NCBI GenBank assembly: GCA_900169975.1
Contig: LT827123.1
Coordinates: 124,001-188,000, forward strand
Direction: 5' to 3'
Length of the DNA: 64,000 bases
DNA from: Pseudoflavonifractor sp. Marseille-P3106
GTDB taxonomy: Bacteria; Bacillota; Clostridia; Oscillospirales; Oscillospiraceae
The notes under the pieces are model-generated. The model was not told where the DNA came from. It worked only from the letters and a program-made list of their open reading frames with translations, and searched no databases. The stretch's first letter is position 1, and the number at the start of each line of letters is the position of its first letter. Of this stretch, positions 1 to 64,000 are shown one piece after another. The position numbers and the translations under genes are program-made.

Positions 1-610
1 CCTCGGGCAGGTGGGAGGCGTCGTTTTCAAAGAGGATGCGGACTTGATCTCCCTCAAACTCCAGACAGGTGACCCCGGTGTTTTCGCAGTGTCCCAGCTC
101 GGGGGTCTGGGAGGGATGCTTGTTCCGCAGAGCGGACTGGAGGCAGCGGATGGCGGTGCCGTGGGTAAAGACGGCCACCGTCTGATCCGGGTGGGCCCGG
201 GCGATGCGGAACACCGCGTCGGTGACCCGCGTGCCCACCTGGGTGAAGGTCTCGCCCCCCTCTGGGGCCCAGTCGGGGGAGCAGGTCACGAAGCGCTTTT
301 GCTCCTCCGGAAAGTGGAAGTGAAGATCGCCGAAGGTGCGGTCCTCATAGACCCCCATGCCGATTTCCCGCAGGCCGGGCTCGATGTGTACTTCCAGGCC
401 CCTGGGCCGGGCCGCCGCCCGGGCGGTGATCTGGGTGCGGCGCAGGTCGCTGGCGTAGACGGCGTCCACGGGGATGGACTGGAAGCGGTGTTCCAGCGCG
501 GCGATCTGCCGCTTGCCGTTTTCGGTGATCTGGCTGTCATACCAGCCGTGGATCCGGCGGTAGAGATTGCCCTCGGCCTCGGCGTGGCGGACGATATAGA
601 TTCGGGTCAT
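1..610 (-). CDS. Histidine phosphatase family protein (phosphoglycerate mutase-like), 3' end cut by window
   Basis: About 203 residues are visible before the window edge. The catalytic signature R-H-A-E lies at residues 8-11 (His9 would be the phosphorylated residue), followed by a RRTQITA helix and, later, a THGTAIR segment carrying the second conserved histidine. These are hallmarks of the branch of the histidine phosphatase superfamily that dephosphorylates small phosphometabolites; the substrate cannot be read from sequence. It starts 39 bases after the pyrD stop on the same strand, so it is probably the last gene of the pyr operon and could act on a phosphorylated intermediate. A GAGG ribosome site lies about 12 bases upstream of the ATG. 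Confidence 0.85.
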   Translation of the reverse strand, partial: MTRIYIVRHAEAEGNLYRRIHGWYDSQITENGKRQIAALEHRFQSIPVDAVYASDLRRTQITARAAARPRGLEVHIEPGLREIGMGVYEDRTFGDLHFHFPEEQKRFVTCSPDWAPEGGETFTQVGTRVTDAVFRIARAHPDQTVAVFTHGTAIRCLQSALRNKHPSQTPELGHCENTGVTCLEFEGDQVRILFENDASHLPE

Positions 611-649
611 GGGGTCAGGTTCCTCTCTGTGTTCGATTTGGGCGGAGGC

Positions 650-1561
650 TTACCAGGGCTGTACCGCCCCGGTGAGCGCGCGGACGCTGTGCAGGCCCTG
701 CCGGTCGCAGATGGCCTCCAGCTCCTCCAGAACCCGGAGAGGGGCCATGGGATCGGCAAAGGCGGCGGCTCCCACTGCCACGGCGGAGGCGCCCGCCAGC
801 ATCATCTGGGCGGCGTCGGCGCCGGAGGAGATGCCCCCCATGCCCAGAATGGGCACCTTGACGGCGCCGGCGACCTCCCACACCATCCGCACCGCCACCG
901 GCAGTACGGCGGGGCCGGAGAGTCCGCCGGTATTCATTTTCAAAATGGGGCGGCGGGTGTTCACATCGATGGCCATGCCCCGGAGAGTGTTGATGAGGGA
1001 GATGGCGTCGGCTCCCGCCCCCTCCACTGCCCGGGCGATCTCGGTGATGTCGGTGACGTTGGGGGAGAGCTTCACCATCACGGGCACGGCGGCGTGGGCC
1101 TTGGCCACTGCCGTGACCTCGGCGGCCAGCTCGGGCCGGGTGCCGTAGGCCAGTCCGCCGGCCTTCACGTTGGGGCAGGAGATGTTGACCTCGATCATGT
1201 CCACCCCGGCGGCGGAGAGCTTCTCGCACATCTCTCCGTACTCCTCGGGGGTGCTGCCCGAGATGTTGGCGATGATCGCCAGGTCATGTTTTTTCAGTTC
1301 GGGCAGCTCGTGGGCAATGAAGGCGTCCACGCCCGGGTTTTGAAGGCCCACAGAGTTGAGCATCCCCATGGGGGTCTCCGCGATCCGGGGGGAGGGGTTG
1401 CCCGCCCGGAGGCGGGGCGTCAGGCCCTTGACGCTGATGCCCCCCAGCCGGTCAATGTCGTACAGCTGCCCGTATTCCCGGCCGAAGCCGAAGGTGCCGG
1501 AGGCCATGGTGACGGGGTTCTTCAGCGCGACTCCCGCCAGATTTACCCGCATGTCAGCCAT
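650..1561 (-). CDS. pyrD: Dihydroorotate dehydrogenase B (NAD+), catalytic subunit
   Basis: 303 residues, the normal length for the class 1B catalytic subunit. It oxidises dihydroorotate to orotate in pyrimidine synthesis, using FMN and passing electrons to the PyrK subunit. A flavin-site SVKGL segment (Lys45) and NISCPN at 126-131, with Cys129 as the class 1 catalytic base, are visible; later glycine-rich segments (INTLRGMAID, GMGGISSG) fit the FMN phosphate site of the TIM barrel. Its ATG lies inside the last codons of pyrK (8-base overlap), so the two subunits are probably translationally coupled. Confidence 0.96.
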   Translation of the reverse strand: MADMRVNLAGVALKNPVTMASGTFGFGREYGQLYDIDRLGGISVKGLTPRLRAGNPSPRIAETPMGMLNSVGLQNPGVDAFIAHELPELKKHDLAIIANISGSTPEEYGEMCEKLSAAGVDMIEVNISCPNVKAGGLAYGTRPELAAEVTAVAKAHAAVPVMVKLSPNVTDITEIARAVEGAGADAISLINTLRGMAIDVNTRRPILKMNTGGLSGPAVLPVAVRMVWEVAGAVKVPILGMGGISSGADAAQMMLAGASAVAVGAAAFADPMAPLRVLEELEAICDRQGLHSVRALTGAVQPW

Positions 1562-2366
1562 TCCAGTCCACCTCCGAAGCGTTGAAAATAGGGCCGTCCT
1601 TGCAGACGTGCTTCATGGAGCCGTCGGCCATGGACACGGCGCAGCCCAGACAGGCCCCTACGCCGCAGGCCATCCGCTCCTCCAGAGAGACCTGGCAGGG
1701 GACGCCGTACCGGGCGGCCAGGGCGGACACAGCCTTGAGCATGGGCCTGGGGCCGCAGCAGAGGACGCCGTCATAGCGGTTTTTCGTCAGCAGAGCCTCC
1801 GCCGGGCCGGTGACAAAGCCCTTTTTGCCCAGCGAGCCGTCCTCGGTGGCAATGGCCACGGTGGTGCAGATCTCCTCAAAATCCTCCGTGAGGAGGGCGT
1901 GGGAGGCGTCCCGGAAGCCCAGGATCGCGTCGCACTGCCCGCCGCAGAAGGCGCAGCCGTACATGGGGGGCACGCCGATGCCGCCCCCCACCAGGAGATA
2001 GCGCCCTTCGGGGCTCATGGTAAAGCCATTGCCCAGAAGGCCCAGCACATCCAGAGATTCCCCCTCCCGGCGCGCGGCCAGCCAGGCGGTGCCTGCCCCG
2101 CGGATTTCAAAGACGACGCTCAAAAGGTCGCTCGGCTCGTCCTCGGAACAGACACACACCGAGATGGGGCGGCGGAGGAGCCGGCCCTCCCCGCACTTGA
2201 TGTGCACAAACTGCCCCGGGCCCCGGTAGGAGGTGCGCACCATGTCTCCCACCTCCAGGGTCAGCCGGACGGCGTGAGGGTTGGGGCAGGTTTTTTCCAC
2301 GATCTTGCAGGAGGTTTCCACTTGCAAAGAGATCACCGCTTTCGTGAGGTTTTCGTCCGGGATCAC
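1554..2366 (-). CDS. pyrK: Dihydroorotate dehydrogenase B, electron transfer subunit
   Basis: 270 residues. Ferredoxin-reductase-like FAD/NAD(P) module followed by a C-terminal [2Fe-2S] cysteine cluster (CGVGACLGC, then a fourth Cys in HVCKDG). It links oxidation of dihydroorotate by PyrD to NAD+. The gene overlaps the upstream zinc-ribbon gene by ATGA and the downstream pyrD by 8 bases, which points to a tightly coupled operon. Confidence 0.96.
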   Translation of the reverse strand: MIPDENLTKAVISLQVETSCKIVEKTCPNPHAVRLTLEVGDMVRTSYRGPGQFVHIKCGEGRLLRRPISVCVCSEDEPSDLLSVVFEIRGAGTAWLAARREGESLDVLGLLGNGFTMSPEGRYLLVGGGIGVPPMYGCAFCGGQCDAILGFRDASHALLTEDFEEICTTVAIATEDGSLGKKGFVTGPAEALLTKNRYDGVLCCGPRPMLKAVSALAARYGVPCQVSLEERMACGVGACLGCAVSMADGSMKHVCKDGPIFNASEVDWNG

Positions 2367-2821
2367 AGCTCCCAGTCAGGCTTCTTTTTCTTCCGGCGAA
2401 ACAGCCCGCCCTTTTCCCAGGGATCCTTTCTCGGCGCGGGCGCGGGCTCCGGTTCAGACGGCGTCTCCGGCGGGGCCTTTGCGCCCCGTTTCATCAGTTC
2501 GCTGACCGGGGGCAGGGGACCATTGGGCACGCCGGGGAAGGGATCGTAGGGGACGTCCTTTTGAAAGACGGCCACCGCCTTTTGGCAGGTGTCGCAGTAC
2601 CAGCCGACGGCGTCGGGGGAGAAGCCGAAAAGAATGTCCCCCAGGGACTGGGGCTCGCCGTCCTCGGGCAGAAAGCCCGACAGAGCCACCGCCCGGGCCG
2701 AATCCCAGCGCTCCCCGTTCTCGCCGGGCGGCATCCACTGTGCCGTGTTGGTGAAGCCGCGGCCGCTGGGGAGGGCGACCCCGCCCTCGGTCATCTCACC
2801 GCCGCAAAATGGACATTTCAT
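2363..2821 (-). CDS. Small zinc-ribbon protein (DUF6487-like) inside the pyr operon
   Basis: 152 residues. The N-terminus has a CPFCGGEM knuckle and a second pair, WYCDTCQKAV, sits near residue 80, together forming a probable zinc ribbon. The stretch between resembles the PF20097/DUF6487 family, which has no known function. The C-terminal third is proline-rich and then basic (RRKKKK). It lies between pyrF and pyrK and overlaps pyrK by four bases, so it is co-translated with pyrimidine genes; whether it has a role in the pathway is unknown. Confidence 0.8.
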   Translation of the reverse strand: MKCPFCGGEMTEGGVALPSGRGFTNTAQWMPPGENGERWDSARAVALSGFLPEDGEPQSLGDILFGFSPDAVGWYCDTCQKAVAVFQKDVPYDPFPGVPNGPLPPVSELMKRGAKAPPETPSEPEPAPAPRKDPWEKGGLFRRKKKKPDWEL

Positions 2822-2824
2822 GGC

Positions 2825-3748
2825 TTACAGCACCGTGACGTACTGCTTGATGTCGTCCCGCATGGCCTCGGCGGCGGCCCGGGCGGCATCCTGGTAGTCC
2901 AGCCCGTCCCGGCCGGTCTTTTTCCAGGCGCACATGATGGAGCGGGAGGCGTTGACGATGGCTCCCCGACCGAATTTGTCGAAGGCGTTCTGTACGTCCT
3001 GGGCGGTGCCCCCCTGGGCCCCGTAGCCGGGGACCAGGAAAAAGGTGTGCTCCAGCCGCTTGCGGAGGTTCCGCAGCTCAGAGGGATAGGTGGCGCCCAC
3101 CACTGCACCCGCCCGGCTGTATCCGTATTTGCCCAGTTCGTCCCGGCCCAGCCGCTGCACCAGATCGCCCATCACCTGATAGACCACCCGGTCTCCCGCC
3201 ACCATGTCCTGGAGCTCGCCGGAGCTGGGGTTGGAGGTCTTGACCAGGGCGAAGAGGCACTTGTCCTCCGCACGGCAGGTGTCCAGGAAGGGGCCGACGG
3301 AATCGGAGCCCATATAGCCGTTGATGGTGAGGCAGTCGGCGTCGAAGGCGGCGCAGTCGGTATTCCCAACCCGGGTCCTGCCGATCCAGCCGTCGCTGTA
3401 CGCCTCGGCGGTGGAGCCGATGTCTCCGCGCTTGACGTCCGCGATGACGAACAGCCCCTTTTCTTTCGCGTAGCGGATGGTCTCGTCCAGCACACGCATT
3501 CCCTGCCAGCCCAGCCGCTCGTAGTAGGCGGACTGGGGCTTGACGGCGGGGACCACGTCGGCCAGCGCGTCCATCAGTCCCTTGTTGAACTGAAGGATGG
3601 CGTCGGCGGCCCCCTCCAGGGTCTCGCCGTACCGGTCAAGACTGGCTTTCAGCATATGAGGGGGCACATACTCCGGTTTGGGGTCCAGCCCTGCCACCGT
3701 GGGATTCTTCTTGGCCCTGATGAGGTCTTGGAGATGGTCGAAGGACAT
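2825..3748 (-). CDS. pyrF: Orotidine 5'-phosphate decarboxylase
   Basis: 307 residues, the long (type 2) form of OMP decarboxylase, which makes UMP from OMP. The catalytic Asp-Lys-Asp region is seen as DVKRGDIGSTA, and the C-terminal VPGYGAQGGT is the phosphate-binding loop of this type. The ATG follows the pyrC TAA directly with no spacer, and its AGGAGG ribosome site lies within the last codons of pyrC. Confidence 0.96.
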   Translation of the reverse strand: MSFDHLQDLIRAKKNPTVAGLDPKPEYVPPHMLKASLDRYGETLEGAADAILQFNKGLMDALADVVPAVKPQSAYYERLGWQGMRVLDETIRYAKEKGLFVIADVKRGDIGSTAEAYSDGWIGRTRVGNTDCAAFDADCLTINGYMGSDSVGPFLDTCRAEDKCLFALVKTSNPSSGELQDMVAGDRVVYQVMGDLVQRLGRDELGKYGYSRAGAVVGATYPSELRNLRKRLEHTFFLVPGYGAQGGTAQDVQNAFDKFGRGAIVNASRSIMCAWKKTGRDGLDYQDAARAAAEAMRDDIKQYVTVL

Positions 3749-5032
3749 TTATGCTTCCTCCTTATAAATGATTTCGCCGCCCAGGATGGTGTATTTCACC
3801 TTTCCCTTGAGCTGTTTTCCGGCGAAGGGGGTATTTCTGGCCTGGGAGAGGAATCGCTCAGGATCCACTGTCCACGCTTCGTCCGGATCGAAGATGACCA
3901 GATCGGCGTCCGAGCCGATGGCCAGCCGGCCCTTGCCGGGCATCCGCAGGATGCAGGCGGGGGTGACGGTCATCCGCCGCAGAATGTCGGACAGGCTCAT
4001 TGCCCCGGGGTGATAGAGGGCGGTGAGGGAGGCGGCCAGGGCGGTCTCCAGTCCGATCATGCCGCTGGGGGCTTCGGTGAGAGGACGGGCCTTCTCCTCG
4101 GCGGAATGGGGGGCGTGGTCGGTGGCGATGGCGTCGATGGTGCCGTCCTTCAATCCTTCAAGAATGCCGTCCACGTCGGCGGGGGTGCGCAGGGGGGGAT
4201 TGACCCGGGCCAGCGCCCCCTGGCGGAGCACCTCGTCCTCCGTGAAGGTGAAGTACTGGGGGCAGGTCTCGCAGGTGATGGCCACTCCCTTGCGCTTGAA
4301 GCGCCGGACGATGGCCACCGATTTGGCGGTGGAGATGTGGCAGATGTGGAGGGCTGCCCCCGTCTCCTCGGCCAGCATGGCGTCCCGCATGACCTGAAGC
4401 TCCTCGGCAATGGCAGGGCGGCCGGGGATGCGCAGCTGCCGGGAGACCCGGCCTTCGTTGACGGCAAAATTCTGCACCATGTCGGCGTCCTCGCAGTGGG
4501 ACAGAACCGTGAGTCCCTGGCGGTGGGCCAGGATCATGGCGTCCCGGAGGAGGTTGGCGTTCTGCACCGGCACGCCGTCATCGGACAGGGCCACGGCCCC
4601 GGCGGCCTTGAGTGCCTCGTAGTCGTTGACCTCCTGGCCTCTCTGCCCCTTGGAGACGGCGGCGATGGGCCATACCTGGGCCCCCCCGGCCAGAGCGGCA
4701 CGCTCCTTGACAAAGGACACTCCCTCCGGGGTGTCGATGGTGGGGCGGGTGTTGGGCATGCAGGCCACTGCGGTGAAGCCGCCGGCGGCGGCGGCCCGGG
4801 CGCCGGAGGCAATGGTCTCCTTATACTCGAAGCCGGGTTCCCGCAAATGGACGTGCATGTCCACCAACCCGGCGCAGACGGTGAGGCCACTGGCGTCGAT
4901 GACCCGGGCGCTGGGCTCCCGGATGTCGCTGCCGATGACCGCCACTTTTCCGTCTTCGATGAGAATGTCCAGCACACCGCCGATGCCCCCCACGGGGTCC
5001 ACCAGACGGCCCTGGCGAATGAGTAGTTTCAC
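3749..5032 (-). CDS. pyrC: Dihydroorotase
   Basis: 427 residues from a GTG start. It closes carbamoyl aspartate to dihydroorotate. Metal ligands appear as HVH at residues 60-62 (DMHVHLREPG) and later in ATDHAPH; CMPNTRP is the substrate-binding loop of the Bacillus-type (class I) enzyme. The frame is open further upstream, but the GTG at 5032 has AGGAG seven bases ahead and gives the usual N-terminus (KLLIRQGRLVDP), so the longer version is rejected. First gene of the pyr operon. No carbamoyl-phosphate synthase or PyrB is in this window. Confidence 0.95.
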   Translation of the reverse strand: MKLLIRQGRLVDPVGGIGGVLDILIEDGKVAVIGSDIREPSARVIDASGLTVCAGLVDMHVHLREPGFEYKETIASGARAAAAGGFTAVACMPNTRPTIDTPEGVSFVKERAALAGGAQVWPIAAVSKGQRGQEVNDYEALKAAGAVALSDDGVPVQNANLLRDAMILAHRQGLTVLSHCEDADMVQNFAVNEGRVSRQLRIPGRPAIAEELQVMRDAMLAEETGAALHICHISTAKSVAIVRRFKRKGVAITCETCPQYFTFTEDEVLRQGALARVNPPLRTPADVDGILEGLKDGTIDAIATDHAPHSAEEKARPLTEAPSGMIGLETALAASLTALYHPGAMSLSDILRRMTVTPACILRMPGKGRLAIGSDADLVIFDPDEAWTVDPERFLSQARNTPFAGKQLKGKVKYTILGGEIIYKEEA

Positions 5033-5056
5033 GGCTCCACTCCTTCCAGTTTTCGC

Positions 5057-5087
5057 AAAAAGGGGCCGAGGCCCATGCCTCCGCCCC
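5057..5087 (-). terminator. Terminator-like hairpin in the pyr operon leader (possible attenuator)
   Basis: On the minus strand GGGGC-G-GAGGC, a four-base loop, then GCCTC-G-GCCCC form a stem with one mismatch, followed at once by five T. It starts about 14 bases after the predicted transcription start and ends 25 bases before the pyrC GTG. The position inside the leader is what an attenuator would need. The leader is too short for a normal PyrR antiterminator. Confidence 0.6.
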
Positions 5088-5107
5088 GTCTCTGACTTTC
5101 TTTTTTT

Positions 5108-5136
5108 ATTATAAATGAGAATGTGGTTTTTAGCAA
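5108..5136 (-). promoter_or_regulatory. Promoter of the pyr operon
   Basis: On the minus strand -35 TTGCTA, 17-base spacer, -10 TATAAT. Transcription would start near 5100, just before the terminator-like hairpin. An A-rich run follows the -10 box, so slippage at initiation is possible. Confidence 0.75.
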
Positions 5137-5211
5137 CGATTTTTTCCCGGTTCGGGCAATAATAAAAGTGGGAGCAATAGCTCACTAAAAGAAAGAGAGA
5201 GGCGAAAAAGA

Positions 5212-5382
5212 ATGAAGGAGCACGAATTTGCCAAGGGCATGGGCCTGGGCGTTCTGGCGGGCGCGGCGCTGGGTGCGGCGATAGCCCCGCGGAAAAAGAC
5301 CCCGATGCGCAAGGCGGCCGGAAAGGCGATGAAGACAGTGGGGCAGGTGATGGAAAACCTGTCCGACGATATGGGCTTTTAA
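5212..5382 (+). CDS. Small YtxH-like protein
   Basis: 56 residues: a short acidic start, a Gly/Ala-rich hydrophobic stretch (GLGVLAGAALGAAIAP) that could be a single membrane segment, a cluster of basic residues, and a hydrophilic C-terminus ending in NLSDDMGF. This layout is typical of short YtxH-domain proteins, but the match is by composition and not certain. Transcribed divergently from the pyr operon; a purine-rich AGAGAGG lies upstream. Confidence 0.6.
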   Translation: MKEHEFAKGMGLGVLAGAALGAAIAPRKKTPMRKAAGKAMKTVGQVMENLSDDMGF

Positions 5383-5383
5383 A

Positions 5384-5427
5384 CCAGATCGGGGCGCGGT
5401 CCGGGAACGGACCGCGCCCCGATCTGG
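5384..5427. terminator. Long perfect hairpin after the YtxH-like gene
   Basis: A 20-bp perfect inverted repeat (5384-5403 with 5408-5427) around a GGAA loop begins one base after the TAA at 5382. No T-run follows, so it may act as an mRNA-stabilising or processing hairpin as well as a terminator. Two further short inverted repeats (5471-5486 and 5503-5534) fill the rest of the gap to 5673, where no gene is seen. Confidence 0.6.
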
Positions 5428-5673
5428 AGAGCGTATAAAAAAGGGACGGCCGAAGCCGCCCGAATCATAACGCGCCGTCCGGCGCGGAGATTTTGGTCTG
5501 TACCCCCGCGAACGGCGCTTGCCGTCCGCGGGGGACAGTGTTTGAGAGAGAAAGAGAAAGAGAGAGGAGGTTTTGGTGTTTTGTTCTGTCTGTCCTGACG
5601 AGTATAGAATACCACACCGGGGCAGGAAGTGATGTACAGTTTTGGAATTTCCCGTGAATAATTTATGAACATT

Positions 5674-6960
5674 TCAGGACGGGCTTTTTCGGATCTGATA
5701 GAGGGAGGAGAGCACCCGCCAATTCTGGGGGAAGGGGCGCATCAGATTCCAGTACCCCGCGCCCAGAAGCCCGTATTCCGGGATGAGGGCCAGTTTTGCC
5801 TGGATGCTCCTGGCGTCTTCGAACCAGACCTCATGTTCCCCGCCCGACTCGTCGGTATAGCGGAACCAGGGAGACTGGGAGAGGTCGTCGTAGGCGATCT
5901 CCGCGCCGTACCGCCGGGCCAGCGCCACTGCCTGCTGACTGGAGAGAGAAGTGGCCTTGCTCTTGCCCTTCACAAAGGGGAGAAGCCAGTCGTAGCCGTA
6001 ATTGGGGACGCCCAGCCAGATCTTTTCGGCGGGGATCACAGTGAGGGCATACTCCACCACCTGTCGTACATTGGAAATGGGGGCCACAGCCATCGGCGGG
6101 CCGTAGGTATAGCCCCACTCATATGTCATCAGCAGCACCTCGTTGACCGCTGCCCCGATGGCGGAGTAGTCGTGTCCCTCGTAGAGGGCGCCCCGCTGGG
6201 TGGAGGAGGTCTTGGGAGCCAGGGCGGCGATGACCGGATAGCCCAGAGGGTTGAGCCGCCGGGCCAGCGTAGCCAGAAATGCCGCATAGGCCCCGGCGTC
6301 GTCCGGATAGACGTACTCAAAGTCCACGTCCAGGCCCCGGTAACCCTTCTCCCGCAAGGTGAGGGAAATATTGTCCAGAAGCCTGGCCTGAACCTGGGAG
6401 TCCGTGAGGGCGAGGTGGGCCAGATCGTTGGAAAAGTCCCCCTCCGCCGTGAGGGTGGACAGGTGCATCAGGCAGGATACCCCGGCGGCCCCCGCCGCGC
6501 TCAGAAGTGCGGCGTCATCCAGCTCCACCAGCGAGCCCTCTTCCGTAAAACCGTAGGTAAAGGGGGTGAGCCAGGTGAGATAGGGAAGGGTGGCGCGGAG
6601 CAGGGCGGGGTCGATGAAGGGGTAGGCGTAGCCGTTGACCGACAGCTCCGGCCCCGGCTCCTCCCGGTAGGAGAGAACCAGGGTCTGGCCGGGCCAGATC
6701 CGGGGTGAACCGCCCAGGACGGGATTGTTTTGATAGAGACGGCGGAGAGAGAGACCCGACTCCCGGGCGATGGAGGCCAGGGTCTCCCCGGGGAGGACGG
6801 TGTGGATGGCCTCCGGAAAGCGGATGACCAGCGCCTGACCGGGGACCAGACGCTCCGGGGCCTCGAGTCCGTTGTCGATGGAAATTTGGGACATGGACAC
6901 GCCGTAGTCCAGGGCGATGGAGTAGAGGGATTCCCCCCGCTGTACCACATGGATCACCAT
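5674..6960 (-). CDS. LysM-GH18 spore peptidoglycan hydrolase (SleL/YaaH-like)
   Basis: 428 residues. Two LysM domains (about 1-50 and 51-98) bind peptidoglycan, followed by a glycoside hydrolase family 18 barrel (about 110-420). The GH18 catalytic motif is DVDFEY at 211-216, with Glu215 as the expected proton donor. This architecture matches SleL/YaaH, the N-acetylglucosaminidases of the spore cortex and coat. No signal peptide is seen, as usual for spore-coat members. It lies three bases downstream of the amidase gene, so the pair is probably one wall-hydrolase operon. Confidence 0.9.
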   Translation of the reverse strand: MVIHVVQRGESLYSIALDYGVSMSQISIDNGLEAPERLVPGQALVIRFPEAIHTVLPGETLASIARESGLSLRRLYQNNPVLGGSPRIWPGQTLVLSYREEPGPELSVNGYAYPFIDPALLRATLPYLTWLTPFTYGFTEEGSLVELDDAALLSAAGAAGVSCLMHLSTLTAEGDFSNDLAHLALTDSQVQARLLDNISLTLREKGYRGLDVDFEYVYPDDAGAYAAFLATLARRLNPLGYPVIAALAPKTSSTQRGALYEGHDYSAIGAAVNEVLLMTYEWGYTYGPPMAVAPISNVRQVVEYALTVIPAEKIWLGVPNYGYDWLLPFVKGKSKATSLSSQQAVALARRYGAEIAYDDLSQSPWFRYTDESGGEHEVWFEDARSIQAKLALIPEYGLLGAGYWNLMRPFPQNWRVLSSLYQIRKSPS

Positions 6961-6963
6961 GGC

Positions 6964-7704
6964 TCACACCAGAGTGACGAAGTCGGCGTTGGCCCAGCCC
7001 ACGATCCCGTCATAGCGGACCACATACCAATTTTTGTACTGATTGATGACCGTGAGCCGGGCACCGTCGGGGGCGCGGGCCACCACGTAAGAGGCCGGAT
7101 CCGGTTTGTCCCGGATGTTGAGGGAACCCCAGTTCACGTCCACCACTGCGTTTTGATAGGCTCTGGGGGTGAGGAAGGGAACACCGAAATACTCCGTCAG
7201 GGACAGGGCGATGCTGCGGGCCGCGGCGTCCAGATTGTTCTTGATCCACACTGCGTCGTCCCGGTTGTCGTGATAGCCCAGTTCAATAAACACAGAGGGG
7301 GCCTTGGGCTGGCGAACCTCGCCGATGGAAGTGGAGGGTTCGGCGCGGACGTTGTTGGGCAGCGGGTAGATCTCCTTCAAACCGTCCGTTACCAGCTCGG
7401 CGGCGGTCTGGCCCCGGCTGCTGCCGGGGTAGTAAAAGACGATGATCCCCCGTTTTTGGCCGTACAGCCCTTCTGGGGCCGCATTGGAGTGGAGCGCCAG
7501 GTGCAGGTCGTACCGGCCTTGGTTGGAGGCGCGGATGGAGGAGGAGGCGGTCATCTCGGGGGTGTTGCGGACATACCGGATGCCCGAGGCGGTGAGGTAA
7601 GGCTCCAGCGCGTCGGCCAGGCGGTTCATCCACTCCTCCTCGGTGCCGCCGTTTACATAGTAGTTGTTTTGCTGCGTGGAGGGGGAGAGATAGATGATGG
7701 GCAT
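6964..7704 (-). CDS. N-acetylmuramoyl-L-alanine amidase (Amidase_3) with C-terminal SH3b domain
   Basis: 246 residues. The catalytic half (1-170) has GGTEEEW with a likely Glu ligand, LALHSNAA with a metal-binding His, and FIELGYHDN with the catalytic Glu. The usual first zinc histidine (DPGHGG in CwlB-type enzymes) is replaced by LSPSTQQNN, as in a CwlC-like subgroup. The C-terminal half (185-246, GSLNIRDKP...VGWANADFV) is a bacterial SH3 domain for wall binding. No signal peptide. A clear AGGAGG site precedes the start. Confidence 0.85.
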   Translation of the reverse strand: MPIIYLSPSTQQNNYYVNGGTEEEWMNRLADALEPYLTASGIRYVRNTPEMTASSSIRASNQGRYDLHLALHSNAAPEGLYGQKRGIIVFYYPGSSRGQTAAELVTDGLKEIYPLPNNVRAEPSTSIGEVRQPKAPSVFIELGYHDNRDDAVWIKNNLDAAARSIALSLTEYFGVPFLTPRAYQNAVVDVNWGSLNIRDKPDPASYVVARAPDGARLTVINQYKNWYVVRYDGIVGWANADFVTLV

Positions 7705-7820
7705 AGAGATTCCTCCTTTTTGCCCATCCTATGCCCCGCCTGAGGGATGGGTGCGGCGGGGGAGGAATGGGACAACGGGGAACCGTCATATTCTGATCCA
7801 TAGATAAGGAGGGGGAGGGC

Positions 7821-8087
7821 ATGGATACCCGAATTGGAGATCTGCGCTGTAAAGAGGTCATCAACGTGACAGACGGCACCCGCTACGGCTATGTGGGGGA
7901 CGTGGAGGTGGATCTGGAGACCGGGCAGGTGCGGACTCTGGTGGTTCCTGGGCGCCTGCGCCTGTTCGGCCTGCTGGGACGGGAGGCCGAGCGGGTGTTT
8001 TCATGGTCGGCCGTCCGGCGGTTTGGAGAGGATATCATTCTGGTAGAGGGGGAGGGCCCCGCCCCCGCCCGGCACAGGCGGGGATAA
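7821..8087 (+). CDS. YlmC/YmxH family sporulation protein (PRC-barrel)
   Basis: 88 residues forming one PRC-barrel-like domain (RIGDLRCKEVINV, then GDVEVDLETGQV and the VPGR loop typical of YlmC/YmxH). Members are widespread in spore formers and linked to the sporulation programme, but their biochemical role is unknown. The tail (GPAPARHRRG) is basic and probably disordered. Ribosome site AAGGAGG lies nine bases before the ATG. Confidence 0.85.
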   Translation: MDTRIGDLRCKEVINVTDGTRYGYVGDVEVDLETGQVRTLVVPGRLRLFGLLGREAERVFSWSAVRRFGEDIILVEGEGPAPARHRRG

Positions 8088-8102
8088 AATTCACCGGAAA
8101 AC

Positions 8103-8132
8103 TTGCACAGGGCATGCCAGGGATGATATAAT
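8103..8132 (+). promoter_or_regulatory. Promoter of glmS
   Basis: -35 TTGCAC, 18-base spacer, -10 TATAAT; only about 44 bases of leader precede the ATG. The space is too short for a glmS ribozyme and none is seen, so feedback by glucosamine-6-phosphate through a ribozyme is unlikely here. Confidence 0.7.
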
Positions 8133-8182
8133 GCGTAGTCAGACGCAAAGACGCGGAATTGAACAAACAGGAGGATACGCAC

Positions 8183-10015
8183 ATGTGCGGTATCGTTGGT
8201 TTTATCGGGAAAGAGGAGGCGGCCCCTATTTTGCTGGACGGCCTGTCCCGCCTGGAGTACCGGGGATATGATTCGGCCGGACTGGCTATTTACGGGGCGG
8301 TGGAGGGCCTTCAGGTGGTGAAGGCCAAGGGCCGTTTGAAGGTCCTCAGCGACCTGACCCAGGGGGGAGCCACGGTCCATGGCACCGTAGGCCTGGGCCA
8401 TACCCGCTGGGCCACCCACGGGGTGCCCTCCGACGTGAATTCCCATCCCCAGGTGTCGGAGAACGGCCGCTTTGCCGTGGTCCACAACGGCATTATCGAA
8501 AACTATGTGGAGATCAAGGAATTTTTGCAGCACCAGGGCGTGAAGTTTGTCTCCCAGACCGACACCGAAGTGGTGGCTCAGCTGCTGGAATACTACTATG
8601 AAGGTGATCTGCTGGAGGCGGTGAGCAAGGTGCTCCACCGCATCAACGGTGCCTATGCCTTCGGCATCGTCTGTGCCGACTGCCCGGACCGGCTGGTGGC
8701 CGTCCGCAAGGACAGCCCCCTCATCCTGGGCTACGGCGAGGATTTCAATTTCCTGGCCAGCGACGTCACCGCCGTCATCAAGTACACCCGCGAGGTGAGC
8801 TATTTGGACGACGGGGAGCTGGCTGTGCTCACCCGGGACGGCATCCGGGTGTACGACGCCTATCTCCAGCCCGTGGAGAAAGAGAAGCATCACGTGGACT
8901 GGGAGATCTCGGCGGCGGAGAAGGGCGGCTATGAGCACTTTATGGCCAAGGAGATCATGGAGCAGCCCGAGGCCTTCCGCAAGACTGTGTTCCCCCGCAT
9001 CCAGAACGGGAAAGTGGTGCTGGACGATCTCCGCTTCGATGCCGATTATCTCAAGGGACTCGACAAGCTCTACATCATTGCCTGCGGTTCCTCCTACCAC
9101 GTGGGCATGGCCACCAAGTACAACCTGGAAAAGCTCCTGCGCAAGCCGGTGGAGGTGGCCCTCGCCTCGGAGTTCCGCTATTGTGACCCCATTGTCACCG
9201 ATAAAACGCTGGCGCTGGTCATCAGCCAGTCCGGCGAGACCATCGACACCCTGGCCGCCATGCGGGAGGCCAAACGCCTGGGGGCCCGGGTGCTTTCCAT
9301 CGTCAACGTGGTGGGTTCCACCATCGCCCGGGAGAGCGACGACGTCATCTACACCTGGGCCGGACCGGAGATCGCCGTGGCGACCACCAAGGCCTACTCC
9401 ACCCAGCTGGCGGTGACCTATCTCATCGGCCTTTATTTTGCTGATCTTATGGGAACCATTGAGAAGGCAGAGTATGACAAGGTCATCTCCGAGCTCCTCC
9501 TCATTCCCACCAAGCTGGAGTCGGTGTTGGAGCAGCGGCAGGCCATCCAGTACTATGCCTCTCTCTACTTTAACCATGCCTCTATCTTTTTCGTCGGCCG
9601 CAATATCGACTACGCCATCGGCATGGAGGGCTCCCTGAAGCTCAAGGAGATCTCCTATATCCACTCCGAGGCCTACGCCGCGGGGGAGCTGAAGCACGGC
9701 ACCATCTCTCTCATCGAGGATGGAACTCTGGTGGTGGCTTTGGCCAGTTATCGGCCCCTGTTCGAAAAACTCATGAGCAATGTGGTGGAAGTCAAGAGCC
9801 GGGGAGCCGACGTCCTGGGCCTGACCACGGAGAGCCTGGGCGGCGACATGGCGAAAACGGTGGATCACACCATCACGGTGCCGGATACCCACCCCATGCT
9901 CCTGCCCAGCCTGGATGTGGTTCCCCTCCAGCTCTTTGCCTACTATGTGGCCCTCCAGCGGGGCTGCGACATTGATAAACCGCGCAACCTGGCCAAGTCC
10001 GTCACTGTGGAATAA
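8183..10015 (+). CDS. glmS: Glutamine-fructose-6-phosphate aminotransferase (isomerising)
   Basis: 610 residues. Makes glucosamine-6-phosphate from fructose-6-phosphate and glutamine, the first step of peptidoglycan sugar synthesis. The start is set at the ATG giving M-C-G-I-V-G, since Cys must become residue 1 as the glutaminase nucleophile; the ATG 24 bases upstream is rejected. Visible signatures are TRWATHG of the class II glutaminase domain, then two SIS domains (CGSSYHVG; SQSGETIDT; EGSLKLKEISYIHSEAYAAGELKHG) and the C-terminal KSVTVE. GGAGG precedes the start. Confidence 0.98.
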   Translation: MCGIVGFIGKEEAAPILLDGLSRLEYRGYDSAGLAIYGAVEGLQVVKAKGRLKVLSDLTQGGATVHGTVGLGHTRWATHGVPSDVNSHPQVSENGRFAVVHNGIIENYVEIKEFLQHQGVKFVSQTDTEVVAQLLEYYYEGDLLEAVSKVLHRINGAYAFGIVCADCPDRLVAVRKDSPLILGYGEDFNFLASDVTAVIKYTREVSYLDDGELAVLTRDGIRVYDAYLQPVEKEKHHVDWEISAAEKGGYEHFMAKEIMEQPEAFRKTVFPRIQNGKVVLDDLRFDADYLKGLDKLYIIACGSSYHVGMATKYNLEKLLRKPVEVALASEFRYCDPIVTDKTLALVISQSGETIDTLAAMREAKRLGARVLSIVNVVGSTIARESDDVIYTWAGPEIAVATTKAYSTQLAVTYLIGLYFADLMGTIEKAEYDKVISELLLIPTKLESVLEQRQAIQYYASLYFNHASIFFVGRNIDYAIGMEGSLKLKEISYIHSEAYAAGELKHGTISLIEDGTLVVALASYRPLFEKLMSNVVEVKSRGADVLGLTTESLGGDMAKTVDHTITVPDTHPMLLPSLDVVPLQLFAYYVALQRGCDIDKPRNLAKSVTVE

Positions 10016-10022
10016 GGAACAG

Positions 10023-10058
10023 CAGCGCCGCCCCGACCGCCAGGCCGGGACGGCGCTG
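10023..10058 (+). terminator. Terminator after glmS
   Basis: CAGCGCCG pairs with CGGCGCTG around an imperfect GC-rich interior, followed by a weak T-rich tract. Confidence 0.55.
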
Positions 10059-10106
10059 TATTCGTTCAGAGATTGGAAAAATTTCTGAGAAAAGCGGAAA
10101 TAATGC

Positions 10107-10135
10107 TTGACAAGATGAATCCACTATGGTATTCT
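10107..10135 (+). promoter_or_regulatory. Promoter of rubrerythrin
   Basis: -35 TTGACA, 17-base spacer, -10 TATTCT, followed by an AT-rich leader and AGGAGG at 10191-10196. Good fit to a vegetative sigma-A promoter. Confidence 0.7.
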
Positions 10136-10205
10136 TTAAACAGAAACAAGAACCATTACTAATAAAATCAAATAAATCACATAAATTTTTAGGAGGTCAT
10201 TCATT

Positions 10206-10748
10206 ATGAAAAAGTGGGTTTGCTCTGTCTGCGGTTACGTTTACGAGGGTCCTGAGGCTCCTGATTTCTGCCCCATCTGCAAGGCTCCCAAGAGCAAGTT
10301 CGTCCTGCAGGGCGGCGATAAGGTGTGGGCTGCCGAGCACGTGGTAGGCGTGGCCAAGGGCGCTCCTGAAGAGATCCTCCAGGGCCTGCGTGAGAACTTC
10401 CAGGGCGAGTGCTCCGAGGTCGGCATGTATCTGGCCATGTCCCGTGTGGCTCATCGCGAGGGCTATCCCGAGATCGGCCTGTACTGGGAGAAGGCCGCTC
10501 TGGAGGAGGCCGAGCACGCTGCCAAGTTTGCTGAGCTGCTGGGTGAGGTGCTGACCGACTCTACCAAGAAGAACCTGGAGATGCGTGTCGATGCCGAGAA
10601 CGGCGCCACCATGGGCAAGTTTGAGCTGGCCAAGAAGGCCAAGGAGCTGAACCTGGACGCCATCCACGACACCGTCCATGAGATGGCCCGCGACGAGGCC
10701 CGCCACGGCAAGGCTTTCGAGGGCCTGCTGAAGCGTTACTTCGGCTAA
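10206..10748 (+). CDS. Reverse rubrerythrin (rubredoxin domain first)
   Basis: 180 residues. A short rubredoxin-like iron site (Cys6, Cys9, Cys22, Cys25) precedes a ferritin-like four-helix diiron domain with ExxH-type ligands ([17 protein letters not shown]). This order defines reverse rubrerythrins, which reduce hydrogen peroxide and oxygen in anaerobes using NAD(P)H-derived electrons. Codon use is strongly biased, suggesting high expression. The last 176 bases recur at 23334-23509, and the island in between inserted at this gene, so the 3' end here may be island-derived; the protein is intact. Confidence 0.93.
10573..10748 (+). repeat. Left copy of 176-bp direct repeat flanking the island (attL region)
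   Basis: This 3' part of the rubrerythrin gene matches 23334-23509 with about ten substitutions and no gaps; the longest identical run is 53 bases. Both copies are followed by related terminators. It is the expected product of integration into a gene's 3' end with restoration of the gene. Confidence 0.75.
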
Positions 10749-10788
10749 TCTATAACCGGATAAATCGCAACAATCAAGCACTTTTCGA

Positions 10789-10820
10789 GAGGGAATCGGG
10801 GAACCGGTTCCCTCTCTTTT
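10789..10820 (+). terminator. Terminator of rubrerythrin (left copy)
   Basis: GAGGGAATCGG, loop GGAA, CCGGTTCCCTC, then TCTTTTT. The same hairpin with small changes follows the right-hand rubrerythrin fragment at 23542-23571. Confidence 0.85.
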
Positions 10821-11145
10821 TGCGCTTGTGCCGGTTCATTGTGGATGTTTTTGTGGCATTTCTCTCTTTTCCACGACGGAAAACCTTCCACATGTGGATA
10901 TTCCGTTTTTTGCCCTATATCAAGCGATTTTCACCGCTTAATAACAAGTTTTTGAGAAAAACCATCAACTTTTATGAAGTTTTGGCCCAATCAGAAGGAA
11001 AAACAGAGACTTTTCATCGGCTGGAAGCCAAACAGAATCAAAATTGCCGGGTTTCTCTTCATTTCAGCAGCCCTTTGGGGCTGCTTTTTCATAGTTTGAT
11101 TATATCACATATCACTATTAAAGTACAGGTTTTCTCTTTGCCCAT
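10821..11145. other. AT-rich non-coding left end of the island
   Basis: No convincing gene. The frame that is open on the plus strand (10820-11215) has biased aromatic/basic composition, no ribosome site and crosses a terminator, so it is not called. The stretch holds the terminator at 11066-11089 and the promoter of the first cargo gene. Confidence 0.5.
11066..11089 (+). terminator. Small rho-independent terminator
   Basis: AGCAGCCC, loop TTTG, GGGCTGCT followed by TTTTC. No gene immediately upstream is supported, so it may end a short RNA or insulate the island. Confidence 0.6.
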
Positions 11146-11153
11146 GCTATACT
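11146..11153 (+). promoter_or_regulatory. Extended -10 promoter of the first cargo operon
   Basis: TGC followed by TATACT (an extended -10 TGnTATACT) about 80 bases before the ATG at 11234; no good -35 is present. Confidence 0.45.
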
Positions 11154-11233
11154 TAAAGCACAAAGAGGGACAGAGAACAAGAAAAAACAAAACCTCTCAA
11201 AACAAAAATAAATGAAATAAGGAGATTATCACC

Positions 11234-11668
11234 ATGAAAAAGAATGCTATCATCTACATCGACGATACCCACGCCCAGGTCACTAAGGCTTTCGAGAAGC
11301 AGGCCCGTATCTTCGGTACTCCCGAATACAGAGAGTGGAGAGCCTACCGTCAGGATTTCCCCAGCGCCCAGATGGTAACCAAGACCATCAAGCGGAAGAG
11401 CGACAAGCGCACCTACAAGAATCTGACCTACGATAACATGGAGCGATTCTTGACCATGCAGACCAACGGCCAGGAACTTATCAAGGAGTTCAACGACCAG
11501 AAGGCAATCGTTGCCATCCAGCAGAATCCCTATCGTGCGGTGCTGGCTTGGTTCCTTGCTAAGTTCCCCAAGTACGACAAGTACAAGGCGTTCTTTGCTG
11601 ACAACGGCGAGGCGGAAACCGCCCCCGAGAAAGTAACCGTTGGTTTCCCGCTTGCTGCTAATCAGTAA
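11234..11668 (+). CDS. Island cargo protein, paralogue of the gene at 11963
   Basis: 144 residues, soluble, basic. It shares with the protein at 11963-12403 a core around KNLTYDNME, then a Q-x-NPYRAVLAWFLAKFPKY segment, so the two arose by duplication. No characterised family is recognised. AAGGAG lies 13 bases before the ATG. Probably first in an operon with the next two genes. Confidence 0.75.
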   Translation: MKKNAIIYIDDTHAQVTKAFEKQARIFGTPEYREWRAYRQDFPSAQMVTKTIKRKSDKRTYKNLTYDNMERFLTMQTNGQELIKEFNDQKAIVAIQQNPYRAVLAWFLAKFPKYDKYKAFFADNGEAETAPEKVTVGFPLAANQ

Positions 11669-11717
11669 GCAATCTTTGAAGTACACTTCTCAAAAATCAG
11701 AAAAGGAGCTTGATACG

Positions 11718-11927
11718 ATGGAATTCACCCGTGACTACATGACCTATTACCTGCTGTCCTTCTGCAAGACCTACGACGAGCGCGACAAAGAGGAAGAGCG
11801 CCTGACGGCGCTGACCGACGAAGCGCTGGAAGCCGAGTTCACCGCCGAATACAACGAGCAGAAAGGCGCATGTCCCAACCCGCCGCTCTACGAAGGCAAT
11901 ATCCCTGACCTCTATATCGACTTTTAA
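11718..11927 (+). CDS. Small acidic hypothetical protein between the two paralogues
   Basis: 69 residues, rich in Glu/Asp (YDERDKEEERLTALTDEALEAEF), ending in DLYIDF. The start is placed at the ATG preceded by AAGGAG; a longer in-frame version overlapping the upstream gene region has no ribosome site. Its acidity opposite two basic neighbours suggests a possible partner, which is inference only. Confidence 0.65.
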   Translation: MEFTRDYMTYYLLSFCKTYDERDKEEERLTALTDEALEAEFTAEYNEQKGACPNPPLYEGNIPDLYIDF

Positions 11928-11962
11928 GACAAACCAGAATTGATTTTTAGGAGGAAATTACC

Positions 11963-12403
11963 ATGAAGAACACTTACAAAGTAGACTTTGTGAACAACAC
12001 TCTGACCATGACCAACGCGTTTGAGGACGCCGCCAGCAACCCCACTTCCCAGGAATACAAGCTGTTGCAGCAGATTCGCGCCGACTTCCCCGGCCTGACC
12101 ATCATCCGCAAGACCCGCCGCGCCCCCAAGAAGGCCCGCCACACCAAGAACCTGACCTACGCCAACATGGAGAAGTACATGAGCGTGTTTAAGAACTCCG
12201 TCGAGTTGCTGGCCCAGTTTGAGGTGGTCAAGGAGTGCTCCAAGCAGCAGCCCAGCCCCTACAAGTTTGTGCTGGATTGGTTCAAGGTCCAGTTCCCCAA
12301 CTACAAGGAGCAGCCCGATTTCAGCAACAATACCTCCAAGGTGATTGACCTGGAAACTATCAAGAAGAAGCAGGAAGAGAAGAAGCAGCAGGAGAGCGCT
12401 TGA
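11963..12403 (+). CDS. Island cargo protein, paralogue of the gene at 11234
   Basis: 146 residues. Shared core with the 11234 protein: RADFPGLTIIRKT, KNLTYANMEKYM and PYKFVLDWFKVQFPNY. The C-terminus is a charged Lys/Glu/Gln tail (likely helical). AGGAGG lies upstream. Function unknown. Confidence 0.75.
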   Translation: MKNTYKVDFVNNTLTMTNAFEDAASNPTSQEYKLLQQIRADFPGLTIIRKTRRAPKKARHTKNLTYANMEKYMSVFKNSVELLAQFEVVKECSKQQPSPYKFVLDWFKVQFPNYKEQPDFSNNTSKVIDLETIKKKQEEKKQQESA

Positions 12404-12424
12404 TAACAATGGAATACAAAATGA

Positions 12425-12457
12425 GAGAGGACGGTACTGCTGGTGTACCGTCCTCTC
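12425..12457 (+). terminator. Terminator of the paralogue operon
   Basis: 13-bp perfect stem (GAGAGGACGGTAC with its complement) and a seven-base loop, followed by an AT-rich but interrupted T tract. Confidence 0.7.
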
Positions 12458-12482
12458 CGCATTATTATAAACTATTTTTAGA

Positions 12483-12809
12483 TTAACTGGGACTAAACAT
12501 CATTAGAAGAAAGCCTATAACGAATACTACTGTTGCAATTATTGTTGCGGGGATAAAACTCTCTGTACCAATAGCGACCAATGCCACCAAATCGCCTATA
12601 ACCGAAACAAGCATTAGAATAATGCCAAACGTTTTCCCATTTCCGGCAAAAGTTTTGCTACTATCTTTTTCGGTTTTGTGTTCTACAACCTCTCTGGGGT
12701 CAAGCATGACCTTTTGGGGGGAGTCATTCGTAATGCCGACCTTGTTTCCGCACTTTTCGCAAAATGAGCTGCCATCGGCAATTTGAACTCCACATTTTTG
12801 ACAAAACAT
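12483..12809 (-). CDS. Zinc-ribbon membrane protein
   Basis: 108 residues. N-terminal double-zinc-ribbon knuckles (CQKCGVQIADGSSFCEKCGNK), a polar linker, then two hydrophobic segments (about 60-78 and 84-104) that should span the membrane. It follows another zinc-ribbon gene by four bases on the same strand. Proteins of this build are common and unassigned; a sensing or anchoring role is possible. Confidence 0.7.
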   Translation of the reverse strand: MFCQKCGVQIADGSSFCEKCGNKVGITNDSPQKVMLDPREVVEHKTEKDSSKTFAGNGKTFGIILMLVSVIGDLVALVAIGTESFIPATIIATVVFVIGFLLMMFSPS

Positions 12810-12813
12810 AACC

Positions 12814-13236
12814 TTACCTCAAACTCTTAAAACCGAGGATTTTCTTGCACATTTTAGTAGGAGTAATTGGAGTAATAAGCTGCGGTCCAGGAGATTGGAA
12901 AATGCAGTTGCCATCCGCTTCGACTTCTTTTATAACTGCACCATATCTCGTTTTTTTGGTCTGGCCGAGCATATTCCTTGTACTTGCCACAAGCTCACAG
13001 TAAACCTTTCCATCTTGGCCCTCTTCGTATGCCTCAAGTTCCCCAAAAGTAGGATTAACGCCTGTAATAAGAACAGTAGCACGCATGTAATTACACAGAG
13101 CGTCATAAATACATTCTTTTTTGCTCTTGACTATGAGTTCGGAAGTGCTATTCGTGATTTCACCTATTTTGTTCCCACATTTGGGACAAAAAGCTGCATT
13201 ATCATCAACTTGATTGCCACACTTTGAACAAAACAT
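12814..13236 (-). CDS. Zinc-ribbon protein with unassigned C-terminal domain
   Basis: 140 residues. CSKCGNQVDDNAAFCPKCGNK at the start is a zinc ribbon near-identical in layout to the downstream gene; residues 30-140 form a soluble domain of unknown family with alternating beta-like stretches. No membrane segment. Its ATG has AAAGAGAGG upstream. Confidence 0.7.
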   Translation of the reverse strand: MFCSKCGNQVDDNAAFCPKCGNKIGEITNSTSELIVKSKKECIYDALCNYMRATVLITGVNPTFGELEAYEEGQDGKVYCELVASTRNMLGQTKKTRYGAVIKEVEADGNCIFQSPGPQLITPITPTKMCKKILGFKSLR

Positions 13237-13341
13237 ATACTATTCCTCTCTTTCATCGTATCATGGATTTTGTCTGTGCAACTGTGATCTACTGCTCTAA
13301 TTATAACACGAATTTGATTGTATATCAATATTATATTGGAG

Positions 13342-13357
13342 TTTTAATCAATTAAAA
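13342..13357. promoter_or_regulatory. Palindromic AT-rich operator candidate
   Basis: TTTTAAT-CA-ATTAAAA, a perfect 7-bp inverted repeat 45 bases before the XRE gene and in the gap between divergent transcripts. Likely autoregulatory site for the XRE protein. Confidence 0.45.
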
Positions 13358-13401
13358 TTTAGGAATAATCCATATATCCTTGATTAAAAGGAGTAGAAGA
13401 T

Positions 13402-13755
13402 ATGGATTATAAATACAAGGTGGATTATCCACTGATAGCGAAGCGCATTAAAGCTGCCAGGAAGCAAGCCGGTTTAACTCAGGAACAGCTTGCCGAAAAG
13501 ATAGATATTTCAACAAATGCAGTTGCCAAACTGGAAAATAACCTTATGACAGCCAGCCTCCAAACATTGGTAAATATCGCCAATGTGCTGGGCATTGGTA
13601 TGGACTATCTTTTATGTGAAAGCTATCCTGCCGATCAAGAGAGCAACATTGATGTATTTCTGGACGGTCTAATTGATGGACTGTCTCAACAAGACAAGGA
13701 ATTTATTATTCATGTGATTAACGGCTTAAAACTCTACCATACCCGAAGCGGCTAA
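13402..13755 (+). CDS. XRE-family transcriptional regulator
   Basis: 117 residues. HTH_3 domain at about 10-66 (KRIKAARKQAGLTQEQLAEKI ... NAVAKLENN ... LGIGMDYLL) binds DNA as a dimer; the C-terminal 50 residues are helical and probably dimerise. Divergent from the zinc-ribbon pair, with which it may share regulation. AAGGAG precedes the start. Confidence 0.88.
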   Translation: MDYKYKVDYPLIAKRIKAARKQAGLTQEQLAEKIDISTNAVAKLENNLMTASLQTLVNIANVLGIGMDYLLCESYPADQESNIDVFLDGLIDGLSQQDKEFIIHVINGLKLYHTRSG

Positions 13756-13769
13756 AAGTGCAAAACTTA

Positions 13770-13803
13770 CCCTTGATGTAGCAACGCTGCATCAGGGGTT
13801 TTA
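13770..13803 (+). terminator. Terminator after the XRE gene
   Basis: CCCTTGATG pairs with CATCAGGGG, followed by TTTTA. Confidence 0.75.
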
Positions 13804-14230
13804 TCTTGACACCAACTTACACCGCCACCGCCGTTCTCGCCCGTGTTTCCCGTCTTTTTTCAGCGGTCGGGAAAAATGCCAAGAAAAGCGCACACGCGAA
13901 ATTACAAATGAACTATCCCGGAAGCACCCCCCACCCTGGTGTGACCGCAGCCTTCACCCGTTCCACATGGGGGCATCCTACACCTTCCCGATTACCTTCT
14001 TGCGAGGGAAATTCCTTCACCCGCTCGCAATCAGGGTTCCGCTCCAAGTTGAAACTACACTTTCAAAAAGCAACCTTCACCCGCAAAAGCTCAACTTCTG
14101 ACCAAAACCGACAACTCCGAAAGAACTTTTGATAAGTAGCAGCAACTTCAAAAAGAAACGCACCAACTTTCAAAAGAGAAACAACAACTTTGTTGCGGAA
14201 TAAGGCAAATGAGAGCGTTATGCCGTTTCT
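13804..14230. other. Intergenic stretch with short direct repeats, no supported gene
   Basis: A 108-codon plus-strand frame exists (13806-14132) but has no ribosome site and a low-complexity Ser/Thr/Arg composition, so it is not called. The stretch contains three copies of CCTTCACCCG at 13951, 14014 and 14074. Confidence 0.5.
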
Positions 14231-14258
14231 TTGCCATAAAAAAATTTTGTGTTATAAT
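14231..14258 (+). promoter_or_regulatory. Strong promoter before the structured RNA and amber-interrupted gene
   Basis: -35 TTGCCA, 16-base spacer of mostly A and T, -10 TATAAT. Transcription would start near 14265 and include the structured RNA as a 5' leader of about 185 bases. Confidence 0.7.
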
Positions 14259-14304
14259 AATTACAGAAAAAGGAAAAAGCTTTTGATGTATGGCTTCACT
14301 TGTA

Positions 14305-14426
14305 GACTTAAACAAGCAGTAGGATGAAGGCGCTGCGGCTTTCCATCTTGTAGAGCACTTCCGTTCTATGCTTCCGGGCAGCACCGCCAAGTGCTGGCAA
14401 CACGCTTCCTACTGTTTGCTTAAATC
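14305..14426 (+). ncRNA. Structured RNA leader, about 122 nt, unknown class
   Basis: The ends pair over 20 positions (14305-14324 with 14407-14426) with only two mismatches and a G-T wobble; inside, AGCACTT at 14354-14360 pairs with AAGTGCT at 14389-14395. No T-run follows, so it is not a terminator. It lies between a consensus promoter and the ribosome site of the next gene. It has no tRNA T-arm and no reverse transcriptase gene is nearby, so a tRNA or retron is not supported. It may be a cis-regulator, a processed small RNA or a partner of the downstream protein. Confidence 0.5.
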
Positions 14427-14449
14427 TATAAAAGGAGGAAGCACACAAG

Positions 14450-16075
14450 ATGGAAAAATAGAACCTGTCGCCAGCAGGGGATAGCGAAGAAACTTTGCAA
14501 AAGCTCCAACAATGTATGGAGAAATATAACCTAAACCATCAATGGTTGAATTATATAGATAATCCACAAGAAATAGTAGATGCAGCTGAAACATATGAAT
14601 TTTTTCAAAGTAGAAATCCATATTTATTAAATTCTGCTCAGCGACCAGAAGATAGGCTTTATTGGGCCTGTCATACGAAACTTTTTGTAAAATATTTCAT
14701 TAAATTTGCGCGCGGAATGGTTTCGCCACGGGTCGATGAATGGTCAGATAATGATTTGGAAGAATACTATAAAACTGTTATTAAAGAATATTCTATTGAC
14801 AGTCGATACTTGCCGTATTTTATGGAAGAGGGCTTTCAGTTTTATTGGTTTATTCAAGCATGGAATGAGGCAGCCGCTATCGAATACCCCATGTTTCCTC
14901 ATTATCAGTCGCCAGGAGATTGGATAATAGAAGAATATGATCTGACTAAGCCCACCAAAAAGTAGATTGAAAAAGAAAATGAAGCCAAAGCAGGGTATTT
15001 GGTTGCAGAAGAAGAGCGGATTACCGCGCTGGAAGAAACCACTGCCGCTGAACCGACCTTCCGCGGCCTGCCCATTGCCTGGGAGAATGTCACAACGGAA
15101 GAGGACGGCAAGCAAAAGACAGCACATTGGATTGCTTGGAATGGTAGCCGCTCGAAACGAGAGGATTTTTTCAAACTGGCTTTCCCCGACTGCTACAATA
15201 AGATCAAAAAACGAGTGAAGTTCTTGGGACAAGCAGCGGATAATGTACTGTGGCTGACCGGTGGGCAGCGTACCAAGCTCATGTATGAGATTTTAGCAGC
15301 AAAGTATGAACTGGTGGATGTGGATGAAGTAGATAATACGACGCTGACCCTTCTTTGCTGGAAGGAAGAGGATAACAAAACCGCTGATGATCTGTTGTCC
15401 CGCTTGCGCTGGCCGAATGGTTTAGCCAAGCTCGTGACCTTTGGCGTGGGAATGAAGCTGGACGCCGCCGCGCAACATACATGGTGCTATTCTGTGGACT
15501 ATCAGGAGGACAAAGCAATCTTTGAAGGGCAGTCAATGACCTGGGAGTGCTGGCAAAAATAGCTGATTGAAATTCTTGACCGCTGCCGAAATGGTCGCAT
15601 TCCCTACAATAAGGTAAAGAAACAGATCTTCCCTGCATTGTACTACCAGGATGGTAAGCGCCTCACCCTTGCAGCAGCAGATCGAAAAGCAATAACGGAA
15701 TGGGTGGGTGATTACCTTGTGAGCGGTTCCGCTCCATTTCCATTGTCCGGGGCAATATCCGCCGCCGACTTCAAGTTTGTGATTGACTACAATACAGATG
15801 TTGAGTTGGTGGACAGCCGGGATTTGAAAGACCCCGACGAGATGGCAAAATACAACCGCGAAACCAACGCCGCCAGAAACAAGGAGAAGGGCAAAAATAA
15901 GGTAGCCGCTCGCGCCAGAAAGACCTTGCCGGACGGGGATTTTACCAGGGATGATTTGAAGGCGCTGGGCTACGGCCACAATGCCATTTCCAACTTGCTC
16001 CGGGACAAGCTGATTGTAGACACCAAACGCCGGACGCCGGAACGCAAGTTCATTTACCGAAAGAATTTCAAGTGA
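14450..16075 (+). CDS. 541-residue protein of unknown function with three in-frame TAG codons
   Basis: One frame runs from an ATG with AGGAGG 11 bases upstream to TGA at 16073-16075, broken only by TAG at codons 4, 172 and 371 (14459, 14963, 15560). Coding character continues on both sides of each TAG, without shift, and no TAA or TGA occurs. The contexts MEK-x-NLSPAG, PTKK-x-IEKENE and CWQK-x-LIEIL all suit Gln. The first third is AT-rich, the rest near 50 percent GC, so the gene may be a fusion. The C-terminal 60 residues (TRDDLKALGYGHNAISNLLRD) look like a winged helix. No family recognised. The alternative is a pseudogene with three amber mutations. Confidence 0.6.
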
Positions 16076-16085
16076 AACTGCCGCC

Positions 16086-16146
16086 GATGTACCACACCCC
16101 GAGGGGGATAAAAGAAAAGTATATTCCCCACGGGGTATGGTACATC
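16086..16146. repeat. Large inverted repeat between the two amber-interrupted genes
   Basis: GATGTACCA at 16086-16094 pairs with TGGTACATC at 16138-16146, and inside ACCCCG with CGGGGT and GGGG with CCCC. The stem is far longer than a usual terminator and has no T-run. It may stabilise or process the shared transcript. Confidence 0.6.
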
Positions 16147-16202
16147 TACCGCTTCCACACTTGAAAGTGTATATTCAAAATTATCAGAAGGAGGAAACAG
16201 CT

Positions 16203-16535
16203 ATGTTTCGTGAACTACTTTAGATTTTGCAGGATTTTGAGCGCCAGGATAGCGCAAACCGTCTTACCTGGATAGAGGCCGCACTTGCGGCGCAGAGCGG
16301 TCCCGCTCCAAGTGCTTATGAAAATTACAAGCGGGCAAAGGCGGAGTGGCAGGACGAACAGAGCCGCCGCCAGCGCTTCTATGATTTTCTCATGCAGCGG
16401 CGCGATCTGGTGGACGCTGTGGCAAAAAGCGTGATTGACAGCAGCACTAAGGAGATCACCGCCAAGGCCGAGCAGGAGCTTTCCCAGGCGTTCCATGAGA
16501 AGTTGGATAAGACGGTCAAGTATTATTTCAAATAA
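16203..16535 (+). CDS. Small coiled-coil-like protein with an in-frame TAG at codon 7
   Basis: 110 residues if TAG is decoded. ATG has AAGGAGG eight bases upstream, then M-F-R-E-L-L-TAG-I-L-Q-D-F-E-R-Q-D and an open frame to TAA. Helical, charged, with a YKRAKAEWQDEQSRRQRF stretch likely to form a coiled coil. Gln at the TAG would continue an amphipathic helix. Without readthrough only a TTG with no ribosome site could start the protein. Unknown family; probably co-transcribed with the upstream amber gene. Confidence 0.6.
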
Positions 16536-16540
16536 ATGAA

Positions 16541-16589
16541 AAAAGTCGGAGGAAGTTATTGAAACTTCTCTCCGACTTCTCCTTTTTGT
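16541..16589 (+). terminator. Terminator of the amber-gene pair
   Basis: AAGTCGGAG and GAAG pair with CTTC and CTCCGACTT around a short loop, followed by CTCCTTTTT. Confidence 0.8.
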
Positions 16590-16590
16590 A

Positions 16591-16722
16591 TCAAAACTTT
16601 TTGGGAGTTGTGTCTTTCTGCGGCTTTTCTCCCTCTTCTTCATCCTTTTGACCGGGCTTCTTCTCCCAGCCTAAAATCTCTTCCATGATAAGGGCAAGGG
16701 GCAGGTCTGTGTCTCCGAGCAT
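16591..16722 (-). CDS. Very small acidic/basic protein, 43 residues
   Basis: Starts MLGDTDLPLALIMEEILG and ends with a Lys/Glu-rich tail finishing PKKF. The ATG has a good GGGAGG seven bases upstream, and the frame is closed by TGA just beyond the terminator of the opposite strand. Too short to assign; a small regulator or accessory peptide is possible. Confidence 0.5.
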   Translation of the reverse strand: MLGDTDLPLALIMEEILGWEKKPGQKDEEEGEKPQKDTTPKKF

Positions 16723-16745
16723 GGTGTAACCTCCCTTAGAGCTGT

Positions 16746-16783
16746 CGCGTCGTGGCGAAGGTCACGACGCGCTTCCTGTTTTT
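16746..16783 (+). terminator. Second plus-strand hairpin with T-run
   Basis: CGCGTCGTG pairs with CACGACGCG across an eight-base loop; CTTCCTG and seven T follow. It lies in the promoter region of the small minus-strand gene and could stop readthrough from the amber-gene operon. Confidence 0.6.
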
Positions 16784-16848
16784 TTGCGCTGCGCTGGATT
16801 TTCGTACTACTGTAATCAACATCAGTAGTCTTTCGTAGCTCCTATAAA

Positions 16849-17070
16849 TTACCTATCCCCTGGGGTCTCCTTGACGTATTCCAGCAAATCACCGGGTTGA
16901 CACCCCAGAAGGTCGCAAATGGTTTCAAGCGTGGCCCACGACACCATTTGACCGCTGCGGATTTTTTGCAGCATGGCCTCCCCCATGATCTTATCTTTCC
17001 GAATCCTGGTAGTATTGTACCCTGCTTCTTTCAGGGCTGCAATTACATCGACTTTGTATCTGATCGGCAT
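16849..17070 (-). CDS. Small XRE/Cro-like regulator
   Basis: 73 residues: a single HTH of the Cro/HTH_26 type (VIAALKEAGYNTTRIRKDKIMGE ... WATLETICDLLGCQPGDLLEY). The ATG at 17070 has GGAGG six bases upstream; a longer version to 17118 lacks a ribosome site. Divergent from the 17281 gene, with three operator-like inverted repeats between, so it probably represses itself and the 17281 operon. Confidence 0.85.
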   Translation of the reverse strand: MPIRYKVDVIAALKEAGYNTTRIRKDKIMGEAMLQKIRSGQMVSWATLETICDLLGCQPGDLLEYVKETPGDR

Positions 17071-17138
17071 GTTTGGCCTCCATTCCGGGGCACGCCAAAA
17101 ATTGCGCGCCTCTTCCATTGTCCTTATTCTAACACGGA

Positions 17139-17230
17139 ATTACACTCTTTTCAAGTGTTAATATTACACATAAATTAAGTGTAATTTCTGGGTATTTTGC
17201 GAATTAAATTACACTTAAAAAAGGTGTAAT
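17139..17230. promoter_or_regulatory. Array of three operator-like inverted repeats
   Basis: Three copies of ATTACAC-N9-GTGTAAT: imperfect at 17139-17162, perfect at 17163-17185 and 17208-17230. They fill the gap between the divergent XRE gene and 17281, in the manner of a phage-like switch. The nearby XRE protein is the likely ligand. Confidence 0.7.
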
Positions 17231-17280
17231 ATGTAATCAGTTAAGGGGAACACCCCAATAAAAGAAAAGGAGAACTAAAC

Positions 17281-17559
17281 ATGAGTAAGAACGAATTAGT
17301 AGCCAAGATCGAGGCCCTGAACGAGTGGGAGGCCGTTATCGAAGAGGCCAAGGCGGAGGCCGAAGCCATCCGGGACAGTATCAAGGCCGAAATGATGGAG
17401 CGCGACACCGAAGAGCTGGCCGCTGGAAAGTACATCGTCCGCTGGACTTCCGTTCTCTCCAACCGCTTCGACACTACCGCTTTCAAAAAGGTGTACGGCG
17501 ACCTCTACAAAGCCTTCACCAAGCAGAGCCAGAGCCGCCGCTTTACTATCAGCGCATAA
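17281..17559 (+). CDS. Island/phage-type hypothetical protein
   Basis: 92 residues, the first half a charged helix rich in Glu/Ala/Lys (likely coiled coil), the second half including YIVRWTSVLSNRFDTTAFKK and ending QSRRFTISA. This kind of protein is common in Firmicute phages and ICEs (seen as YqaJ/recombination-adjacent or host-nuclease-inhibitor-like), but no function is assigned. AAGGAG lies upstream; expression is probably under the operator array. Confidence 0.7.
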   Translation: MSKNELVAKIEALNEWEAVIEEAKAEAEAIRDSIKAEMMERDTEELAAGKYIVRWTSVLSNRFDTTAFKKVYGDLYKAFTKQSQSRRFTISA

Positions 17560-17570
17560 AGAAAAGCCCC

Positions 17571-17661
17571 TTGCCTGACTGCCGACCAAAGCTTACAGGC
17601 AAAGGACTTCCACCCAAACCGAACCGGGGAGGGCAAGAACATTATAGCTTGCCCTCTCCCC
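17571..17661 (+). other. Two hairpins in the transcript between 17281 and 17689 genes
   Basis: TTGCCTG/CAGGCAA spans 17571-17602 and GGGGA-GGGCAAG with its partner spans 17626-17661. Neither has a T-run. They may tune expression of the downstream protease gene. Confidence 0.4.
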
Positions 17662-17688
17662 AAAATCAAGAACAGGAGAGATAAAGAC

Positions 17689-18336
17689 ATGAAGGAACTG
17701 ACAAGCTATAACCGCGTGGCCGGGTATCTCAACAAAGTGTTCGATCTGCTGAACACGGAATTCTTTGAAGGTGCACTTTCAAGGCCCACCATCACCATCC
17801 AGTCCACGCCCCGCGCCTACGGCCACTTCTCCCTGCGGGAAGATACCTGGGTTTCCAAGTTGGGCGGCACCCATGAAATCAATATCGGGGCCGGAACGCT
17901 GGCCCGCCCCATTGAGGAAGTGGCGGCGACCCTGCTTCACGAAATGGTTCACTACTACAACTTTGAGAACGGCGTGCAGGATTGCAGCCGGGGCAACACC
18001 TACCACAACCGGAAGTTCAAAGCGGCGGCGGAGGCCCACGGCCTGACCGTCACCCACAGCGATAAATACGGATGGTCACACACGGCTCCCGGCGAGGCGC
18101 TGCTTGACTTCGTATTGGAGAACGGCTTGACCGACATTCTCATAAACCGCAACGAGTTTGCCGGGTTCCAGGTCACCGGCACCGGGACGCACAGCGGCAC
18201 AGGAACCACCCCGCCGCCGCGCCCGTCCAGCACGAGAAAGTATATCTGCCCCTGCTGCGGGAATTCCGTTCGGGCCACCAAAGCGGTGAATATCGCTTGC
18301 CTGGACTGCAACGAGCGGATGGTGCTGGCCGGTTGA
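17689..18336 (+). CDS. SprT-like zinc metalloprotease-fold protein
   Basis: 215 residues. SprT-like domain at about 10-135 with HEMVH at 84-88 as the zinc-binding motif and a later TVTHSDKYGW; the C-terminus has a zinc ribbon (CPCCGNSV ... CLDCNERM). SprT/Spartan proteins act on DNA-protein crosslinks or in DNA processing; many mobile elements carry a copy. Residues 160-190 are a Gly/Thr/Pro linker. AGGAGAGAT precedes the start. Confidence 0.85.
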   Translation: MKELTSYNRVAGYLNKVFDLLNTEFFEGALSRPTITIQSTPRAYGHFSLREDTWVSKLGGTHEINIGAGTLARPIEEVAATLLHEMVHYYNFENGVQDCSRGNTYHNRKFKAAAEAHGLTVTHSDKYGWSHTAPGEALLDFVLENGLTDILINRNEFAGFQVTGTGTHSGTGTTPPPRPSSTRKYICPCCGNSVRATKAVNIACLDCNERMVLAG

Positions 18337-18375
18337 CAGGGAAGGGCGGGGAGAAATACCCGCCCACTTCCCGAA

Positions 18376-18401
18376 GTTCGTATAAGTCCAGAAATACGAA
18401 C
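18376..18401. repeat. 8-bp inverted repeat with 10-bp spacer before the second recombinase
   Basis: GTTCGTAT - 10 bases - ATACGAAC, perfect. It lies 96 bases before the recombinase gene, together with two copies of CGAACTTTT (about 18450 and 18472). It could be a recombinase core site or an operator. Confidence 0.4.
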
Positions 18402-18496
18402 ACCAAAACCCAGCAATCACGGGACTTTCCAGCCGCCGCCCCCAATACACGAACTTTTCCGCCGTTAAAAACGAACTTTTGACCATGGAGGCCACC

Positions 18497-19060
18497 ATGA
18501 ACAAGAAAACAAAGACGCTCACCACCGAGCAATACAAAGAGATCATACAGACAATGAAGGAGGGATTCAGCGGTTGCCGCCCCAATGAGCGGATCGCCAC
18601 CGCCCTGGTGCTGGAAGGGAATTTAGGCTTGCGGATCAGCGACATATTGAAGCTGCGGCCCCGCGACATTGTCCGGGATGGGGACAGATACCGCCTGGAA
18701 ATCACCGAGCAGAAAACCGGCAAGCGCCGGGTGTTCACCGTTCCGCTTGTTATTCAACAATACATAGAGAATTATTGCTTGCGGAACAGTATAGACAGAA
18801 ACGCCCTGATATTCCCCATCACTGAGAGGGCCATACAGAAGCAGCTCCATATCGTGTGCGATTACCTTGGCTTTGAGGGGATCAGCACTCACAGTTTCCG
18901 CAAGTGGTACGCCACGGAGATATACAAGGCAAACGGCTATGACATAGCGCTGGTACAGCGGCTATTACAGCATAGCTCCGCCGCCGTCACACAGCGGTAT
19001 ATCGGCATTGAGCCACAGCGGATAGAGGCCGCGATACAAAACCACGCACAGCTTATTTGA
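18497..19060 (+). CDS. Minimal tyrosine recombinase (catalytic domain only)
   Basis: 187 residues, half the length of a standard integrase. Catalytic residues are present: Arg in LGLRISDIL, HSFRKWY (His and Arg), LLQHSSAAVTQRY with the His and the Tyr nucleophile. The core-binding domain is missing, as in small Xer-like recombinases of mobile elements. GGAGG five bases before this ATG fixes the start over two upstream in-frame options. It may resolve or invert DNA within the island, while the 403-aa integrase does excision. Confidence 0.85.
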   Translation: MNKKTKTLTTEQYKEIIQTMKEGFSGCRPNERIATALVLEGNLGLRISDILKLRPRDIVRDGDRYRLEITEQKTGKRRVFTVPLVIQQYIENYCLRNSIDRNALIFPITERAIQKQLHIVCDYLGFEGISTHSFRKWYATEIYKANGYDIALVQRLLQHSSAAVTQRYIGIEPQRIEAAIQNHAQLI

Positions 19061-19166
19061 CAGCCTGGGGCCGCTCGACACGAGCGGCCCCATTGCTCTT
19101 TGCTGCTGCCTTTTTCCTGATTTTGTGATACACTGGATATAAGACCGGGAAAGCGAGGCAGCGCAA

Positions 19167-20107
19167 ATGGCAAAGTCAGAAAACCAAAAAGTGAAAACAC
19201 TCTATGTTGCTAAATACTTTTTGGAGAACTCCGACGAGAACCACCCCGTCACCGCCGGGGATGTGGTGGACTATCTGAAAGACGAGTGCGGGATTGAGGC
19301 GGAGCGCCGCGCCATCTACCGGGATATTGCCGCTCTGCGGGATGTATTCGGGATGGATATTGAGGGCGGACAGGGAGGAAAATACCGGTTGCTGTCCCGT
19401 CAATTTGAGTTCGACGATTTGCGGCTGCTGGCCGAGTGTGTCCATGCGGCAAAGTTTATATCCGCCCGACAAGCGAAAGATTTGGTGGACACGCTGGGCG
19501 AGTTTTGCAGCACCTATCAGGCGGAGCAGCTTCAACGGGAAGTGTTCCTGTGTGACCGGGTGAAAACAACTATTTGAAATATACACTTCAAGACGGAATA
19601 ACACAGGTGGAGCGTCGCAAAGGGGCCACTTATAAAGTCAGTCCCTACAAACTGTTGATAAACGATGGGAACTATTATCTGCTGGGTTATGGGCCTGCTG
19701 GCAATAGAAATGCACCCCAAATCGCTACCTATCGCATTGACCGTATGAAGGAAGTAAAACTTCTTAATGAACCGCGAGAGGGAGCAGAAGAGTTTGCAAA
19801 AATCGAAGTTGAAAGCTATACCCGCCGCGTGTTCTCCATGTTTGGCGGGGAGCAGAAGCGTGTCAGTATCCGCTTTCGTAACGACTTACTCGATACGGCT
19901 ATTGAGCGATTTGGAACAGGCAAAGATGTGTTTTATAGACCTGATGACAAAAAGAATTTTGTTGTAACCGCTGATGTGGAAATAAGCGATCAATTTTTTG
20001 CGTGGGTGTGTGGATTTGGAAATCGAGCTAAAATTCTTGCTACTACTGATGTGGTAAAAAGTATGGCTAAATTCCTTGACAATATTTGTAGTTTATATAA
20101 AGAGTAA
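19167..20107 (+). pseudogene. WYL-domain transcriptional regulator broken by internal deletion
   Basis: The first part (19167-19577) is a DeoR/HTH_11-like DNA-binding domain typical of YafY regulators, ending at DRVKTT before TGA. The second part (19574-20107) resumes in another frame at LKYTLQDGITQVERRKG and carries the WYL core and C-terminal extension (YLLGYGPAGN ... YRIDRMKEV). Compared with intact relatives, about 25 residues plus a frame change are missing at the joint. The halves may be expressed separately, but a decayed gene is likelier. It lies directly before the HEPN-like gene, a position where WYL repressors of defence genes are often found. Confidence 0.7.
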
Positions 20108-20137
20108 TCCGAATTACATACAAAGGAGGCCTGTAGT

Positions 20138-21904
20138 ATGATTAGGAACAAGGTGCCCTGTTTTGAGATTGACAAAAGTTTTAATGGTATTCGTTTTTTT
20201 GCAGAATCAGCTGAAGAATTGTTGTTCTACTTTAGTCATGACTCATTTAAGGTTCCAACACTAAATTTTCATTTCCTGTGCTTTGAGGCTCTGGATGTAA
20301 TACGTAAAATTGAATCAGTCCTACTCGATAAAGGAAATATTGTACCTATTTTACAAGAATTTTTATATTCATATAAAAATGATCCCATTGTTAGGTACTT
20401 TTACGGGGAAGATATTAATAACCTATTTGCAATAAAAGATGCAGAAGGAAAATACAAATTAGTCCTTAAAGAAATTATGCAAAATCCTACTAGTGACTCA
20501 TCAATTCAAAAATTCAAAAAGTGCATACTATTTTTGAAAGATGACTTAGGAAGAAAGTCACGTTATTACAATCATGGTGTATCACAAATTCGTGCTTTCA
20601 TCGGTAAAGAAAATTTAGATTTTTCAGAGTTGGATTTACTACAACAGTATACTAAGATCGTTCTGACTGAGTTAATTAATACTGGATATAGTCAGGAATA
20701 TATTTATACTTCGGTAAAAAATATCTTTTTCTCGGAGCAAACTCCGGTAAAAAATGCAGAGGAATCTTTTGACAAATTTATCTCGCTTTTCACGTTAAAT
20801 GAGAAAGAATATATTGTCTATTTACCTATGAAAAATTATAGAATCAAGGACGAACTGATACCATTTACGGGGTTAGATATTGCTGAAAACGTCTTTGAAA
20901 TGTTTGATAACACATGTTCCCATATTATAAAATTCAAAAGAGAGGCAATGGACCCAGAAGGCGCAAAGACTCAAGCAGTAGCACTGATAGATTTTTGCTT
21001 GTCGGTTACGCAGTATTGTCAACACAGTAAACGTGGCTATTCATTTAAAGAAGCTGAGGTTGTTGATTTAGAGTCTAAAACGGTATATAGCTTAAAAGCA
21101 TTGGCCTCACCAATTTCTAGGCAAAAGAGGACACCTACCGATGTTAAAAAAATAGTTCATGCTTGTTTTGAATTGGATTCTGGTATATTTAGTGCAATTG
21201 GATTACATGCATCGGCATTTGGAACTAAAGACTTGAAAAATCAACTGCTAAATTTATGGACTGCCATGGAAGTATTAATTCCTGTTGAACAGCATGGTAA
21301 CTTGAGTAAGATAAATCAAATATCAAATTCTGCTGCCACAATTCTTTGCTCTAACTATATAAATATGCTATTGGTACAATTAGATAAGCAAATTTCTAGT
21401 CGCATATTAGATACGTATGAACAGCTATTAAGAAAGATTGATGATACAACTCTTAATAGGACTGAAAAACTGCTGGCCATTTTAGTTTTATCTGAATATG
21501 ATGATATATTCTCTGAGCTTATGTCCGAACTTGAGTTTACTCCACTCCTTGTGTTTAGAATGCAGCAATACAAAAATGTTTTATCGATGGGAGCAAGTAT
21601 TAAGAACTTCTATGAACGTCATTCTAGGCGTTTGACGTGGCAAATTATGCGTATTTATAGAAATCGAAATATGATAGTGCACAATGGAAGAACTTTGCCT
21701 TTCCTAGAGGTAATATTGCAAAATCTTCATTTTTACATTGATACCATTGTTGACACATTTTGTACGTTAAATGATGAGGAATTTACTGATTCAAGTTCAA
21801 TAATTATGCATCTAATAAAGAATGAGCAATTATATCTATCAAAATTAAATGAAGTAACGACATTTTCTAAAGATAACTTTGTTTCCTGTATTTTAGGCAA
21901 GTAA
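20138..21904 (+). CDS. Large HEPN-like protein, candidate anti-phage RNase
   Basis: 588 residues, very AT-rich codons unlike the host. The C-terminal third contains a helical segment LLNLWTAMEVLIPV and then IYRNRNMIVHNG with Arg510-x4-His515, the R-x4-6-H signature of HEPN ribonucleases; this pairing resembles ApeA-like HEPN proteins. The N-terminal 350 residues have no recognised domain and could sense infection. No membrane segment. AAGGAGG lies upstream; the gene follows the broken WYL regulator by 30 bases. Function is inferred from motif and context only. Confidence 0.6.
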   Translation: MIRNKVPCFEIDKSFNGIRFFAESAEELLFYFSHDSFKVPTLNFHFLCFEALDVIRKIESVLLDKGNIVPILQEFLYSYKNDPIVRYFYGEDINNLFAIKDAEGKYKLVLKEIMQNPTSDSSIQKFKKCILFLKDDLGRKSRYYNHGVSQIRAFIGKENLDFSELDLLQQYTKIVLTELINTGYSQEYIYTSVKNIFFSEQTPVKNAEESFDKFISLFTLNEKEYIVYLPMKNYRIKDELIPFTGLDIAENVFEMFDNTCSHIIKFKREAMDPEGAKTQAVALIDFCLSVTQYCQHSKRGYSFKEAEVVDLESKTVYSLKALASPISRQKRTPTDVKKIVHACFELDSGIFSAIGLHASAFGTKDLKNQLLNLWTAMEVLIPVEQHGNLSKINQISNSAATILCSNYINMLLVQLDKQISSRILDTYEQLLRKIDDTTLNRTEKLLAILVLSEYDDIFSELMSELEFTPLLVFRMQQYKNVLSMGASIKNFYERHSRRLTWQIMRIYRNRNMIVHNGRTLPFLEVILQNLHFYIDTIVDTFCTLNDEEFTDSSSIIMHLIKNEQLYLSKLNEVTTFSKDNFVSCILGK

Positions 21905-21987
21905 ATATTTATACTAATATTTTAAATAGTTTATGATTGAGAACGATGACTCTTTGATTTTCTTTTATTCTTGTTAAAAGTTCTTGG

Positions 21988-23199
21988 CTATAACTGATTT
22001 AAATTGCTTTTTAAAATATCTATTCCTGTCCGGGACAACGCAATATAATATCGCTGTGTAACCTGGATGTTGCCATGCCCCATCTGATTGCAGAGAAGGT
22101 GGGTGGGGGTATTCATTTCCGCCATCATGGTTCCGTATGTATGCCGCAAGTAGTGGTATTTGAACATGATGTGATACTTACTTTTGAGTTCGCGCGAGTG
22201 GTATTTCATGGAGTTTACCGTCTGGATTTTTCCATCGGGCAGACAGTTCACAAGCTCCGTGGAAGGAATCTTCTTACCGCCTAAGTCCTCTATGATACGC
22301 TGGTTCTGTTCTCTCAGGGCGGCGTATTGGAGCATATCCTGTTCCCGCCGCGCCGCCAGCTCTTGAAAATACACTTTCAATTTGTCGCACATGTAAATGG
22401 TGCGTTTGGCGTTGCGGGTTTTCAGCGACACCAGCTTGATAAGGCCGTTCTGGTATTGCATTTGGCCGTCAATCAAAATGGTTCCGTTGACCACATCGAC
22501 ATTTGACCATTTGAGGCCGTAACACTCATTGATACGAAGGCCGCAATACCGTCCCAGCAAGTACGCCGTTTCCGCATTGGTTCCATAGAAGTAATCATCC
22601 AATACGGCAAGCTCTTCTTTGCTAAACGCCACAATATCCAGATCATCGTCCGTTTTCAGTTTTGGCATGTGAATTTTGGTGTCCTTGTTGATACAGAGCT
22701 TGTTGTAGGAATCCACATCCAGGTAGTTTCGGGAATACGCCTGTCCAAAGAGCAAGTAGAACTGTTTTAGAAAACTCTCCACATAGCGATAGGAGAGGCC
22801 ACGCCCACAATAAAGCTCCGTCAGATAGTCCACCACCTCCGCCGCGCTGACCTCATCCACGAAGCGGCCGCCGAACCGAGCGGAAAGGTGGTTCTTCCAC
22901 AAGCTGTCCTGCTTGCGGATGGTATTGTAGGCCCGGTCACTACGGCCCGTGGTACAGTATTCTTGATAGACCTCCTGAATGGTTTTCCGTACCGTGGGTT
23001 TGGGCTTGCGGGAGTTCTGGGCGTTGTCAATGGCAACTTGCCGCGCCCTGGTTGCCGCTCGCCGACTTTTGAATGGATTGCCGTTTTCGTCCTTACTGAC
23101 CTGTTTCGATACTCTCTTGCCGCTTTGCGTGTAGGTGTAGCGAAATGCCCACATGCCGCTTCCAAGCTGGAATACACTTGCGCTGTTTTCGGTTCCCAT
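21988..23199 (-). CDS. int: Tyrosine-type integrase of the island
   Basis: 403 residues. N-terminal arm-binding domain (GSGMWAFRYTYTQSGKRVSKQ), core-binding SAM-like domain at about 75-165, catalytic domain at 190-400 with Arg (GRYCGLRINE), HYLRHTYG and GHGNIQVTQRYY. It drives integration and excision at the rubrerythrin repeat. The start at 23199 is preferred over 23256 because GGGAGG lies eight bases upstream. It ends in TAG, read here as a true stop. It faces inward with its 5' end toward attR, the usual arrangement. Confidence 0.93.
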   Translation of the reverse strand: MGTENSASVFQLGSGMWAFRYTYTQSGKRVSKQVSKDENGNPFKSRRAATRARQVAIDNAQNSRKPKPTVRKTIQEVYQEYCTTGRSDRAYNTIRKQDSLWKNHLSARFGGRFVDEVSAAEVVDYLTELYCGRGLSYRYVESFLKQFYLLFGQAYSRNYLDVDSYNKLCINKDTKIHMPKLKTDDDLDIVAFSKEELAVLDDYFYGTNAETAYLLGRYCGLRINECYGLKWSNVDVVNGTILIDGQMQYQNGLIKLVSLKTRNAKRTIYMCDKLKVYFQELAARREQDMLQYAALREQNQRIIEDLGGKKIPSTELVNCLPDGKIQTVNSMKYHSRELKSKYHIMFKYHYLRHTYGTMMAEMNTPTHLLCNQMGHGNIQVTQRYYIALSRTGIDILKSNLNQL

Positions 23200-23218
23200 G
23201 TTTCTTGCCTCCCAAAGT

Positions 23219-23280
23219 GTGCAATTTGGGGTGCAATTTCTGATGTATTCCAGCATGTGAAAAGTTGCACATGTGCAACT
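23219..23280. promoter_or_regulatory. Integrase upstream region with repeats and an 18-bp palindrome
   Basis: Two direct TGCAATTT copies about 11 bases apart and AGTTGCACA-TGTGCAACT (23263-23280, perfect palindrome) lie between integrase and the attR-side repeat. They fit arm-type binding sites or an operator of the integrase gene. Confidence 0.45.
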
Positions 23281-23333
23281 GATTTTGTGTGATTGAAAGG
23301 GTTCCCGGCGCCGAACGGCGCAGCCGTTTGGCT

Positions 23334-23509
23334 ACCTGGAGCTGCGCGTCGATGCCGAGAACGGCGCCACCGCCGGCAAGTTTGACCTGGCCAAGAAGGC
23401 CAAGGAGCTGAACCTGGACGCCATCCACGACACCGTCCACGAGATGGCCCGCGACGAGGCCCGCCACGGCAAGGCTTTTGAGGGCCTGCTGAACCGCTAC
23501 TTCGGCTAA
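23334..23509 (+). pseudogene. Displaced 3' end of rubrerythrin (attR-side repeat)
   Basis: Encodes the last 58 residues of a reverse rubrerythrin ([14 protein letters not shown] ... LLNRYFG) with no start codon and an in-frame stop 40 bases upstream. It matches 10573-10748 with about ten substitutions and no gaps. It is probably the original chromosomal end of the gene, pushed away by the island; an older tandem paralogue truncated by insertion is possible. Confidence 0.8.
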
Positions 23510-23541
23510 GACGGCAAGGTCCAAAACGCAAGACTTTTCAA

Positions 23542-23571
23542 GAGGGAACCGGGAGACCGGTTCCCTCTTTT
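23542..23571 (+). terminator. Terminator after the rubrerythrin fragment
   Basis: GAGGGAACCGG, loop GAGA, CCGGTTCCCTC, then TTTT. Same hairpin as after the intact gene at 10789, so the repeat extends beyond the coding end. Confidence 0.85.
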
Positions 23572-23631
23572 GTTGTTTCTGCGGGTAAAACCTGTGTTCC
23601 TGTTTTGGTACGATGACTCCACGGGCGAAAG

Positions 23632-23669
23632 TGCCGGTGGGTCGTTTGGATTGCGCACCGGCATTTTTT
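23632..23669 (+). terminator. Terminator-like hairpin before the cysteine-rich gene
   Basis: TGCCGGTG pairs with CACCGGCA, then six T. It could end a leader RNA; no riboswitch class is recognised in the 60 bases before it. Confidence 0.65.
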
Positions 23670-23785
23670 GCTGTGGAAGGGGCTCCTCGGGGTATGCCGG
23701 CTGTCACCCCCGAAGCGGTTTGACTGTATACTGGAGTAGCCGCGTTGTACTGTCCGCGGGACAACGGGGCGTTAGGAGGCCTGCT

Positions 23786-23986
23786 ATGCAGATCAGAATT
23801 TTTACCGGCACACCTTGTGAGGTGGAAAGGCGGGTCAACCGCTTTGCAAAAACAGTGCATGTCGTTGGGATCCAGCAGAGCGTATGCTGTGAGCCCGCAG
23901 TCTGTGAGCCCGCCAGTCCGACGGTCATCGTCACCGTCCTCTATTATGAGCACTGTGAGCACAGGTTTTACGGCATTCGTCTTTAA
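23786..23986 (+). CDS. Small cysteine-rich hypothetical protein
   Basis: 66 residues beginning MQIRIFTGTPCEVERRVN with AGGAGG six bases before the ATG. The middle has CCEPAVCEPASP, a short repeated unit with three cysteines, and the end has HCEHRFYGIRL. Metal binding is possible. It precedes the sugar nucleotide operon by about 60 bases. No family recognised. Confidence 0.6.
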   Translation: MQIRIFTGTPCEVERRVNRFAKTVHVVGIQQSVCCEPAVCEPASPTVIVTVLYYEHCEHRFYGIRL

Positions 23987-24043
23987 ACTTTTGCTTTGCC
24001 TGCGTGTCCGGCGGCTGACACGCAGGTTTTTATGGAGGGGCGT

Positions 24044-24808
24044 ATGAAGGTTGTCATCCTCTGCGGCGGGAAGGGACTTCGGATGCACCAGCTTACCGAG
24101 GAGATTCCAAAGCCGCTGGTCCGCGTGGGCGGAAAACCGATGCTTTGGCATATCATGAAGGCCTACAAGCACTTTGGCTTTGATGAGTTTGTGCTGTTGC
24201 TTGGTTATAAGGGAGAGCAAATCAAAGAGTATTTTCTTACCGAGAAGTGGAAAAGCGGCAGTTTTTATCTGGATACCGCCACGGGGAAGCCGCAGCTGCT
24301 GGACCCGGGCGAGGAGTGGAAAATCACCTTTTTGGATACGGGGGAGGACGCCATGACCGGCGGCCGGCTCAAGCAGGCCCAGGGCTTGCTGCAGGATGAC
24401 CCTTTCATGATGACCTATGGAGACGGCTTGTCCGACATTGACCTCAGACGGCTTTTGGAATTTCACAAGGCCAGAGGGAAAGTGGCCACAGTCACCGGGG
24501 TGGAGAAAAAAAGCCAGTACGGTACACTGACGGTCACCGGCGACTTAGCCACCGGCTTCCACGAGAAAGAACAGTCCATCGGGATCATCAACGGGGGGTT
24601 TTTTGTGCTGGAGCCTGAGATCTTTCGGTACCTTCCCGAGGACAACGCCTGCGTATTTGAACAAGGGCCCATGCAGCGCCTGGTGGAGGAGAGAGAACTG
24701 GCCGTCTATCTCCACCGGGGATTTTGGAAGGCGAGCGATACGGTGAGCGATATCATGGAGGTCAACCGCCTGAGTGCGCAGGGCCAGGACAAATGGAGGG
24801 TATGGTGA
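24044..24808 (+). CDS. Glucose-1-phosphate cytidylyltransferase-like protein (RfbF family)
   Basis: 254 residues. Nucleotidyltransferase fold with the signature [19 protein letters not shown] at 8-26 and [11 protein letters not shown]; later [13 protein letters not shown] carries the metal-binding Asp. Closest in pattern to RfbF, which makes CDP-glucose from CTP and glucose-1-phosphate, the entry to CDP-linked deoxysugars. GGAGG and a five-base spacer fix the ATG. It overlaps the next gene's ribosome site, so the two are coupled. Confidence 0.85.
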
Positions 24809-24810
24809 GC

Positions 24811-25782
24811 ATGGAGACTTTTTCCTGGAAAAATCGGAATGTTTTTGTGACGGGGATCACAGGCTTTTTGGGCAGCCATCTTGCCCGGGTGCTGGTGGCC
24901 CGGGGCGCCAATGTGGTGGGCCTGATCCGGGACCGGGTGCCCCGTTCTTTCCTGTATGAAGATCAGACAGACCGGCGGGTGACCCTTGTGGAGGGCAATC
25001 TGGAGGACCTGGCCCTTTTGGAGCGGGCGCTGGGGGAGCATGAGATCGACACCGTATTCCATGTGGCGGCCCAAGCCATTGTGGGTGTGGCCAACAGAAA
25101 TCCGATCTCCACCTTTCGGGCCAACATCGAGGGGACATGGAATCTGCTGGAGGCCTGCCGCCGCAGTCCGCTGGTTCGCCGCGTGGTGGTCGCCTCCAGC
25201 GACAAGGCCTATGGAGACCAGCCCGTACTGCCCTACGACGAGGCCATGCCCCTGCGGGGGCGGCACCCCTATGACGTGTCGAAAAGCTGTGCCGATCTGA
25301 TCGCGCAGGCCTATCACACGTCCTATGGACTGCCTGTCTGCATCACCCGGTGCGGGAATCTTTACGGCCCGGGGGATTTGAATTTTAACCGCATCATTCC
25401 ACAGACCATTCGCAGTGTGCAGAATGGGGAAAGCCCTGTGATCCGCAGCGACGGCACACTGATCCGGGACTATTTTTATGTGGAGGACGCCGTCAGCGCC
25501 TATCTGATGCTGGCCGAACAGATCGAAACACTTGATCTGGGCGGCGAGGCGTTTAATTTCAGCAATGAGGCGCAGATGACGGTTCGGGAGATCGTGGCCC
25601 GGATCCTGATGCTGATGCACAGCGATCTGCCGGTCACCGTCCTCAATGAGGCCGGCAATGAGATCCGACACCAGTATCTCTCTGCGGAGAAGGCCCGGTC
25701 TATCCTGGGGTGGAGGCCCGCGTACACGGTGGAGGAGGGGCTGGCCCGGACCATCCCGTGGTATCAGACTTTTTTGACCTAG
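24811..25782 (+). CDS. SDR-family sugar nucleotide 4,6-dehydratase (RfbG/CDP-glucose-dehydratase-like)
   Basis: 323 residues. Extended short-chain dehydrogenase: NAD-binding [13 protein letters not shown] near the N-terminus, then [20 protein letters not shown] and the catalytic YDVSK pair (Tyr and Lys). Coupled to an RfbF-like gene, so the substrate is probably CDP-glucose, but other NDP-hexoses are possible. Two ATGs nine bases apart are candidates; the second is spaced better from GGAGG. Ends with TAG, showing that the host reads TAG as stop. Confidence 0.85.
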
Positions 25783-25791
25783 GAAACAGCC

Positions 25792-26703
25792 ATGAACAAT
25801 GTGTTTTGCACCGTCGTGTCCCGTCTGCGGGCCTATCAGGCGATCGCCCTGTTCCTGTCTCTGAGAGAGGTCTGCCCGCAGACGATCATCTATGCCCTTT
25901 GCGTGGATGACAGTGTTGGGGCGCTCCTGGAAAGACTGGCGCTTCCCAATGTACGCCTGCTCGGGATAGAGGAGCTGCGGGAGCCGGCGGTAAGCCGTCT
26001 CCGCCAGAGCCGAACACTGGCCGAATACTGCTGGACATTGAAGCCGGTGATGATCGAAGCGGCATTTCAGGCCGCCCAGGCAGAACGGGTGACCTATCTG
26101 GATTCCGATCTGTTTTTCTGGAATGATCCTCTGCCCCTGTTTGCCCGGCAGGCGGAGGAGGACGTCCTGCTCTCCAAAGGCGATATTTCCGTCTCTTCTC
26201 TGGCCCCGTGGCTGGTCGATTACCTGCAGGGACTGATGGGCAATTATAATTCGGGCCTGATCAGTTTCCGAAACACGTCTGCGGGGCTGGCGTGCCTGCG
26301 CTGGTGGAAAGACTCCTGCCTTCGGGCCTGTTTCCACCATCCCCAGGAGGGAGACTTTGGCGATCAGACCTATCTCAACGAGATGCCGCAAAGATTTTCG
26401 GGAGTGGCGGACATTGCCACCCCGGGGGTCAATTTAGGCCACTGGAACTACGCCGGACACAGATACAGCTTTTTTGACGGGAAGCTGTATGTGGACAACA
26501 GCAAGCTCATCTGCTACCATTTCAGCGGATTTCGAATTCTGCCGGGCGGCGTCATTTTGCAGATCCACGAGCGGGAGCGCACCGATCTTCCCTTTTTTTA
26601 CCCCATTTACAGCGGGATCCTGCGGGAGGTCATGGCGCTGGCGGAGCGCATCCTGCCCGGGTTTGACGGGTACGCCGATGAAGAAGATTTGGAAACGCTG
26701 TGA
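25792..26703 (+). CDS. Putative glycosyltransferase with DxD motif (GT8-like fold)
   Basis: 303 residues. YLDSDLFFW near residue 103 is a DxD metal/nucleotide-sugar site; CWTLKP lies before it and YHFSG at the end, both shared with the paralogue at 27984. GNYNSGLISFRN fits an acceptor-side loop. Cytoplasmic, no membrane segment. Acceptor unknown. Confidence 0.75.
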   Translation: MNNVFCTVVSRLRAYQAIALFLSLREVCPQTIIYALCVDDSVGALLERLALPNVRLLGIEELREPAVSRLRQSRTLAEYCWTLKPVMIEAAFQAAQAERVTYLDSDLFFWNDPLPLFARQAEEDVLLSKGDISVSSLAPWLVDYLQGLMGNYNSGLISFRNTSAGLACLRWWKDSCLRACFHHPQEGDFGDQTYLNEMPQRFSGVADIATPGVNLGHWNYAGHRYSFFDGKLYVDNSKLICYHFSGFRILPGGVILQIHERERTDLPFFYPIYSGILREVMALAERILPGFDGYADEEDLETL

Positions 26704-26734
26704 CAGGCGCAGTCGTTTGGAAGGGCGTGTCAAT

Positions 26735-27973
26735 TTGAAAGCGAGCATTGTGATCCCATCCTACCAGGCAAAGGAGCGTCTGCGGCTGAACCTGATCGCG
26801 CTCAACCGGCAGACCTATGGGGGGGAGGACGTGGAGGTCATCATCGTGGACAACGGCTCCACGGACGGGACCTTTGAAATGGCGGAGGCGTTTCCGCTCA
26901 AATACCCCAAGAAGGTTTTGCGCGTTGCGCGCAACCGCGGGATCGCCTTCGGCCGGAACACCGGGATCCGGGCCGCCTCGGGGGATCTGCTGATCTTTCA
27001 CGACAGTGATATGATCGCCGGAGACAGCTTCCTGTCTCAGCATCTCGCGGCCCATGAAGAGCGGGATTTGGTGGTGTGCGGACTTTCCTGGAAGCGTATC
27101 TACACGTTTTATTACCGTGATTTTGCCCCCGATCAGCTGGAGGCGCTCCATCGGGCCTATCGACGCAGGGAGGACGCGCCTGATTGGGCGGCCCTGAGAG
27201 ACCGGCAGCAGCTGATTCCCGATCAGGCCGTCAGGGATGGGCGCTGGGCAGAGAACGCCTTCGACCTGGATGTGGATTTTGTCAAGGGACTCAAGCAAAT
27301 CCTGCGGGAGCACGGCCCCGAACTGACGGACTATTCCCTGGCCTGGAGGTTTTTCATCACCAACAATCTCTCGGTGGCGCGGAGCAAAGTCCTGGAAGTC
27401 GGCCTGCTGGATGAGAGCATCCGCCGCTACGGCTTTGAGGACTATGACCTGGGCATCCGGCTCTATAAAGCGGGCTGCCGGGTCCGGATCCGGCAGGACA
27501 TCGTGAGCGCACACCAGGAGCACCCGGTAAATTTCAGTTACCTGGACATGGTTTCAAACATGAACTATATCTGCGAAAAATACAACAGCATTTACTTTAT
27601 CGATATGGTGCTGGTCTGCGGCGGCGACATGATGCTGCTCTCCGACCGGCAGCTCAATGCCATCAATCAGGAAGTCAACCAAACCCTGGCGCTGAAGGGG
27701 TTTGAGGAGTTCCTGTCCGTTTATCTGGCCCTGCTCCAGCTCAAACGGAGACAGGTGCTGGATCCGCCCAGCGACAATACAGCCGAGCTGTATGCCGCCG
27801 TAGCCGGCAAGATCCCGGCCCTTATCCGCGATCTCGCCGTCTTGCAACGGCAGTACGGGATGACGGAGCTGCCCCGTCATCTCTGCCACCTGGCAAAATG
27901 CCTGCTGAACATTGATCTGGAGGCGATCCTTCTGGCAAACGGAGCAGCCCGGAACAACAGCGGCGAAGCATAG
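26735..27973 (+). CDS. Family 2 glycosyltransferase
   Basis: 412 residues from a TTG start nine bases after GGAAGGG. GT-A fold: KASIVIPSYQAKERL, VIIVDNGSTDGT, RNRGIAFGRNTG and the HDSDM metal site; residues 180-300 hold the acceptor domain with YGFEDYDLGIRLYKAG typical of polysaccharide/chondroitin-type GT2 enzymes. The C-terminal 100 residues are helical and unassigned. No ATG fits the frame start. Ends in TAG. Confidence 0.85.
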   Translation: MKASIVIPSYQAKERLRLNLIALNRQTYGGEDVEVIIVDNGSTDGTFEMAEAFPLKYPKKVLRVARNRGIAFGRNTGIRAASGDLLIFHDSDMIAGDSFLSQHLAAHEERDLVVCGLSWKRIYTFYYRDFAPDQLEALHRAYRRREDAPDWAALRDRQQLIPDQAVRDGRWAENAFDLDVDFVKGLKQILREHGPELTDYSLAWRFFITNNLSVARSKVLEVGLLDESIRRYGFEDYDLGIRLYKAGCRVRIRQDIVSAHQEHPVNFSYLDMVSNMNYICEKYNSIYFIDMVLVCGGDMMLLSDRQLNAINQEVNQTLALKGFEEFLSVYLALLQLKRRQVLDPPSDNTAELYAAVAGKIPALIRDLAVLQRQYGMTELPRHLCHLAKCLLNIDLEAILLANGAARNNSGEA

Positions 27974-27983
27974 GAGCGCTGAC

Positions 27984-28919
27984 ATGGACAACTATCATTT
28001 TTCCACTGTGGTATCCCAAGACCATCTCTACAAGTTTATTGCCATGTATACCTCTCTGGAGGCCCACTGCACGGGGTATCAGATCTATGTGCTCTGCGCC
28101 AGCCGGGTGGTGTACGACATTTTGACCGCCATCCGTTTTCCCCATGTGGTGCCTGTCGATCTGAAGAGGATTGAGGACGACGAACTGCTTTACGCCAAAC
28201 GGGAACGCATTTTTCACGCCTACTGCTGGACGCTGAAGCCGGTATTTCTCCACTATGTGATGACACAGTATCCGGATGCCCGGTTTTTTGCCCATTTGGA
28301 CGCCGATCTCTTCTTTTTTAATACCCCGGACCTGTTGTTTTCGGAAAAGCCGGATGCGTCGCTCTATCTGACTCATCACCGGAATTCTCCGTCCTTCTGG
28401 AAATTCTACTATGTGACGGGCGTTTACAACACCGGTTTTGTGGGCTGCCGGGGAGACGCCGCGGGCCTTGCGGCGGTCAGCCGCTGGCGCGGCCAGTGCG
28501 TGGAATATTGCCCCATTCAGGAAGATCCCATGCGGCGGGCGTTTGGAGATCAGCGCTATGTAGAGGACTGGCCGGAGCTCTATCCCGGCAGGGTCCACGT
28601 CATTGAGTCTCTGGGCGCCAACGCCGCCCTCTGGAACATCACCGAGTATACGGTCTCCGACAGGGGCGGGACCCTTTTTCTCAATGAGGACCCGCTGATT
28701 TTCTACCACTTCTCCGGCCTGACCGCGGTGGATGCAAACGAGTACAATCTATGCTGGTACTATCACATCGACAGCGACGACATTGTCGACCGGATCTACC
28801 TGCCCTATGTGCGCCTGCTGAAAAAAACGGTGGAGGAGTTGGGGGTCTACTACCCGGATTTCCACGAGGGGTTCACCAGAAGGGAACTCATTCCGGCAAC
28901 TCATTTTATCAGAATCTGA
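27984..28919 (+). CDS. Putative glycosyltransferase, paralogue of the 25792 gene
   Basis: 311 residues. Shares YCWTLKPVFLHY, HLDADLFFF (DxD) and FYHFSG with the 25792 protein. AGGAG precedes the ATG by seven bases. Last gene of the operon; a strong terminator follows. Two related transferases around a GT2 enzyme suggest assembly of a branched or repeating surface glycan. Confidence 0.75.
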   Translation: MDNYHFSTVVSQDHLYKFIAMYTSLEAHCTGYQIYVLCASRVVYDILTAIRFPHVVPVDLKRIEDDELLYAKRERIFHAYCWTLKPVFLHYVMTQYPDARFFAHLDADLFFFNTPDLLFSEKPDASLYLTHHRNSPSFWKFYYVTGVYNTGFVGCRGDAAGLAAVSRWRGQCVEYCPIQEDPMRRAFGDQRYVEDWPELYPGRVHVIESLGANAALWNITEYTVSDRGGTLFLNEDPLIFYHFSGLTAVDANEYNLCWYYHIDSDDIVDRIYLPYVRLLKKTVEELGVYYPDFHEGFTRRELIPATHFIRI

Positions 28920-28921
28920 CC

Positions 28922-28970
28922 GCCCGGGGCGGAGGGCACCCCAGCCTCCGCCCCGGGCCTCTCTGTTTTT
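28922..28970 (+). terminator. Terminator of the glycosylation operon
   Basis: 14-bp GC stem (GCCCGGGGCGGAGG with its complement), nine-base loop, then CTCTCTGTTTTT. Confidence 0.9.
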
Positions 28971-29049
28971 CCGGCGTGGGACAAAAGGAACCTGGAACGG
29001 AGCCCTTTTCACCTTGCCCGGAAAATATTTTAAAATCAAGGGAAAATAC

Positions 29050-29077
29050 TTGACAAAGCGCAGAATTTCGATATAAT
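29050..29077 (+). promoter_or_regulatory. Promoter of rpsF-ssb-rpsR
   Basis: -35 TTGACA, 16-base spacer, -10 TATAAT. A hairpin at 29111-29127 (CCCGGC/GCCGGG with a five-base loop) in the leader could be a remnant or variant of the S6:S18-binding autoregulatory motif; its fit is not certain. Confidence 0.75.
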
Positions 29078-29157
29078 AATATAGCCTGTCTAAAGACAGA
29101 GCTCCTTGCTCCCGGCACGAGGCCGGGGGCCATACGTCCATAAGGAGGTGCAAGAAA

Positions 29158-29457
29158 ATGGCAAAACTGAACGCGAATTACGAGGCACTGTATATCATTG
29201 ACCCCCGGAAGAACGAGGAGGACACCGCCGCTCTGGTGGAGAAGTTCAAGACCCTCGCCGAGGCCCATGCCACTCAGTGCGAGGTCGACGAGTGGGGCAA
29301 GCGCCATCTGGCCTATCCCATCCAGGACCAGAACGATGGTTACTACGTGCTGATGACCTTTGTGTCTGAGCCCGCTTTCCCCGCGGAGCTGGACCGTATC
29401 TTCCGGATCACTGATGGCGTCATCCGCTCCATCATCGTCTGCAAGGACGAGAAATAA
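29158..29457 (+). CDS. rpsF: 30S ribosomal protein S6
   Basis: 99 residues, standard length. Begins with the typical YEALYIIDP and contains VDEWGKRHLAYPI and YYVLMTF. Binds S18 and the central domain of 16S rRNA. First gene of the conserved rpsF-ssb-rpsR operon. AAGGAGG upstream. Confidence 0.97.
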   Translation: MAKLNANYEALYIIDPRKNEEDTAALVEKFKTLAEAHATQCEVDEWGKRHLAYPIQDQNDGYYVLMTFVSEPAFPAELDRIFRITDGVIRSIIVCKDEK

Positions 29458-29471
29458 GGAGGAGCTGAGAC

Positions 29472-29933
29472 ATGCTCAACCGGATCACCCTCATGGGCCG
29501 GCTGGTAGCTGACCCCGAGATGAGGACTACCCCCAGCGGCGTCGCCGTGGCCACCCTGCGGCTGGCCGTGGATCGGGATTTCAAGAACAAGCAGACCGGC
29601 GAGAAGGAGACCGACTTCATCAATGTCGTCGCCTGGCGTCAGACCGCTGAGTTCGTGAGCCGCTACTTCACCAAGGGCCGTCTGGCCGTGGTGGAGGGCC
29701 GCCTGCAGATCCGTCCCTATACGGATCGGGACGGCAACAAGCGCACTGCCGCCGAGGTGGTGGCTGACAACGTCTACTTTGGCGATTCCAAGCGGGATGG
29801 TGAGGGCGGCGGCTACGCGCCTGCTCCCTCCCACTATTCCGCCCCCGCCCAGCCCTCCGGCGGCTATGCCGCCCCCTCCGGAGGCGACCAGTTCGCGGAA
29901 CTGGCCGATGACGACGGCGACCTGCCGTTTTGA
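29472..29933 (+). CDS. ssb: Single-stranded DNA-binding protein
   Basis: 153 residues. OB fold at 1-110 (LNRITLMGRLVADPEMR, VDRDFKNKQTGEKETDF), Gly/Ser/Pro-rich linker, and the acidic tip DDDGDLPF that recruits repair and replication partners. Lies 14 bases after rpsF. Confidence 0.97.
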   Translation: MLNRITLMGRLVADPEMRTTPSGVAVATLRLAVDRDFKNKQTGEKETDFINVVAWRQTAEFVSRYFTKGRLAVVEGRLQIRPYTDRDGNKRTAAEVVADNVYFGDSKRDGEGGGYAPAPSHYSAPAQPSGGYAAPSGGDQFAELADDDGDLPF

Positions 29934-29971
29934 GAACGGCCCTAATTTGATTTGTAAGGAGGTATTCCGTT

Positions 29972-30211
29972 ATGGCTATGGATAGAGAGCGTCCCCGCGG
30001 CCGCAAGCGCCGCAAGGTCTGCACTTTCTGTGTGGACAAGGTGGAGCACATCGATTATAAGGATTCCGTCAAGCTGCGTCGGTTCCTCTCCGAGCGGAGC
30101 AAGATCCTGCCCCGCCGGACCACCGGCACCTGCGCCATGCATCAGCGCCAGCTGACCGAGGCCGTTAAGCGCGCCCGTCAGATCGCCCTGTTGCCTTACG
30201 TGACCGACTAA
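29972..30211 (+). CDS. rpsR: 30S ribosomal protein S18
   Basis: 79 residues, standard length; [17 protein letters not shown] and [11 protein letters not shown]-like pattern ([18 protein letters not shown]) are diagnostic. The cysteine-containing N-terminus (CTFC) indicates a possibly zinc-binding type. Ends the operon before a strong terminator. Confidence 0.97.
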
Positions 30212-30224
30212 ATCGGAGCGTTAA

Positions 30225-30257
30225 AAATGCCGTGGACTTTTGTCCACGGCATTTTTT
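30225..30257. terminator. Bidirectional terminator between rpsR and the hydrogenase-like gene
   Basis: AAAATGCCGTGGAC, loop TTTT, GTCCACGGCATTTTTT; A-run on one side and T-run on the other serve both converging genes. Confidence 0.9.
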
Positions 30258-30265
30258 GTAGAAAA

Positions 30266-31597
30266 TTATGTATGAGTGGGATCGGAGTCCGGCGGCTTTC
30301 GCCTGCGGAACGGGGTGGGCAGGTAGTCGTCGGGGTCTTCATTTCCGGTCATAGCTTTCATCCTGGCCCGCACCTGGAAGATGCAGTCGGAACGGTCGGC
30401 CCGGCCCAGGATCACATCCTCCGCGAAGGCGTGACAGGAGGGGGCGCCGCAGGAGCCGCAGAGAAGGCCGGGGAGGCGCCGCTCCAGCTCATGGATGGCG
30501 GTCATCTTCTCCATCGCAGCGGTGCGGTCGGTGTCCAGCAGAAACACGGGGGCAAATTCCAGCTCTTTGTCCGCCTGGATGAGGCCGGGATCACCCACTT
30601 CAGCGTCGAAATTGCTGGCAAAATCGGGCAGGTTCCGGATCAGGTGGCGCAGGCGCATGGTGGAGACAAAGGGATCTTCCACAGTGAGACAGCCCCCCAC
30701 ACAGCCCTGAGTGCAGGCGGACAGCTCCACAAAATCCACGTCGGGGACCCGGTTGTCCTCAATGGCCTCCAGGACCCGGATGACGCTGTCCATGCCGTCC
30801 ACAGCAAGGAAGCGTTCGCTGCCGCTCCGGGCATTGGCCTCACCTCCGCAGAAAGCCCAGCGGACGCCAGCCTTACCGGCGGTGGAGAAGGTGCGGGGGG
30901 TGCCGATCTGCTTCATGGGGGTCAGGAGCCGGAGATAGAGATCCCGGATGGAGAGCGCGCCGTCCAGCACCGGCTGCTGGAGATCGTCGGGCGTGTGGGC
31001 GGCGGTGACCTGGGCGGAACAAGGGACAATGGAAAACACCCCGATCTCGCCCGGGGCGAGTCCGGTTTCCAGAACGGCCTTTTGCCTGGCCAGAATGGCT
31101 GCCAGCTCCACGGGGGTAATGGTGGAGGTGATATGCTCCAGAAGCTGGGGAAAGCGGATCCGAATCAGACGCAGCACCGCCGGACAGGCGGAAGAAATTG
31201 CCGGGCGGGGCAGGGGATCCGGATCCGGGGGATAGCGCCGGGCATAGTCTGAAAGAAGTCCCGAGCCCTTTGCGGTTTCAAATACCGCGTCAAAGCCCAC
31301 CCGGGTCAGCCCCTCCAGGACAAAGTCGATGCTGTCCAGGTTCTGAAACTGGCCGTAGAGAACAGGATCGGGAAGCGCCACGTTGTAGCGGAAATCCTGC
31401 AAATGGGAAATAGAGTCGCTGGAAGCCCGGATGGCCTTGTGCGGGCAGGACCGGATGCATTCCCCGCAGTCTACGCACCGCTCCTTCAGAATGGTGGCCT
31501 TGCCCCGCCGGACGCGGATCGCCTCAGTGGGGCAGCTTTTCATGCAAGTGGTGCACCCCCGGCAGCGGGCGTATTCAATGGTGACCGAGTGTTCCAA
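30266..31597 (-). CDS. [FeFe]-hydrogenase-like iron-sulfur protein (sensory HydS-type)
   Basis: 443 residues. Two N-terminal 4Fe-4S clusters (CRGCTTCMKSCP and CVDCGECIRSCP), then a Fe-only hydrogenase large-subunit-like domain (about 75-370) with single-cysteine versions of the H-cluster loops: SSACPA, IVPCSAQ and SACTQGCVGGC. A C-terminal LLCGSCGAPSC ... SDC is an extra Fe-S motif. The H-cluster loops differ from catalytic enzymes, so a sensing role is likelier than bulk hydrogen production. Downstream of HATPase and DRTGG genes, the usual partners of such proteins. Confidence 0.82.
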   Translation of the reverse strand: MEHSVTIEYARCRGCTTCMKSCPTEAIRVRRGKATILKERCVDCGECIRSCPHKAIRASSDSISHLQDFRYNVALPDPVLYGQFQNLDSIDFVLEGLTRVGFDAVFETAKGSGLLSDYARRYPPDPDPLPRPAISSACPAVLRLIRIRFPQLLEHITSTITPVELAAILARQKAVLETGLAPGEIGVFSIVPCSAQVTAAHTPDDLQQPVLDGALSIRDLYLRLLTPMKQIGTPRTFSTAGKAGVRWAFCGGEANARSGSERFLAVDGMDSVIRVLEAIEDNRVPDVDFVELSACTQGCVGGCLTVEDPFVSTMRLRHLIRNLPDFASNFDAEVGDPGLIQADKELEFAPVFLLDTDRTAAMEKMTAIHELERRLPGLLCGSCGAPSCHAFAEDVILGRADRSDCIFQVRARMKAMTGNEDPDDYLPTPFRRRKPPDSDPTHT

Positions 31598-31684
31598 GAA
31601 AACACCTCCCGGAGTAAAATAATAGGCAAGGGGGGCGGCAAAGCCGCCCCCACAGAAGATGGAAACGATTGCGGAAAAACAGGA

Positions 31685-32104
31685 TCAGATCTTGATCCTG
31701 ATCGTTACGGTGGTGCCGGTTCCTACTTTGGTCTCAATAGACATATCATCTGAATAGCGCTTCATATTCGGCAGGCCCATACCGGCCCCAAAGCCCAGAT
31801 CCCGGGCCATGTCCCCGGCGGTGGAGAACCCCTCTTCCATGGCTTTGCCCACATCGGGGATGCCGGGGCCCTGATCGATCATGCGGATGACGATCTCGTC
31901 CATGCCAACATCCACCTCGGCCCGGCCGCCGTCGGCGTGAATGACCATATTGATCTCGCCCTCATACATGCAAATGGAGGCACGGCGGATCACATCGGGA
32001 GGAAGCCCCAGCTTTTTGAGGGTCATTTTCATTTTGCTGGAAGCTTCGCCGGCTTCGATGAGGTCGCCGCCCTCCACCGGATAGACCAGTTTTACAGGTT
32101 CCAT
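31685..32104 (-). CDS. HATPase-fold anti-sigma-factor-like ATP-binding protein
   Basis: 139 residues forming a GHKL ATPase: N-box-like YEGEINMVIHA, IDQGPGIPDVGKAMEEG (G1), GAGMGLPNMKR (G2). It resembles serine-kinase anti-sigma factors (SpoIIAB/RsbW). It sits between the DRTGG gene (2-base gap) and the hydrogenase-like gene (87 bases away), so it may pass an Fe-S redox signal to a partner switch. Confidence 0.82.
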   Translation of the reverse strand: MEPVKLVYPVEGGDLIEAGEASSKMKMTLKKLGLPPDVIRRASICMYEGEINMVIHADGGRAEVDVGMDEIVIRMIDQGPGIPDVGKAMEEGFSTAGDMARDLGFGAGMGLPNMKRYSDDMSIETKVGTGTTVTIRIKI

Positions 32105-32106
32105 GA

Positions 32107-32457
32107 TTATTCCTCTCCTCTCAGGCCCCGGGAGTAGAGCCTGCCGCAGGCATCATACATCCGCATCGGGGTGGACATGACCACCATGTCCCGTTCGCGG
32201 GCCAGGGCCAGCACGTTTCCGTCTGGATGCTTTCCGCGGACAAAAACGACACACTTCATATCCATCATATCCGCAGTGCGCACCACCTGGGGGTTGACCA
32301 GCCCGGTGAGCAGCAGAGCCTGATTTTTCACATAGGCCAACACGTCGCTCATAAAATCACTGCCGCAGGCGGAGGTGACTTCACGATCTAACTTGTCTTC
32401 TCCGTACAGCACCTCTGCCTTCAACGTTTCTCTGACCTCGGAAAGATTCATGTTCAA
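32107..32457 (-). CDS. DRTGG-domain protein
   Basis: 116 residues matching a stand-alone DRTGG domain (LYGEDKLDREVTSACGSDFMSDVLAYV; LLLTGLVNPQVVRTADMMD). Such domains are thought to bind ligands or act in signalling with the neighbouring HATPase and hydrogenase-like protein. GGAGG seven bases before the ATG. First gene of the cluster. Confidence 0.82.
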   Translation of the reverse strand: MNMNLSEVRETLKAEVLYGEDKLDREVTSACGSDFMSDVLAYVKNQALLLTGLVNPQVVRTADMMDMKCVVFVRGKHPDGNVLALARERDMVVMSTPMRMYDACGRLYSRGLRGEE

Positions 32458-32495
32458 GCCTCCAAAACTAAACTACGCAGTTTTTTGTACTAAAT

Positions 32496-32524
32496 ATTGT
32501 AGCACATAAAAGAAAAGATGTAAA
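32496..32524 (-). promoter_or_regulatory. Promoter of the hydrogenase-like sensory cluster
   Basis: On the minus strand -35 TTTACA, 17-base spacer, -10 TACAAT. Confidence 0.6.
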
Positions 32525-32589
32525 GAAGATTGCTCTATTTTTCACAAAGATTTTTCCCGGGTAGAGCGGTATTTTGACATATGGCTCCA

Positions 32590-32619
32590 TTGACAGAAGC
32601 AGGGCAATACAGATATAAT
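32590..32619 (+). promoter_or_regulatory. Promoter of serC-serA
   Basis: -35 TTGACA, 18-base spacer, -10 TATAAT, with AGGAGG before the serC ATG. Confidence 0.75.
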
Positions 32620-32675
32620 GTGCTTTAACAAGCTAAAGAAGTAATTTGGCTTGATTCGATTAGGAGGTCATAATT

Positions 32676-33761
32676 ATGGGAAACCAGCGGGTCTACAACT
32701 TCTCCGCGGGACCGTCCATGCTTCCTCTGGAAGTACTGGAGCGGGCGGGTGCCGAAATCACCAACTACCAGGGCTCTGGCATGTCAGTGATGGAGATGAG
32801 CCATCGATCTAAGGTCTTCCAGAAGATCTTCGACGAGACACAGGCCAAATTCCGCAAACTCCTCGGCGTTCCCGAGGGCTACAAGATCCTCTTTCTGCAG
32901 GGAGGGGCATCCACTCAGTTCTCTGCCGTCCCCCTGAACCTGATCAGCCGGACCGGACGGGCGGACTACGCGGTCACCGGCAACTTCTCCAACATTGCCT
33001 ACAAGGAGGCCAAGAAGTACGGCACCATCTCTCTGGCTGCCTCCAGCGCAGATCGGAACCACACCTACATCCCGGCCCAGGATCAGCTGAAGCTGGATCC
33101 CACCGCGTCTTACTTTTACTATTGCGCCAACAATACCATCTATGGCACGGAGTGGCAGTATGTTCCGGAGACGCAAGGCGTGCCGCTGGTGTGCGACATG
33201 TCCTCCGACATCCTCTCCCGGCCCGTGGATGTGAGCAGGTACGGTGTGATTTTTGCGGGCGCGCAGAAGAACATGGCCCCCGCGGGACTTACCGTGGTCA
33301 TTGTCAAGGAGGAGCTGGCAGGGGCGGAGCTGCCCTACACGCCCCTGATGCTGGGCTACAAGACCATGATCGAGAAGGACTCCATGTATAATACGCCCCC
33401 CTGCTGGTGCATCTACATCCTGGGTCTGGTGCTGGACTGGCTGGAGGGGCAAGGCGGCGTGCCCGGCATGGAGAAGATCAAGCACGGCAAGGCCCAGATG
33501 CTCTATGACGTCATCGACAGTTCCCGGCTTTTCAACTGCCCGGTGGAGCCGGGCTCCCGCTCCGATATGAACGTGGCCTTCCGCTCTGTCTCTGAGGAAC
33601 TGGACGCCAAGTTCGTGTCCGAGGCCACGGCCGCCGGGTTCACCAACCTGAAGGGCCATCGCTCTGTGGGCGGGATGCGGGCTTCCATCTACAACGCCAT
33701 GCCTCTGGAGGGCGTGGAGAAGCTGGTGGACTTTATCAAGGCGTTTGACGCGAATCACTGA
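32676..33761 (+). CDS. serC: Phosphoserine aminotransferase
   Basis: 361 residues. PLP enzyme converting 3-phosphohydroxypyruvate and glutamate to phosphoserine. N-terminal NFSAGPSMLP is diagnostic; GAQKNMAPAG carries the PLP lysine; HRSVGGMRASIYN binds the phosphate group. Followed after about 80 bases by serA, so the two serine genes form one operon. Confidence 0.97.
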   Translation: MGNQRVYNFSAGPSMLPLEVLERAGAEITNYQGSGMSVMEMSHRSKVFQKIFDETQAKFRKLLGVPEGYKILFLQGGASTQFSAVPLNLISRTGRADYAVTGNFSNIAYKEAKKYGTISLAASSADRNHTYIPAQDQLKLDPTASYFYYCANNTIYGTEWQYVPETQGVPLVCDMSSDILSRPVDVSRYGVIFAGAQKNMAPAGLTVVIVKEELAGAELPYTPLMLGYKTMIEKDSMYNTPPCWCIYILGLVLDWLEGQGGVPGMEKIKHGKAQMLYDVIDSSRLFNCPVEPGSRSDMNVAFRSVSEELDAKFVSEATAAGFTNLKGHRSVGGMRASIYNAMPLEGVEKLVDFIKAFDANH

Positions 33762-33797
33762 GCATTCAATCAAGATCGAAGTTTGTCGCTGGGGGTC

Positions 33798-33812
33798 GCC
33801 GCCTTCGGCGGC
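33798..33812. repeat. Short GC hairpin between serC and serA
   Basis: GCCGCC-TTC-GGCGGC just upstream of the serA ribosome site; no T-run, so probably a minor mRNA structure. Confidence 0.4.
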
Positions 33813-33843
33813 CCTCCCGGTTCATTTGAGGAGGAGTTCAGAT

Positions 33844-35013
33844 ATGTTCCGTATCAAGACTTTGAATAAGATTTCCCCCGCCGGTCTGTCCGCCCTGGAC
33901 AAGACCCGTTACACCGTTTCCGACAGCGAAGAGAACGAGGACGGCATCCTGGTCCGCTCGGCGGACATGCAGGAATATGTGTTCCCCGACGCCTTGAGGG
34001 CCATTGCCCGGGCGGGGGCGGGCACCAACAACATCCCGGTGGCCCGCTGCTCCGAGGCGGGCATCGTGGTGTTCAACACCCCCGGCGCCAACGCCAACGC
34101 CGTCAAGGAGCTGGCCGTGTGCGCCCTCATTATGGCATCCCGGAACGTGGCCGCCGGCACCAAGTGGATCGACGCCCAGATCGCCGGGGGAGGCGACATT
34201 GAGGCCGTGGTGGAGAAGGGCAAGGCCCAGTTCGTGGGTCCTGAGCTCATGGGAAAGAGCCTGGGCGTGATCGGCCTGGGCGCCATCGGCGTGCAGGTGG
34301 CCAACATTGCTACCAAGCTGGGGATGACGGTCTACGGCTACGATCCTTTCCTCTCGGTGGACGCGGCCCTGTCCATGTCCCGTCTCATCCATCGGGCCAT
34401 GGATCTGGAGACCATCTATAAAAACTGCGACTACATCACCATCCACGTCCCCCAGAACAAGGAGACCAAGGGGATGATCAACGAGGACGCCATCCACATG
34501 ATGAAGGGCGGCGTGCGCATCATCAACCTGGCCCGCGGCGGGCTGGTGGTCGAGGACGATATCTTGGCTGCCCTGGAGCGCGGGAAGGTGGCGGCTTACG
34601 TCACAGATTTCCCCACCAACAAGCTCTCTGCCGGCAAGAACGTCACCCTGATCCCCCATCTGGGAGCCTCCACGCCGGAGAGCGAGGAGAACTGCGCCGT
34701 GATGGCGGCCCAGGAACTGCGGGACTATCTGGAAAACGGCAACATCCGCAACTCGGTGAATCTGCCCACCCTCCAGCAGGAGTGGAGCGGCACCGCCCGG
34801 CTCTGCGTCATCCACCGCAATATCCCAGCCATGCTCTCCAGCATCACCGGCGTCCTCTCCCGGGAAAATGTGAACGTGGAAAACCTGACCAACAAGTCCA
34901 AGGGTGAGTACGCCTATACGCTGGTGGACATCGGCAGCCGCGTCTCCGACCGGGAGGTGGATGCCATCCGCGCCATCGGAGGCGTCCTCCGTGTCCGCTA
35001 CCTCACCCACTGA
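33844..35013 (+). CDS. serA: D-3-phosphoglycerate dehydrogenase
   Basis: 389 residues, ACT-domain form. Oxidises 3-phosphoglycerate, the first step of serine synthesis. NAD site GLGAIGVQVANIA; catalytic Arg in NLARGGLV, Glu in the following segment and His in IPHLGAST; C-terminal ACT domain (VIHRNIPAMLSSITGVLSR) suggests feedback by serine. The ATG has GAGGAGG nine bases upstream; the earlier in-frame start overlaps serC and is rejected. Confidence 0.95.
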   Translation: MFRIKTLNKISPAGLSALDKTRYTVSDSEENEDGILVRSADMQEYVFPDALRAIARAGAGTNNIPVARCSEAGIVVFNTPGANANAVKELAVCALIMASRNVAAGTKWIDAQIAGGGDIEAVVEKGKAQFVGPELMGKSLGVIGLGAIGVQVANIATKLGMTVYGYDPFLSVDAALSMSRLIHRAMDLETIYKNCDYITIHVPQNKETKGMINEDAIHMMKGGVRIINLARGGLVVEDDILAALERGKVAAYVTDFPTNKLSAGKNVTLIPHLGASTPESEENCAVMAAQELRDYLENGNIRNSVNLPTLQQEWSGTARLCVIHRNIPAMLSSITGVLSRENVNVENLTNKSKGEYAYTLVDIGSRVSDREVDAIRAIGGVLRVRYLTH

Positions 35014-35098
35014 CTTTCTTTTGAAAAAGAAAGTCAGCAAAGAAAACTTTCATAGGGACCGTACAAAAAAACGACAGCCTTGCTTGAGATCTGCGATG

Positions 35099-35142
35099 AA
35101 AAAAGCTGGGTTCGCTCATTCGGGAGCGAACCCGGCTTTTTT
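35099..35142. terminator. Bidirectional terminator after serA
   Basis: AAAAGCTGGGTTCGCTC pairs with GAGCGAACCCGGCTTTT with one wobble; T-run on both strands. A shorter AT hairpin precedes it at about 35010-35033. Confidence 0.85.
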
Positions 35143-35438
35143 CAGTCGGGGAGATCTACGGTGACAAAGGTGTGGTCGGTGAGCAGATAACCGGTCTCTG
35201 CCCGGAGGGAGAGGTGGCGGGGATTGAACTGATAGGCGTCCAGGGCACGCTGGTCAAAAAAGTCCAGGCAGACGAGAAGCTCATGGGTGCTGCCGGGGCG
35301 GGTGAGCATGACCTGGGTCCGCAGGAGACCGGGACAGTCCGGAAGCAGGGCCTGAAAGCGCAGATTGAGCCGGTAGACCAGTTCGGATTTGTCAGTACCC
35401 TCCAAAATACAGTTCCAAAATGAGAGATATCGGATCAT
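35142..35438 (-). CDS. Dabb (stress-responsive A/B barrel) domain protein
   Basis: 98 residues. Ferredoxin-like dimeric barrel: a strand-helix core with LNLRFQALLPDCPGLLRTQV and ELLVCLDFFDQRALDAYQ, ending YLLTDHTFVTVD. Dabb proteins are small, mostly uncharacterised enzymes or ligand binders. Monocistronic. Confidence 0.8.
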   Translation of the reverse strand: MIRYLSFWNCILEGTDKSELVYRLNLRFQALLPDCPGLLRTQVMLTRPGSTHELLVCLDFFDQRALDAYQFNPRHLSLRAETGYLLTDHTFVTVDLPD

Positions 35439-36037
35439 AGAAAGCTCCTTCTCAGGTTTTCACCATTGTACCACAAAGTATAGATAAAAAAACGATTTGG
35501 GCAAAAATATTTTAAAAAGTGCTTGAAACAATGGGAGACAACAGAAAAACAGGCATCCCAAAGGGCGGCTCCTCATAGGGGTATCTTGAAATTTGATTAC
35601 GACAGGATCGATTGAGAGAAAAGAGTCATGACCACCCGCAAAACAGGTGGCATGTTCTGCCCCTATAAGGGTTCTTTCTGGTCAGGCTTTTTCGGCTTAT
35701 CAAGCCTTCTGTACCTCCGGGGTTTTTGCCCTACAATAAATATCCACAAGTATTACTTGAGCTCGTGGATGTTTTTCTTGTCCTTATATGAATCAAGATT
35801 TTCTGCCGCCGCACATATTTGCAGACAACTCTTTCTCGAAGATGTATCTCCACTTGATGCTGAAGCTTTTATTCTGAGGCATATGTATCTCCTTCGTCCA
35901 GGCAGATCCAGCCCCGAAAATATCACCGCTAAACACGCAGTTAGCTTCTCTTGCGGGGTAGCATGACCTATTTCTGTTGAACAGCTTTTCCAAGCGGATT
36001 TTTTCATCCGCTCTTTAGCATACTCATATACAAATTA
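35439..36037. other. Gene-poor stretch with stem-loops
   Basis: Frames at 35628-35966 (plus) and 35753-36007 (minus) lack ribosome sites and convincing composition and are not called. Visible are ATAGGGG at 35575 with CCCCTAT at 35660, and CCACC/GGTGG at 35632-35650. This could be a decayed insertion element or a small RNA. Confidence 0.45.
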
Positions 36038-36039
36038 AT

Positions 36040-36073
36040 GGCCCCGGCAAGCCGCTTTCCACTTGCCGGGGCC
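36040..36073. terminator. Strong hairpin downstream of the minus-strand regulator gene
   Basis: 12-bp perfect stem (GGCCCCGGCAAG with its complement), ten-base loop. T-rich sequence follows only at a distance on the plus strand. Confidence 0.6.
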
Positions 36074-36163
36074 TGTGTTCTAGTTCTATTTTTTCTCACT
36101 TATCTCATTATCTTAATGACATTGGCGGCCCTGCGTTTCTTATTTCCTTTTGTTTTGAGCAGA

Positions 36164-37591
36164 TCACTCACCGGAAAGTTCCAGAAGTTTTCTGATTTGC
36201 TGTGCCTGCCATTCGCTGCTGGTATATGCGGCAGGAATGGAGTTCCAAATCTCTTCCATGTAGTTATAAGATGCCTGCACGATAGAAGGATCCCTGCTGT
36301 AAATGCGCTGATTACTCCGTGAAGCATCCCAGGCAAGGAACAGACCACCCTGCTGTACCACATAGCTGATAGTGCTGTGAAGCAGCTGAAGCGTCTCGAA
36401 GGGGACAAACAGCAATTGGTATTTATGGCTGTTCAATTTGGAAAGGAACTGCAGATGCTCATGAAGCAGCCGGCGCGATACCTTTATGGGACGACCGTAA
36501 ACCGCCGAAAGTTCCTCGTCCACGGTGGATTCCATCGTCGCGACCCAGGTCATCGCACTTAGGTCATAGATCTGCTTATAAGGGCACTTTGTTCTGAGGT
36601 ACGCAGTAAACCGGTTTGTTTCAAAGGCAGGCCTTCTCTCTGCCTCCGGGACCCCGTTTTCTTCGAGAACCCGGTTCAGAATATCCAGGTTCATTGTTTT
36701 GTACATCATGACCGGATTCACAAGGTAGGTGGTGGAGTAGGGCACAAGAAATCTATCCAGTGTATGCAGAAAATCCGTGATATTGCTGAAAGGGATCTTC
36801 TCGATCACCCTGGTGGAAGTCTCCGCGGCAATATCGGCGCTCCGCTGGAAGTACTGCGCACTTTTCCGGTCTGTGTACAGAGTGCTGTGGAACACTTTCT
36901 GTCCAACATCATTGGACAGAATCACCAGCGCACAGGTATCCTCCAGCAGGAAGATCATCCGGTGAAGATGGGCCCGCTCATAATCGGAAAACAACTGTAT
37001 CCGGTCCGAAAAATAGAATTCCAGCCAGTTGAAAATGGACATGTAGGTCTTTGGGGCCGGACAGCTGTCCAAGATTTGAATGGGACAGCCGTGATTCCTC
37101 ATCTGCTCCAGATAGGGCAGCGAAAACTCCAGAAAGGATGTGGACAACTGCATATCCGGAAAATCATGGATAACAAAAACCCTTCCGGCAGGCGCTGACA
37201 ACACCTGCCGGGTAAAGCCCTCCAGCACCGGTTTCAGATCATTGGTGGACTGAAAGACATCAACCACAGGCAGGACTTGCCGGACCGGAGCTTCATCGGT
37301 AAGCTCAGAACTCAGCCACAGGGCCAAGGCTTCCCGCAGCTGCTGGAGATCCGCGTCTTTCAGAGTACTGTCGCTTTTCACAAGAAGGTCCCGCACCACA
37401 TGACCGCTCTGTTCTGCTCTGCACTGAAGGAAAAAATCAGCCAAAAGAAGCGGGTATCTGGAGTTATACTGTAACTTTCTCTGGTTGTTCTTAAACTTGC
37501 TCAGCAAAGTCACGTTAATCCCCGTCTGGTCGGCAATTTCCCTTGCAGATGTTTTAGTAAGGTCCATGATATAGGAAAGCGGAGTTTGCAA
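36164..37591 (-). CDS. Unknown regulator-like protein with N-terminal helix-turn-helix
   Basis: 475 residues. Residues 1-60 (YIMDLTKTSAREIADQTGINVTLLSKFKNNQRKL) read like an XRE-type HTH; the remaining 400 residues are soluble, mixed alpha/beta and of no recognised family. It is followed by a hairpin and preceded by the hydrolase operon on the same strand, so it may regulate the hydrolase. Medium GC, lower than the core genome, pointing to acquired DNA. Confidence 0.6.
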   Translation of the reverse strand: MQTPLSYIMDLTKTSAREIADQTGINVTLLSKFKNNQRKLQYNSRYPLLLADFFLQCRAEQSGHVVRDLLVKSDSTLKDADLQQLREALALWLSSELTDEAPVRQVLPVVDVFQSTNDLKPVLEGFTRQVLSAPAGRVFVIHDFPDMQLSTSFLEFSLPYLEQMRNHGCPIQILDSCPAPKTYMSIFNWLEFYFSDRIQLFSDYERAHLHRMIFLLEDTCALVILSNDVGQKVFHSTLYTDRKSAQYFQRSADIAAETSTRVIEKIPFSNITDFLHTLDRFLVPYSTTYLVNPVMMYKTMNLDILNRVLEENGVPEAERRPAFETNRFTAYLRTKCPYKQIYDLSAMTWVATMESTVDEELSAVYGRPIKVSRRLLHEHLQFLSKLNSHKYQLLFVPFETLQLLHSTISYVVQQGGLFLAWDASRSNQRIYSRDPSIVQASYNYMEEIWNSIPAAYTSSEWQAQQIRKLLELSGE

Positions 37592-37769
37592 AGTTGGTTG
37601 TCCTCCCTTGTTGATGACTATTTATCTTATCATTATAGTATACGAAAAAAAAGATTTCAATAATATAACTTAAAATCGCCCGCAAAACTATGAAAACTGC
37701 CAGAAGGTGCGTTGATCGCACAGGTGGCCAGTCAAATGCCGCGGCACACCAACCAGATCGCCCGCACAC

Positions 37770-37807
37770 AAAAAAGATGGGGCGCCTGCCTGAGCAAGCG
37801 TCCCATC
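37770..37807 (-). terminator. Terminator of the hydrolase gene
   Basis: On the minus strand GATGGGACGC and GCGCCCCATC pair around a 12-base loop, followed by six T. Confidence 0.85.
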
Positions 37808-37853
37808 TCTGTAAAGAGGTATATGATCTTGATCCTATGCTGTTTGTGAGAAC

Positions 37854-39815
37854 TTATGCGGGTAGCATGATGCAGGTGCCGCACACGGAGACAAACGTGA
37901 CCAACAGGCCGTTCAGAATCGCACCGACCCAGATGCTGCCGGTCTTCTTGTAGAAGAAGCGGGAGATAACGGCGGCGACGGGCAGGATCATAATGGTTCC
38001 CCACAACAGAATGCCGGACAGGGCGTTGGGGTCAGAGGAGAAGGGAACGGTGGGGATGCCGCGCACGCCGGTGCTCTTGAAGACAATCAGGTCGTAGGCC
38101 TGGAGCAGGATGAGGCCGCCGGCAGTGGTCACAACGATGAGCACCATGTTGCCCCACTCCTTGGCGCCGTTGATGCGGGTCAGGTTGTTGACGATTAGGC
38201 TGTGAACGATGAAGAAGGCCAGGAAGAAGGGCAGATATTTCAGGTAAACGGTCCACTTGTAGCCGGGCATTTCCATCAGTACCAGCTTGAATGCGCCGAA
38301 CTCAACATGGAACAGGCCGGCAACATAGACCAGTGCATACAGCACAACGAACAAAAGGACAGCCAGGGACAGGCTTTTCAGGAATACCTTGCTGGAGACG
38401 GCCAGGCCGGCGTCCTGCAAGGTGTAACCCCTCTTCTTCTCCATGGCGAAGAGCACAATGAACACCACCAAGAAGATAATGGTCAGGATTATGTTCATCA
38501 GGACGACACCGTTGGTTCCGGGCAGCTGGAAGTACTCGCTGACGGGCAGCTTTACGGGAACGATAACACCATGGAAGGGATTGTGCAGGGACAGGCCGGA
38601 GCACCAAGTATACAGCAAGGGTGCGCAGGCAGACAGCAGGATGTACAGGACCACATAGCGGACCTTATCGCCAGAGACAGCCAGGGTAGAGAAGCTACGG
38701 CCCTCGGGTTTCACAATGCCCTGGAAAGCGGCAGACTTGATCAGCATGCTGCCCAGCGCCATGATGAACATCACCAGGCCGATCAGGGCAATCATGCCGC
38801 CTGCCGGCTTCATGGTCCAGATTTGATCGTCATAGGCATAGGTTCTGGAGGCCAGCTCGCCGTTGCTCAGAGTGATGTCGAAAAACTCCAGAGCCAAAGC
38901 CACGGGCTCTTTGGCAAACAGGGTAAAGGCATGGGTCAGAGAGGGGTTGAAGCCCACACGCAGGGTGCGGTTGTTGCCAGCCTCAATGGCCTCTTCGCGG
39001 GAGAGCGCGGTGGAATCGCCATAGGCATAGTAGGTGGCGTAATCAGCGCCCTCAAAGCCCATGCCGACGGCAAACTGAGCGGAATTCTTAAACTCGGAGC
39101 CTTTGCCAACGGCCCACATTATGCCGGCAAACTCGTCGAACTGACCGAAGATGGTGCCATAGTTGACGGGATAGGCATTGATGGGATCCACCTTCTCACC
39201 GCTCTGCCCTGCGCCCAGCACGCTTCCGGTACTGTCAGCAGCAATAGCCTTGAAGGAGTTGGAGGTCAGCAGGATGGATTTGGGCACGATCACGTTGTCG
39301 TTGCCAGCTTCCTTCTCCTGGAAAGCGCGCAGAGCGCCGAAACGAGCGCAGTCAGAGCCCATGGAGTGGCCAATCAAACCGATGTTGTCAGTATCCACGT
39401 AGGGCAGACGGCCCAGATACTGCAGAGCGGAATAGTGGCCCATGTCATTGATGACAGCGCCCTCAATGCTCATGTCGGGATAGCTGGAGTTGCCGTGGCC
39501 ATATGCGTCCAGAGCGATCACCACGTATCCGCGGCGGGACATCTCAATGGCGTGGAGATGCATGGCCTCGGAGTTGGATGTAAAGCCGTGATTTGCAACG
39601 ATGCCGGGGACGGGGTTCGCGGCGGAAGCGCTTTCGGGAATGTAAAGAACAGCATGCATGGATGCGCCATTCTCGTTGACCCACTCGATGGACTGGATAT
39701 CGACTGTGCCCTTGCTGGTGCTGGCGGTATGCGCCATGGTTCCTCCGACCAGCATAAGTACCAGGCCAATGATCAGTACGATGCTGGCGGCGGTTTTCTT
39801 GGTTGCGGTTGTCAC
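37854..39815 (-). CDS. Membrane-anchored alpha/beta hydrolase
   Basis: 653 residues. Signal-anchor at 10-28, then an extracytoplasmic alpha/beta-hydrolase domain (about 45-340) with GHSMG at 149-153 (Ser151 nucleophile) and oxyanion-side NHGFTS; then about nine membrane spans (345-650). Family-like proteins are putative acyl esterases or peptidases. The mix of a secreted hydrolase with a polytopic membrane half is unusual. AGGAGG upstream. Confidence 0.75.
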   Translation of the reverse strand: MTTATKKTAASIVLIIGLVLMLVGGTMAHTASTSKGTVDIQSIEWVNENGASMHAVLYIPESASAANPVPGIVANHGFTSNSEAMHLHAIEMSRRGYVVIALDAYGHGNSSYPDMSIEGAVINDMGHYSALQYLGRLPYVDTDNIGLIGHSMGSDCARFGALRAFQEKEAGNDNVIVPKSILLTSNSFKAIAADSTGSVLGAGQSGEKVDPINAYPVNYGTIFGQFDEFAGIMWAVGKGSEFKNSAQFAVGMGFEGADYATYYAYGDSTALSREEAIEAGNNRTLRVGFNPSLTHAFTLFAKEPVALALEFFDITLSNGELASRTYAYDDQIWTMKPAGGMIALIGLVMFIMALGSMLIKSAAFQGIVKPEGRSFSTLAVSGDKVRYVVLYILLSACAPLLYTWCSGLSLHNPFHGVIVPVKLPVSEYFQLPGTNGVVLMNIILTIIFLVVFIVLFAMEKKRGYTLQDAGLAVSSKVFLKSLSLAVLLFVVLYALVYVAGLFHVEFGAFKLVLMEMPGYKWTVYLKYLPFFLAFFIVHSLIVNNLTRINGAKEWGNMVLIVVTTAGGLILLQAYDLIVFKSTGVRGIPTVPFSSDPNALSGILLWGTIMILPVAAVISRFFYKKTGSIWVGAILNGLLVTFVSVCGTCIMLPA

Positions 39816-39842
39816 GAAACTCTCCTCCTCTTTTTATTATTT

Positions 39843-39899
39843 GTCAATATTGACTGTTAATGACATTTTTAGCATACTATAGTGTCATATTAAAGTCAA
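39843..39899 (-). promoter_or_regulatory. Promoter and operator region of the hydrolase gene
   Basis: On the minus strand -35 TTGACT, 17-base spacer, -10 TATGCT (39871-39899). Downstream of the start are the palindrome GTCAATATTGAC (39843-39854) and AATGTCATTAA (39857-39867), candidate operators. Confidence 0.55.
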
Positions 39900-40065
39900 T
39901 TCTGCTAAATATACAAAATAAATGCCTTTTTTTAGACATATCAAACAAAATTTCTTTAAAAACGTATTCCGGCCTCAGCCGAAAAGCGAGACCCCTTAAA
40001 ATAAAACAGGAGGCCGCATACATGCAATGTCATTAAGATGAGCAACTGGTTTTGCTTTCGTAATA

Positions 40066-40317
40066 TATGTCCATCCGGCTGACGATGACCTGCTTGCTAA
40101 GGCCAGAAAGTTCACAGATATGGGAGAGTTGGCGCCGGAGGTTCTGCGGGTCTTCATATCCAAAATCATCGTCTATGAAAAGGAAGTAAAATACTCCAAG
40201 CACACGCCGCAGATGGTTCGCATCCGGTTCAAAGACTTCAATTTGAACGAAGCGGATGACCCGTTCTATGCGGAGACAACAGAAAAGGCAGACAGCGCAA
40301 ATGCGCTGTCTGCCTGA
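40066..40317 (+). pseudogene. C-terminal remnant of a large serine recombinase (DUF4368-like)
   Basis: Encodes ELAPEVLRVFISKIIVYEKE, KYSKHTPQMVRIRFKDF and a short tail; this matches the C-terminal DUF4368 region of TnpX/TndX-like serine recombinases. The catalytic N-terminus is absent and the frame is closed upstream by TAA. It abuts the truncated LysR gene. Confidence 0.75.
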
Positions 40318-40934
40318 TTCCAAGATATGTTATCAAGATACCCTATCAGGAGTAGCCCAAGCAGCTCTTTCATGGAGACCTCGCTCCGGCCGTAGAGCGG
40401 GCTTTCGGGACCGGCGTCGATGTACCAGGTGTCCTGGGCGATGGGGTTGAACTCCAGGTTTTTGTAGCCAATGGTATGCTTGAACTCCTTGAACTGGGCG
40501 TTGTTGATGAAGACGATGCCGATCTCCGCCGAGGAGGCCACGGCCTCCACCACCTCGGCCAGCCGGACCTCCCGCATCCGCAGAGCGATTCCGTAGCCCT
40601 GCCGCCGCCGGTAAAACCCGGCCAGTGCCCGGGAGACGGTGAGCACCGGGTAGGAGGCCGCCGGCAGGACCTTGGGGGCATCACTGGCGGAGATACCCTC
40701 GATCAGCTCCATCTGATTGAGGATGGTACGGACATATTGATAGAGAGATTTTCCCTCTTCCGTGAGGGTGGCTCCCTTGTTGTTCCGGTCAAAGATGCGG
40801 ATGTTCAGCTCGCTCTCCAGATTGATGATCGCCTTGCTCAGACTGGGCTGAGAGATAAAGAGAGCCTCCGCCGCCTTGTTGATGCTGCCCCGCTCCGCCA
40901 CCTCGGCGACGTAAAAAAGCTGTTGTAACTGCAC
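40266..40934 (-). pseudogene. LysR-family regulator truncated at its C-terminus
   Basis: About 222 residues from a GTG with GAGGTG upstream. The N-terminal HTH (QLQQLFYVAEVAERGSINKA ... QPSLSKAIINLE) and half of the effector domain are intact, but the normal ~295-residue length is not reached. The last residues (SWNQADSAFALSAFSVVSA) come from sequence belonging to the serine recombinase remnant, so the 3' part was lost by insertion or deletion near 40320. The protein could still bind DNA but should lack a full ligand domain. Confidence 0.75.
40284..40315 (-). terminator. Hairpin shared by the recombinase remnant and LysR gene
   Basis: GGCAGACAGCGC-AAAT-GCGCTGTCTGCC perfect 12-bp stem at 40288... 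with TTTTCTG after it on the minus strand. Confidence 0.7.
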
Positions 40935-41007
40935 ATATTTCACCTCTTTTTTTGCCCTATCATGGAGGGCGGCGCTTGTCAAGTGCGCCGCCCGGGCAAA
41001 AAAACGC

Positions 41008-41058
41008 TTGACAGATACGTGATGTGTGATTATACTGTGTATATCTAATAGATACACA
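41008..41058 (+). promoter_or_regulatory. Promoter with operator of the GntR-ABC operon
   Basis: -35 TTGACA, 17-base spacer, -10 TATACT (41031-41036). TGTGTAT at 41036-41042 and ATACACA at 41052-41058 form an inverted repeat over the start point, a good site for the YtrA-type repressor encoded next. Confidence 0.75.
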
Positions 41059-41075
41059 AAATACGGAGGCGGGAT

Positions 41076-41450
41076 ATGGACATCATTATCCGCAACACGG
41101 GGGAGATCCCGATCTACGATCAGATCACCCGCCAGGTCAAGGGGCTCATTCTCAGCGGTGCGCTGGCGGAGGCGGAGGCCCTTCCCTCCATGCGGGCGCT
41201 GGCAAAGGATCTGCGGATCTCCGTCATCACCACAAAGCGGGCCTATGAAGAACTGGAGCGGGAGGGTTTTATCACCACGGTACCGGGGAAGGGGTGCTTT
41301 GTAGCGCCCAGAAATCTGGAGCTGGTGCGGGAAAATGCCCTGCGGCAGGTGGAGGAATATCTGACCAAGGCAGTGGACGCAGCCAAGTGCGGCGGGGTTT
41401 CCCGGGCAGAGGTGGCCGAGACGCTGGATATTATTTACGGGGAGGAATAG
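41076..41450 (+). CDS. GntR-family regulator (YtrA subfamily)
   Basis: 124 residues: winged HTH (YDQITRQVKGLILSGALAEAEALPSMRALA ... TTKRAYEELEREGFI) with a short helical dimer tail, no large effector domain, as in YtrA repressors. It is four bases before the ABC ATPase gene, and such regulators usually repress their own ABC operon and respond to cell-wall stress. Confidence 0.9.
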   Translation: MDIIIRNTGEIPIYDQITRQVKGLILSGALAEAEALPSMRALAKDLRISVITTKRAYEELEREGFITTVPGKGCFVAPRNLELVRENALRQVEEYLTKAVDAAKCGGVSRAEVAETLDIIYGEE

Positions 41451-41453
41451 AAT

Positions 41454-42302
41454 ATGGAATACGCGGTCAAGATCGACCACTTGTGCAAAGACTTTGGCTC
41501 ATTTTCTCTGAAGGATGTGTCCCTTGCCATCCCGGGGGGGACTATTCTGGGACTGATTGGGGAAAACGGAGCGGGAAAATCCACGGTTATCAAGTGCCTG
41601 CTGGGGATTCTCCGGCGGGACAGCGGCGAGGTCTCCGTCCTGGGTCAGGAGGGGGAGGCGGCGCTCACCGAAGTGGGGTATGTCCCCGACGAGTGCCCCT
41701 TCTCCGATGCGCTCAGGGTGAAGCAGGTGGGGAAATTTCTCGGCGGGGTGTTCCCCGGCTGGGATGAGACGCTGTTTGGTCACTACCTGGAGAAGTTCGA
41801 TCTGCCGGCAGAGAAGAAAGTAAAGGAACTCTCCCGGGGCATGAAGATGAAGCTCTCCATCGCTGCTGCTCTGGCCCACAGGCCCAAGCTGCTGGTGCTG
41901 GACGAGGCCACCTCCGGGTTGGATCCGGTGATCCGGGACGAAATCCTGGATGAGTTTCTCGCCTTCCTCTCCGATGAGGATCACGCCATTCTCATCTCCA
42001 GCCACATCACCAGCGACCTGGAAAAGATCTGCGACTGGGTGGTCTATCTCCATAGGGGGGAGGTGACCGTCTCGGGGGCCAAGGACGAGCTGCTGGACAA
42101 CTACGGGAAGCTCTCCTGCTCCCGGGCTGACTTGAGCCGGGTGGAACCCGCTCTGGTGGTGGGGAAACGGACGGGAGAATTCGGCTGTCAGGCGCTGATC
42201 CGGGATCGGGCGGTCTTTCAGCAGGCCTATCCCGATCTGCCGCTGGACCCGGCCAGCCTGGAGGATCTGATGATTTTTACCACAAGGGGGGACAGAGCAT
42301 GA
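41454..42302 (+). CDS. ABC transporter ATP-binding protein
   Basis: 282 residues. Walker A GENGAGKST, signature LSRGMKMK, Walker B LLVLDEATSGLDP, H-loop LISSHIT. Energises the membrane partner encoded next, overlapping by four bases. Similar to YtrB/BcrA-type exporters. Confidence 0.93.
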   Translation: MEYAVKIDHLCKDFGSFSLKDVSLAIPGGTILGLIGENGAGKSTVIKCLLGILRRDSGEVSVLGQEGEAALTEVGYVPDECPFSDALRVKQVGKFLGGVFPGWDETLFGHYLEKFDLPAEKKVKELSRGMKMKLSIAAALAHRPKLLVLDEATSGLDPVIRDEILDEFLAFLSDEDHAILISSHITSDLEKICDWVVYLHRGEVTVSGAKDELLDNYGKLSCSRADLSRVEPALVVGKRTGEFGCQALIRDRAVFQQAYPDLPLDPASLEDLMIFTTRGDRA

Positions 42303-42910
42303 GAGGCTTTTTAAGGCGGGATCTGGACCTGATGATTCCAAACCTGAAAATTTACGGGGGGATCTTTGCCATCATGCTGGTGGTGTCCTTTTTCACTTCG
42401 CTGGGCCTGGACTTTTTCGCCATCTACGCCTGTATCTTTACTTTCTCCGGGATGCTGGGATTGTTCAGCTATGATGAGGCCAACCACTGGCAGGCCTATG
42501 CCGCGGCCGCTCCCAACGGGCGCCGGAGCCAGGTGGAGGCTCGGTATGCCCTCGCCTTCCTCTTCAGCGGCGGGGTGACCCTGGTGCTCCTGATCGCCGA
42601 TCTGGTGAGTCCGGATGGCCGCGGCATGATGGGAATGCCCTTCTTTTACGGCGGGCTCGGCCTGGTCTATGCCGCTGTGGCGATGCCCCTGTGCTATCGC
42701 TTCGGGGTGAATCGGGGCCGGGTGTTTCTCCTGGTCATTGTTGCTCTTTCCGCGGTGCTGGGCGCGGTGGGGAGCATCGCGGGGATGGCCGGCGGCGGAG
42801 AGGCAGACTTTCCCGTGTGGCTGGGCCTGCTTCTGCTGGGGGCCGGGATTCTGGCAAACCTGATCTCCCGGGGGATCTCCGTGCGTATCATGGCGCGCAA
42901 GGAGCTTTGA
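42299..42910 (+). CDS. ABC-2-type membrane permease
   Basis: 203 residues with five to six hydrophobic segments. Begins FLRRDLDLMIPNLKIYGGI; ends in a basic tail. Overlaps the ATPase gene start by ATGA. Substrate unknown; a lantibiotic or wall-antibiotic exporter is plausible with a YtrA regulator. Confidence 0.8.
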   Translation: MRGFLRRDLDLMIPNLKIYGGIFAIMLVVSFFTSLGLDFFAIYACIFTFSGMLGLFSYDEANHWQAYAAAAPNGRRSQVEARYALAFLFSGGVTLVLLIADLVSPDGRGMMGMPFFYGGLGLVYAAVAMPLCYRFGVNRGRVFLLVIVALSAVLGAVGSIAGMAGGGEADFPVWLGLLLLGAGILANLISRGISVRIMARKEL

Positions 42911-42923
42911 GAAAGTGAAAAGT

Positions 42924-42955
42924 CACCCCCGGCGGGCTTCGGCCCGCCGGGGGTG
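42924..42955. terminator. UUCG-loop hairpin after the ABC operon
   Basis: 14-bp GC stem closed by TTCG. It lies between two converging genes; no strong T-run follows. Confidence 0.75.
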
Positions 42956-42963
42956 AGATTGTG

Positions 42964-44148
42964 TTAAGAAAAGGTCATGCCGGAACCAAGCCCGTCGCTG
43001 TCCAGCATCCGCTCCAGCACCGCCACATCGGCGGTGATGTCCATGGCGTCGGTCTGGAAGAGCTGGTCAAGCTGCTTTTCGAACCCCTCCACCACTTTAT
43101 CCATCATCCCCTCGATTCGCGCCTTGGCAGCCGAGATGTTGGATCCCTGCACGCCCTGGGCGTCCATCTGGGCGTAAGCCTTCAAAATTTTCAGGGTAGT
43201 GGGCAGATAGTAATTCAAAAACTGGCGCAGCTGTCCGGCCTTGGCGGGATTCTGCCGCTGGTAGTCCAGAATTTTCCCCGTAATTTCCCCGATACGGTCG
43301 ATCTTGCGGCTCATTTCCTCGTCGGGAATCGCATCGTTGATGGCCTTGATTTCCCGCAGAATGGCGTCATCGGAGGACGCGCTCTTTTTCCCGCCCTCAG
43401 CCTGTTTCACCCAGTCCTGGGGCGGCTCGTAGCCCTGATCGGTGAGCACCAGACGTCCGGTGGCACGGTCGATGTAGCCCATGGGCAGGATTCCGTCGGA
43501 GAGCATCCGCTGGAGGTCGGCAATGGCCTTCTTTTCCGGCACTCCGGCGGCCCCCGCCAGGTCGGAGATGAAGATGGAGCTGCGCTGGCCGATGAGGCCC
43601 AGATAGAGCCGCTGACGGCGGGCCCGCCAGGTCATGGAAAGGCCCATTCCGGTCATGAAGAGGCTGGCACACAAAAAGCCGAAGGTGGTAAAGGCCCCCG
43701 TTATGGCGCGGGCGCCGGAAAGTCCGGTGCCCGCGATCACGCCGAAGCAGGAGACGGCGAAGCAGAGGGAAAAAATCGTGCCCACCACCGTGAGTGCGGT
43801 GCCGCCTCTGGGGGAACGGAACCCTCTGTGGAGGCCGCTCCGCTGCCGTACCCGACCCGGATCATTTCGGGGAGCTCCCATGCCCCGGGCGGAGGTGGAA
43901 GAAGCGGGAGGCGTCTGCCGCCGTGCCTGACCGTTCTGAGCCTGCCAATCCGCCGCGCCGCTGGGGGCGTAAGGACCGGCTCCGGCGGAGGAACCGTATC
44001 GGTCCTTCATGTCACGGCGGATCTGATCGGTGGGGATGTTTACGCCGCCCAGATTCATGAAGAGCAGGACCATTCCTACCGGCCAGAAAAAAATGAAGCC
44101 CAGCACGATGAGCCACCACGGAATGTTGGAATCCTGTTTGTTTGACAT
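42964..44148 (-). CDS. XpaC-like 5-bromo-4-chloroindolyl phosphate hydrolysis family protein
   Basis: 394 residues. Two N-terminal hydrophobic segments (10-30), a Gln/Ser/Arg-rich linker, two more membrane segments (about 115-165), and a C-terminal XpaC domain (LNYYLPTTLKILKAYAQM) typical of PF10112. The biochemical role is not known; members occur near tellurite-resistance TelA genes. Confidence 0.82.
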   Translation of the reverse strand: MSNKQDSNIPWWLIVLGFIFFWPVGMVLLFMNLGGVNIPTDQIRRDMKDRYGSSAGAGPYAPSGAADWQAQNGQARRQTPPASSTSARGMGAPRNDPGRVRQRSGLHRGFRSPRGGTALTVVGTIFSLCFAVSCFGVIAGTGLSGARAITGAFTTFGFLCASLFMTGMGLSMTWRARRQRLYLGLIGQRSSIFISDLAGAAGVPEKKAIADLQRMLSDGILPMGYIDRATGRLVLTDQGYEPPQDWVKQAEGGKKSASSDDAILREIKAINDAIPDEEMSRKIDRIGEITGKILDYQRQNPAKAGQLRQFLNYYLPTTLKILKAYAQMDAQGVQGSNISAAKARIEGMMDKVVEGFEKQLDQLFQTDAMDITADVAVLERMLDSDGLGSGMTFS

Positions 44149-44258
44149 GCTGTTCCTCCCGAAAACATACTTTTACACTTATCACATATCATACAACGAA
44201 AGAAAAGAGTTGTAAAGCGGAAACCGGGGGAGTTTAAGCGGCTGTAACCGTTCTGTCA

Positions 44259-44287
44259 TTGCTTTTTAGGACAAAAAAACATATAAT
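44259..44287 (+). promoter_or_regulatory. Promoter of the VanW gene
   Basis: -35 TTGCTT, 17-base spacer, -10 TATAAT, about 58 bases before the ATG. Confidence 0.65.
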
Positions 44288-44344
44288 GACCTATATCTTG
44301 TGTTTCGCCGCCGCAAAAGCGGCGTGTGATCTGGAGTGATGGAG

Positions 44345-46177
44345 ATGGAAGAAAAAGAGACGGGTAAGCGGGTTATGCCCGGTTCCCGGAAAAAGATCGG
44401 CCTGATTGCGGCTGGAATCGTGGTCGGGGTATTGGCGGCAGCCTACCTTGGATTGTGTGCCTTTGCCAACGGAGATAAGCTGTGGCCCAACACCAGCGTG
44501 ATGGGGGTGGATCTCTCCGGATTGACTGCCGCTCAGGCCGAGGAAAAGCTGGCCGGGGCCATTCCCGGCAAGCTGGCGGGAAAACGGGTGGAACTCTATG
44601 AGCCCGGCAGCGGACAGCGGGTCTCGCTGGATACCGATGGACTGATGGAGGCCGCCGATCTGGCCGGGGATGTGAACACCGCCGCCCATGCCGACCGCCG
44701 GGGAACCAATTTTCTGACGCTGGGCGGCCGCTATCTGGCCCGGGTGATTTCCGGCGGAGACATTGAGGTCCCACCCACGCTGACGTTCACCCCCGACGGG
44801 GAAAAGCGGATGGCGCAGGCGCTGGAGGAGCTTTCCGAGAAGCTGGGGATCGAGGGCAATGAGACGACCTATGAAGTCACCGATACCGCCCTCCTCTTTC
44901 AAAAAGGTGTCACCGGCACGGAAGTGGACGGGGCGGCTGCCCGCGAGGGCGTGGGCTTTGCCCTCAGCGGCACCGGGCCGGAGACGGTGGAGGTGGTGCT
45001 CATCCAGGCCCCCCCGGCAGAGCCGGACTTCAACGCCATCCACGAGAAGGTCTCCGCTCAGGTGGCTGACGCCTATCTGGACAAGGAGAGCCGGGAGATC
45101 GTCCCCTCGGTGATGGGGGTGGACTTTGATGTGGCGGCGGCCCGGGCGGCGCTGGCCAAGACCGCCGATGGCAGGCCCTGCCGGGTGGAGCTTACGCTGA
45201 CCGCGCCGAAGATCAGCACCGAGACGCTTCAGGCCAGCCTGTTTCGGGACACACTGGGAGCTGCTGTCACCAAGTTCAGCGGTACTGCCGCCCGGAAGGA
45301 CAATATCAAGCTGGCGGCCAGCTTTATCAACGGATATATTCTCTTCCCCGGGGAGGAATTTTCCTATAACGCCCTCTGCGGCCCCTACGAGACCTCCAAA
45401 GGCTACGGCAAGGCAGGCGCCTATGTCAACGGAAAGACGGTGGATACCACGGCCGGCGGCATCTGCCAACTCTCCTCCACCCTCCACTGGGCGACCTTAA
45501 AGGGGAATCTGGAGATCACCGAGCGCCACTGCCACCGCTATGAACCCAGCTATATCCCTGGCGGCCTGGACGCCACGGTGTATGGAAACAGTTTGGATTA
45601 CCGGTTTAAAAACACCACCGAGTATCCGGTGAAGGTAGAGGCCTATGTGGACAGCAAAAACTACGTCCACGTCAATCTCTATGGCACCAATACCTCGGGG
45701 ATCCACGGAGAGCCGTACCACACCAACCGGACGGTGACCCAGTATGCCCAGACAGTATATGAACCCAGCGCGGAGATTCCACAGGGCACGACGCGGAAGG
45801 ATCCCGAGCGCACCGCCTACAATGCAGTCACCATGGAGACCTATCAGAAGCTGGTGGATGCCAACGGTAAGACTGTGGACACCATTTTCCTGCACAAGGA
45901 CAGCTATAAGCTGCGCAATGCCGTGATCCTCTACAATCCCGCCGACGCGGCGCTGTGGGGGATCGATCCCTCCACCGGGCTAAAGACACTGACGCCGGTG
46001 ACGCCAACGCCTGCCGCCACCCAACCCCCCGCAGACACGCCCGCTCCCACGGAAAGCCAGACTCCGGCCGTGACGGCGGCACCCACCGCTGAGCCGACGG
46101 CGCCCGTTCCCGGGGAGACTCAGACGCCTGCCCCCACCGCCGATCCCAACGATCCCCTGCTTCCGCCCGAAGCCTGA
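44345..46177 (+). CDS. VanW-family protein with peptidoglycan-binding domain
   Basis: 610 residues. Signal-anchor at about 15-40 after a basic start; two PG_binding_4/YoaR-like repeats (SVMGVDLSGLTAAQAEEKL at about 55-180 and SVMGVDFDVAAARAAL at about 255-300), then the VanW domain (about 320-450: GGICQLSSTLHWA, NSLDYRFKN). The last 90 residues are Pro/Thr-rich wall-spanning tail. Extracellular, possible role in wall maintenance. A GTG nine bases upstream is an alternative start. Confidence 0.9.
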   Translation: MEEKETGKRVMPGSRKKIGLIAAGIVVGVLAAAYLGLCAFANGDKLWPNTSVMGVDLSGLTAAQAEEKLAGAIPGKLAGKRVELYEPGSGQRVSLDTDGLMEAADLAGDVNTAAHADRRGTNFLTLGGRYLARVISGGDIEVPPTLTFTPDGEKRMAQALEELSEKLGIEGNETTYEVTDTALLFQKGVTGTEVDGAAAREGVGFALSGTGPETVEVVLIQAPPAEPDFNAIHEKVSAQVADAYLDKESREIVPSVMGVDFDVAAARAALAKTADGRPCRVELTLTAPKISTETLQASLFRDTLGAAVTKFSGTAARKDNIKLAASFINGYILFPGEEFSYNALCGPYETSKGYGKAGAYVNGKTVDTTAGGICQLSSTLHWATLKGNLEITERHCHRYEPSYIPGGLDATVYGNSLDYRFKNTTEYPVKVEAYVDSKNYVHVNLYGTNTSGIHGEPYHTNRTVTQYAQTVYEPSAEIPQGTTRKDPERTAYNAVTMETYQKLVDANGKTVDTIFLHKDSYKLRNAVILYNPADAALWGIDPSTGLKTLTPVTPTPAATQPPADTPAPTESQTPAVTAAPTAEPTAPVPGETQTPAPTADPNDPLLPPEA

Positions 46178-46198
46178 TGGGAAGGAGCTTACAAAAGC

Positions 46199-46879
46199 AT
46201 GTTTCAAGGTTTTTCACAGCAGACTGTGGATTTCCTTTGGGGAATCCGATTCAACAACGAGCGCAGCTGGTTTGAGGCCCATAAGGAGGACTATCAGAAA
46301 AACCTCTATGAGCCGATGAAGGAGCTCTGCCGGAGCCTGTATGAGGGCTTTGGGGAGCGGCACAAGGATCTGGAAATGACCAGCCGGGTCTGCCGCATCT
46401 ATCGGGACGCCCGCAGGCTCCATGGCCGAGGGCCTTACAAGGACCACCTGTGGCTGACCCTCTCCCAGCCGGTGGAGCGCTGGTCGGCGGCCCCGGCGTT
46501 CTGGTTTGAGATCTCGGCGGACGGGTACAGCCACGGAGTGGGCTACTGGATGGCTCAGGCCCTGACGATGGCCAAGTTCCGGGCGCGGATGGACCGGGAT
46601 CCAAAACCGATGGAAAAGCTGGCCCGCCAGATCAAAAAACAGGATGTTTTTGCGCTGGATGGAGAGGATTTCAAGCGCCCGAAACAGGCGCCCAGCACCC
46701 TGCTGGAGCCTTGGTACAACAAGAAAAACGGATTCTCACTCAGCTGTGACCGGCCTCATGATGACCTGGTTTTTTCTCCTGAGCTGCCCGGAGCGCTTCT
46801 GGAGGAGTGGGAGAAGCTGGTTCCCCTGTTCCGCTACCTGTCCACACTGGACGGGGATCCGGACCCAAGAGAGCCGTAA
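46199..46879 (+). CDS. DUF2461 family protein
   Basis: 226 residues matching the DUF2461 pattern (FLWGIRFNNERSWFEAHKEDY; RIYRDARRLHGRGPYKDHLW; GYSHGVGYW). Cytosolic, unassigned function. AAGGAG upstream; 21 bases after the VanW gene. Confidence 0.85.
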   Translation: MFQGFSQQTVDFLWGIRFNNERSWFEAHKEDYQKNLYEPMKELCRSLYEGFGERHKDLEMTSRVCRIYRDARRLHGRGPYKDHLWLTLSQPVERWSAAPAFWFEISADGYSHGVGYWMAQALTMAKFRARMDRDPKPMEKLARQIKKQDVFALDGEDFKRPKQAPSTLLEPWYNKKNGFSLSCDRPHDDLVFSPELPGALLEEWEKLVPLFRYLSTLDGDPDPREP

Positions 46880-46960
46880 TCATTTTCAGAATTTTTTGAC
46901 AGGAACAAAGACCACCCTGCTGCGCATACTGAGAGGGAACATTCTCAGAAAGGCGGCGGG

Positions 46961-47704
46961 GTGGTTTTGCGTTTGGAATGGAAAAAGATGACGATGTTGG
47001 CCCTGACGGCGGCACTGATCCTCCCATGGGCGGGGGCGGGGCTTCAAAAGGCCCGCTCCGAAGCGTGCCCTGCGGATGCGGTGCTGACGCAGGAGTGCGA
47101 GCTGAAGCTCATTGCCCTCACATTTGACGACGGTCCCCGGCGCTCCACCACAACGGAATTGCTGGACGGTTTGGCCCAGCGGGGCGTGCGGGCCACTTTT
47201 TTTTTGATCGGGGAGCAGGTGCCCGGCAACGAGGACTTGCTGCGGCGGATGGATGAGGAGGGACACCAGATCGGGATCCACACCTACGATCACGTGATGC
47301 TCACGGGACTCAATGCGGCTGATTTTTCCGCCCAGGTGGACCGGACGCGCACAGTGCTGAAAAATGCTCTGGGACACAACGATTTCCTGCTGCGCCCGCC
47401 CTATGGCATGGTAGACGACGGGGTGAAGCGCCGGGCGGGCTGCCCCATCATCCTGTGGTCTGTCGACCCGGAGGACTGGGACGACAAGAACACCGACCGT
47501 ATTGTGGAGCATGTGGTCTCCCGGGCCAAGGACGGCGATATCATCCTGCTCCACGACATCTATCCCACATCGGTGGAAGCTGCCCTGCGCATTGTGGATG
47601 CCCTTCACCAGAAAGGGTTCTATTTTCTTACGGTGGACGAGCTGGCGGCCCAGCGCCGCCTCTCTTTGAAGGCAGGCAGCACTTATCTGAATTTTTATCC
47701 GTAA
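46961..47704 (+). CDS. Polysaccharide deacetylase family protein
   Basis: 247 residues from a GTG start after AAAGGCGG. An N-terminal signal peptide or anchor (MLALTAALILPWAGAG) is followed by a NodB domain: TFDDGP metal site, HTYDH second metal motif, RPPYG and LHDI motifs. Probably deacetylates wall or spore-cortex sugars outside the membrane. Confidence 0.9.
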   Translation: MVLRLEWKKMTMLALTAALILPWAGAGLQKARSEACPADAVLTQECELKLIALTFDDGPRRSTTTELLDGLAQRGVRATFFLIGEQVPGNEDLLRRMDEEGHQIGIHTYDHVMLTGLNAADFSAQVDRTRTVLKNALGHNDFLLRPPYGMVDDGVKRRAGCPIILWSVDPEDWDDKNTDRIVEHVVSRAKDGDIILLHDIYPTSVEAALRIVDALHQKGFYFLTVDELAAQRRLSLKAGSTYLNFYP

Positions 47705-47768
47705 CACGGGAATTCCCGAAAAAGACATTAAGACGCCATTACAAATAGTGACATTTGTCTTTCGGCCG

Positions 47769-47797
47769 TTGACGATTTTTGACCAAACGTGTACAAT
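47769..47797 (+). promoter_or_regulatory. Promoter of the zinc-ribbon/Big2 gene
   Basis: -35 TTGACG, 17-base spacer, -10 TACAAT. Confidence 0.7.
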
Positions 47798-47829
47798 GGG
47801 ATCAGAAATGAAAAAACGGAGGGAAGAGT

Positions 47830-48861
47830 ATGGCACGCCGCGCCGGCTCAAAAGATGAGCTCATTGAATGCGAATACTGTGGAGAGCGTTACTCCGCCAC
47901 ATATAAACGCTGTCCCTTCTGCAACGGGGACGGCACGGGCCGCTGGGATGACCCGGACAGCCTGGAGAACGAGGATGACTACGACAAGGATGAAGGATTT
48001 CGAACGGGGGGCGGAAAGCGGTTGGCAGGCGGCAGCAGAAGAGGGGGCCGTGGCGGCCCCTCCATTGGCAGGATCATTTTGACGGTCGCGTCTCTGGCGC
48101 TCATCGTGGCGGCGGTCTGTATTGTGATCTCCATTGTCAAATCCATGCTGGGTGGGTCGAAGGACCCGGCCCCTTCGGCCTCTCCCGCGGTGGAGAGCAG
48201 CGTTCCTTCCGAGGCTCCGGCAGAGAGCGGCGCACCCGCCGGGAGTGAGACGCCCATCGAGAGCGCGGCGCCCGCCGAAAGTGAGGCGCCTTCCGCTGGG
48301 CAGATCTCAGGCGTGGGCACGGCCACCGGATTTACCCTCAACCGGGAGGACTTTACCTTTGACGCGGCGGGACAGGTGTTCCAGATGAAAGCGACGTTTA
48401 CTCCGGAAGGGACCACGGGGGATATCACCTGGAAGTCCAGCGATCCCAATGTGGCCTCCGTCTCCTGGAACGGGGTGGTTACCTCGGTGTCGCCGGGGAC
48501 GGTCACTCTCACCGCATCGGTGGCGGGCGCAGGAGAAAAGACCTGTATTGTCCGCTGCAATTTTAAGAGCGGCGGGACAACGACCTCCGCAGCCACTACC
48601 TCGCCCACCGGCTCCGGCGCATCCTCTTCCGCCTCCGGACTCAAGCTCAACCGGGAAGACTTTACCCTGGGACACGCGGGAGAGACTTTCCGTATGGTGG
48701 TGTCGGGAACCAGCGCGGCCGTCACCTGGGCCAGCAGCAATACTTCGGTGGCCACTGTGGGCGCTGATGGTACAGTCACCGCGGTAGGCAAGGGGACCTG
48801 CAATGTCACCGCCACGGTGAACGGCACCACACTGAAGTGCATTGTCCGCTGCAGCTTCTGA
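47830..48861 (+). CDS. Membrane protein with zinc ribbon and two Big2 Ig-like domains
   Basis: 343 residues. Cytosolic zinc-ribbon (ECEYCGERY ... RCPFCNGDG), one transmembrane helix at about 78-103, an Ala/Ser/Glu/Pro linker, and two bacterial Ig-like (Big2) domains (about 160-240 and 265-343). Zinc finger inside, adhesive domains outside: possible surface sensor or scaffold. Function unknown. Confidence 0.8.
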   Translation: MARRAGSKDELIECEYCGERYSATYKRCPFCNGDGTGRWDDPDSLENEDDYDKDEGFRTGGGKRLAGGSRRGGRGGPSIGRIILTVASLALIVAAVCIVISIVKSMLGGSKDPAPSASPAVESSVPSEAPAESGAPAGSETPIESAAPAESEAPSAGQISGVGTATGFTLNREDFTFDAAGQVFQMKATFTPEGTTGDITWKSSDPNVASVSWNGVVTSVSPGTVTLTASVAGAGEKTCIVRCNFKSGGTTTSAATTSPTGSGASSSASGLKLNREDFTLGHAGETFRMVVSGTSAAVTWASSNTSVATVGADGTVTAVGKGTCNVTATVNGTTLKCIVRCSF

Positions 48862-48884
48862 GCGGAATCCGTATTTACATCAGG

Positions 48885-48923
48885 AAAAGGGCGTCCCCGT
48901 CCATGGGCGGGGACGCCCTTTTT
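48885..48923. terminator. Bidirectional terminator before rpiB
   Basis: AAAAGGGCGTCCCCG and CGGGGACGCCCTTTTT around an eight-base loop, serving both converging genes. Confidence 0.9.
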
Positions 48924-48939
48924 GCAGCAAAAAGAAAGG

Positions 48940-49374
48940 TCAGTCCTCCAGCGCGGAGATCTTATTCACCCGGCGCTGGTGCCGGCCGCCCTCGAACGGG
49001 GTGTTCAGGAACACCTCCACAATGCGCTCGGCCAGATTGGGCCCGATTAGCCCTCCGCCCATGGCCAGCATGTTGGCGTCGTTGTGGCGGCGGGTCATCT
49101 CCGCGGAGAGAGGCTCGGAGCACAGGGCGCAGCGGATCCCCTTGACCTTGTTGGCGGCGATGGAGATGCCGATGCCGGTGGTGCAGATGACGATGCCCTT
49201 CTCGCACGCGCCGGAAGCCACCGCACGGGCGGCGGCGGCGGCGAAATCGGGGTAGTCGCAGGAGTCGGTGTTGTCACAGCCGAAATCCTTGTAGGGGATG
49301 CTGTTGGCTTCCAAATAGCCGATGATGTGCTGTTTGAGGCCGAAGCCTCCGTGGTCGGAACCCAGTGCGATCAT
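48940..49374 (-). CDS. rpiB: Ribose-5-phosphate isomerase B
   Basis: 144 residues, standard length. SDHGG near the N-terminus, CTTGIGISIAANK with the catalytic Cys, and RHNDANMLAMGGG. Interconverts ribose-5-P and ribulose-5-P in the pentose phosphate route. AGGAGG precedes the start. Confidence 0.95.
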   Translation of the reverse strand: MIALGSDHGGFGLKQHIIGYLEANSIPYKDFGCDNTDSCDYPDFAAAAARAVASGACEKGIVICTTGIGISIAANKVKGIRCALCSEPLSAEMTRRHNDANMLAMGGGLIGPNLAERIVEVFLNTPFEGGRHQRRVNKISALED

Positions 49375-49434
49375 ATGATATCCTCCTATGATTGTAAAAA
49401 TGGATGGACAGAAAAATAGATGGGGAGTGCAGCC

Positions 49435-50238
49435 TCACAGCCGGATCAGTCTGGGCTGACGGCGTTCGTACACGGCGATGGAGCCAAAGCCCATCTCTTT
49501 TACCAGCTCCGCCGCCGCCCGAATTCCGAGCCCCACGTCATTCGGGCGGTGGGCGTCGCTGCCCAGAGTGATGAGCGTTCCGCCGCAGTCCCGATAGAGG
49601 GCCAGGACAGGCCTCCAGTCGGCGATGTTCCGGCCGCGGCAGGTGTTGACTTCAATGCCCTTCCCCTTGGCGATCACGCGGCGGAAAATTTCGCGGATGC
49701 GATCCCAATACCGGTCCAGGGTGACGTGGTTTCCATCCCGCTCGTTCATATAGCGGAGGGGATAGATCACATGACCCAGCACATCGTAGCAGTCCAGTTC
49801 CGCAAGGGCCTCCATACAGGAGAAGTAGTCGTCCAGAGCGGCGTAGCAGGTCTCCTCACTGTTGTAGTTAACATAATAGAAATCAATGCCTCCGGAGGCG
49901 CGGCCCCGGTTGTGGACGGAGCCGATGACAAAGTCCAGTTCCGGGCGGCTGACGAGCTTTGCGGCGGCGGCGGGATCCTCCCAAGCCTCTCCCAGCTCCA
50001 GCCCCATTTTGATGGGGAGGATCCCGGCAAAAACAGGCCGGGTCAGGGCCAGCTGTTTCTCGATGGGGGCCCACCGGAAGGACAGGTCCAGCTTGCCGTC
50101 GGCGGAGAGAAGGTCGCAGTGATCGGTGAGACAAAGCTCGTCCATGCCGGCGTCCCGCGCCGCCTGGGCCATGGCGGTCAGGGGAGCGGAGCTGTCGGGA
50201 GAGCAGAGAGAATGCGTGTGGTAGTCTGTGAGAAACAT
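49435..50238 (-). CDS. PHP-domain phosphatase, histidinol-phosphatase-like
   Basis: 267 residues. PHP metal motifs: DYHTHS at the N-terminus, LTDHCD, SVHNRG, GHVIYP and SDAHRPNDVG. HisK-type histidinol phosphatases share this pattern, but no other histidine gene is nearby, so another small phosphoester is possible. Separated by 12 bases from the glycosyltransferase gene on the same strand. Confidence 0.85.
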   Translation of the reverse strand: MFLTDYHTHSLCSPDSSAPLTAMAQAARDAGMDELCLTDHCDLLSADGKLDLSFRWAPIEKQLALTRPVFAGILPIKMGLELGEAWEDPAAAAKLVSRPELDFVIGSVHNRGRASGGIDFYYVNYNSEETCYAALDDYFSCMEALAELDCYDVLGHVIYPLRYMNERDGNHVTLDRYWDRIREIFRRVIAKGKGIEVNTCRGRNIADWRPVLALYRDCGGTLITLGSDAHRPNDVGLGIRAAAELVKEMGFGSIAVYERRQPRLIRL

Positions 50239-50250
50239 GAATATGACTCC

Positions 50251-52209
50251 TTAAAATGGCCAGCTTTCGATCCATTTCACCAGTGGTTCATACCAGGTCG
50301 GGATGGTCAGACCGATGAGGACGGGGTAGAAGAGAGCGTACAGTCCCGCCGAGAGGCAGGTAAGGCCGTAAACCGGTCTCCTCCAGCCCTCGTCGGCCTC
50401 CATGAGGCCGCTGAACAGGAAGGAGAGGGCCAGGATCAGAAAGAGGATGGATGGGAAGTAGTGGTATTCGAAGGTGGTGCGGCCGATGAACATCCAGGGC
50501 ACCAGCTGAGAGAGGTAGCCCACCACCACAAAGGCGGCTTTTGCCGAGCGGCGGCGGAAGGCCTGCACGGCGCAGAGGATGACAGCGCCCAGACCCGCCC
50601 AGCAGACCACGGGGTTGGAGAAGGCCGCAAAGCGGGTGGTGAAGCCGGGGACCGTGTTGTCCATATAGTAGAGGATGGGACGTCCGTCCACGATCCACTG
50701 GTACCACCGGGAGGAATAGGGATGGCTCTGATTGACTCCCTCGTGGTAGTGGAGCATATATTTCTGGTTCTCCCAGACGGTGCTCAGAAGGCCCTTCAGG
50801 CTGGTGTCCCCTTTGGCCATGGCATAGGGGAGATAGGCGGCGCAGTAGATGCACAGGGGGATCACGACGAAGCAGAGCACGGAGAAGGCCAGCGTCTTTA
50901 CGCACCAGACGGCCCGTTCCCCCCGCTGCTCCTCGGGCCAGTCCCGGAGCTTTTGATAAAAGCCCATGAAGTAGAGGACGGCCAGCCCCACGGCGGCGTA
51001 GATCACCGTCCACTTGGAGGCTGCCCCCAGGCCCCACATGAGCCCGGAGAGGAAGAGGGGCAGGGCTCCCTGCCGGAAGCTGGTTCCGGCGGGGAGAGTC
51101 AGGTAGCGATAGAGGAAAAAGTACATGCAGAGGATAAAAAAGACGCCGTAGGTGTCGATGGTGGCGATCCGGGTCTGGGTCAGGTGCATGAAGTCCACGG
51201 CAAAAAGAATGGTACCGCAGGCGGCCGTCGGGGTCTTGCCGAAGAGATTTTTCAAAAAGACATAGAGGATGGGGAGCATCCCCACGCCGAAGAGCGTGCC
51301 CATGAATCGCCAGCCGAAGGGAGTCATGCCGAAGAGCCGGATGCCGATGCCCAGAATGAGCTTGCCCAGCGGGGGATGGGTGACCTCATAGGGGTAGACC
51401 CCCTGAATGTGCTCCTGGGCGGTGCGGGCGTGGTAGATCTCGTCAAAGTAGGTGGAGTTGTACCAGGTGGACTTGGCGGGTACCGTAGCGTCCACGGAAA
51501 AGAGGTCCCGGACTTCCGAAGCGGCTTTGGAGCCGTCGGCCAGGGCCCAGTGGAAGGGGACCGGGCGGCCGTCCTGCCCCAGCAGGCAGAACTTGGAGAG
51601 CTGGAGATTGGGTTTCTCCGCCTTGCCGGTGATGCGCAGGAAGCGGACGTTCTGCGGATTTTCCACCGTGATGTCGATCCATTTATAGAGCTGATTGTAC
51701 TTTTGCGTCAGGGCATAGCTGGGATCATAGTCTTCCGCCTGCGCCCAGTACCACCCGGTGACCTTTTCCGTGTCCTCTGGGTCGTTCTTACGCTGCCACA
51801 GGGTGAGCCAGTTTTCCCCGTCGGCGGAGATCTCCACATTGTAGGCCCCCGTGCCCAGACCGGAGTAGTAGCGGATCCCGGTGGTGTAGACGGCGTCCCC
51901 GTAGACTGCGATGGTCACCGGTTCGCCGCCGGCAAATTCATAGACGCTCTGGGGGGCGGTGGTGTCCCCCAGCAGGAAGAAGGCGGTGGCGGCGTAGACC
52001 AGGGTGATGAGGAGCACCGGCAGCCGATCCTGCTTCTCCATGGGGTGGCAGGTTCCGGCAAAGGTGAGCCGCCCGGATCCTGTCCGGCCTCTGACCCAGT
52101 CTGCACCCAGCGGCCCATTCCAGGCGGTGCGAACGTATCGGAGCAGAAAGAGTCCGACGCAGAACAGGGTGACCAGGGCAAACAGAATGGAGGGGGTGAT
52201 ATACTGCAT
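50251..52209 (-). CDS. PMT-like (GT39) phospholipid-dependent glycosyltransferase
   Basis: 652 residues with about ten or more membrane spans. YFDEIYHARTAQE near residue 220 is the Asp-Glu catalytic motif of protein O-mannosyltransferase-like enzymes. A periplasmic discoidin-like insert (about 60-190, with ADGENWLTLWQ) lies before it, which is uncommon. Start chosen at the ATG with GGGAGG upstream. Probably transfers a sugar from a polyprenyl carrier to an exported acceptor. Confidence 0.88.
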   Translation of the reverse strand: MQYITPSILFALVTLFCVGLFLLRYVRTAWNGPLGADWVRGRTGSGRLTFAGTCHPMEKQDRLPVLLITLVYAATAFFLLGDTTAPQSVYEFAGGEPVTIAVYGDAVYTTGIRYYSGLGTGAYNVEISADGENWLTLWQRKNDPEDTEKVTGWYWAQAEDYDPSYALTQKYNQLYKWIDITVENPQNVRFLRITGKAEKPNLQLSKFCLLGQDGRPVPFHWALADGSKAASEVRDLFSVDATVPAKSTWYNSTYFDEIYHARTAQEHIQGVYPYEVTHPPLGKLILGIGIRLFGMTPFGWRFMGTLFGVGMLPILYVFLKNLFGKTPTAACGTILFAVDFMHLTQTRIATIDTYGVFFILCMYFFLYRYLTLPAGTSFRQGALPLFLSGLMWGLGAASKWTVIYAAVGLAVLYFMGFYQKLRDWPEEQRGERAVWCVKTLAFSVLCFVVIPLCIYCAAYLPYAMAKGDTSLKGLLSTVWENQKYMLHYHEGVNQSHPYSSRWYQWIVDGRPILYYMDNTVPGFTTRFAAFSNPVVCWAGLGAVILCAVQAFRRRSAKAAFVVVGYLSQLVPWMFIGRTTFEYHYFPSILFLILALSFLFSGLMEADEGWRRPVYGLTCLSAGLYALFYPVLIGLTIPTWYEPLVKWIESWPF

Positions 52210-52264
52210 GACACAGCCTCCCGAAAATGCAAAAATAAAGAGCGGGAAAAACCCGCTCTCTATT

Positions 52265-53422
<1,158 letters not shown>

Positions 53423-53439
53423 TCACCTCGTCGGAGCAA

Positions 53440-53496
53440 GCTCCGTATCGTTCGCTTTCGCGCGGAGCGCGAAAGTTCATTCACTTCGATGCTCCT
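53440..53496. repeat. 57-bp REP-like repeat, copy 1 (dnaK-dnaJ gap)
   Basis: Begins GCTCCGTATCGTTCG and contains the hairpin CTTTCGCGC-GGA-GCGCGAAAG (53455-53475). A near-identical copy at 53545-53601 has the same length. Confidence 0.8.
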
Positions 53497-53544
53497 CCTC
53501 ACCCCGTGAAACAATTTGTTTCGCGGGGCCACGGATAAAAGCAG

Positions 53545-53601
53545 GCTCCGTATCATTCGCTTTCGCGCGGAGCGCGAAAGCTCATTTGCTCCGCTGCTCC
53601 T
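53545..53601. repeat. 57-bp REP-like repeat, copy 2 (dnaK-dnaJ gap)
   Basis: Same hairpin as copy 1 and about 85 percent identical overall. Between the copies is CCCCGTGAAACAA with its partner TTGTTTCGCGGGG. Confidence 0.8.
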
Positions 53602-53641
53602 TCCTTCCGGGGAAACCTTCTGCTTCCCGGAAGGCCCCACA

Positions 53642-53681
53642 AACAGGCGGCAAGGGCGGAAAACCGCCCCGCCGCCTGTTT
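53642..53681 (-). terminator. Hairpin after dnaK
   Basis: AAACAGGCGGC and GCCGCCTGTTT enclose GGGCGG-AAAA-CCGCCC. On the minus strand it lies just after the dnaK stop and may set the dnaK:dnaJ ratio by partial termination. Confidence 0.7.
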
Positions 53682-53693
53682 TGGAAAGGGTCC

Positions 53694-55562
<1,869 letters not shown>

Positions 55563-55618
55563 ATGAATTCCTCCAATTATATCGTAAATTTCTTTTTTAC
55601 AAAAGGATGGGCGCAAGC

Positions 55619-56179
55619 CTAATTGGCCACCTTCACCATGGCAAACCGGATGATTTTATCCTCCAGCCGGAATCCGGCCTGGAACACCTCAGCCACGGTG
55701 TTTTCTCCCAGCGTGTCGTCCTCCACGTGCATCACGGCATTGTGGACGGTGGGATCGAAGGGCTGCCCGGCGGCGTCGATCTCGGTGACGCCCAGGGATC
55801 CCAGCGCCTTCTTCAGGCCGGTCATGGTCATTTCAACGCCCTTGGCGTAGGCCTCATCGGAGGTCTCCTGCTTGAGGGCCCGCTCCAGATTGTCATAGAC
55901 GGGAAGCAGGGCCTTCACCGCGTCGGCCTTGGCGTCGGCGTAAATGGCATCTTTCTCCTTCTGGGTGCGGCGGCGGAAGTTGTCGTACTCGGCGGCCAGA
56001 CGGAGGAATTTGTCCTCCTGCTCCGAGAGATTTGCCTTCAGGGTCTCCAGTTCCTCCAGCAGGGGATTGGCCTCCTCTGCTTGGGGCTCGGGTGTCCCGG
56101 TCTGGGCGGTCTCGGCCGCCGGGGTCTCCTTGGGAAGCTCGGTCTCGGGGACCTGCTTCTCCTTCTCTTTTTTACTCAA
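55619..56179 (-). CDS. grpE: Nucleotide exchange factor GrpE
   Basis: 186 residues. Charged disordered N-terminus, long coiled coil ([35 protein letters not shown]), and beta domain with GEPFDP-like [12 protein letters not shown]. Releases ADP from DnaK. Confidence 0.97.
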
Positions 56180-56213
56180 GAGATTCCCTCCTTGGTTCTA
56201 TCTTTGGTGCGCG

Positions 56214-57269
56214 TCACTGATCCTTGTCACCGGGAGGCAGTCCGCCCTGGCCGATGAGCCAGGTCAGACCCTTGGCAAAATAGGACAGCCGCGCGGAGAT
56301 CTTGGCGTAATCCATTCGGGTGGGGCCAACCACGCCGACCAAGCCCCGCATCCCGTCGCCCAGGTCATAGGTGGCCATCACTACACTGGAATCCTTCAGG
56401 GCCTCGGCCACGTTCTCAGGGCCGATGAGGATGTCGGTGGCGCGGTCACAGTCGCTGGGCAGAGGCTTAAACTCCTCGTCGGAGAGGAAGCTCATCAGGG
56501 GCTGGGCCTTCTCCAGGGACTGGTATTCCGGATGCTCCAGCAGGTTGGCGATGCCGGCGGTGTGGACCTGACGCTTTTCCAGATCATCCAGCACCTCAGC
56601 GCCAAAATTCACCACCAGCTCAATGAGCTCGTAAGCCTCCCGGGTGGCGTGGCGGGATACCCGGGCCAGCTCCGGGGTCAGCTGGGCCAGCGTCAGGCCG
56701 GTAAAGCCTGTATTGAGCAGGGTGCCCAGCATTTGCAGCTGAGATTCACTCAGATCTCCCGACAGGCGGAAGAGCTTGTTGCGCACCACGTTGGAGTCGG
56801 TCATTACCACGGCGATAAACGCGCTCTGATCCACCAGCAACAGATCGAACCGGCGTATGGTCATCTTCTCCGGCCCGGAGGCCAGGGCGAAGGCGGGGTA
56901 CTGAGTGAGCTTGGCCACCACCCGGCCGGCTTCGTCGATGACCCGGTCGAGGGCCTTCATGCGGATGTGCAGAGCCTGGTTGATCCGCTGGGTCTCCTGA
57001 ATGGAGAGCTTGTAGTCATCCATCAGTTCGTTGACATAGAGCCGGTAGCCCTTGGGGGACGGAACACGTCCGGCGGAGGTATGGGGCTGTTCCAGATAAC
57101 CCAGGTTTTCCAGATCGGCCATCTCGTTGCGGATGGTGGCGGAGGAGACGTTCAGCCGTGCCCACTCAGCCACCGCCTTGGAGCCCACAGGTTCAGCATT
57201 TTGGATGTAGCTTTCGATGACGGCCCGGAGAATTCTCTTCTTACGATCAGTCAGATCCAAGCCGCTCAC
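56214..57269 (-). CDS. hrcA: Heat-inducible transcription repressor HrcA
   Basis: 351 residues. N-terminal winged helix (LTDRKKRILRAVIESYIQNAEPVGSKAVAE), then the GAF-like and inserted dimerisation region ending GPTRMDYAKISARL. Binds the CIRCE operator 16 bases upstream and represses its own operon. Confidence 0.97.
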   Translation of the reverse strand: MSGLDLTDRKKRILRAVIESYIQNAEPVGSKAVAEWARLNVSSATIRNEMADLENLGYLEQPHTSAGRVPSPKGYRLYVNELMDDYKLSIQETQRINQALHIRMKALDRVIDEAGRVVAKLTQYPAFALASGPEKMTIRRFDLLLVDQSAFIAVVMTDSNVVRNKLFRLSGDLSESQLQMLGTLLNTGFTGLTLAQLTPELARVSRHATREAYELIELVVNFGAEVLDDLEKRQVHTAGIANLLEHPEYQSLEKAQPLMSFLSDEEFKPLPSDCDRATDILIGPENVAEALKDSSVVMATYDLGDGMRGLVGVVGPTRMDYAKISARLSYFAKGLTWLIGQGGLPPGDKDQ

Positions 57270-57284
57270 CTCTCACAAAATATT

Positions 57285-57311
57285 TTAGCACTCTCGCTTC
57301 CTGAGTGCTAA
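57285..57311. promoter_or_regulatory. CIRCE operator
   Basis: TTAGCACTC-N9-GAGTGCTAA, an exact consensus CIRCE, immediately downstream of the promoter -10 box. Confidence 0.98.
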
Positions 57312-57315
57312 AGAT

Positions 57316-57344
57316 ACTGTACCACCACGGGCCTACAATGTCAA
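57316..57344 (-). promoter_or_regulatory. Promoter of the hrcA heat-shock operon
   Basis: On the minus strand -35 TTGACA, 17-base spacer, -10 TACAGT. Confidence 0.85.
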
Positions 57345-57392
57345 GAGTTGGGGTTGTAAATAAAATATGAATAATGAAGGGCAATTTCGGCC

Positions 57393-57430
57393 AAAAAGCC
57401 GCCCCTCTCCGGGGAAAGGAGAGAGGCGGC
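57393..57430 (-). terminator. Terminator of the MATE gene
   Basis: On the minus strand GCCGCC-T-CTCTCC pairs with GGAGAGGGGCGGC, followed by TTTTT. Confidence 0.85.
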
Positions 57431-57481
57431 CGCTTCCGGGCGGTTAGCGAACCGGGAAAGAGATTGCCAGTACAAGGGAGG

Positions 57482-58858
57482 TCAGTCTACCGTGACGTCC
57501 CGGATCCAATCCCCCGAGCGGAGCCGGGCAACGCCCAGGAAAAACTTTACCACATTTTCCAGGGAGATGCACAGATAGACGACCAGGATGCTCTGGTGAA
57601 AGACCAGTCCGGCCAGCGCGGCAGCGGGAAGTGAGACGAACCACAGGGGGGAGAGATCGATGGCGGAGGCGGCCCGTACGTCTCCGCCGCCCCGGAGCAC
57701 GCCCACCGTGTTGGTGGTGTTGAACGAGCGCAGGGAGAGGACGGAGAAGGTGACCAGGCTCATCATGGTGGCGATGGAGGACGCCTCTGCCGACAGGTGG
57801 AACATGGGGTAGAGCACGGGGCTGAACAGGACGAAGGTGAGCACAATGAACACGCCGCCCACCAGCAGCCCCGCCAGGAAGGCCAGCAGATCCAGCGCCT
57901 GCCCCACCTCGTAGACGGTATCCCGGCGTCCCGCGCCGATCTCCCGGCCAACGATGATGGCGGAGGTGCCGCCCACCGCAAAGACCAGCACGGTGGATAC
58001 CCGCTCGATGTTGCCCGAGATGCCGAAGGCGGCCAGAATGGCCTGAGAGCCCGCCATGTGGCCCATGATGGTGGGGTAGAGGGCAGTGCCCAGGCCCCAC
58101 AGAGTTTCATTGATGACGACCGGGGTGGCATAGCGGACATACCGGGCCAGCATTTCTCCGCCGGGGCGGAAGAAGAAGCCGGGTCGGATCCGGAACTGCC
58201 TGCCCAGGCAGGCGTGACCCACGGCGAAGAGGAATTCCAGGAAGCGGGAGATGAGGGTGGCCAGGGCGGCTCCTTCCACCCCCATGGCGGGGGCACCCAG
58301 GTGGCCGAAGATAAACACCCAGTTGAGGAAGGTGTTGCTCACCATGGCCACCGCCAGGATGTAAAGACCCAGCTGGGGATTGGCCATGCTGCGGTGGGCG
58401 CCGATGTACACCTGGGCCAGGCCGTCAAAAAGGAAGGAGAAGGCCACCATTTTAGCGTACTGGGCGGCCAGAGCCACCACCGCCGGCTCATTGCCGAACA
58501 GGCCCATGAACCACACAGGGAAAAAGTACATGACGCATCCAAAGAGAAAGGTGAGCCCGCCGGAGATGTACATCCCGATACCGATGACCCGGCTGATGGA
58601 GTCGTTGTCCCCCTTGCCGTAAAACTGGCTGATGAGGACCGACGCGCCGCTCTGGAAGCCGAAGATCATGAGCTGGATGACAAAGATGGGAATGTTGGCC
58701 AGGGTGACGGCGGCCATGGGGGCCTCTCCCAGCAGACCCACCATAAAGGTGTCCAGCAGGCCCAGAGAGTTGGTGATAAGATTTTGCAGAATGATGGGGA
58801 TGGCGAGGGTCACCACGTCCTTGTAGAAGGCCTTCCCCCTCCTCATATAGGAAAACAC
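57482..58858 (-). CDS. MATE family efflux protein
   Basis: 458 residues, twelve membrane segments in two related halves. First half PIILQNLITNSLGLLDTFMVG and second half TPVVINETLWGLG carry the family hallmarks. Exports organic cations or drugs with Na+ or H+ coupling. Monocistronic, just downstream of the cysteine desulfurase gene (about 14 bases). Confidence 0.92.
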   Translation of the reverse strand: MFSYMRRGKAFYKDVVTLAIPIILQNLITNSLGLLDTFMVGLLGEAPMAAVTLANIPIFVIQLMIFGFQSGASVLISQFYGKGDNDSISRVIGIGMYISGGLTFLFGCVMYFFPVWFMGLFGNEPAVVALAAQYAKMVAFSFLFDGLAQVYIGAHRSMANPQLGLYILAVAMVSNTFLNWVFIFGHLGAPAMGVEGAALATLISRFLEFLFAVGHACLGRQFRIRPGFFFRPGGEMLARYVRYATPVVINETLWGLGTALYPTIMGHMAGSQAILAAFGISGNIERVSTVLVFAVGGTSAIIVGREIGAGRRDTVYEVGQALDLLAFLAGLLVGGVFIVLTFVLFSPVLYPMFHLSAEASSIATMMSLVTFSVLSLRSFNTTNTVGVLRGGGDVRAASAIDLSPLWFVSLPAAALAGLVFHQSILVVYLCISLENVVKFFLGVARLRSGDWIRDVTVD

Positions 58859-58872
58859 AGATCGTACCTCCG

Positions 58873-60000
58873 TTACAGCAGGCTGCCCCGCTGAGTCATA
58901 TCGGCCAGCAGACCGGCCAGGGTGTCCACCTCTTCCCGGGTGGAGCCGGGGCCAAAGGAGACCCGCAGGGCCCCGAAGCGCAGCTTGGGGGGGAGAGGCA
59001 TGGCCTCAAAGACATGGCTGGGCCTGCCCCGGTGGCAGGCCGAGCCGGAGGAGAGATACACACCCTTTTCCCCCAGAGCCCGCACCACCGACTCCCCGGA
59101 AAACGCGGGCATGGAAAGGGCCAGAATATGGGGGGCGTCCCCCCGGCTGATGAGTTCCACCCCGCCGATGGCGGAGAGAGTGTCGGCGGCGTAGTCCTTG
59201 ACCTCCCGGATGTGCTCCCGGGTCCCCGGGACCCACGCCTCCACGGCGGCGGCGAAGGCGGCGATCTGGGGTGTGGCCTCGGTGCCGGGGCGGAGCCCCC
59301 GCTCCTGGCCGCCGCCCAGCAGAAGGGGCTTCACCCGGGAAATGAGATCCTTGCGGATATAGAGCCCGCCGATCCCCTTCGGGGCCCGGATCTTATGGCC
59401 GCAGATGGTCACGAAGTCGGCCCCCAGCTCCTTGGGCGTGAAGGGAACCTTGAGAAAGCCCTGGACGGCGTCCACATGGAGCAGAGCGGGGGCACCGGCG
59501 GCGCGGATGGCATCGGCCGCGGCCCGGACAGGGAGAATGGAGCCCACTTCATTGTTCACCAGCATCATGGACACCAAAATGGTGTCCGGCCGGACGGCCT
59601 CAGCCACCGCCTGGGAATCGATGCGGCCTTCCCGGTCCGGCTTGAGCCAGGTGACCTCAAAGCCTTTGCTCTGGAGGGCTTTGATCGGCTCCAGCACCGC
59701 GGAGTGCTCGATGGCGGTGGTGACGATGTGGTTTCCCTTCCGGCGGTTGAGTTCCACGGCGGCGGAAATGGCCCAGTTGTCTCCCTCGGTGCCGCAGGAG
59801 GTGAAGAAGAGCTCCTCCGGCAGACAGCCCAGCGCCCCCGCGATCACCGTCCGGTCGGCGTCCCGGCGCTTGGCCGCCGCCTTTCCCAGAGGGTAGCCGG
59901 AGGAGGGGTTGCCATAGCCCTCGGTCATCACCTCATAGGCGGCCCGGGCGGCAGCGCCGCACACCGGGGTGGTGGCGGCATGATCCAGATAGATGGACAT
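58873..60000 (-). CDS. Cysteine desulfurase family protein (NifS/IscS-like)
   Basis: 375 residues. PLP enzyme; N-terminal YLDHAATTP, TSCGTEGDN, PLP Lys in ICGHKIRAPKG, and active-site Cys region SSGSACHRG. Supplies sulfur for Fe-S clusters or thio-modified tRNA. The second ATG (spacing nine from AAGGAG) is chosen. Confidence 0.92.
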   Translation of the reverse strand: MSIYLDHAATTPVCGAAARAAYEVMTEGYGNPSSGYPLGKAAAKRRDADRTVIAGALGCLPEELFFTSCGTEGDNWAISAAVELNRRKGNHIVTTAIEHSAVLEPIKALQSKGFEVTWLKPDREGRIDSQAVAEAVRPDTILVSMMLVNNEVGSILPVRAAADAIRAAGAPALLHVDAVQGFLKVPFTPKELGADFVTICGHKIRAPKGIGGLYIRKDLISRVKPLLLGGGQERGLRPGTEATPQIAAFAAAVEAWVPGTREHIREVKDYAADTLSAIGGVELISRGDAPHILALSMPAFSGESVVRALGEKGVYLSSGSACHRGRPSHVFEAMPLPPKLRFGALRVSFGPGSTREEVDTLAGLLADMTQRGSLL

Positions 60001-60127
60001 GGGGGACATCTCCTTGTCATTAAAGTACCTTTAGTATTATAAAGCAGTTTCACTATTTTAATGCGGCAGAGGGGGAAAGTCAATAGGCGGGGGAAGAGCG
60101 GGGAAAGAAGTGTTTTTGGGCTTTGGA

Positions 60128-60156
60128 TTGCCAAATCAACTGGATAAGGTTATAAT
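60128..60156 (+). promoter_or_regulatory. Promoter of the AAA ATPase gene
   Basis: -35 TTGCCA, 17-base spacer, -10 TATAAT. Confidence 0.7.
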
Positions 60157-60208
60157 ATGATCTCAGAATGCCATGCCAGGAATCCATAGGCAGCAGGGGG
60201 AACCGATC

Positions 60209-61687
60209 ATGAAAACGCCATTGTCTCCGGCAGAGGTCCACAAACAATACGAAGAGGGGGTCTCTACCTTTATCCGCTCCGTGCCCGACGCAGGCCTGCG
60301 GGTTCGGCTGGGCCGGGATCTGGACGCCTTTTTCCAGTCCTGTGCCCTGGGGGTGTGGAAGGCAGACGGGGCCTCCCTGACTCCGGGCTATGTGGAGTAT
60401 TATAACGCCATCTATCTCCGGGGGAACCCGGCGCCCTCCATCCTTTACTGGGAGCTGGGCACCAGCGTGGCCAACTACCCGGGGTTCCGCCCCCCTGAGA
60501 GCTTTGGGCGGATGCGGGCCTGGGACAAGGTGGCGGGGGCCGGGCTGGCCCGGCGGTTCATCGATCTCTTCACGCTGATGGCCCTCCTGTTCGCGGCGGT
60601 GGACGGTGTGGTGAGCGAGGGGGAGGCGGGGTTTGTCAACCGCTGCGCGGATGCCCTCTCCAGCCTCTGCGACAAGGACGGCCTGGCGGGGGGCAAGACG
60701 CCTCTGGACGCGAAGGACTTTGTCACTGCCCGTCCGGCCCCGGCGCAGGGTGTGCCGGAAAAGCCGGAGGAACCAGTCGAACAGAAGGAACCGGAGCCCA
60801 CGGTGGACGAGCTGATGGCCCAGCTGGACGAGCTGTGCGGCCTCACACAGGTGAAGGCCGATGTGAAGAGCCTCATCAATTTGGTGAAGGTGCGCAAGCT
60901 CCGGGAGGGGGAGGGCCTGCCGGTGCCGCCCCTGTCTCTCCACCTGGTGTTCCTGGGCAATCCGGGCACCGGCAAGACCACGGTGGCCAGGCTCCTGGCC
61001 AGGCTCTACCACGTGATCGGCGTGCTGTCCAAGGGGCAGCTGGTGGAGGTGGACCGCTCCGGACTGGTGGCCGGGTTCGTAGGGCAGACCGCCCTCAAGA
61101 CCCAGGAGGTCATCACCAGGGCCATCGGCGGCGTGCTTTTCATCGACGAGGCCTACGCGCTCACCAGCCGCACCGGTCAGAACGACTTCGGGCAGGAGGC
61201 GGTGGAGGTCCTGCTCAAGAACATGGAGGACCACCGGGAGGACCTCGTTGTCATCGTGGCGGGCTACACCGATCTCATGGAGGACTTCATCCACTCCAAC
61301 CCCGGGCTGGAGAGCCGCTTCAACAAGTATTTCCGCTTTGACGACTACACCGGCGCCCAGATGTATCAGATCTTCCAGTCCATGTGCGGGAAGAACGGCT
61401 ACACGCTGGACGAGCGCGCCGGGACTTACGCCAAGGAGTTCCTGGAGGAGATGTACGAAAACCGGGACGAGAATTTCGGGAACGCCCGGGATGTGCGCAA
61501 TTTCTTCGAGCGGGCGGTATCCCGTCAGTCCGACCGGGTGGCCGGACTGGAGGCCCCGGACAGGGCGGCGCTGATGGCGCTGGACGAGGCCGATCTGAAG
61601 GCTGCCGCCGGGGAGGAGCCCGCCGCCGAAGAATGCCCCGAGACGGAGGTAGAGCGTTCCGCTGACGACAAGGGACGGGAGGGCTGA
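60209..61687 (+). CDS. AAA+ ATPase of the CbbX/SpoVK family
   Basis: 492 residues. N-terminal 190 residues helical and unassigned with a TerB-like LFAAVDGVVSEGEAGF; AAA domain at about 200-440 with Walker A GNPGTGKTTVARLLA, Walker B VLFIDEAY, sensor and Arg-finger segment GLESRFNKYF. SpoVK-type proteins act in late sporulation; CbbX forms are Rubisco activases, not expected here. Acidic C-terminus. Confidence 0.85.
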   Translation: MKTPLSPAEVHKQYEEGVSTFIRSVPDAGLRVRLGRDLDAFFQSCALGVWKADGASLTPGYVEYYNAIYLRGNPAPSILYWELGTSVANYPGFRPPESFGRMRAWDKVAGAGLARRFIDLFTLMALLFAAVDGVVSEGEAGFVNRCADALSSLCDKDGLAGGKTPLDAKDFVTARPAPAQGVPEKPEEPVEQKEPEPTVDELMAQLDELCGLTQVKADVKSLINLVKVRKLREGEGLPVPPLSLHLVFLGNPGTGKTTVARLLARLYHVIGVLSKGQLVEVDRSGLVAGFVGQTALKTQEVITRAIGGVLFIDEAYALTSRTGQNDFGQEAVEVLLKNMEDHREDLVVIVAGYTDLMEDFIHSNPGLESRFNKYFRFDDYTGAQMYQIFQSMCGKNGYTLDERAGTYAKEFLEEMYENRDENFGNARDVRNFFERAVSRQSDRVAGLEAPDRAALMALDEADLKAAAGEEPAAEECPETEVERSADDKGREG

Positions 61688-61773
61688 ACGACGAGCCCCT
61701 GTCAGACCGGAGCGGGAGAATGAGCGGCGGCTGTGCTGCCCGCGCTTTTCCTCAGGGAAACAAAGCGAGAAAA

Positions 61774-61803
61774 AGAGAGGCACCGCAGCAGCGGTGCCTC
61801 TCT
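61774..61803. terminator. Bidirectional terminator before gap
   Basis: AGAGAGGCACCGC, loop AGCA, GCGGTGCCTCTCT; T-run on the minus side ends the gap transcript. Confidence 0.9.
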
Positions 61804-61823
61804 TTCCAGCGAATCAGAAAATC

Positions 61824-62888
<1,065 letters not shown>

Positions 62889-63010
62889 TTATATCCCAAA
62901 CGCAAGAAATAGAAAAGAGGAAAAATGCTGATTTTCCCGGAAATTTTCTGGAATTTGTCCAATGAATTTTATGCTTTCGACAATACTTTCTTTTTTCCGA
63001 CAAATTCCTC

Positions 63011-63039
63011 TTGTTGGAGCAGGAAGATTTTGCTATACT
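63011..63039 (+). promoter_or_regulatory. Promoter of the histidine-kinase-like gene
   Basis: -35 TTGTTG, 17-base spacer, -10 TATACT. Confidence 0.65.
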
Positions 63040-63089
63040 GTACGGAAGAAAACTGCACAAGATAATATCACTGAGTGCGGAGGCGTGGC

Positions 63090-63860
63090 ATGGAGACGCA
63101 GACGGGGGAAAAACTGGTCCAGGAGCTGCGGGGGCAGGTGAGCAATCTGCTGGCGGCGGCGCAGTTACTGACACCGCTGGTGCGGGAACGGGGAAGCAAA
63201 AAGGACATGGAGTACCTGGCGGTGATGAACCAAAATCTTTACCGCCTTCTGCGCACTGTCGCCCATTTGGAACTCAGCCGGGAAAGGCCTCCCCTTTGCC
63301 GGAAGGAGAAACTGGATCTGGCGGGTCTGTGCCGGAATCTGGCCCGACAGGTGGAGCCGCTGGCTGAGCGTATGGGCGTATCCTTTCGGTGCGAGTTGGA
63401 AAGCGAGAACCTTTTGGCTGAGGCCGACGGCACCCTGCTGGAACAGGCTGTCCTGAACCTGATCGCCAATGCCCTGGAGGCGGTCGGGGCAGGGGGGCAT
63501 GTTGTGCTCCGGCTCAGCCGGAAAGGCACCAGGGCTCTTTTATCTGTTGGGGATGACGGCCCCGGCCTTCGCGGGGAGGAACGCCCCAAAGACCCGCTGC
63601 TCAAGCAGCCGGGCGGAGTGGGGCTGGGCCTGACGGCGGCCAGACAGATTGCAGCGCTTCACGGCGGGGTTCTGGTGTTGGAAAACCGGGAGGAGTGCGG
63701 GGTGCGGGCGGTGCTCTCCCTGCCGGTAAGCCGGGACGAGGGCGGTCTGGTAAGGTCCCCGCAGATGGGATACGACCGCTTCGGCGGGTTTTCCACCGCG
63801 CTGGTGGAGCTGTCCCAGATCCTGCCCCGGGAGGCATTTTTGCCGGATGATGTGGAGTGA
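63090..63860 (+). CDS. Histidine-kinase-like ATPase without a clear phosphoacceptor histidine
   Basis: 256 residues. HATPase domain with N-box LLEQAVLNLIANALEA, G1 DDGPGL, G2 GVGLGLTAARQIAALHGG. The preceding helix (LVQELRGQVSNLLAAAQLL) lies where DHp would have H-E/D-x-R/P but has no His. No membrane or sensor domain, and the C-terminal 50 residues are unassigned. Not paired with a response regulator in the window. GGAGG six bases upstream. Confidence 0.82.
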   Translation: METQTGEKLVQELRGQVSNLLAAAQLLTPLVRERGSKKDMEYLAVMNQNLYRLLRTVAHLELSRERPPLCRKEKLDLAGLCRNLARQVEPLAERMGVSFRCELESENLLAEADGTLLEQAVLNLIANALEAVGAGGHVVLRLSRKGTRALLSVGDDGPGLRGEERPKDPLLKQPGGVGLGLTAARQIAALHGGVLVLENREECGVRAVLSLPVSRDEGGLVRSPQMGYDRFGGFSTALVELSQILPREAFLPDDVE

Positions 63861-63875
63861 GAAAACGCAGCAGAG

Positions 63876-63915
63876 GGAGAGGTTCTGTCCGGATGGACAG
63901 GATCTCTCCTTTTTT
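63876..63915 (+). terminator. Terminator after the kinase-like gene
   Basis: GGAGAG and CTGTCC arms pair with GGACAG and CTCTCC around a GGAT loop; six T follow. Confidence 0.85.
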
Positions 63916-63941
63916 GCCCGGGCATGGAATCGGTTCTGCCC

Positions 63942-63970
63942 TTGACGATGAAAGCCGTTCGTGGGATAAT
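63942..63970 (+). promoter_or_regulatory. Promoter for a gene beyond the window
   Basis: -35 TTGACG, 17-base spacer, -10 GATAAT, 30 bases before the window end. Confidence 0.6.
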
Positions 63971-64000
63971 AATAAAATACCCAAATTCCGGACGGGGAAA

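Follow-up and report, generated by a model that had tools for sequence, protein, structure and literature searches.

The window, a 64-kb stretch of DNA (G000:C17:124001-188000) from a 3.1-Mb genome assembled in 20 contigs (completeness 99.15%), carries two adjacent genes, A and B, in which TAG behaves as a Gln codon. From comparison of homologous sequences we infer that TAG is very probably decoded as Gln at some stage, and this use appears to be confined to the A/B replication-type module of an integrative element (Table 1). An amber recoding module had been proposed for this DNA in an earlier note. The part of that proposal which stands is that TAG represents Gln in two adjacent genes; the parallel with phages that bring their own suppressor tRNA is not supported.

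Table 1. Coordinates of the element, its insertion site and its main features within the window
Feature	Position	Strand	Remark
Rubrerythrin gene, intact, insertion site	10206..10748	+	
Integrative element, ~12.6 kb	10749..23511		right end repeats rubrerythrin 3' end, about 23334-23511
Structured 5' leader directly upstream of A	14298..14432	+	nearly identical within the close subfamily
Gene A, 541 residues, TAG codons counted	14450..16075	+	replication-type protein (putative); C-terminal winged-helix-like region
Long hairpin between A and B	16079..16155	+	candidate origin or regulatory stem
Gene B, 110 residues, TAG codon counted	16203..16535	+	matches no known family
Cro/C1-type HTH regulator, adjoins B, opposite strand	16849..17118	-	
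92-residue phage-type gene	17281..17559	+	phrog_6244; also C-terminal part of RecE-like family
SprT-like gene	17689..18336	+	phrog_6361
Second, short integrase-like recombinase	18479..19060	+	phrog_216
Tyrosine integrase of the element, right end, ends in TAG	21988..23256	-	

The frame of A has 542 codons including its TGA, no internal TAA or TGA, and TAG at codons 4 (14459-14461), 172 (14963-14965) and 371 (15560-15562). In B, TAG stands at codon 7 (16221-16223) of a 111-codon frame, the terminal TAA counted. Sites of AGGAGG type are located 5' of both ATGs. The frames, the TAG positions and the strong ribosome sites had been reported in the earlier note and are correct on re-reading. Ordinary decoding halts A after MEK and B after MFRELL, within the first codons, so that in a normal cell neither protein would come from the integrated copy. 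The early TAG is a shared feature of the five close relatives (window, G074, G206, L069 and L070). Codon 4 of A is TAG in 5/5, and in B a single TAG occupies codon 7 or codon 10; the position of the Gln in B shifts and the early TAG is kept. In distant relatives TAG lies deeper within A and is mostly missing from B, and two of the 15 non-redundant A sequences contain no TAG. The named strain Flavonifractor plautii ATCC 29863 has the module too; its A gene contains three TAGs and its B gene one. Gene calling of the ordinary kind splits TAG-bearing genes such as these into fragments.

The residue represented by TAG was inferred from a set of 15 non-redundant A sequences, in which L077 was kept with its short frame and L078, G349, G308, G342 and second copies of the same records were left out. 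TAG occurs in 13 of the 15, in 22 cells distributed over nine columns. A column-wise likelihood that treats the sequences without phylogeny correction, and that counts the codon-4 column (facing two misaligned Cys only) among the nine, is best for Gln, with Glu 7.7 nats and Lys 11.1 nats worse. Run on residues already known, the same inference was correct in 94-100% of control draws. Two columns are otherwise invariant. The GGQR column (TAG in L070 and L073) has Gln in 13/13 of the other sequences and the YYQ column (TAG in L165) has Gln in 14/14. The DEQDK column (TAG in L159) has eight Gln and four Glu among 14 sequences, the FAA-TAG column has three Gln and six Glu among 14, and the MWK-TAG column has three Gln among 12. 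The exceptions are the AFP-TAG column, which faces six Asp, one Gln and one Gly, and TAG371, which faces eight Pro, three Lys, one Ser and one Arg. Examination of the residues opposite the TAGs, suggested in the earlier note as a check, favors Gln when all columns are taken together.

Exchange between TAG and the Gln codons is also seen directly. TAG172 of A faces CAG in G074, and the window has CAG where G074 has TAG. TAG7 of B faces CAA, and across the two B sites of the window and G074 the opposite codons are CAA and CAG. The claim that all four contexts suit Gln is consequently borne out for TAG172 and for TAG7 of B and fails for TAG371; TAG4 is uninformative, since it is TAG in all five sequences with that N-terminus. 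UAG is also the pyrrolysine codon, and TAG might be read as that residue. The informative sites carry Gln in homologues, Lys scores 11.1 nats below Gln, and a CUA tRNA is absent among the inspected tRNA matches; pyrrolysine has next to no probability here.

Both genes are under purifying selection. Relative to the counterparts in G074, a genome of a second genus, A has a dN/dS of 0.22 at a dS of 0.80 and B has a dN/dS of 0.24. The segments of A beginning at TAG4, TAG172 and TAG371 have dN/dS values of 0.28, 0.10 and 0.32, respectively. A and its G074 counterpart both have 542 codons including the stop, and they differ by in-frame gaps with no frameshift. In a gene-wise count over 1,312 aligned codons of B (13/16 loci), the only internal stops were six TAGs, and 17 internal TAGs were counted in A. 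The same count gave no stop in 15,339 aligned codons for thirteen other element queries and none in 1,671 codons of rubrerythrin. These totals are to be read with the provisos that paralogous queries overlap, so that some codons are counted twice, that homologous loci are not independent, and that positions near alignment ends, including five TAGs at codon 4 of A, lie outside the counted range. The count for A also has three TAA and one TGA, which by the author's reading fall where the fused-primase query crosses the gap upstream of the A core ORF. Homologue frames are bounded by TAA or TGA by construction; the statement that TAG is the only internal stop is therefore based on coverage of the core and on the gene-wise count. 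Two broader scans were set aside. A codon-usage scan for read-through frames over 84 kb gave 9, 10 and 8 candidates for TAG, TAA and TGA, respectively, with no TAG excess, and was too noisy. Of two all-frame comparisons across loci, one was swamped by out-of-frame matches and the other gave 45 TAG and 77 TAA sites with no clean control; the gene-wise count replaced them.

The earlier note had named a pseudogene with repeated CAG-to-TAG changes as the main alternative, in which A and B are decaying genes no longer in use. The TAG371 and AFP-TAG columns, which are not mainly Gln, fit such decay, as do family members that are truncated or fragmentary (L077, G349 and G308). L077/G172 is cut by TGA and followed by unrelated sequence, the frame of L078/G030 is open at the contig end, and each of G349, G308 and G342 is a fragment or noise. 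Relaxed selection, mixed stops or frameshifts would be expected of a pseudogene. What is found is selective constraint downstream of the TAGs in A, TAG without TAA or TGA in the core and in B, turnover of Gln sites between TAG and CAG or CAA, and intact neighboring element genes. Neither ordinary decay nor a random placement of nonsense positions is seen in the homologues. On this comparative evidence A and B are not plain pseudogenes, and decay is quite improbable.

TAG is also found at the ends of frames around the module. The window contains ORFs ending in TAG at 25782, 27973 and 41450. In 6 of 12 loci the gene for the HTH regulator next to B terminates with TAG, with at least two different 3' ends, and TAG closes 2/62 of the other element genes (A and B omitted, their ends being defined by TAA or TGA). 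The difference between the HTH and the other gene ends has a Fisher p of 2e-5, a value computed with 2/78 that ignores shared ancestry. Since TAG ends other genes of the element, constant full suppression is argued against.

The region satisfies the description of an integrative element, with an integrase and duplicated ends of the insertion site. G074 has a related element at the same rubrerythrin gene. Rubrerythrin sequence borders the element at one end in L069, L070 and L076; in the window and in the L071 and G284 elements the 3' end of the gene is found on both sides. Other relatives lie near tRNA-Pro(GGG), and the L074 element lies between two copies of tRNA-Pro. Frequent companions of the module, not all present in each locus, are two related small genes (144 and 146 aa), the HTH regulator, the 92-aa gene, the SprT gene, a WYL regulator and the integrase. 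Relaxase, terminase, capsid, packaging or capsid-redirecting genes were not recognized among the proteins scanned, which covered small ORFs in part. The WYL regulator of the window (19167-20107) is split into two overlapping ORFs. Its halves are about 100 nt apart in several relatives, a stretch that may have been deleted from the window copy. Neither Pfam nor PADLOC, at the thresholds applied, gives a match for a 588-residue A+T-rich ORF at 20138-21904, and the compared elements contain no relative of it; it is probably a cargo gene.

Two structured regions flank the coding sequences of the module. The hairpin between A and B is long and strong with an A-rich loop, and is present in 10/10 loci folded, although the arm sequences differ (L069-L076 and L067 among the loci). 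It is far stronger than shuffled sequences in 7/7 tested loci (z -4.4 to -10.4). It is possibly a replication origin or a regulatory stem. The leader of A has a three-armed fold (z -3.9) and is nearly identical in five related elements, with one change from G-U to G-C that keeps the pairing. The leader was considered as a missing tRNA and rejected, because its fold has no CUA loop and it is absent from distant elements.

A is most likely a replication protein, judging from its domain content and its gene partners. Its conserved core of about 340 residues was found, in the genomes searched, only in the Flavonifractor bacterial family, and its C-terminus has a weak winged-helix match. In L069, L070 and G206 a region with primase-like (AEP-like) motifs recognized by eye precedes the core in a single fused protein; in G206 this region has a PriCT_2 match below the Pfam cut-off. 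The gene directly upstream of A in G370 has PriCT_2 above the cut-off (E 2.4e-5), and for the gene upstream of A in L071, likeness to a primase of DnaG type is judged solely by eye (Toprim E 0.086). The A core is thus tied to two primase types, DnaG-like (by eye) and PriCT_2, or fused to a primase-like region (L071:6748-7989; L246:8981-10000), and this variety of partners is module swapping. The window and G074 versions of A differ at the N-terminus from the primase-fused versions. The AlphaFold model of A has a pLDDT of 64.9 and that of the L070 relative 54.8. Foldseek gave no match for either model at E<=0.001, and neither protein has a sequence match among solved structures. Family searches with B found no known family above cut-off. 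An ORF occupies the place of B, 3' of A, in 9/9 loci viewed, and B-type queries match 13/16 loci.

Homologues of A occur in 5/200 genomes of the family and in 14/400 of a larger family set. They occur in 6/394 genomes of the order, and outside the family the match is to the C-terminal part only. Ten loci were found among assembled genome contigs, and none in plasmids, phages or viral contigs. Relatives are present in several genera of the family, including F. plautii.

The source of the decoding was sought among tRNA genes. ARAGORN finds no tRNA in the window and none in the G074 element stretches. On the ten genome-contig loci it calls five tRNAs, none of them CUA. A CUA tRNA on the same replicon, a criterion for genetic code 15, is consequently lacking for the window and for the G074 element. 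At the level of whole genomes, no CUA anticodon occurs in 71/71 matches to RF00005 at E<=0.001 in the window's own genome G000 (74 at E<=10, with three weak ones outside the inspection), in 53/53 at E<=0.001 in G074, in 57/57 at E<=10 in G206, which is a single contig, or in 52/52 at E<=0.001 in G370, also a single contig (58 at E<=10, with six weak ones outside the inspection). Anticodons were assigned by ARAGORN, and by eye for a few matches without an ARAGORN call. An absent CUA tRNA had been listed in the earlier note as counting against recoding, and this absence is what was found among the matches inspected; a phage-like suppressor tRNA carried by the element itself finds no support in the window, in the G074 element or in the inspected tRNAs of four host genomes. 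A pattern for CUA tRNAs matched in 115/150 family genomes, the letters being mostly those of tRNA-Arg(UCU). Fifteen doubtful matches were fetched and contain no CUA tRNA; two are Arg(UCU), one is Ser(GCU) and twelve have no tRNA call, among them one cut Arg-like tRNA and one tmRNA-like end (by eye). The doubtful match of the window's own genome is on a 6-kb contig, where ARAGORN calls Glu and Lys tRNAs only. In the same genome, a tRNA-like gene lies at L044:99-166 (G000:C20:482998-483065); its anticodon comprises two bases (cc) and is undefined.

A Gln-like CUA tRNA is present in a ten-tRNA array on a 139.7-kb viral contig (L241:1695-1767, minus strand), the sole contig with the exact pattern. 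It resembles 60 phage records. Since these are mostly from phages of proteobacteria, likeness of the tRNA provides no link to the hosts of A and B.

These observations suggest a mechanism in which A and B would be the replication module of a family of integrative elements in the Flavonifractor bacterial family, with TAG as Gln in both genes. Full A and B proteins would appear only while a Gln-inserting amber suppressor is active, and the TAGs would form a gate tying replication of the element to the suppressor state. With early TAGs in both genes and insertion of Gln, the two proteins would appear together, as a gate would behave. The two A sequences without TAG and the distant B genes, mostly without TAG, indicate that such a gate would not be universal. 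The chain up to a conditional amber gate, with the source of the suppressor left open, is moderately probable. Because no CUA tRNA is seen in the element or in the inspected host sets, we infer that the suppressor would most likely be supplied in trans and conditionally, for example by a phage that encodes a CUA tRNA of Gln type. The viral contig with a Gln-like CUA tRNA makes such a source plausible, and if TAG serves as Gln the chance of a trans suppressor is somewhat short of even.

The main rival of the conditional gate is near-cognate reading, in which the host tRNA-Gln(CUG) would read UAG by first-position wobble, so that small amounts of the complete A and B proteins would be present at all times and may suffice for a replication protein. 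G000, G206 and G370 each carry a single gene for tRNA-Gln(CUG), and no CUA gene was seen in any of the three. Near-cognate reading would insert Gln without a helper, and TAG but no TAA is seen. The analogy is with yeast, where PMC3664417 describes tRNA-Gln(CUG) with anticodon-stem changes that reads UAG by first-base wobble at 4-9%. The anticodon stem of the G000 tRNA-Gln(CUG), folded by hand, has a G27-U43 end pair; however, this tRNA pairs along the whole stem. Moreover, with up to three TAGs per gene, 4-9% at each would result in a yield of <0.1%. The sup70 alleles of yeast are similar in that they would put Gln at UAG without a CUA anticodon, and different in being laboratory mutants of low efficiency, whereas the A/B case is natural, bacterial and putative. 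Near-cognate reading is overall unlikely, though of appreciable weight, and it gains a little if TAG is granted to serve as Gln.

A dedicated decoder may instead have escaped the search, as an odd or split tRNA or in a genome part missing from the assemblies. tRNA models can overlook unusual tRNAs. The window's own assembly is fragmented and slightly incomplete, and the weak matches in G000 and G370 lie outside the inspection. On the other side, every match down to E<=10 in the single contig of G206 is without CUA, and the structured leader, the sole element-borne RNA candidate seen, has neither a CUA loop nor a counterpart in distant elements. A missed decoder is improbable as a whole; if TAG serves as Gln, an unrecognized dedicated tRNA or another device has a rather small chance.

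A more specific form of the conditional gate is that of a sensor, in which TAG would keep the replication genes shut in normal cells, and only a Gln-inserting CUA tRNA from a second replicon, for instance an amber-recoded phage, would open them. This sensor reading is tentative and somewhat doubtful. If this is true, a change of genetic code would set the time at which the element replicates, and recoding in trans would be a signal between mobile elements. More generally, amber-Gln use is found here in chromosomal elements of gut bacteria, and ordinary rules give no reading of UAG by the tRNAs inspected in the host genomes, two single-contig ones included. The hosts would have an unrecognized route for decoding UAG, or else the element would depend on a suppressor from another genome; both would be new. 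A literature search, with most subscription papers outside its coverage, found no account of amber codons in integrative elements or satellites or of a two-gene amber-Gln module without a CUA tRNA.

Integrative mobilizable elements (IMEs) and PICI-type islands of Firmicutes are about 12 kb in length and have a tyrosine integrase, insertion at a gene 3' end, regulators and primase-type replication genes. The A/B element is like them in all of these features. It is unlike them in having no recognized relaxase, terminase or capsid-related gene among the proteins scanned, and in having amber codons in its replication module. Amber codons recoded to Gln have been described in phages that supply the tRNA themselves. 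In code-15 gut phages, such as the crAss-like phages, TAG exchanges with CAG and CAA at Gln sites and occurs in part of the genes, according to PMC9523058 and PMC10879173. A and B are similar, with the same exchange at Gln sites, TAG in part of the genes and a gut habitat. They differ from the code-15 phages in belonging to an integrated bacterial element, in being two genes only, and in the absence of a CUA tRNA from the element and from the inspected host tRNAs. Another near parallel is given by tRNAs with 4-bp anticodon stems that read UGA (PMC13092985). The closest bacterial comparison is with Paenibacillus, for which PMC7918605 describes conserved in-frame TAG or CAG at the same orthologue site, purifying selection around it and an excess in the mobilome class. 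A and B share TAG and CAG at the same orthologue site, purifying selection and a setting of mobile DNA, and they differ in having many TAG sites in a single two-gene module, turnover of these sites and Gln as the probable residue.
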